Assembly (NCBI GenBank): GCA_016840825.1 | Contig: JAEORN010000267.1 | Span: 1 to 20,927, forward strand | Reading direction: 5' to 3' | Source: Candidatus Thorarchaeota archaeon | Lineage (GTDB): Archaea; Asgardarchaeota; Thorarchaeia; Thorarchaeales; Thorarchaeaceae | DNA: 20,927 bases | Part shown: positions 1 to 20,927 of the stretch, piece after piece | Layout: each line of letters opens with the position of its first letter | Position numbering within the stretch: position 1 is the stretch's first letter | Notes under the pieces: model-generated | Told to the model about the DNA's origin: nothing | Database searches by the model: none | The model's input: only the letters and a program-made list of their open reading frames with translations | Translations under genes and position numbers: made by a program

Positions 1-195
1 CTTTAGGCGGTCCAATGCAAAAGCCCATGCCCAGCTGGGCCGCCCAAGTTTCTCTGCTTCGGCCTTATGCTGTTGGAAAGTACGCTCGTCAACAGCGCCT
101 GTTTCGTAAAGCAACCTACCAGTCATGGTGGACTTGCCGTGGTCGACGTGTCCGACGACGACTAGGTTAAGATGCTCTTTATCTTTCTTGGACAA
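1..195 (-). CDS. tuf: Elongation factor 1-alpha (EF-Tu family GTPase), N-terminal fragment
   Basis: This is the translational GTPase that brings aminoacyl-tRNA to the ribosome. Only the first 65 codons are in the window; the gene runs off the left edge. The translation begins [20 protein letters not shown], containing the G1/P-loop GHVDHGKST, and continues to the archaeal/eukaryotic landmark region ending in WAFALDRLK. The start is TTG at 195: an in-frame TAA lies two codons upstream, and an AGGAG motif (about 206-210) lies about 10 bases before it. An out-of-frame ATG at 200 sits closer to that motif but would give only 12 codons. The N-terminal segment between the P-loop and DRLK ([14 protein letters not shown]) follows the EF-1alpha, not the bacterial EF-Tu, pattern. 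Family assignment is very secure. Confidence 0.96.
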
Positions 196-330
196 GGCAT
201 ATTATCTCCTTATTCTATTTTAGCGAATCCCCTAAGAAAGGGAACCTGCTCGCTGTCACTTTGGGGGATGCTTTTAACGCTTTCGACAAGGCCGCTTGAC
301 CATAGCTTGAAAGCACTGGACTAGTAGGCT
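196..330 (-). promoter_or_regulatory. Leader/promoter region of EF-1alpha with one copy of the 25-base repeat
   Basis: No credible gene fills this gap. Read on the minus strand it holds an A/T-rich TTAAAAGC at about 272-279 that could act as a TATA element with a leader of roughly 50 bases. A second A/T-rich stretch (CTAAAATAGAATAA, about 212-225) precedes the AGGAG ribosome-binding site. It also carries one copy of the repeat described at 281-305. Promoter placement is inference only. Confidence 0.35.
281..305 (-). repeat. 25-base direct repeat, copy 1
   Basis: The plus-strand bases tttcgacaaggccgcttg followed by one variable base and ccata occur here and again at 1062-1086, with a single mismatch (a/c). 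The core CAAGgccgCTTG can fold as a four-base-pair hairpin. The copy lies 25 bases downstream of the stop of the membrane-protein gene and upstream of EF-1alpha. The two copies fall in different reading frames relative to the genes they follow, so it looks like a nucleic-acid element rather than a shared protein end. Function unknown. Confidence 0.7.
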
Positions 331-1011
331 CTATTGGTCAGCATCATCATGATCGAACACTGGAGGAGTAGTATCTTCCGGATAGGTATCGGCTTCATCT
401 TCCTCTTTGCTAACTAGGCATGCGATTAGACAACAGGACAGCGGGATATAAGATAGGATAATCGGTATGAATGTGCTGAAGGACTCAAATCCGAATATTA
501 GTATGAGCAGCAGATAACCTACAAAGAAGAAGAGAAAGGGCATCAGCGCACAGTAGTACACTCTCTTCTCTATCGGTTCGGAATCGTCCTCTGCTGGCAA
601 TTCGGAGAGATTTCCAAGTCTTTTGATGAGATATCTCTTTACGAGCGCGCCAAGAAACCAAGGAATTGTCATGATGAGAAGAACCACTAGCAAAGGAACA
701 ATCTCAAAGGGATTGGCGATTAGAAAGCCATCAAATAGCGCACTTACAATGATATAGGGGAAAAAACTCACAGGAAACAGTAATAGCGTATATCTTCTTA
801 CACGTGGATGAGATGGCCCAAGGATATTGCTGTGTTCGAGGATAAATCCCCCGCAGAAGAATATTATCAACACTCCCAGAATACTGAAATCGATCTCCAA
901 AGGCACAAAGACATTGGTAAGGGAGAATAAGAAAACAGTGATAATTATGGCAATCACTCCGTAAGCTTCATACCTAGACAGGTCCGGTAGTTCTTGTTCC
1001 AGCTCTATCAC
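331..1011 (-). CDS. Polytopic membrane protein of unknown function
   Basis: I do not recognise a family. The 226-residue product has about six or seven hydrophobic segments, roughly residues 17-38, 43-58, 74-95, 100-123, 153-173 and 178-200. Charged loops lie between them, and the cytosol-like acidic tail ends in DHDDADQ. The GTG start overlaps a GAGGTGAT motif, so the exact start is unsure; no other ATG or GTG suits the first membrane segment better. It lies between the GNAT gene and EF-1alpha on the same strand, with about 75 bases to the upstream gene, which carries the 25-base repeat. There is no visible catalytic motif. Being a real gene is likely from its length and its consistent membrane topology; a function cannot be given. 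Confidence 0.72.
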   Translation of the reverse strand: MIELEQELPDLSRYEAYGVIAIIITVFLFSLTNVFVPLEIDFSILGVLIIFFCGGFILEHSNILGPSHPRVRRYTLLLFPVSFFPYIIVSALFDGFLIANPFEIVPLLVVLLIMTIPWFLGALVKRYLIKRLGNLSELPAEDDSEPIEKRVYYCALMPFLFFFVGYLLLILIFGFESFSTFIPIILSYIPLSCCLIACLVSKEEDEADTYPEDTTPPVFDHDDADQ

Positions 1012-1061
1012 CTCGAATTCCTACAACGACACATCTACCATGTGCCCTGATGTCATAATCC

Positions 1062-1086
1062 TTTCGACAAGGCCGCTTGCCCATAC
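1062..1086 (-). repeat. 25-base direct repeat, copy 2
   Basis: This is the second copy of the element at 281-305, differing at one position. It begins 3 bases after the stop codon of the GNAT gene (1089-1091). Both copies are thus placed just downstream of a stop codon and upstream of the next gene on the minus strand. Confidence 0.7.
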
Positions 1087-1088
1087 GT

Positions 1089-2015
1089 TCAAGTGAGCGG
1101 TTTTCTCCACATGTTCATCTCTGCGCTTTGAACGAAACCTGCTGATAGCAGGAATTGATTCAGGTCATCGGATATATCGACCTCGACTGAGCAAGCAAGT
1201 AATGGTCCTTTCTTCCTCAGGCTCTTCATGCCCTCACAAAGCATCGCCTTTTCTAGGTCAAGTTTCTCGAAATCTGGAAGGACGCCCATTCCCTCGACCT
1301 CAGCAATCTTTGTGGATGGATCGAACCGATACATACAGAAGCCTACGAACTCATCATCCTCGGTTGTTGCGACAAGATGTAGGTCATGGTGGAAGAAATC
1401 GGCTTCTGCAAGGAATCGCATCTTTTCTAAGGTCATGTTCTCTCCACAATGTGTGAATACTGAGCCCACGACCTTGATGAATGCAGCATAGTCATCTTCT
1501 CCTCGGATAGATCGTATCTTGAAGCCTTCAGGAAGCTCGTATGCTGGTACGGGGGTATTAGAAGGGAACTCATAGTTGTACTCGTGAAGGCCCGTATCCT
1601 CATAGCCCATCTCGGTCAAGTGAGTGATTCGCTTTTGGTCCGAATCTACTGTGTACATGATGATGCGATTACGCACAATATTCGGGTTAGTCCGTTCAAG
1701 TTCCTCTATCTGAGCAAACAGGTCCTTCTCCATATCCTTGTATGAAGGGTGTATCTCGATGTGATAGTTACCAGCTGAACCTCGATGAGATACTGCAATG
1801 ATTTCAGCATCTGGGTCACTTGATGCTCTCCAGACCTTGATGGTTTCATCATCAGCTGGTGAATAATCTAGACCACAAGGACCGCGTTTCTGATTCTCGA
1901 CCTTCGTTGGAATCAAATAGTGAAGTGTGCCGTTCTTCATATAGACCTCTGAGAGAAATGCACGTACAGTATCCAAATCGTTCGTAAAGCTGAATGGATG
2001 GATGAATAGTTGCAT
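1089..2015 (-). CDS. Tandem GNAT-fold N-acetyltransferase
   Basis: The product of about 308 residues fits a double GNAT architecture, as in mycothiol-synthase-like and other two-domain acetyltransferases that move an acetyl group from acetyl-CoA to an amine. The N-terminal half (about residues 1-145) contains an acetyltransferase-like core ending in HLTEMGYEDTGLHEYNYEF. The C-terminal half starts with LPEGFKIRSIRGEDDYAAFIKV and holds strand beta-4-like FVGFCMYRFD and the VEGMGVLPDFEKLDLEKAM segment, where acetyl-CoA would bind, though the usual Q/R-x-x-G-x-G/A loop is degenerate. It ends LLSAGFVQSAEMNMWRKPL, a typical GNAT end. I chose ATG 2015 because AAGAGGTG lies 5 bases before it, and a TATA-like element at 2045-2057 would start transcription near 2026, inside the longer reading from ATG 2033. 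Substrate unknown. Confidence 0.8.
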   Translation of the reverse strand: MQLFIHPFSFTNDLDTVRAFLSEVYMKNGTLHYLIPTKVENQKRGPCGLDYSPADDETIKVWRASSDPDAEIIAVSHRGSAGNYHIEIHPSYKDMEKDLFAQIEELERTNPNIVRNRIIMYTVDSDQKRITHLTEMGYEDTGLHEYNYEFPSNTPVPAYELPEGFKIRSIRGEDDYAAFIKVVGSVFTHCGENMTLEKMRFLAEADFFHHDLHLVATTEDDEFVGFCMYRFDPSTKIAEVEGMGVLPDFEKLDLEKAMLCEGMKSLRKKGPLLACSVEVDISDDLNQFLLSAGFVQSAEMNMWRKPLT

Positions 2016-2044
2016 AGTGACACCTCTTGACATGACCTCAAAGT

Positions 2045-2057
2045 ATCAAATAAATAC
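2045..2057. promoter_or_regulatory. Shared TATA element of a divergent promoter
   Basis: The segment caaataaatacca reads as an archaeal TATA box on both strands (AAATAAATAC on plus, GGTATTTATTTG on minus). It lies between the divergent GNAT (minus) and ParB-like (plus) genes, only 66 bases apart at their longest readings. A start of transcription about 26 bases away on the minus side falls near 2026, just before the Shine-Dalgarno of ATG 2015. No second TATA box is seen for the plus gene. Confidence 0.5.
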
Positions 2058-2099
2058 CATAACACCAAAGCAATTCTCCGGATGTTTTCGGTCTAGAAG

Positions 2100-2447
2100 G
2101 TGAAATCAATCTCTGATACATTCAAGCTGCGACTAGATAAGATTCAACCAAGCCAACTCTATATCAGTAGAGCAAAGTATGCAGAAGTATTGAAGCAGTT
2201 TGAATCAGAAGAAAGATTAGATCTCGAACCAATTCCAATCAAAGAGCTTGATGGTGAGCTTGTTTCGACAGATGGTCATACACGAGGCGTATTGTGGGTC
2301 CTGAAAGGATATGATGAGGTCGATTGTGTCTGGGAAGACCTTGAGATGGATTGGGAGGAATATCGTATCTGTGTCCAGTGGCGCAAGGATGCTGGAATCA
2401 CATCGATGTATAACCTGAGAGATAGGTTCCTTAATCATGGAGTATGA
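2100..2447 (+). CDS. ParB/sulfiredoxin-fold domain-like protein, probably frameshifted near its end
   Basis: The 115-residue reading has the layout of small ParB-like nuclease-domain proteins: IQPSQLYISRAKY (about residues 15-27), then LEPIPIKELDGELVSTDGHTRGV (about 42-64). The (T)DGHTR motif corresponds to the nucleotide-binding GxxR-type box of the ParB/Srx fold. A W-rich tail, DCVWEDLEMDWEEYRICVQW, follows. The frame stops at TGA 2445-2447 directly after NHGV. A reading shifted by one base (from ATG 2437) continues with EYEILWLDRCRAMQEELKK to TAA 2509-2511, which fits as the natural end of the same protein. The start is GTG 2100, overlapping AGAAGG; no better in-frame start exists. Whether this is a true mutation, a sequencing error or recoding cannot be told here. 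Function unknown; DNA binding or nucleotide hydrolysis are family-based guesses. Confidence 0.65.
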   Translation: MKSISDTFKLRLDKIQPSQLYISRAKYAEVLKQFESEERLDLEPIPIKELDGELVSTDGHTRGVLWVLKGYDEVDCVWEDLEMDWEEYRICVQWRKDAGITSMYNLRDRFLNHGV

Positions 2448-2511
2448 GATTCTGTGGCTTGATCGCTGTCGTGCAATGCAAGAAGAACTGAAGAAGGATC
2501 GAGAGCTATAA
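2437..2511 (+). other. Probable C-terminal continuation of the ParB-like gene in the +1 frame
   Basis: These 24 codons plus stop (MEYEILWLDRCRAMQEELKK and four more residues) lie one base out of frame with the gene that starts at 2100 and overlap its stop. The acidic/basic helical composition, and the way the reading joins directly after the residues FLN, suggest that one extra base (for example C2436) separates two parts of one protein. The stop at 2511 overlaps by 6 bases the end of the convergent membrane-protein gene. It could instead be an independent tiny gene using ATG 2437, but there is no Shine-Dalgarno in front. Confidence 0.5.
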
Positions 2512-2964
2512 ATCCTGTTCGAGTTCTTCGCGTTCTTGTTTTTTCTGAATCTGATATCTGTCCCATGCATCAAGCCATTTCTTTGATTTCGGTTCATAAA
2601 ATGAATCCATTCTCCGGGCTAAGAATGAACCCAATAGCCAAATCACTGTAAGTGTACCAATGATTGCCAAATATCCAAAATCGAGATAATATGTGACTGG
2701 TCTGGTTCCTGTCGCGAGATTGATAGCAATAGTGAGGCCAGAGAATCCGAGTGGGAGTAACACAGGTTTTGCAGTTTGACTTCGTGGAGGGATTCTTGGT
2801 GGTCTGGCATCTGGAGAAAAGAAGAAACCTAGGAGAAATGTAGCTGAAATCAAACAAACTAGAAGAACAGATACTGCTAGTATATCTTCTAGGTAGAATA
2901 TGGAAACAAGTATTGGAATATTCAAGAACATGGTAATAATGAACGCCTTTGGCCGCCCTTGCAA
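2506..2964 (-). CDS. Small membrane protein of unknown function
   Basis: I do not recognise a family. The product of about 152 residues has four hydrophobic segments: roughly residues 10-25, 28-50, 68-84 and 96-113. A proline/arginine-rich loop (DARPPRIPPRSQ) follows the second. It ends in a charged, probably cytoplasmic helix rich in K, E and Q (QIQKKQEREELEQDL) that could form a short coiled coil. The start is uncertain: GTG 2970 gives the longest form, but GAGGT lies 7 bases before TTG 2964, the better-spaced start. It sits about 100 bases downstream of the HxlR regulator on the same strand and may be its co-transcribed target. It converges with the ParB-like gene, with a small overlap of ends. 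Confidence 0.65.
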   Translation of the reverse strand: MQGRPKAFIITMFLNIPILVSIFYLEDILAVSVLLVCLISATFLLGFFFSPDARPPRIPPRSQTAKPVLLPLGFSGLTIAINLATGTRPVTYYLDFGYLAIIGTLTVIWLLGSFLARRMDSFYEPKSKKWLDAWDRYQIQKKQEREELEQDL

Positions 2965-3061
2965 TACCACGACCTCGATTCGAAGTAGTATTCCAAAAGG
3001 TCATAATGTTATCGGAGTTCTAGAATCCGCGGATGATTTTACTAGAAATGACTGTCTTCGC

Positions 3062-3391
3062 TCAACGAGCCTTTTCTGGAACATACCCCCACTCTTGAAC
3101 CCATTCCTTGATCGCATCCATGACCGGTATGAGTCCCATACCTCGAGGGGTCAACGAGTATTCGATACGGGGTTGTATCTCCGCGAATGCCTCTCTCTTG
3201 AGAATCTCAAGCTCACAGAGCTCATTCAGTCTATCTGTCAAGGTCTTTGGACTGCCATTGAACTCCTTCTGAAGGGCGTTAAATCGAACGGGTTGATCAT
3301 AGATGATGATCCTTGGGATGTCCAAAGTGTGCTTCTTCCCGATGATGTCGTATCCTTGCAGAACCCTAGATTTGACCCTTGGGAAATGCAT
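3062..3391 (-). CDS. HxlR-family winged-helix transcriptional regulator
   Basis: HxlR proteins are small dimeric winged-helix DNA-binding regulators, often of redox or aldehyde stress genes. The 109-residue product matches the family core: YDIIGKKHTLDIPRIII (first helix region), VRFNALQKEFNGSPKTLTDRLNELCELEIL (helix-turn-helix with the recognition helix SPKTLTDRLNEL), then IQPRIEYSLTPRGMGLIP (the wing, with the family's P-x-x-EYSLT-x-x-G) and a C-terminal dimer helix. The N-terminus lacks the conserved cysteine that many members carry before the first helix, so cysteine-based redox sensing there seems absent. It lies 170 bases downstream of a flavodoxin gene and has its own TATA box at about 3427-3435, with direct repeats around it. 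Family is secure; the signal it senses is unknown. Confidence 0.9.
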   Translation of the reverse strand: MHFPRVKSRVLQGYDIIGKKHTLDIPRIIIYDQPVRFNALQKEFNGSPKTLTDRLNELCELEILKREAFAEIQPRIEYSLTPRGMGLIPVMDAIKEWVQEWGYVPEKAR

Positions 3392-3397
3392 AGATTC

Positions 3398-3436
3398 TGT
3401 GATATCTTCCTGTCATTGATGATTGTGATATATACG
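3398..3436 (-). promoter_or_regulatory. HxlR promoter: TATA box plus paired TGTGATAT repeats
   Basis: On the minus strand GTATATATC (about 3427-3435) is a good TATA box, about 40 bases before the ATG at 3391, giving a leader of roughly 14 bases. The octamer TGTGATAT (plus strand) occurs twice, at 3398-3405 and 3424-3431, 26 bases apart: one copy overlaps the TATA box and the other the expected transcription start. Such a pair would suit autoregulation, which is inference. Confidence 0.5.
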
Positions 3437-3561
3437 TCAGTAGGTTTGAAGTTCTATCTGAAGCAAAAAAGAGTAGGAAGAGCCTTTGCAGACATTCTAG
3501 TAACTACCATCTGCATTAGCTCGTTAGGTATAATCATCTACCTTGGCTAGATTCAGGAATC

Positions 3562-4098
3562 CTATTTGTTTGCTAGATCCACGATCCAGTTTCGGACTTT
3601 CTCCGAATCGCGGTAGTCTATCACTTCGGGAAGCTCTTGTCCTTCAGGTAAGTTCTTCCTAACAATACCTTGAACAAGCTTTCTAACCAGAAAGTTGTAC
3701 TTCTTGAAATCGAACATACCACCAAAGAGACCTGTTGATACAGGAGTGATCTCAGGATATTGTGCAGCAATCTTGTCGAGATATGCTGCTTGTGCATCGT
3801 TGCACAAATCAGGGTTACCTGCATCCCCGCAAACCACAAAGAGCGCGACCTTCGTATTTGAAAGCTCCTCAATGTTTTCTTCCATGAATTTTCGAGGTTC
3901 CTTGGTCCATTGACCTGCTGCTATACCACTTCCTATGACAATAATATCATAATCTGATATAGAAGAGGAGAGATTCTCTTTCTTCAGGTTGACTGCATCA
4001 ACAGTTGCACCTGCTTCTTGAGCGGCATTGACCATTTCCTCTACAATTCCGGTAGTCGTTCCATATCTTGATCCATAACATATAGCGATGCGTTTCAT
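3562..4098 (-). CDS. Flavodoxin-domain protein (HemG-like protoporphyrinogen oxidase type)
   Basis: This protein binds FMN and carries electrons or oxidises a small substrate. The N-terminus RIAICYGSRYGTTTGIVEEM holds the phosphate-binding loop (Y8-GSRYGTT-15). IIVIGSGIAAGQW (about residues 52-64) and ALFVVCGDAGNPDLCN (about 85-100) are the other two flavin-contacting segments. At 178 residues it matches the length of flavodoxin_5/HemG-type proteins, which in bacteria oxidise protoporphyrinogen with menaquinone; many archaeal relatives have unknown partners. The ATG follows the stop of the SH3-like gene with no gap (TAGATG), so the two are probably translated in a coupled way. The HxlR regulator lies downstream. 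FMN binding is well supported; the haem role is not. Confidence 0.88.
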   Translation of the reverse strand: MKRIAICYGSRYGTTTGIVEEMVNAAQEAGATVDAVNLKKENLSSSISDYDIIVIGSGIAAGQWTKEPRKFMEENIEELSNTKVALFVVCGDAGNPDLCNDAQAAYLDKIAAQYPEITPVSTGLFGGMFDFKKYNFLVRKLVQGIVRKNLPEGQELPEVIDYRDSEKVRNWIVDLANK

Positions 4099-4509
4099 CT
4101 ATATCACAGAGGATAGAAGAAGACTAGAACAAAACCCTTTCGGGATTCGACTCTTGCATGATACGGAGTAGAGTTTCAAGTTCTCAAGAGGAATCCATCC
4201 CTCTGTACCGTCTTTTGCACGAACCCACCCCCAACTTGCGACTTCAAGTAATATCGTAATCTCTTGTCCAATATCAACTGATATCTCGAACGAGTTGTAG
4301 TTTCGAATCGCTTTATACATTCCAGGCTTGTGAAGTTGGGATAGATATGCCTCTGGCACCCATGCAGAGAGGCCAGATTCATTCGTGCACCAGAGCCAAC
4401 CACTCCACTCAGTCGCTCTTCGTTCACCTCGAAGAATCTCACCTGTTTTCATCGTAAGGACACTTGCTGAGTCTGGCCCATGTGCCTTAATCACTTGTCC
4501 AATTTGCAT
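4099..4509 (-). CDS. Tandem SH3-like domain protein
   Basis: The 136-residue product appears to carry two variant SH3-like beta-barrels. The first spans about residues 5-60, with LRGERRATEWSGWLWCTNES and the strand GLSAWVPEAYL. The second spans about residues 65-115, with YKAIRNYNSFEISVDIGQEI, WGWVRAKDGTEGWIPLENL. The G-W-V/x-P signature at the end of each half is typical of variant SH3 domains that bind peptides or cell-surface polymers. There is no signal peptide or membrane segment. The last 20 residues are different and may be disordered. The ATG at 4509 has GGTG about 7 bases upstream, and an A/T-rich TATA-like element lies at 4561-4572. It ends exactly where the flavodoxin begins, so a joint role is likely, but I cannot say which. 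Confidence 0.7.
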   Translation of the reverse strand: MQIGQVIKAHGPDSASVLTMKTGEILRGERRATEWSGWLWCTNESGLSAWVPEAYLSQLHKPGMYKAIRNYNSFEISVDIGQEITILLEVASWGWVRAKDGTEGWIPLENLKLYSVSCKSRIPKGFCSSLLLSSVI

Positions 4510-4560
4510 ATGCAGACACCACTAGACATCTTTCTCAAAATTCTCAGATTAAGGTTGTAC

Positions 4561-4572
4561 AAAATTATATTT
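4561..4572 (-). promoter_or_regulatory. TATA box of the SH3-flavodoxin operon
   Basis: The minus-strand reading AAATATAATTTT is a good archaeal TATA element. It would place the transcription start near 4540, about 30 bases before the ATG at 4509. The divergent acetyltransferase gene has its own A/T-rich box (TTTTATC) at 4621-4627. Confidence 0.5.
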
Positions 4573-4650
4573 CTCGAAATTGACGAGTGGTCTGAGGACA
4601 TATGATAGAGAAGGAATGAATTTTATCAGGAAAATGCACTCTGTTTTGTC

Positions 4651-5226
4651 ATGTACTACGGAGAACTTGTATGCTTACGCTCTTTGGAGCTGGCTGACTT
4701 TGACGACATCATGCAATTTCAGAACGATTGGAATCTCCGTAGATGGGCAGGTGTTCCATTACCGAAATCACATCGAGCTATAAAGGAGTGGCTTGAGATC
4801 GCATCTGGGGCACATCCTTGGCGTGATGGTACCATGTCCTTTGCAGTAGTTGATAAGAGAACTAACGAATTCATTGGAATCACGAGATTCTATGATGTGA
4901 AAAGTCCACATCATAGGGCTTCCCTTGGGCTTGCAATCCACAATCCAAACAACAGATCGAAAGGATATGGTACAGATACTACTAATGTCATGCTATGGAT
5001 TGGATTCAATGTGCTGGGGCTGCACAGCATGTATCTGGATACAATGGAGCATAATGAACATGCAATTCATGTAGCAGAAAAGACTGGTTTCAAGAGAGTA
5101 GGGATGTTTCGAGAAACCGAGTTCATAGATGGTGAATACAAAGGATTGGTATACTTTGACATTCTGAAAGATGAGTTCTTTGAGAGGTATCCACCAGGAG
5201 TTCCAATTGGATTGCCTGCCGAATAG
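4651..5226 (+). CDS. RimJ/RimL-type GNAT N-acetyltransferase
   Basis: The enzyme transfers acetyl from acetyl-CoA to an amine, commonly a protein N-terminus or a small molecule. The 191-residue product shows the RimJ/RimL layout: VCLRSLELADFDDIMQFQND at the N-terminus, FIGITRFYDV as the beta-4 strand (about residues 74-83), and LGLAIHNPNNRSKGYGTDTT as motif A, with the acetyl-CoA-binding R-x-K-G-Y-G-T turn (about 92-111). The motif-B region is NEHAIHVAEKTGFKRVGMFRE (about 130-150), with the typical N-x-x-A-x-x-x-x-E-K-x-GF pattern. All key elements are present. There is no Shine-Dalgarno; TTTTATC at 4621-4627 is 24-30 bases upstream, so the message may be leaderless. It converges with the tiny-gene operon at 5250. 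Confidence 0.9.
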   Translation: MYYGELVCLRSLELADFDDIMQFQNDWNLRRWAGVPLPKSHRAIKEWLEIASGAHPWRDGTMSFAVVDKRTNEFIGITRFYDVKSPHHRASLGLAIHNPNNRSKGYGTDTTNVMLWIGFNVLGLHSMYLDTMEHNEHAIHVAEKTGFKRVGMFRETEFIDGEYKGLVYFDILKDEFFERYPPGVPIGLPAE

Positions 5227-5247
5227 AGATGTAAAAAGAAGCGGCGT

Positions 5248-5271
5248 GCTTACGTTGCTTCCAACGCAAGC
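5248..5271 (-). terminator. Hairpin terminator of the tiny-gene operon
   Basis: On the minus strand GCTTGCGTTG pairs with CAACGTAAGC across a GAAG loop: ten pairs, one of them G-U. A T-rich stretch, CTTCTTTTTAC (about 5231-5242), follows within 10 bases. The hairpin covers the stop codon of the third tiny gene at 5250-5252. Confidence 0.7.
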
Positions 5272-5372
5272 ACATCATCAACTGTAAGTTCCTGTCCCTT
5301 GCGGGGCTTTGAGGACTGTACTGAGTGGAATTTCTTCTCCTCAGCCTTGAACCATGGGTAGGGATGTCTCAT
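5250..5372 (-). CDS. Tiny gene 3 of a three-gene mini-operon (40 residues)
   Basis: I recognise no family. The peptide begins MRHPYPWFKAEEKKFHSVQS, has a basic middle (SKPRKGQ) and ends in a probable short helix, LTVDDVLALEAT. There are no cysteines and no membrane segment. The ATG at 5372 is preceded by GGAGGT with 8 intervening bases, the best ribosome-binding site in the window. That site overlaps the stop of tiny gene 2, only 6 bases away and in the same frame. The stop codon lies inside the terminator hairpin. The ribosome site, tight spacing, promoter and terminator together argue that it is translated, despite its small size. Confidence 0.62.
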   Translation of the reverse strand: MRHPYPWFKAEEKKFHSVQSSKPRKGQELTVDDVLALEAT

Positions 5373-5378
5373 TGAGAT

Positions 5379-5459
5379 TTACCTCCGGAAGTAAGCTTGA
5401 GTGATAGCCTTGGTGGAGATCTGGGCCTTAGGAGCCTTGGATACTTTCGCGAGTGCCAT
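5379..5459 (-). CDS. Tiny gene 2 of the mini-operon (26 residues, basic)
   Basis: The reading is MALAKVSKAPKAQISTKAIT followed by QAYFRR: four lysines, two arginines and no acidic residue. GAGGT lies 7 bases before the ATG and overlaps the end of tiny gene 1, 5 bases upstream. It shares with tiny gene 1 the opening MALA, a central STKA and an AY pair before a basic end, which suggests an ancient duplication. The charge suggests binding to nucleic acid or the ribosome, but that is a guess. No known small ribosomal protein (for example L41e) matches. Confidence 0.6.
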   Translation of the reverse strand: MALAKVSKAPKAQISTKAITQAYFRR

Positions 5460-5464
5460 AGTGA

Positions 5465-5566
5465 TTACCTCACAACAGTTGCGTAAGCGTAGCCTACTGC
5501 TTTGGTCGATTGGACCTGTCTGTTCTTCTTCACAAATTCAGTTCGGGTATTAGTTGCTAGAGCCAT
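5465..5566 (-). CDS. Tiny gene 1 of the mini-operon (33 residues, basic)
   Basis: The reading begins MALATNTRTEFVKKNRQVQS and continues TKAVGYAYATVVR, with six basic and one acidic residue. It is the first gene after a strong TATA box at 5599-5606, which predicts a leader of only about 10 bases, so it may start almost leaderless; the only ribosome-site-like motif is a weak GTGA. The shared MALA and STKA-x-x-x-AY pattern links it to tiny gene 2. No homologue is known to me. Promoter position and coupling to the next gene are the main support for its being real. Confidence 0.6.
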   Translation of the reverse strand: MALATNTRTEFVKKNRQVQSTKAVGYAYATVVR

Positions 5567-5598
5567 GATATTTCACAAGGAATACCACTCAGATTTAG

Positions 5599-5606
5599 TA
5601 TATATA
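5599..5606 (-). promoter_or_regulatory. TATA box of the tiny-gene operon
   Basis: The minus-strand sequence GGTATATATACTAAA contains a near-perfect TATATATA core. The distance to the first ATG (5566) is about 35 bases, right for an archaeal promoter with a very short leader. Confidence 0.7.
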
Positions 5607-5624
5607 CCGAAGCCACAAGATAGG

Positions 5625-5652
5625 GTCACAGAATAAGGTCACAACATGTGAC
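5625..5652. promoter_or_regulatory. Palindromic operator plus extra half-site (GTCACA)
   Basis: GTCACAacaTGTGAC (5638-5652) is a perfect inverted repeat with a 3-base spacer. A third GTCACA at 5625-5630 repeats the left half 13 bases away. The set lies just upstream of the TATA box of the tiny-gene operon, where an activator would bind in archaea. It could also serve the plus-strand gene at 5796, about 145 bases away. The binding protein is unknown. Confidence 0.55.
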
Positions 5653-5795
5653 TATGAAATCCATAGAAATTAGTTAACATCAGATAAGTTCTCAATAGAT
5701 AGCACCGAGATCTAGCATTGCGTCTAATTAGTTCCAGATTATCCTCAATCGGTCATGTAATATGCAGAATTCTCTAACTCGAAGATGTGAAAACC
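5653..5795. promoter_or_regulatory. Intergenic region between the tiny-gene operon and the small membrane gene
   Basis: Apart from the operator to the left, this stretch shows only an A/T-rich TATA-like CATGTAATATGC (about 5755-5766). That element would start transcription close to 5785-5790, suiting the ATG at 5796 but not the upstream GTG at 5787. I see no gene or RNA structure in the rest. Confidence 0.4.
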
Positions 5796-6008
5796 ATGAA
5801 ATCTACAAGACTTGCGGGAGTAGTAGTTGCCATTGCTCTTTTCATAATATGGATTCTGGTTGATATGACCTATTTTCCATCAATTACTGAAAACCTTGGT
5901 TATCCTGTTTTCGAGCTTGTAGCCTACGGATCATGGTTTGTGGTCATCCTTATCATTCTCGTAATACTATCCATTACAGGGAACATTCCAACCAGACAAA
6001 GAGAATAA
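5796..6008 (+). CDS. Small two-segment membrane protein of unknown function
   Basis: The product of about 70 residues has two hydrophobic helices: roughly residues 6-25 (LAGVVVAIALFIIWILVDMT) and 40-60 (ELVAYGSWFVVILIILVILS). A short loop (YFPSITENLGYP) joins them, and the basic tail is NIPTRQRE. ATG 5796 is preferred over GTG 5787 because a GATGTGA motif lies 5 bases before it and the TATA-like element points to a start near it. It is 57 bases upstream of the SDR gene on the same strand and may be co-transcribed. There is no family that I recognise. Confidence 0.6.
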   Translation: MKSTRLAGVVVAIALFIIWILVDMTYFPSITENLGYPVFELVAYGSWFVVILIILVILSITGNIPTRQRE

Positions 6009-6065
6009 TAGATACCGTCCACTTTGCATCAACATTGTCATCCTTTCAAAACGGTGTGAACGAAG

Positions 6066-6911
6066 ATGTCTATGAGAGAGAAAGTCTGTATCGTAACAGG
6101 AGCAAATTCAGGTATTGGGAAAGAAACTGCGTTAGGCCTTGCTAAGGAAGGCGTTTCACTAGTTATGCTAGTAAGAAATCCTGAGAGGGGACAAGAAGCT
6201 AAGGACTACATCATAGCTGAATCATCTAACGAACATGTTGACATGATGGTTTGTGATCTATCTAGTATGGCAGAGATTCGAAGATTCACAGTAGAGTTCT
6301 CACAACGATATAATCGATTGGATATTCTAGTCAATAACGCAGGTGCTGTGTTCTCCAAAAGAGAGGTGACCATAGATGGGTTTGAAAGAAGCCTGGCGGT
6401 AAATTACCTGGCTCCTTTTCTACTGACTCATGAGCTATTGCCTTTGCTAAAATCTAGTGCACCCTCTAGAGTCATCAATCTAACTTCAGGGCTTCACTCC
6501 CGAGGCAAGGTCAATCTTGATGACTTGCAGAGCAAGAACAAGTACAAGCGGATGGAAGCATACCAAAGCTCCAAGCTCATGGTCCTACTTTTCACATACA
6601 AGATTGCAAGGACTCTTGATGGAACTGGTGTGTTCGTGAACGCGGTTTCTCCTGGATTCGTTGCTACAAATCTGGGGAGAAGTTCTGGCAGCAGATTATC
6701 TAGCATAATGTTTGGGATGATGAAACCGTTCCAATTGACTCCTGTAGAAGGCGCTGAAACCTCTCTTTATGTTGCAACATCTCCTGAATTGGATGGTGTG
6801 TCCGGCAAGCATTTTGCAAAATGCCAAGAGAAGGAAACTGCTGAGGTATCCTATGATATTACACTTCAAGACGATCTTTGGGAACAAACGATACAGATGC
6901 TGGGTTTGTAA
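6066..6911 (+). CDS. Short-chain dehydrogenase/reductase, retinol-dehydrogenase-like
   Basis: A Rossmann-fold NAD(P)H-dependent oxidoreductase of 281 residues. T11-GANSGIG-18 is the dinucleotide-binding glycine motif. VCDLSSMAEIR (about 62-72) is the adenine-pocket D-L-S segment, and N90-NAG-93 is the structural motif. S141, Y166 and K170 form the catalytic set (NLTSGLH and AYQSSK). The wide S-to-Y spacing and the VSPGFVATNLGR stretch after the active site are typical of the retinol dehydrogenase/WW-domain oxidoreductase-like branch. R39-N-P-E-R after the second strand favours NADPH. The substrate is probably a lipophilic alcohol or ketone, but this cannot be fixed. The start ATG 6066 has GGTGTGA 6 bases upstream; ATG 6072 is an alternative. 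Confidence 0.93.
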   Translation: MSMREKVCIVTGANSGIGKETALGLAKEGVSLVMLVRNPERGQEAKDYIIAESSNEHVDMMVCDLSSMAEIRRFTVEFSQRYNRLDILVNNAGAVFSKREVTIDGFERSLAVNYLAPFLLTHELLPLLKSSAPSRVINLTSGLHSRGKVNLDDLQSKNKYKRMEAYQSSKLMVLLFTYKIARTLDGTGVFVNAVSPGFVATNLGRSSGSRLSSIMFGMMKPFQLTPVEGAETSLYVATSPELDGVSGKHFAKCQEKETAEVSYDITLQDDLWEQTIQMLGL

Positions 6912-6987
6912 ATGGGTTTTTGTGCATGCCAAAGAATCCTTAAGTGAACAAATCAATAATTAACTATAGTTCATATGGGGTCTTTAT

Positions 6988-7431
6988 ATGAGTGAGATAA
7001 AAGAATCAATAGTACATTCAACCCTTGTACGAGCAAGTCCTGAATCCGTCTACGACGCGATGACTACTGCCAAAGCATTGGATGGATGGTTCACTTCTGG
7101 TGCTGAGGTGATACCAAAGCCAGGTGGTCATATCAAGTTCCGATGGAAGGATTGGGGTGCAGATAAGGCAACCTCAGAAGATGGAGGTCCGGTGGTTGAA
7201 GCTGAACGTCCCAAGCGTTTTGTATTCAAGTGGTTTCCAGCTGGAGATAGCTATAGTACAACAGTAGAGATGGATTTTGAACCTTCTGAAGAAGGAACGA
7301 TAATTCGCCTCAAAGAGTATGGCTACAGGGATGATCCAAAAAGCGTGAGAGCTATGCTCGCCTGCGCTACAGGATGGGGTGAAGCCCTAACATTACTCAA
7401 ATTCTATGTGGAACATGGACATCGATACTAG
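6988..7431 (+). CDS. AHSA1-type SRPBCC (START-like) domain protein
   Basis: The protein of 147 residues has a helix-grip fold that holds a hydrophobic ligand; AHSA1 members are named after the Hsp90 activator but most prokaryotic ones have no known role. Family signs are IVHSTLVRASPESVYDAMTT (first strand and helix), ALDGWFTSGAEVIPKPGGHI with the L-x-x-W-F motif, VVEAERPKRFVFKWF, the strand TTVEMDFEPSEEGTIIRLKEYGY, and the C-terminal helix CATGWGEALTLLKFYVEHG with the G-W-x-x-x-L-x-x-L-K pattern. It is complete and of usual length. A GGGGT lies 8-9 bases before the ATG. It heads a run of four plus-strand genes. Confidence 0.88.
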   Translation: MSEIKESIVHSTLVRASPESVYDAMTTAKALDGWFTSGAEVIPKPGGHIKFRWKDWGADKATSEDGGPVVEAERPKRFVFKWFPAGDSYSTTVEMDFEPSEEGTIIRLKEYGYRDDPKSVRAMLACATGWGEALTLLKFYVEHGHRY

Positions 7432-7466
7432 AAGTGATTGCAAAAACCTCTTGAAGAGCCATAGCT

Positions 7467-8051
7467 GTGATACTATCGACTGATATGCAGAATCAGAAAG
7501 AGCTTAGAAAAGAAGCAGAAGAAATCATGGATAGATTGAATCTTATCGAACTTCTTAGTCGATATGGTGAAACGCGAGTAGTTGGAAGTGTTGTCCTGGA
7601 GCTCATTGTGAAGCTGGATTTGGATATTCATGTATATGTCACTAGTTATTCGTTGATAGATGCATTGAACATGGTCTCAAATGAACTGCTAGATTCTCCA
7701 AGGATTGATGAGATTAGAATCTCTGACTATCGACCAAGAGGCGTAAAGATTGGTATCGACAAGTGTATGGGGCCTTCAGGCAATTGGACAATCGATATCT
7801 GGCTAACCAATGATCGTTCGGCTACAGCATTCGATAGAACAGAAGAACTTCTTCCTGAACTCACCTCTGACAGGAAACAAATCATTCTATCCTTGAAGCG
7901 ATATTATCATTCTCTTGGAAGGCTACATGATGGAATAAGCTCTGTAATCTATAAAGCGGTTCTAAATGGCATAAGTGATGTAGATAGCTTTGAAGCAAGT
8001 TCAGAGTTTCTTGAATACCTAGAATCCGATGAGAGAAGGGACTCAAAATGA
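7467..8051 (+). CDS. Nucleotidyltransferase-superfamily-like protein
   Basis: The 194-residue product contains LIELLSRYGETRVVGSVVLE followed by LIVKLDLDIHVYV. This resembles the GS...D-x-D core of nucleotidyltransferase-fold proteins (about residues 26-58): a GS pair, then D-L-D-I-H about 13 residues later. NWTIDIWL (about 106-113) could supply the third acidic residue. The C-terminal half is helical. Similar proteins are widespread and mostly unnamed; enzymatic activity is unproven. GTG 7467 is the longest start, with a weak GAAGAG upstream; ATG 7485 is an alternative. Its stop overlaps the start of the peptidase-like gene by 4 bases (ATGA), so the two are surely in one operon. Confidence 0.6.
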   Translation: MILSTDMQNQKELRKEAEEIMDRLNLIELLSRYGETRVVGSVVLELIVKLDLDIHVYVTSYSLIDALNMVSNELLDSPRIDEIRISDYRPRGVKIGIDKCMGPSGNWTIDIWLTNDRSATAFDRTEELLPELTSDRKQIILSLKRYYHSLGRLHDGISSVIYKAVLNGISDVDSFEASSEFLEYLESDERRDSK

Positions 8052-9091
8052 CAGTGAAATTCAACAGATCAGGTACGGAATTATTCCTAGAAAAATTGGA
8101 GATCTTGGCACAGGGGAACGCATTATCTCAACAGGATATCAACGCGATTATGGGAAATCGTGTTGTGGATATCTGGATTAAAGCATATGAGTCGTGGATA
8201 CCAGATGCAAGAGCTGATTTTGAGAGAATTCTAGCTAACCTACAAGCAGAATCACCAGAGAATCTTAGTGACTGGGGGACTCATATAGACAATGGTATAC
8301 GATCTGCGATTGAGAACTTGGAAAAAATGCAGGCAAGCCTTGCCCTTCTTTCGGAGTTCAACTGGCCACAAGCAGAGTGGTATGCCCTCAAGTTTCTTCC
8401 AGAAAGCACTCAGATAAATGTGGAGGTATTTGCTACAGTTGACGGTTTCAATGGTGGTATGTTTAGACCTGGGAAGGTCTTCATCTCTCTCCTCTATATG
8501 AGTCCTTCAATGCTTGATGCCAGCAATTTCAGTCATGAGTTTCATCATAGCGGTTTCGATTTCTGGTGGAAGAAGACTCCATTCTATGTTAGATACAATG
8601 AACAGAAAGATACAGCGGAATACTGGGCTCTCAGGCTATTCGAGTATCTAATTAGTGAAGGGTTGGCGAATGCCTTCTGTTCTCCCACAGCGATTGAGAA
8701 GGTGGATGGAGATTCAGAGTGGATACTTGCGCATAATGAGATTATACAGGAGTACGAAGATCGATGGGATGAGTTCCATTCTATGTTGGATGAACTCATC
8801 CGTAGAATCGCTTCAGGAAACATTGTGAATATCAAAGAGGAATACGATGGATTTACGATGGATATGTCAGGGAGAGGACATCCAATAGGTCATTTCTTCT
8901 CTGGACGGATGATTAGGGAAATGGATAGATCTCGGATGGTACAACGTGAGCAAATCATCAAGCTTGTGAGAGAGCCATTCTCGTTCTTCAACCTCTACAA
9001 TACGGCTGCAAAGGAGAGGGGATTGAAGGAGTTCTCAAAGGACCTCCTTCAGAATCTAGATTCACTTATAGCGAAATTGGCAGATAGGTAG
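8048..9091 (+). CDS. Putative zinc metallopeptidase with HEFHH motif
   Basis: The 347-residue product has a gluzincin-like metal site: H163-EFHH-167 in the helix NFSHEFHHSGF, and E204 in LISEGLAN 37 residues later. That arrangement suits two histidines and a glutamate binding zinc, with E164 as the catalytic base. The segment before it (VFATVDGFNGGMF, then KVFISL) is the edge-strand region typical of DUF5700/DUF2268-like predicted peptidases. The N-terminal 110 residues and the C-terminal part are helical. It has no signal peptide or membrane segment, so it is probably cytoplasmic. ATG 8048 has AAGGG 7 bases upstream and overlaps the previous gene's stop. Substrate unknown; peptidase activity is inferred from the motif alone. 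Confidence 0.72.
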   Translation: MTVKFNRSGTELFLEKLEILAQGNALSQQDINAIMGNRVVDIWIKAYESWIPDARADFERILANLQAESPENLSDWGTHIDNGIRSAIENLEKMQASLALLSEFNWPQAEWYALKFLPESTQINVEVFATVDGFNGGMFRPGKVFISLLYMSPSMLDASNFSHEFHHSGFDFWWKKTPFYVRYNEQKDTAEYWALRLFEYLISEGLANAFCSPTAIEKVDGDSEWILAHNEIIQEYEDRWDEFHSMLDELIRRIASGNIVNIKEEYDGFTMDMSGRGHPIGHFFSGRMIREMDRSRMVQREQIIKLVREPFSFFNLYNTAAKERGLKEFSKDLLQNLDSLIAKLADR

Positions 9092-9102
9092 TTGTGAGAT
9101 AA

Positions 9103-9621
9103 TTGCCATTCACTCCTTTCCATTTTGGACCTGCCTTACTTGCGGGGATGATTCTATTCCCCTTTTTCGATATTGCAGCTCTTATGATATGCTGTGTGAT
9201 TCTTGACATAGAGCCGCTTCTAGTCTTGGTCCTTGGGCTTGGAGGTCCATTACATGGTATAGCTCATACGTATCTTGTTGCAACCATAGTCGCTATCATC
9301 GTAAGCGTGGTTCTCTGGATCCTGCGAAATCCTATCTCCTCTTTCATCTCGATATTCGGAATCGAGCAAGAGCCAAAGAAAAATCGGATTCTCGTTGCGA
9401 GTCTATTCGGGACCTATTCTCATGTCTTTATGGACTCCTTCCTCTACTCTGAGATGAACCCATTCTTTCCGATACTTGGAAATCCATTCCTTGGATTACT
9501 CGCCTCTAGTATGATCTATCAATTCTGTGCCTATTGTGGAATCATAGGTATCTTACTCTTCTTTGTCCGATTCTGTATTATGACCAAAAGAGATTCGACT
9601 ATCGGTAGCGAAAATCCCTAG
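9103..9621 (+). CDS. Membrane protein of the DUF457/YbcI-like putative metal-dependent hydrolase type
   Basis: The 172-residue product starts PFTPFHFGPALLAGM, the hallmark opening of this membrane family. It continues with ILDIEPLLVLVLGLGGPLHGIAHTYL (about residues 34-59) and, later, LFGTYSHVFMDSF (about 106-118). The histidines and aspartates in FHFGP, DIE, HGIAH and HVFMD are the conserved polar residues thought to bind metal within the membrane. Four hydrophobic segments are visible. The start is TTG 9103, with GTGAG 4 bases upstream, because the conserved opening begins exactly there. It follows the peptidase-like gene by 11 bases and closes the four-gene run. The reaction is unknown. Confidence 0.75.
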   Translation: MPFTPFHFGPALLAGMILFPFFDIAALMICCVILDIEPLLVLVLGLGGPLHGIAHTYLVATIVAIIVSVVLWILRNPISSFISIFGIEQEPKKNRILVASLFGTYSHVFMDSFLYSEMNPFFPILGNPFLGLLASSMIYQFCAYCGIIGILLFFVRFCIMTKRDSTIGSENP

Positions 9622-9646
9622 TAGAAGACGGAATCTTACTGTGTAT

Positions 9647-9669
9647 TGTGCTATACTGTATATTGCACA
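9647..9669. promoter_or_regulatory. Palindromic operator upstream of the PadR TATA box
   Basis: TGTGCtATActgtaTATtGCACA is an inverted repeat with arms TGTGCnATA/TATnGCACA around a 5-base centre. It lies about 10 bases before the TATA box. Family knowledge: PadR proteins bind dyad-symmetric sites in their own promoters. Confidence 0.6.
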
Positions 9670-9679
9670 CCCCACAAGC

Positions 9680-9688
9680 TTTATATAG
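9680..9688 (+). promoter_or_regulatory. TATA box of the PadR-HAAS operon
   Basis: TTTATATAG is a classic archaeal TATA element. It predicts a transcription start near 9708-9712, leaving an unusually long leader of about 85 bases before the ATG at 9796. Confidence 0.65.
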
Positions 9689-9695
9689 AAATGAT

Positions 9696-9731
9696 GTACA
9701 GTACTAAGTAACGCACAGTATAATGTGTTAC
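9696..9731. promoter_or_regulatory. Two further dyad sites at the PadR transcription start
   Basis: GTACaGTAC (9696-9704) is a perfect odd palindrome. GTAACgCA...TGtGTTAC (9708-9731) has arms of eight bases with one mismatch around an 8-base centre. Both cover the expected transcription start. Together with 9647-9669 they bracket the TATA box on both sides, a layout suited to autorepression. Confidence 0.55.
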
Positions 9732-9795
9732 ATGATAAGGTGTATCGTACAATGATAAGTGTTCAAGGAAACGACAATTATATGGGTGGTGAACC

Positions 9796-10164
9796 ATGAG
9801 TTCAGAGTCTAAGAAGGCACTCGAGGAATTCGAGCGCTGGAGTAAGGAAGTGAAGCGAGGGGCGGCCTCATTGGCTATCCTTGCGGTCCTTGAGGACGAA
9901 GAAGCTTATGGTTATGAGATTGTGAATCAGCTGAGCTACAGAGTATCGTTCTTGCAGCTTGAGCAAGGAACAGTCTACCCCCTACTGAGACGGCTAGAAC
10001 AGAGAGGTCTCTTGAACAGCCGATGGGATCAGAGCGATCCTGCAAAACCAAAGAAGTACTATCGTCTGACCTACGACGGTAAGAGAGCTTTGGACATGAT
10101 GATGGAAACATGGTCTGTGCTATCAGAAGAAATGAACAAACTAAGTAAAGGAGTTGAAGCATAA
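9796..10164 (+). CDS. PadR-family transcriptional regulator
   Basis: A winged-helix regulator of 122 residues. The diagnostic stretch is GAASLAILAVLEDEEAYGYEIVNQLS (about residues 22-47, with the A-Y-G-Y-E-I motif), then LEQGTVYPLLRRLEQRGLL (about 56-74, the recognition helix with the T-V-Y-P-x-L-x-R-L-E pattern), and PKKYYRLTYDGKRAL (about 85-99, the wing). A C-terminal helix for dimerisation follows. GGTGGTGA lies 3 bases before the ATG. The stop is followed at once by the ATG of the HAAS-domain protein (TAAATG), so the two are coupled. Palindromes around the promoter suggest it represses its own operon. The signal is unknown. Confidence 0.94.
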   Translation: MSSESKKALEEFERWSKEVKRGAASLAILAVLEDEEAYGYEIVNQLSYRVSFLQLEQGTVYPLLRRLEQRGLLNSRWDQSDPAKPKKYYRLTYDGKRALDMMMETWSVLSEEMNKLSKGVEA

Positions 10165-11256
10165 ATGGCAGACAAGCCTATCGATTTGATTGAGAAATAT
10201 CTGGAACGTGTGCAAGTATACCTACCACTTGGTAGCGATGAGATACTTGCTGAAATAAGGACCCACCTTATTGAAGAAGCTGAGAACCTTGGGGGTGGTC
10301 ATTTGACCCATGGCTCAGCTATGCTAGCTGTTGAGCGGTTTGGTGATCCGAAAGATGCAGCCAATGAATGGGCGGGAACCGGCAAGAAGGTCGGACCTGT
10401 ACCAGCAGAATATACTACTCCCTTGGTGAAGATAGCATTGACCCTGATAGCTCTTGGTGCGGTCTTCATAGCTGGAGCAGCAATCGTGAATGCTGCAGTT
10501 CCCGGTTTCTGGGAGATGGTCGACTTTGGCTGGAGCATTGGAATGATGGTAATAATGTCACTTCTCTATGCTTTCATGATCATTGGAGGACTATCATATC
10601 TGGACAGCAGAGGCAAGCCTCCCACTGAGAAGACCACATTGGAAAGCGTTCTGGGTGTCGCAACTGGCGCATTCAAGCCAAAGCCCAGGTCTGATGCTGG
10701 CGCGGGATTCTTCTTTGGAATAATCTTTGCAGCCTTCATATTCTCTCCATTCGTCCAGAACATCCTCACAACAGAGGCATTATTCTTCGTAAACCTCTTT
10801 GCGACCCTCCTATTTGCGGAAGCCATTGTGAACCTGATGTTCTTCCTGTTCGGTGAGAACAATGTGAACCTCTCATTCGAGGCCATCGTTGGAGTTGCTT
10901 GGATCCTTCTCTCCATGTTTCTGATCAATCTGGCATTCCCATTGACAGGATTCTACAACAACACAAATGGTGTTTGGTCCTTCATGTCCTTCGAGGAACT
11001 ATTTCAACTAGTTCCTGAATTGGAGATATTCCTACCACTCAATCTAATCTGGGTCTTCGTGGTATTCATCATCGTCATAACCAACCTCTGGACGGTTCTC
11101 ATGGCATTGATGAAGATTCCAATGTACCGCCAAGCTGGCAAGAGCTGGTGGTGGCAAGGTGAATGGGGTCAGAAGCGCTGGAAGAAGTACCGAAAGAAGG
11201 CCAATCGACCAGCTGAAACAGTCAGAGAGGATGGTTACTCTTCTTCTAACTACTAA
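10165..11256 (+). CDS. HAAS/DUF1700-like domain membrane protein, PadR partner
   Basis: The N-terminal 70 residues match the HAAS-type helical domain commonly encoded next to PadR regulators: LIEKYLERVQVYLPLGSDEI, then LAEIRTHLIEEAENLG, and AVERFGDPKDAANEW, the F-G-D/S-P-x-x-x-A signature. About six membrane helices follow (roughly residues 88-112, 120-145, 180-202, 206-229, 238-258 and 288-318). A basic tail ends it, starting KSWWWQGEWGQKRWKKYRKK. PadR-HAAS pairs are thought to link membrane state to transcription, with the membrane protein as the regulated or sensing partner; that function is not shown here. Zero spacing from padR and a terminator 11 bases after the stop define a two-gene operon. 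Confidence 0.85.
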   Translation: MADKPIDLIEKYLERVQVYLPLGSDEILAEIRTHLIEEAENLGGGHLTHGSAMLAVERFGDPKDAANEWAGTGKKVGPVPAEYTTPLVKIALTLIALGAVFIAGAAIVNAAVPGFWEMVDFGWSIGMMVIMSLLYAFMIIGGLSYLDSRGKPPTEKTTLESVLGVATGAFKPKPRSDAGAGFFFGIIFAAFIFSPFVQNILTTEALFFVNLFATLLFAEAIVNLMFFLFGENNVNLSFEAIVGVAWILLSMFLINLAFPLTGFYNNTNGVWSFMSFEELFQLVPELEIFLPLNLIWVFVVFIIVITNLWTVLMALMKIPMYRQAGKSWWWQGEWGQKRWKKYRKKANRPAETVREDGYSSSNY

Positions 11257-11266
11257 TCTAGACAAT

Positions 11267-11300
11267 GGGAGCACTATTCTGCTCCCTCTCTCTTTTTATT
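11267..11300 (+). terminator. Hairpin-plus-T-tract terminator after the PadR-HAAS operon
   Basis: GGGAGCA (11267-11273) pairs perfectly with TGCTCCC (11280-11286) across a six-base loop. TCTCTCTTTTTATT follows. Confidence 0.8.
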
Positions 11301-11371
11301 GATAATTTCCATCGAAAATGCTCTAATCTATTCAGTTTTATCTCAAAGGATTGTCTAATACTTGGATAATA

Positions 11372-13291
11372 ATGAGATTGCACTGGCGGGCATCAATCAT
11401 CCTTGCAGTTGTGGTCTTACTGGCCTTACCGTATTCTATAGATGCCTATCCAGTATCTACCAATACATCACTAATGAGTTCAGAAATCTATGAGTCACAG
11501 GAACTGCTGACTGACCCCTTGTTGACAATTGAACCTGAATATTCTGTTGAAGGATCAAGTCATGAGTTTTCGTTTAAGTACAATGACTCTTCATCGAATA
11601 ATAACGATGGCATTGTTTCGCTGAATTGGACTCATATCCCGGGCACGGAGCTAGTCTTTGAAACAAGTGGAATTGCACCAGAGTGCCAAGAATTCGTTTA
11701 TTTCTCTCAGGAGTTCACATGGGATTTGAATACATTACCTTCAAGTCTGAATCTATCACTGAGATATCAAATAACTAGAAGTGACAGCTTCTTAACTCAG
11801 TATTCGTCAGGATTATACGAAATAAGATTCTGGTTCATTCACCCAGACGGAATATGGCAGGAAATTACGCGATTTGGAGGACGTCAGGACTCCTATAGAT
11901 TGAATTCTCACGCGGTCTCATGCATATATTTCGAAGATCTGTTTGAGAAACTTATGATTGGAAATGATCATGAAGCCCTACCTGCGGCGAAACTGGCAAT
12001 TGGTCTAGTCCCAACTTGGCGATTTAGAAATGATAATGGTATTCCGTTGTGGAGAGAATTCAATGGGTCAGTTATACTAGATATTACAGAGATGAGCTTG
12101 CGCGCACTTTACAGACGAGAAGATATGATAGTTGAAACAGAGATGCCTGTATTCAATAATTCGTGGCAAGTCAGTAGTTCAGATTCTTTCAGAGATTCCT
12201 TTATGGCTTCTGATGATAGTCTATATGTACTTGCAGTAGAAGATTTAGTGGGTATTGGATTAGGATCGACCCTAACCCGGGTTGGATTACGTGGAGAAGA
12301 GATTTGGAGAAAGACATGGGCCGCATCTGAAAGATTGCTAGTACATTCAGTGGCTGCAACTACAAGTATTGTCTATGTCATAGGAACGAAATATGGACTC
12401 GGAGCAAGTTCCGATGTCGGGCTTTATGCCTTGGATATCAATGGTAATCCCCTATGGAATACAACTCTTGATTATTCAGCAAGTGATTATCCCGGTGATG
12501 TGGGTATCAATTCGAATGGTGAGATATTCATAGGAGTTTCAACTACACTTTCTCCAGAGCGAAATGTTCTCATAAAACTAGATAGCGAGGGGAAAATATT
12601 GTGGGATGTATTCTTTGGGGCCACTCAATGGGATCGAGTACAAGATGTTGAGGTTTGCAAGAATGGGAATATATACACACGAACTGAGGTTCTTCTCTCT
12701 CTGTGGAATGATGATGGCGAAAGCCTCTGGTCCTTGCGAGGGTATTTTGATGATGCATATGCACTTACCAATGGAGATGTATTGACAACGCATTCTACAT
12801 TGGATGGATTAGTTAATCTGACCAGCCATGATATGGCTGGAATCAAAAAGTGGTCCTCCTCCTATGAAATAGAATACACACAGGACTGGAGAGATTTAGT
12901 TACTATCTCATCAGCCATCGATGGACCTAATGATACTATTATCGCGCTCCTTTGGATATATGGATATCATCCAGGGCGTCTTCTTTTGCATCTCGATGAT
13001 AGTGGCAATCAATTGCTTAATAGAACACTTTCTTTCAGCGAAGATTTGCATGATATTTATGATATTCCCCAGTACTACGATATGTACATAGATTCTAAGG
13101 GACTACTCTATTTGATTGGAGCATATCTGGATAGGGATTTGGATTATTCAATAGTTGTTGGTGTGTATGATTTTGATGGAGTTGTTGTGAGAATGACAAA
13201 CTCCGCCCTCATCAATTCCTCGATTGCAGTTGCACTTGTGATGGTAGTAATAATCAGTTTCGAATCGAAAAGGAAACTCTCCTATTCATGA
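11372..13291 (+). CDS. Exported beta-propeller-like surface protein with C-terminal membrane anchor
   Basis: The product of about 639 residues starts with a signal peptide: RLHWRASIILAVVVLLALPY, then cleavage probably after the following SIDA. Residues to about 250 look like a beta-sandwich rich in aromatic and polar strands. From about 265 to 600 there are blade-like repeats with D-x-x-G-x-x-L/I-W endings (GLRGEEIWRKTW, DINGNPLWNTTL, DSEGKILWDVFF, NDDGESLWSL, DMAGIKKWSSS), as in PQQ-like or SBBP-type propellers. The C-terminus SSIAVALVMVVIISFESKRK is a single membrane helix with a basic stop. Many N-x-S/T sites fit a glycosylated cell-surface protein. I chose ATG 11372 because it opens the signal peptide; TTG 11351 adds seven residues. 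Ligand unknown. Confidence 0.72.
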   Translation: MRLHWRASIILAVVVLLALPYSIDAYPVSTNTSLMSSEIYESQELLTDPLLTIEPEYSVEGSSHEFSFKYNDSSSNNNDGIVSLNWTHIPGTELVFETSGIAPECQEFVYFSQEFTWDLNTLPSSLNLSLRYQITRSDSFLTQYSSGLYEIRFWFIHPDGIWQEITRFGGRQDSYRLNSHAVSCIYFEDLFEKLMIGNDHEALPAAKLAIGLVPTWRFRNDNGIPLWREFNGSVILDITEMSLRALYRREDMIVETEMPVFNNSWQVSSSDSFRDSFMASDDSLYVLAVEDLVGIGLGSTLTRVGLRGEEIWRKTWAASERLLVHSVAATTSIVYVIGTKYGLGASSDVGLYALDINGNPLWNTTLDYSASDYPGDVGINSNGEIFIGVSTTLSPERNVLIKLDSEGKILWDVFFGATQWDRVQDVEVCKNGNIYTRTEVLLSLWNDDGESLWSLRGYFDDAYALTNGDVLTTHSTLDGLVNLTSHDMAGIKKWSSSYEIEYTQDWRDLVTISSAIDGPNDTIIALLWIYGYHPGRLLLHLDDSGNQLLNRTLSFSEDLHDIYDIPQYYDMYIDSKGLLYLIGAYLDRDLDYSIVVGVYDFDGVVVRMTNSALINSSIAVALVMVVIISFESKRKLSYS

Positions 13292-13494
13292 AGACAGTAT
13301 CCTCCATTCAATAATAGGCATGAACAAGGGCGAAATCTAGTGTTTCTTTCATTTTCTATTCCTAGTATTCATCATCTAATCTTCAGACGTGAAGCCTTTT
13401 TGAAGTGAATTGAAGTTTCATATGCCTTTTTTGATAAAATAGAGCTCTATAATTGCCTTTTACTTCCTGAATTTAGTAGAATTCTTAACCATTG
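13292..13494. other. Intergenic region between the two surface-protein genes
   Basis: No gene is seen. CTTCAgacgTGAAG at 13381-13394 followed by CCTTTTTG is a possible weak terminator for the propeller gene, 90 bases after its stop. Several T-rich runs surround it. The promoter of the next gene follows. Confidence 0.4.
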
Positions 13495-13505
13495 TTATAT
13501 ATAAT
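13495..13505 (+). promoter_or_regulatory. TATA box of the acidic surface-protein gene
   Basis: TTATATATAAT is a strong TATA element. It is 27-37 bases before the ATG at 13532, so the leader should be only a few bases. A GGTGAT just before the ATG may or may not lie within the message. Confidence 0.7.
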
Positions 13506-13531
13506 CTAGAGAACTCTTTCTTGGTGATTCA

Positions 13532-14611
13532 ATGAAGAAGCACGCTTTAATTAATCAGGCACTCCTTGTGATGCTGCTATTTCTTTTGATGTCATCAGTT
13601 GCCAGCGTGAATGCGCAGACTTCTGGTGGCAGTGATGATGATAACGACGACGATGATGATGAAAGCACCACAACAGAAACTGAGCACGAAGACGAGGTCA
13701 ACGATGAAGGAAACGATGATGATTCGAACGATCGAGAACTTGAGATATATACTTCAGCGACGTATGCTGAAGTGAAATCCAAGCTCGAATCGGGCATGAA
13801 TGAGAATGTCTTCAAGGTAGAAGTAAGTACAGGTTCCGATGGTCTGGAATTCAAGGTATCCTACGAGGAAGAGAATTCAACAGTAGAAACTGGACGTGAG
13901 TTCAAGGTGCAGTTTTCGGAGCTTATAGAGTTCATGGATGAAAATGGGAACGGAGTCTATGATGACGAAATTGATTCAGATATCCAAACCCTCAACCTAG
14001 CAAGCTTTGATCCAATCCAGTACACCGTCGAGAACGGGACAACTGGTCAGATACACACATTCGATGTGACGACCACAGACGGCATCTTTACTGCAAGGTT
14101 GTATGCAGTAGGTGATTTCACCGAGATCAACGGAACAATAATTGCTCCCAGTCAGGTGAAAATCGATGTTATCATTCGTGACTTCAACTTCACAGATGAT
14201 AATTCCTTACTAGCTTTGAATGTGAAGCTTGAAGCAGAAACTGAAACCGAGTTCGATACCGATACCGAGGATGAACAAGATGGCAGAGCTTCTGATGAAG
14301 CTGAGGTTGAGGTCTTGATGACTGACTTTCCTGGATTCTTCTCATGGAAGGAAACCGCAGAGATTGATGGAGTTACTTATGCAGTCAACTCAAGTATCCA
14401 TGAAGTAGATTCCAATGAGCAGAAAATCTACCTTAACTATCCTCAAGGAAATGTGATAATTCATGATCCTAAGTTAGGTTTCGAGAACATTCTCATGGAT
14501 CCTAATGTAATACCTTTGGTTGACATCCTTGCGGACAATTATGTACCTCTTATAGCGGTTGCCGCTATAGTTTCGATTGGTTTAGTGGTCATTATCAAGA
14601 GAAGGACATAG
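13532..14611 (+). CDS. Exported highly acidic surface protein with Ca-binding-like loop and C-terminal anchor
   Basis: I do not recognise a named family. The 359-residue product has a signal peptide (LLVMLLFLLMSSVASVNAQ, cleavage probably after the NA). An extreme acidic, S/T-rich linker follows (about residues 32-70: GGSDDDNDDDDDESTTTETE and onward). The beta-rich ectodomain carries an EF-hand/dockerin-like loop, D136-E-N-G-N-G-V-Y-D-D-E. A second acidic stretch (EAETETEFDTDTEDEQDGR, about 236-255) lies before the last third. The end is one membrane helix (YVPLIAVAAIVSIGLVVIIK) and RRT. Several N-x-T/S sites suggest glycosylation. It has a strong promoter and terminator of its own. Calcium binding and a wall or adhesion role are inference. 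Confidence 0.72.
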   Translation: MKKHALINQALLVMLLFLLMSSVASVNAQTSGGSDDDNDDDDDESTTTETEHEDEVNDEGNDDDSNDRELEIYTSATYAEVKSKLESGMNENVFKVEVSTGSDGLEFKVSYEEENSTVETGREFKVQFSELIEFMDENGNGVYDDEIDSDIQTLNLASFDPIQYTVENGTTGQIHTFDVTTTDGIFTARLYAVGDFTEINGTIIAPSQVKIDVIIRDFNFTDDNSLLALNVKLEAETETEFDTDTEDEQDGRASDEAEVEVLMTDFPGFFSWKETAEIDGVTYAVNSSIHEVDSNEQKIYLNYPQGNVIIHDPKLGFENILMDPNVIPLVDILADNYVPLIAVAAIVSIGLVVIIKRRT

Positions 14612-14621
14612 ATTGACAGAA

Positions 14622-14660
14622 ATCTTGGAGACACCTTTCTCCAAGATCCCTTTCTTTTTC
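14622..14660 (+). terminator. Hairpin-plus-T-tract terminator after the acidic surface-protein gene
   Basis: ATCTTGGAGA pairs perfectly with TCTCCAAGAT (14622-14631 with 14638-14647) across a six-base loop. CCCTTTCTTTTTC follows. It separates this gene from the convergent minus-strand gene ending at 14671. Confidence 0.85.
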
Positions 14661-14670
14661 TACATGGTTA

Positions 14671-16767
14671 CTAGTCTAATAGATGACTGTATAATTTTTC
14701 CAAATTGTCAGCTTTCTCATAGAATCCATATTTTCTCCAACCATTTGCACTCAGTCGGAGCAATTTAGCAGCTTCTTCAAAATACTTGGGATTTCCTAGA
14801 CGTTCCCAGCTCTTTGATAGCACTCCAATTAGAGAAGAGCCAGTCACAGCAACCTCATAGTCATATTTCTGGGGATTTTGTACAGCAACACGATTGAGGG
14901 CAGTCACCACTTTCACTGCTCTTTGAAGATCCCGCTCACTGAACATATCAGCCGCATAGGACGTGTGGTACGTAACAGCCATTATGTCATCTCTACATAC
15001 CACACCATGTGAAATGAACCATTCCTGAACCTCCAGGGACCGAAGAACACATTCTGAGAAGATGGATTTTCTAATGTCTTTAGAGAGCAAGTTGTAAGAA
15101 AGTGATGCTAGGGATGTTAGTATATTTCCAGCATTGGTTGCATACATATCGGGAGAGGATTCCCGAGATTCCTCAATTGCTGCTATATCTGTAGTCTTCA
15201 TTGCTAGGTAGTGGAGAATAGCAGATTCTTCTCTGAACGCCTTGGCTCTAGTTAGAATTGGTCCCAATGCATTGAGAACTACATAGATTGAGAACCTGAC
15301 CCTATTCTTGGCCCATTCTCTACCGGAAATATCGATGATATCATGCAGAAATGCACCGATTCTTTCCATATGCGTTTCTCGTTCCTTTCCTGTAATTAGA
15401 TAGTAATATTCAGCATTAGCTACACCTAGACTTTGAAAGACGCTATCTATGGTGTGTGCAAAGACAGGAAGATCATCATGAAGTAGACCTCTGAAATAGC
15501 TGAAGTAAAGCTCAATAACTTCAGCCAAGACCTCTTTTCGCTCAGCAATAGTCAAAACGGGTGATTCAGATAATGCTGTCAGCAGAGTGATATAGTTCTG
15601 TAATTGTAGTGATGCACGAAGAGCAAGCCCCTTCATCCCTTCACTCTTTCTCAATCGCTGCACCAAGCCTTTTTTCAAGACTTGTCGTATTTGCTCAAGA
15701 ATTCCATCAATGCGGCTCTTATAGAATCCAATTGTATCCTTAAAATCATCATAACTGGAAACAGAATACAACTTGTCAAAGATAGCGTCTCGATCAAGTA
15801 TTGAGAATATATATGCACGCGCTATCGGAGAGATGTCTTTGAGATGGTCCGCAAGTCTGTTTGCGAAGTCAGGTAGGAGGGATATACGTACATCAATGAA
15901 CAAGAAAGAGTACAGAAGACTTTGGTCGGTCTTGGCAAAATCAAACTCTTCTGCAGCTGCACGAAAAGCTGCTGTATATTCGGAGCTGGGCATCTCACCT
16001 GAAAGGAATCCAACGATTGCTCGTCCAACTCTGCAATAGGCATCATCACCCTGAATCTTCATAGCAATCTGCTTCAATTCCTCAATAAGTGGAGCGCTAG
16101 TACTTGACATAGACCGAGACAACTGTCCCATTTTAACTGTGAAAATTCGAGCTATGTCGCTATCTATATCACGACTAGCTGCACATGCACGATCATATTC
16201 ACCATGTAATGCAAAACCGAGAGCGTCATCTAGTGATGGAGTGGTTCTTTCAGTCAATGCTTTCCAACGTGGACGCAGGTCGGCACTATCCAGTCGTTTC
16301 TCTAACACCTTTATCATTGAATCCAGATGTGAGTCAGTTCGAATTGCATCTAGGATAGGCTCCCATGAGAATGCAACAATCTCTGATAACGAAAAATCTA
16401 GCTTGTCACGGATATACATATCGAGAATGCTGTTTGTTAGTACAATATGAGTGTCATTAGCCGTTCCATCAGCCGGAGGAATTTCAGAGCTGTCAATCTC
16501 ATCAGCAATAATCCGAATTAGGGTATCCATGTAATCCTCAGCTTTAGTGACGAGAGCGACAACCGTGTAGCATTTCTTTGACTCTGTGACGATCAACGTG
16601 TTATCTTTGAATGCTAGCTGTCTTACTTCACCACTATCCATTGCATCACACAGGGTTTTAGCAGCAGAAACCAATGCTCCTATGATCATATCACTTTCAG
16701 TTTCAACATAACTTCTGATAACGACTGGCACGCCGCCCTCAGTAAGTACCCCAAGTAATCGAATCAT
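14671..16767 (-). CDS. Roadblock/longin-like domain fused to a long helical (TPR-like) solenoid
   Basis: The product of about 698 residues opens with RLLGVLTEGGVPVVIRSYVE, a long helix (IIGALVSAAKTLCDAM), then strands LAFKDNTLIVTES and CYTVVALVTKAED and a second helix (YMDTLIRIIADEI). This beta-beta-alpha-beta-beta-beta-alpha order within the first 95 residues is the shape of roadblock/LC7 and longin domains, which in eukaryotes and Asgard archaea regulate small GTPases and membrane traffic. The remaining 600 residues are almost entirely helical; a TPR-like end includes YFEEAAKLLRLSANGWRKYG and EKADNLEKLYSHLL. No catalytic motif is visible. ATG 16767 is chosen over TTG 16782. A 106-residue helical protein lies upstream in the same operon. 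Domain assignment rests on pattern only. Confidence 0.6.
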   Translation of the reverse strand: MIRLLGVLTEGGVPVVIRSYVETESDMIIGALVSAAKTLCDAMDSGEVRQLAFKDNTLIVTESKKCYTVVALVTKAEDYMDTLIRIIADEIDSSEIPPADGTANDTHIVLTNSILDMYIRDKLDFSLSEIVAFSWEPILDAIRTDSHLDSMIKVLEKRLDSADLRPRWKALTERTTPSLDDALGFALHGEYDRACAASRDIDSDIARIFTVKMGQLSRSMSSTSAPLIEELKQIAMKIQGDDAYCRVGRAIVGFLSGEMPSSEYTAAFRAAAEEFDFAKTDQSLLYSFLFIDVRISLLPDFANRLADHLKDISPIARAYIFSILDRDAIFDKLYSVSSYDDFKDTIGFYKSRIDGILEQIRQVLKKGLVQRLRKSEGMKGLALRASLQLQNYITLLTALSESPVLTIAERKEVLAEVIELYFSYFRGLLHDDLPVFAHTIDSVFQSLGVANAEYYYLITGKERETHMERIGAFLHDIIDISGREWAKNRVRFSIYVVLNALGPILTRAKAFREESAILHYLAMKTTDIAAIEESRESSPDMYATNAGNILTSLASLSYNLLSKDIRKSIFSECVLRSLEVQEWFISHGVVCRDDIMAVTYHTSYAADMFSERDLQRAVKVVTALNRVAVQNPQKYDYEVAVTGSSLIGVLSKSWERLGNPKYFEEAAKLLRLSANGWRKYGFYEKADNLEKLYSHLLD

Positions 16768-16855
16768 AAGAACATCAATCAATTAGTGTTTGTCTATCTA
16801 CAATCATGGTACGAGAAAAGGATTCTGGATATGGTCTATATTTACACTTATCACT

Positions 16856-17176
16856 CTATCCGGACAACCTGGGTCGAACAAGCTCATTAACAGCGACTAT
16901 GAATAGTTTGAGTTGCTGTTTCGCTCGCTCCAAATCCTCTTGACTTCCATGACAAAGTACTGGAAGTTCATCTGTAGCAAAAGCATACATAACCGGAGGG
17001 AGTGTTCGAATATCAACTTCGATCTTTCCATCTTGATATGCCTTCATCGCAGAATCAACTGCATCTGAGAAGGTTTCTTGCATGGCAGTCACATCTGGGC
17101 AAGCTCCGACATTCTCTATCATCTCAATGAGAGCTTGGCATATATCTAGCATCTCCTCGATCGGATTTTGATTCAT
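16856..17176 (-). CDS. Small helical protein of unknown function, upstream of the longin-solenoid gene
   Basis: The 106-residue product has no family that I know. It appears to be three or four amphipathic helices: IEEMLDICQALIEMIENVG, TAMQETFSDAVDSAMKAYQD and ERAKQQLKLFIVAVNELVRP, separated by VDIRTLPPVMYAFATDELPV. Three cysteines are scattered and do not make a metal motif. GGGAGGTG lies 7 bases before the ATG, one of the best ribosome-binding sites here. About 90 bases separate its stop from the next gene on the same strand, so it is probably co-transcribed and may be a partner of the solenoid protein; this is inference. Confidence 0.65.
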   Translation of the reverse strand: MNQNPIEEMLDICQALIEMIENVGACPDVTAMQETFSDAVDSAMKAYQDGKIEVDIRTLPPVMYAFATDELPVLCHGSQEDLERAKQQLKLFIVAVNELVRPRLSG

Positions 17177-17305
17177 AGTATTGCACCTCCCTTTGTTTTC
17201 ATATTACTTTCCATTTGACATCAATTGAAGGTGATGGAATGAACAACAAGCTGCGTGGGTATTATTCATTATATACAAAGTAGGATTACACTCAAATGGC
17301 GTGAA
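17177..17305. promoter_or_regulatory. Divergent promoter region with TATATAC element
   Basis: ATTATATACAAAG (about 17265-17277) reads as a TATA box on both strands. On plus it is about 33 bases from ATG 17306; on minus it would give a leader of about 70 bases to the 106-residue gene. Nothing else stands out. Confidence 0.5.
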
Positions 17306-17896
17306 ATGACAGAACCAAATGATGAACAATACAAAGAAGTTCAGTTTGCACCTCCACAGGAGCTGAAACTGAGTCGGATTGAAACGGAAGGTTACATTCT
17401 CGATATTGGTGGGGGAGGAGAAGGAGTACTTGGTCAGCTTGAAGGAACCCGAGTTGTTGCTATTGATATACGAAAAGAAGAGCTTGAAGAAGCAAAGGTA
17501 GGGAAATATCTTCGAATCGTCATGGATGCCACAGACTTGCAATTCCTAGATTCCAGTTTCGCCACCGTGACAGCTTTCTTCTCTATGATGTACATGAAAG
17601 AGGAAACCATGATTCAAGTGTTTCAAGAGATATATCGAGTTCTTGCATCTGGTGGTGAGTTCTGGCTCTGGGATTTGATTATTCCAAAGCAATATGATGA
17701 TAGCAAGAAAGTCTATGCAATAATGCTCAAAATCCTTCTTCCAGATCGGGAGATAGGAACAGGATATGGATGTCCTTGGACGGATCGAGAACAAAATGTG
17801 ACATTATTCAAGAAGATGGGAACTGATGTTGGACTTAAGCTAGTGGAAGAAGTAGTTAATGACACTACATTTTTCCTCAAGTTTCGAAAGGAATAG
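17306..17896 (+). CDS. Class I SAM-dependent methyltransferase
   Basis: A Rossmann-like methyltransferase of about 196 residues. Motif I is GYILDIGGGGEGVLGQL (about residues 29-45), unusual in having four glycines in the usual D-x-G-x-G-x-G position. VVAIDIRKEEL (about 51-61) is the acidic ribose-binding strand, IVMDATDLQFLDSSFATVTA holds the adenine-contacting D-A and the D-x-S-F segment, and EIYRVLASGGEFWLWDLIIP is the typical L-x-x-G-G motif after strand 5. It ends FFLKFRK. ATG 17306 is preferred over GTG 17255 because a TATA box lies inside the longer reading and GCGTGAA precedes this ATG. The substrate is unknown and no neighbour points to one. Confidence 0.88.
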   Translation: MTEPNDEQYKEVQFAPPQELKLSRIETEGYILDIGGGGEGVLGQLEGTRVVAIDIRKEELEEAKVGKYLRIVMDATDLQFLDSSFATVTAFFSMMYMKEETMIQVFQEIYRVLASGGEFWLWDLIIPKQYDDSKKVYAIMLKILLPDREIGTGYGCPWTDREQNVTLFKKMGTDVGLKLVEEVVNDTTFFLKFRKE

Positions 17897-18016
17897 AATG
17901 AATAATATGAAACCAACTTCATCCAGCTACGACATAATTTGAGAATACTCATACAAATCATGTCACTAGATATATTCTAACTAAATATTGCCTCTCTTTC
18001 GAGTAACCGTTAATAG

Positions 18017-18026
18017 GTGCTTTATC
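18017..18026 (+). promoter_or_regulatory. TATA-like element for the Fe-S gene pair
   Basis: GCTTTATCG in this stretch is about 40-49 bases before the ATG at 18066. It would give a short leader carrying GGGATGATC, a plausible ribosome-binding site. The rest of the gap from 17897 shows nothing else. Confidence 0.4.
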
Positions 18027-18065
18027 GTTCATTCTTGATGCGCATACGCAAGGGATGATCTGACT

Positions 18066-18935
18066 ATGTGTGAATGGTGCTTCAAACATGGCTATGGTGC
18101 AAAATGGTATGAGAATGCAAGATTGTATTCGAATGATCTAGCTGACGAGATTCAAGCTAGAGATTATCTAGAGGAACAATGGCAGAATATGGAAACCCTC
18201 TTTATCAGAAAGATTCTTGGATTCAATTCTATCGGACTCGGATATAAAATGCAGATGCCTATCATTGGAAGAGTAATTCGATGGGCAGTAGAAAGGCAGA
18301 TCCATAGTGAGAGTCCAAAGAGAAATCCAGTACGAGCTGACGGGCACTTCGGTCAAGTGATCCCGATGGAGGACGCTCAACATATTCTAGGTAATCTTGC
18401 TGCAGAGCCAATCCTGAAGAACTACTGCTTGTGTCGGTACATGCAGAGAGGTGTGAAGGATGCAGTATGCATCAATTTTGGACAGCTTTCAGAGATTATT
18501 GCGAAACACGATCGATACATCCCGAAGGACGAGAAGTATTGGTTGACAAGAGAGGAGGCGATTGAAGCCTTGGAGAGGCATAACAAGAAAGGATATGTCG
18601 CATCCGTCTGGTTCCAACCTGTTCCTTACATTAATGCGGTCTGCTCCTGTGAGAGTCCCGAATGTGGTGGTCTTAGACTAAGGAATGATTTTGGTCTAAG
18701 GACTGTGTATAAGGGAGAGTATGTCATCGATATTGACATCGATAAGTGCCAAGGCTGTCAGAGTTGTGTGAAGATGTGTCAGTTCAATGCCTTGCGATAT
18801 CTCCCCTCAGTGAAACGAGTCATTGTTGACCTTGACAAATGCTTTGGATGCGGGGTATGTAGGCACGCCTGCAACCATGATGCGTTGAACTTGGTCCCAC
18901 GAGAATCTGTGCCAGGACAAGCAGGTAGGTACTGA
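18066..18935 (+). CDS. Fe-S protein with C-terminal 2[4Fe-4S] ferredoxin domain and cysteine-rich N-terminal region
   Basis: The C-terminal 65 residues hold two complete cluster motifs, C228-x2-C231-x2-C234-x3-C238 and C259-x2-C262-x2-C265-x3-C269. The proline that usually follows the fourth cysteine is replaced by Q and N. The N-terminal 220 residues are not a standard oxidoreductase. They start MCEWCFKHGYGAKWYENA with a C-x2-C, and later show YCLCRYM, a cysteine in DAVCINFG and the group CSCESPECGG, enough for another metal site. No nucleotide- or flavin-binding motif is seen. It probably carries or stores electrons for an unidentified partner. The ferredoxin-like gene that follows is 11 bases away and coupled by GAGGTGAT overlapping this stop. 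Related archaeal proteins lack a known role. Confidence 0.8.
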   Translation: MCEWCFKHGYGAKWYENARLYSNDLADEIQARDYLEEQWQNMETLFIRKILGFNSIGLGYKMQMPIIGRVIRWAVERQIHSESPKRNPVRADGHFGQVIPMEDAQHILGNLAAEPILKNYCLCRYMQRGVKDAVCINFGQLSEIIAKHDRYIPKDEKYWLTREEAIEALERHNKKGYVASVWFQPVPYINAVCSCESPECGGLRLRNDFGLRTVYKGEYVIDIDIDKCQGCQSCVKMCQFNALRYLPSVKRVIVDLDKCFGCGVCRHACNHDALNLVPRESVPGQAGRY

Positions 18936-18946
18936 GGTGATTTTAG

Positions 18947-19231
18947 ATGGTAAAAAAAACCAAAATCAAGATAGACCACTCAAAATGTGGAATAAACGTG
19001 AGTACCGACCCAAGAGATTGTAGAAAATGTCTCTTTGTATGTGATCCCGCTGTCTTTCTCCTGCATCCGACACTTGAGGAGCATCCCGACCCACACAATC
19101 CAGACAAATGGATTATAGATGCAATCTGGCTCTCAAAGTGTACCGGATGTATGAAATGCGTGAGTGCATGTCCTGAACAGGCAATACAGGTCTTTCCTGG
19201 AGATTCATTGGCAATAATGAGAGGCATTTAG
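18947..19231 (+). CDS. Ferredoxin-like 4Fe-4S protein with an expanded first cluster motif
   Basis: The 94-residue product has one regular motif, C65-x2-C68-x2-C71-x3-C75-P, and a second set, C14-x10-C25-x2-C28-x3-C32, in which the first gap is 10 residues instead of 2. Between them lies an insertion rich in H, P and D (LLHPTLEEHPDPHNPDKW). Both sets could hold a 4Fe-4S cluster, but the first is unusual. GAGGTGAT ends 5 bases before the ATG and overlaps the stop of the previous gene, so the two are co-translated and probably act as a pair. Its end meets the convergent ATP-grasp gene only 3 bases away. Confidence 0.82.
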   Translation: MVKKTKIKIDHSKCGINVSTDPRDCRKCLFVCDPAVFLLHPTLEEHPDPHNPDKWIIDAIWLSKCTGCMKCVSACPEQAIQVFPGDSLAIMRGI

Positions 19232-19234
19232 GAT

Positions 19235-20209
19235 CTACGACTTCAAGGTTGTAATAGGTCTTGATTGAAGTACCACTATCTGATCACTCATAATGCTCCA
19301 TTCAATATCTTGAGGACCTCCCATCTTATCCTCAATCTCAATTCCTAGCTCAACAAGTTCCCTCAAATTATCATTTGATAGCACAAAGGTCTCTCTCTTT
19401 TCGAGCAGAGTATCTTTTCTCAATGTGCATCCATTTCCTTGGACAAAGGTCAACTCTTTGCTTCCAAGGATTCTGCTAATTGGCACCTTTGTTTCTCTAT
19501 CCACGACATAAGTATCAGGGACCACTTTTCCTCCTACTAGTGCTTCTCCAAGTCCCCATGTCGCTTCGATTAGCATTTGATCCCTACTGTTATCTATCAC
19601 ATTAGCAGTGAATAGGACTCCAGATATCTCTGCATCAATCATCTCTTGAACGACCACGCCCATAGAGATACTGCTCATTTGTATTCCCATGGTCTTCAGA
19701 TAGATTGCTGATTGTGGCGAGATAGTAGATTGCCAGACTCTTTTCACTGAGGCAAGAAGATCGTCAATTTCTTGGATGCATAGATAGGTTTCCGCTTGAC
19801 CCGCAAATGAGAACTCTCCACTATCCTCAATTGAAGCGGATGACCGAACCGCGAATCCGTGTTTAGAATGAGTATTGCTCTGAAGTTTGGAGAACATCTC
19901 TCTCAATTCTTGAACCATCTCTGCTGGGAGCTCAGAATGTAGAATGACAGCTTGTAGGTTGGTAGCAATCTCAAGGATATCTTCGAACTCATCTGTATTA
20001 TCTAACTTTAGCATCAACTCAGTTGCTTCAGGGATACTATCAAGCATCTGGCGATAGTAATATCCTGAGATAGCAAAACCTCTGGGAATGTGAAATCCGT
20101 GAGTATGAAGCTTTGAGAGATTTGCAGCCTTACCTCCATAAATCTGGATTCCATTTGGATGAATTTCGTTAAGATTAAGAATATATCTGGTGGACACTTC
20201 TCTCACCAT
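19235..20209 (-). CDS. PEP synthase/PPDK-type ATP-grasp domain, stand-alone subunit
   Basis: This is the nucleotide-binding part of the pyruvate-phosphate dikinase/PEP synthase family, which uses ATP to phosphorylate a histidine on a swivelling domain. Key segments in order: YGGKAANLSKL, AVRSSASIEDSGEFSFAGQAET (the R-S-S and F-A-G-Q motifs), VVVQEMIDAEISGVLFTANV, WGLGEALVGGKVVPD, and the closing DIEWSI and LQSRPITTL. Full-length enzymes are about 750-900 residues; this protein of about 324 stops at the end of the ATP-grasp domain and lacks the histidine domain and the pyruvate-binding barrel. The histidine domain is on the gene just upstream. I chose ATG 20209, with GTGAT 8 bases upstream; it starts one base after the previous stop (TAGTATG). 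The acceptor substrate is unknown. Confidence 0.9.
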   Translation of the reverse strand: MVREVSTRYILNLNEIHPNGIQIYGGKAANLSKLHTHGFHIPRGFAISGYYYRQMLDSIPEATELMLKLDNTDEFEDILEIATNLQAVILHSELPAEMVQELREMFSKLQSNTHSKHGFAVRSSASIEDSGEFSFAGQAETYLCIQEIDDLLASVKRVWQSTISPQSAIYLKTMGIQMSSISMGVVVQEMIDAEISGVLFTANVIDNSRDQMLIEATWGLGEALVGGKVVPDTYVVDRETKVPISRILGSKELTFVQGNGCTLRKDTLLEKRETFVLSNDNLRELVELGIEIEDKMGGPQDIEWSIMSDQIVVLQSRPITTLKS

Positions 20210-20210
20210 A

Positions 20211-20561
20211 CTATTCAATCACATATAGTGCACCCTGTACACCATCTTCGTGTTTTATCATGACTCGTTTTCTATCTAATGCAGATGGGTCATGGATATT
20301 AATCCCCATAAGTGCCGGAATCTCAAATTCTCTAGTCACAATTGCCAAATGGGACCCTAAAGCACCGGTCTGACATACCACACCTGCTAGTTTGGGGAGA
20401 ACAGGAGCAAGAAAAGTAGTGCCTGCATCATCAACAAGGACGATTTTTCCATCAGGTCCTTCTTTGAGGAGCTGAATCACTTCCTGCACGGATGTGATGT
20501 ATCTTATTTCGCCCTCGGTATCAAGTTTCAGGGAGATTAGTCCTTCTGCGATTCTCTCCAT
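20211..20561 (-). CDS. PEP-utilizing swivelling phosphohistidine domain, stand-alone subunit
   Basis: The 116-residue product corresponds to the mobile histidine domain of PEP synthase-like enzymes, which shuttles phosphate between active sites. The landmark is GVVCQTGALGSHLAIVTREF, matching the family G-x-x-x-S-H-x-A-I-V-A-R pattern; the predicted phosphorylated residue is H71. EIPALMG follows, and the GKIVLVDD segment is the usual lead-in strand. A longer reading back to 20744 exists. I prefer ATG 20561 because AAGGAG lies 9-10 bases before it, a TATA-like TTAAATT at about 20603-20609 fits its promoter, and the extra 61 residues lack family resemblance and overlap the divergent gene. It precedes the ATP-grasp gene by one base. 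Together they form two of the three usual parts of a dikinase. Confidence 0.85.
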   Translation of the reverse strand: MERIAEGLISLKLDTEGEIRYITSVQEVIQLLKEGPDGKIVLVDDAGTTFLAPVLPKLAGVVCQTGALGSHLAIVTREFEIPALMGINIHDPSALDRKRVMIKHEDGVQGALYVIE

Positions 20562-20708
20562 AGGTTGAAGCTCCTTGGTTTTCAAGCTGACCTGCAATGC
20601 CCAATTTAAGCATGCTGACGATTGAATCAAATGTGGTTCTAGGTAGCCCCAATATTTACATAATAGGTTGTTCAAGCCATAGAGGATTCTGTGAAGGTGA
20701 TTAGTATA
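20562..20708. promoter_or_regulatory. Divergent promoter region of the split dikinase and the right-edge gene
   Basis: On the minus strand CTTAAATTGG (about 20601-20610) serves as a TATA-like box for ATG 20561. On the plus strand AATATTTACATAATA (about 20652-20667) may serve the gene at 20709, followed by GAAGGTGATT before its ATG. Assignment is inference. Confidence 0.45.
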
Positions 20709-20927
20709 ATGGAAGTGAGTGAGGTCAATAAATATCTCCGTCATGTTTCGAATGTCTTTAGCGATATTCTCGCAGAACGAGGTCTGTTGGAAAGTAAACT
20801 CTTTCCAGTCAATGAGTACATTAGCGTTTCATGTTTCCATACCTATGACTATCTCTACCCCCTCATGAAGCTCGTATGGGATCGGATCACTCCGGAAGAA
20901 TTAGCTAAACAAAGCAAGCAATTACTA
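20709..20927 (+). CDS. Unknown protein, N-terminal fragment at the right edge
   Basis: An open frame of 73 codons runs from ATG 20709 to the end of the window without a stop. GGTGAT, a strong ribosome-binding site, ends 7 bases upstream of the ATG. The translation starts MEVSEVNKYLRHVSNVFSDI, then LAERGLLESKLFPVNEYI, a Y/F/H-rich stretch (SVSCFHTYDYLYPL) and VWDRITPEELAKQSKQ. It looks helical and soluble, and I recognise no family. It is divergent from the split dikinase genes and may share regulation with them. The good codon pattern and ribosome site make it more likely to be real than the opposite-strand reading that overlaps it at 20709-20744. Confidence 0.6.
   Translation, partial: MEVSEVNKYLRHVSNVFSDILAERGLLESKLFPVNEYISVSCFHTYDYLYPLMKLVWDRITPEELAKQSKQLL

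What the first reader, a model, noticed from the sequence alone, without database searches (positions are those of the whole stretch)
5250..5652. Hidden mini-operon of three tiny genes with full expression signals
Three consecutive minus-strand frames of 33, 26 and 40 codons (5465-5566, 5379-5459, 5250-5372) sit 5-6 bases apart in a stretch otherwise empty of genes. The second and third have canonical ribosome-binding sites (GAGGT, GGAGGT) overlapping the previous stop. A strong TATA box precedes them and a ten-pair hairpin with a T-tract ends them. I know no matching family. Seen: frames, sites, promoter, terminator. Inferred: that all three peptides are made and act together.
Basis: partly seen in the sequence, partly recalled or inferred. 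Interest (0 to 1): 0.75.

Follow-up and report, generated by a model that had tools for sequence, protein, structure and literature searches.

The report
Thorarchaeal microprotein operon with shared promoter
Three neighbouring genes so small that they are easily overlooked turn out to be one copy of a family of tiny-protein operons that nearly every genome searched from one order of Asgard archaea carries, often several times, and that share a single distinctive on-switch with pumps resembling drug exporters.

Summary
They form a genuine conserved operon: 33-aa (A), 26-aa (B) and 40-aa (C) microproteins; A and B are paralogues. In-frame purifying selection is clear for A (pN/pS 0.39) and B (0.30), weaker for C (0.56); shifted frames give 0.95-1.32.

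The cassette is one copy of a multi-locus family. A-type peptides occur in 43 of 227 Asgard genomes, all within one 47-genome order. A 55-nt promoter pattern matches 43 of those 47 genomes and 0 of the other 180.

Among 88 promoter sites in fetched loci, 73 start with a scored A/B-type peptide; 32 of those continue into MFS exporter genes (one family Mef/EntS-like), and 13 further sites precede an MFS gene with no scored peptide. The window copy is peptide-only: its terminator overlaps the last codons of C and faces a convergent acetyltransferase.

Best reading: trans-acting microproteins made with exporters in one lineage-specific regulon. Operon, coding and shared promoter are well supported; the peptides' action is unknown. 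No match in Pfam, PHROGs, PADLOC or Rfam, nor for A and C in NCBIfam.

The parts
5638..5654 (-). Palindromic operator TAGTCACA-TGT-TGTGAC (GTCACATGTTGTGAC at 5652-5638)
   Evidence: Read; listed as an inverted repeat; same site and spacing upstream of A in most of the loci printed; pattern built from these promoters found in 43 of 47 genomes of the order and 0 of 180 other Asgard genomes
5611..5630 (-). Second conserved half-site TGTGACCC (5630-5623) and conserved GTGGCT block (5616-5611)
   Evidence: Fixed spacing in the promoter listing and in the pattern searches
5598..5606 (-). TATA box TATATATAC; its distance to the ATG of A is nearly constant between loci
   Evidence: A begins at +84 to +86 from the promoter start in most scored sites. 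Transcription start about 10 nt upstream of A is inferred from archaeal promoter geometry, not shown
5465..5566 (-). Microprotein A, 33 aa, MALATN...STKAVGYAYATVVR, cationic (+5 by residue count)
   Evidence: family in 43 of 227 Asgard genomes; pN/pS 0.39, CI 0.31-0.47, shifted frames 1.18 and 1.30
5467..5471 (-). SD-like GAGGT, overlapping the stop of A, for B
   Evidence: among 86 scored micro-ORF pairs less than 20 nt apart, 67 have an SD 5-mer within 15 nt of the second start
5379..5459 (-). Microprotein B, 26 aa, MALAK...STKAITQAYFRR, paralogue of A, cationic (+6 by residue count)
   Evidence: A/B profile comparison probability 96.5; pN/pS 0.30, CI 0.16-0.41
5381..5386 (-). SD GGAGGT, within the Arg-Arg-stop codons of B, for C
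5250..5372 (-). Microprotein C, 40 aa, variable N-terminus, C-terminal DVLALEAT
   Evidence: V-L-A-L-E-A-T in all 40 rows of the profile-selected alignment A8; pN/pS 0.56, CI 0.36-0.77 on only 6 disjoint pairs
5233..5274 (-). Terminator hairpin (5274-5245) overlapping the last codons and stop of C, then a T-rich tract (5240-5233)
   Evidence: over 57 distinct 3' ends chosen by a peptide motif, 88% of cells paired against a shuffle maximum of 85%, and 31 double-change cells against a shuffle maximum of 18
4651..5226 (+). Convergent GNAT acetyltransferase; no downstream gene for the cassette to control in cis
   Evidence: PF13302; GNAT genes also lie near cassettes at other loci

Best explanation
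This is a stand-alone microprotein operon of a regulon specific to one order of Thorarchaeota. A regulator, not identified here, is inferred to bind GTCACA-N3-TGTGAC and the TGTGACCC half-site next to a TATA box. The transcript starts about 10 nt before A (inferred). Ribosomes make A; B and C are then initiated from SD sites built into the stop regions of the preceding gene. Transcription ends at a hairpin embedded in the 3' end of C. The same promoter module drives other copies of A/B(/C) and operons in which A/B-type micro-ORFs lead into MFS exporter genes. The most likely role is that A and B (cationic, probably helical paralogues) and C (acidic on average in its family, though about +1 in the window copy, with one conserved C-terminal helix) act in trans as small accessory factors in the response that switches on MFS efflux, with the peptide-only copies raising peptide dose. 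Shown by sequence: coding selection, conserved operon, shared promoter, co-operonic MFS genes, lineage restriction. Inferred: regulator, start site, coupling, function in trans. Confidence in the operon and regulon about 0.95; in the functional step about 0.4.
For: Coding. A is constrained alike in MFS operons (pN/pS 0.43, 12 disjoint pairs) and elsewhere (0.40, 18 disjoint pairs). Cassette recurs at unlinked loci. Promoter: 137 sites in 43 of 47 genomes of the order with 0 for the reversed pattern (137 is my sum of its table), and 0 of 180 other Asgard genomes. Of 88 promoter sites in fetched loci, 73 have a scored A/B-type peptide at +80 to +95: 24 with C, 18 with MFS1, 14 with MFS2, 17 with none of these. 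MFS1 is PF07690; MFS2 is PF05977, with TIGR00900, Mef(B), Mef(A) and EntS models below their cut-offs. C-type cassettes are followed by a convergent gene in 18 of 25 cases, so these peptides cannot act only as leaders in cis. Promoter+A sequences cluster by genome more than chance: 36 changes against a shuffled mean of 55.2, 0 of 200 as low. Mean net charge A +4.7, B +5.7, C -2.2. C-terminal helix 31-38 in C, pLDDT 66; helix 4-32 in A, single sequence, pLDDT 79.
Against: No expression, ribosome-profiling or mass-spectrometry data. No regulator identified. C coding evidence rests on few independent pairs and its third-position excess is not significant (P = 0.14). C was scored in none of the 32 peptide+MFS sites, so the three need not act as one complex; the window's own C is not acidic. 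Six of 25 C-type cassettes have a same-strand gene downstream. The 88 sites include the same locus in several genomes, so they are not independent. Genome clustering is uneven: of the 15 genomes listed, G001, G006, G008 and G011 (support 93, 78, 90, 48) are one side of a branch, while G002, G007, G010 and G028 show none; locus identity also structures that tree (quick search, 193 columns).
Confidence: 0.6

Rival explanations
1. Cis-acting leader relay. The micro-ORF chains are sensors of ribosome function that set expression of the downstream MFS exporter, as leader peptides do for bacterial drug-efflux genes; peptide-only copies are derived or decoy versions.
For: In MFS2 operons the MFS start lies 5 nt after the last scored micro-ORF in 9 of 14 cases, and chains of micro-ORFs lead into the exporter. 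MFS2 is Mef-like. Mef(E) in streptococci is controlled by a leader peptide and a terminator (PMC4335068, outline and abstract seen).
Against: 18 of 25 C-type cassettes are followed by a convergent gene, including the window's, so nothing lies in cis there. A is under the same constraint with or without an MFS gene. A is conserved at both ends, whereas stalling leaders are expected to be constrained mainly towards the stall site (general knowledge). 13 MFS1 genes follow a promoter with no scored peptide (11, plus L228 and L239 read).
Confidence: 0.2
2. Export cargo. A and B are cationic signalling or antimicrobial peptides and the co-regulated MFS proteins export them or give self-protection; C would be a neutralising or processing partner.
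For: Multi-copy cationic, probably helical peptides co-operonic with transporters; C acidic on average; an S41 peptidase gene under the same promoter in G017.
Against: No maturation enzyme was found near the window copy among the proteins scanned; MFS proteins are unusual carriers for 30-residue peptides (general knowledge); the S41 case is a single locus; the window's C is not acidic; homogenised, constrained peptides are not what rapidly diversifying antimicrobials usually show (general knowledge).
Confidence: 0.15
3. A non-coding RNA or dispersed DNA repeat in which the three reading frames are incidental.
For: The promoter and the 3' hairpin are conserved at nucleotide level; copies are dispersed in a genome.
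Against: pN/pS well below 1 only in the named frames. Length variation inside the ORFs preserves both ends in frame. SD/start architecture recurs. No credible Rfam match. Copies occupy corresponding positions in different genomes, such as downstream of polX.
Confidence: 0.03

Closest known systems
Leader-peptide-controlled efflux operons (Mef(E)L-mef(E)/mel in streptococci, PMC4335068)
   Same: Short ORFs with ribosome-binding sites upstream of an MFS exporter in the MFS-type operons; a terminator hairpin in the system; MFS2 scores against Mef models below cut-off.
   Different: Here several paralogous micro-ORFs occur behind a conserved operator; the window-type copies have no downstream gene; the peptides recur at many loci and are conserved at both ends.
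Translationally coupled serial genes in archaea (PMC10666635)
   Same: Very short intergenic distances: 4-8 nt in 80 of 86 scored micro-ORF pairs, counting only pairs less than 20 nt apart. That paper's abstract reports coupling at overlaps or very short distances, almost abolished at about 20 nt.
   Different: Most coupled pairs in that abstract overlap by 4 or 1 nt; here SD sites sit in the preceding stop region, so independent initiation is equally possible.
Archaeal micro-proteins such as the zinc-finger micro-proteins of Haloferax volcanii (PMC6562870, search listing only)
   Same: Very small archaeal proteins.
   Different: A, B and C of the window contain no cysteine, occur in chains, and share a promoter with exporters.

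Membership tests
Leader-peptide / attenuator-controlled efflux operon | A regulated gene lies downstream in cis on the same transcript | tested here: not met
   Window cassette ends in a terminator facing a convergent GNAT gene; 18 of 25 C-type cassettes are followed by a convergent gene
Leader-peptide / attenuator-controlled efflux operon | Short ORF(s) precede an efflux gene | tested here: met
   Only for the sister operons: 32 of 88 promoter sites have peptide plus MFS
Leader-peptide / attenuator-controlled efflux operon | Ribosome stalling on the leader triggers expression | not testable with these tools
   Needs ribosome profiling or reporter assays
Known protein or anti-phage defence family | Match to a curated family model | tested here: not met
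   A, B and C: no match above cut-off in Pfam (one sub-threshold match for A, E 0.056) and none at E<=0.1 in PHROGs or PADLOC; A and C: none in NCBIfam at E<=0.001 (B not scanned)
RiPP precursor cluster | Maturation enzymes encoded nearby | tested here: inconclusive
   None among 17 other window proteins scanned with Pfam, but several window ORFs were not scanned; at other loci flanking ORFs were clustered and only 8 cluster representatives plus 2 genes of L163 scanned
Mobile element / MITE-like repeat | Terminal inverted repeats with target-site duplication | not tested
   The cassette ends, an operator palindrome and a terminator hairpin, are not inverted copies of each other by eye; target-site duplications were not examined
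Mobile element / MITE-like repeat | Insertion sites differ between relatives | tested here: inconclusive
   Many copies sit at corresponding positions in different genomes (polX, smc, GNAT neighbourhoods), but not all sites were compared

The most novel reading that the evidence does not exclude
Thorarchaeota possess a lineage-specific regulon of microproteins, encoded in chained micro-ORF cassettes that are homogenised between loci by gene conversion and co-produced with Mef-like MFS exporters. They would be a new class of trans-acting stress effectors, or of exported peptide signals with their pumps, for which no counterpart was found in the libraries searched here.
Probability: 0.35. Interest if true: 0.9.

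Novelty: categorically new. Interest (0 to 1): 0.78.

Why it matters
Genes of 26-33 codons are easily missed by annotation; of the three only C could be searched in the large protein database (its minimum query of 40 aa excluded A), where it is at best a hypothetical protein. This finding shows that such a set is carried, often at several loci, by 43 of 47 genomes of an Asgard order. It supplies a 55-nt promoter signature for finding an Asgard regulon and its regulator, and direct targets for peptide detection in enrichment cultures. It also links the microproteins to efflux pumps, which suggests a condition (toxic or drug-like compounds) under which to look for them. If the peptides act in trans, they would be a new kind of small-protein response in the archaeal lineage related to eukaryotes.

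Tried and rejected
Rfam scan of the window gave nothing; with permissive filters 5200-5700 gave one match at E 0.92, far below that family's cut-off. PDB profile search with A gave one chance match to ribosomal protein S11 (E 0.11); B and C were not searched there. Scans of public contigs with the first three C sequences found no confirmed relative in genome contigs or viral contigs; whole-genome searches later did find the family, so the genome contigs negative reflects the stringency of that search. Genome contigs was then scanned with a ferredoxin-like protein of the window to place it among Thorarchaeota. AlphaFold2 models of A (single sequence) and C (40 rows) are too short or uncertain for a fold search, and none was run.

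Considered and dropped: a mobile repeat (copies sit at corresponding genomic positions); a leader or attenuator for the window copy (no cis target); toxin-antitoxin membership (no PADLOC match at E<=0.1, and no functional evidence). The X region of MFS operons looks coding (pN/pS 0.53, 8 disjoint pairs), but it also contains internal GGTCAC/TGTGACC repeats, which could create that pattern, so X is not claimed as a gene.

Selection caveats. Micro-ORF pairs 20 nt or more apart were left out before the 86 gaps and SD sites were counted. The pN/pS sets keep only ORFs above score cut-offs (67 A, 27 B, 17 C) and pairs of 70-97% identity. The hairpin ends were chosen by a peptide motif, which fixes part of the stem. 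C-profile hits: 30 of 227 genomes; the one outside the order (G137) is a 16-residue match inside a 376-codon frame and is taken as chance. A8 used 39 of the 45 proteins; six of 59-69 aa were left out before counting.

Full report
1. Observation. The three frames exist as described. On the minus strand they are A (5566-5465, 33 aa), B (5459-5379, 26 aa) and C (5372-5250, 40 aa), separated by 5 and 6 nt. GAGGT and GGAGGT overlap the stops of A and B. A TATA-like box lies at 5606-5598. A 13-pair hairpin with a T-rich tail overlaps the last codons and stop of C. The convergent GNAT gene (4651-5226, PF13302) ends a few bases beyond.

2. Origin. No genome is held for the window. Its ferredoxin-like protein is up to 85% identical to proteins of Thorarchaeota MAGs, so the window is Thorarchaeal. 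The nearest promoter+A sequences, 86% identical for the closer one, come from G004, the genome holding L006 (Zod_maxbin.0292).

3. The cassette is a family. C has two homologues of exactly 40 aa, one in an annotated Thorarchaeota MAG. A three-row profile of C matched 9 of 11 Thorarchaeal genomes at E<=1, some more than once. In 10 of the 16 loci so matched (L029-L044) the DNA shows A/B-type micro-ORFs directly upstream, and these 10 were read in full. In 227 Asgard genomes the A profile matched 43 at E<=0.01, all among the 47 genomes of one order, with 1 to 12 matches per genome. The C profile matched 30 genomes at E<=0.05, 29 of them in that order and one taken as chance. Across 5.8 billion proteins the C profile found 45 proteins; the three whose source names an organism are Thorarchaeota.

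4. Coding. On disjoint pairs of sequences, pN/pS is 0.39 for A (29 pairs, CI 0.31-0.47), 0.30 for B (9 pairs, CI 0.16-0.41) and 0.56 for C (6 pairs, CI 0.36-0.77). The same sequences in shifted frames give 1.18 and 1.30, 1.32 and 1.22, and 0.99 and 0.95. The third-codon-position excess is strong for A (P = 7e-14) and B (P = 1e-4) but not significant for C (P = 0.14). A and B are paralogues (profile comparison probability 96.5), sharing MALA at the N-terminus and ST-x-A-[IL]-x-x-AY-x-R at the C-terminus in most members. The Arg-Arg-stop codons of B (AGG AGG TAA in many copies) are also the SD of C, and the codons for VLALEAT are also the terminator. So two conserved peptide ends carry overlapping nucleic-acid constraints, which should temper the reading of their invariance.

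5. Terminator. Over 57 distinct C 3' ends, chosen by a peptide motif, 88% of cells of the 11-pair stem are paired (shuffle mean 83%, maximum 85%), with 31 double-change cells (shuffle mean 9, maximum 18). At the pair joining the Leu wobble base to the stop codon, C pairs with G in 45 of 46 ends, and T pairs with A in 4 and with G in 4 of 8. Related sequences inflate such counts. C-type cassettes are followed by a convergent gene in 18 of 25 cases, a same-strand gene in 6 and a contig end in 1.

6. Promoter. About 90 nt upstream of A are very similar across most loci printed: TAGTCACA-N3-TGTGACT, TGTGACCC, GTGGCT, TATATATAC, then CTTGTGAAAYATC-ATG. Ten A-type genes in that listing lack this module and lie in other contexts; two more are cut by contig ends. 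A 55-nt pattern built from the module matched 43 of 47 genomes of the order (137 sites by my sum) with no match for the reversed pattern, and none of the other 180 Asgard genomes.

7. Regulon. In fetched loci, 88 promoter sites were classified: 24 peptide+C, 18 peptide+MFS1, 14 peptide+MFS2, 17 peptide only, 11 MFS1 without scored peptide, 1 C without a scored first peptide, 3 none. Two of those 3 (L228, L239) read as MFS1. MFS1 belongs to PF07690. MFS2 belongs to PF05977 and scores below cut-off against TIGR00900, Mef(B), Mef(A) and EntS. In MFS2 operons the MFS start lies 5 nt after the last scored micro-ORF in 9 of 14 cases. In G017, which has a 3.16-Mb contig, one of two tandem promoters drives a peptide plus an S41 peptidase (PF03572) and the other a peptide plus an MFS1.

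8. Concerted evolution. In a quick tree of 66 promoter+A sequences, genome labels need 36 changes against a shuffled mean of 55.2 (0 of 200 as low). G001, whose four copies sit in four different neighbourhoods, is one side of a branch (support 93), as are G006 (78), G008 (90) and G011 (48, weak). Others among the 15 listed genomes cluster partly, and G002, G007, G010 and G028 not at all. Locus labels are also few (14 changes). The simplest reading is stable positions plus gene conversion between copies in some genomes.

9. Mechanism. The peptide-only copies with terminators and convergent neighbours argue that A, B and C act in trans. The exporters under the same switch point to a response to toxic or drug-like compounds. 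A and B are cationic (mean +4.7 over 110 and +5.7 over 62 scored ORFs); C averages -2.2 over 18, range -5 to +1, and the window's C, at about +1 by residue count, is at the top of that range. Models give a helix for A (single sequence) and only a C-terminal helix for C. How the peptides act is not known; small accessory factors, leader relay and export cargo are weighed above.

10. Known systems. Leader peptides control mef(E) in streptococci by attenuation (PMC4335068, outline and abstract), but the window copy lacks a cis target. Very short intergenic distances favour translational coupling in archaea (PMC10666635, outline and abstract); here 80 of 86 gaps are 4-8 nt among scored pairs less than 20 nt apart. 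No match to A, B or C passed a cut-off in Pfam, PHROGs or PADLOC, nor for A and C in NCBIfam. Paper searches (listings only, apart from the two outlines) found no description of this family in the held library, which lacks most subscription journals and all bioRxiv preprints.

Noticed in passing
L151, L169, L199, L212, L216, L206, L192, L201, L214, L153, L215, L193 (roughly +240 to +420 from the promoter start): In these MFS-type operons the stretch between A and A' (or, in L153, after B) holds GGTCAC repeats and TGTGACC or GTGACC; in most it is followed by another TGTGA...ATG leader, as if a second, diverged copy of the promoter lay inside the operon.
   Followed up: partly
L221-L226, L227, L228, L229, L239, L240: A second class of the promoter (often GTCACA...GCGACC...TGTGTCCC...GTGCCT...TTATATAC) directly precedes an MFS1 gene with no scored micro-ORFs.
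   Followed up: partly
L148, L163, L185, L190, L197, L210: A-type micro-ORFs (some with B and C) with a different upstream region lie between a divergent gene and convergent methyltransferase-like genes (by eye); in L163 the next gene on is a TrmB-family regulator (PF01978). A candidate place to look for the regulator.
   Followed up: partly
L159, L180, L202, L211: Single A-like peptides without the promoter module, upstream of conserved larger genes.
   Followed up: no
L233: Two tandem promoter modules about 1.7 kb apart in a 3.16-Mb contig, one driving a peptide plus S41 peptidase gene and the other a peptide plus MFS1.
   Followed up: partly
window 19235-20744 (-): PPDK_N-type ATP-binding domain and PEP-utilising mobile domain encoded by two separate overlapping ORFs, with the mobile domain upstream.
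   Followed up: no
window 8048-9091 (+), 9796-11256 (+): A DUF5700 putative zinc peptidase, and a PadR regulator followed directly by a HAAS-domain protein.
   Followed up: no
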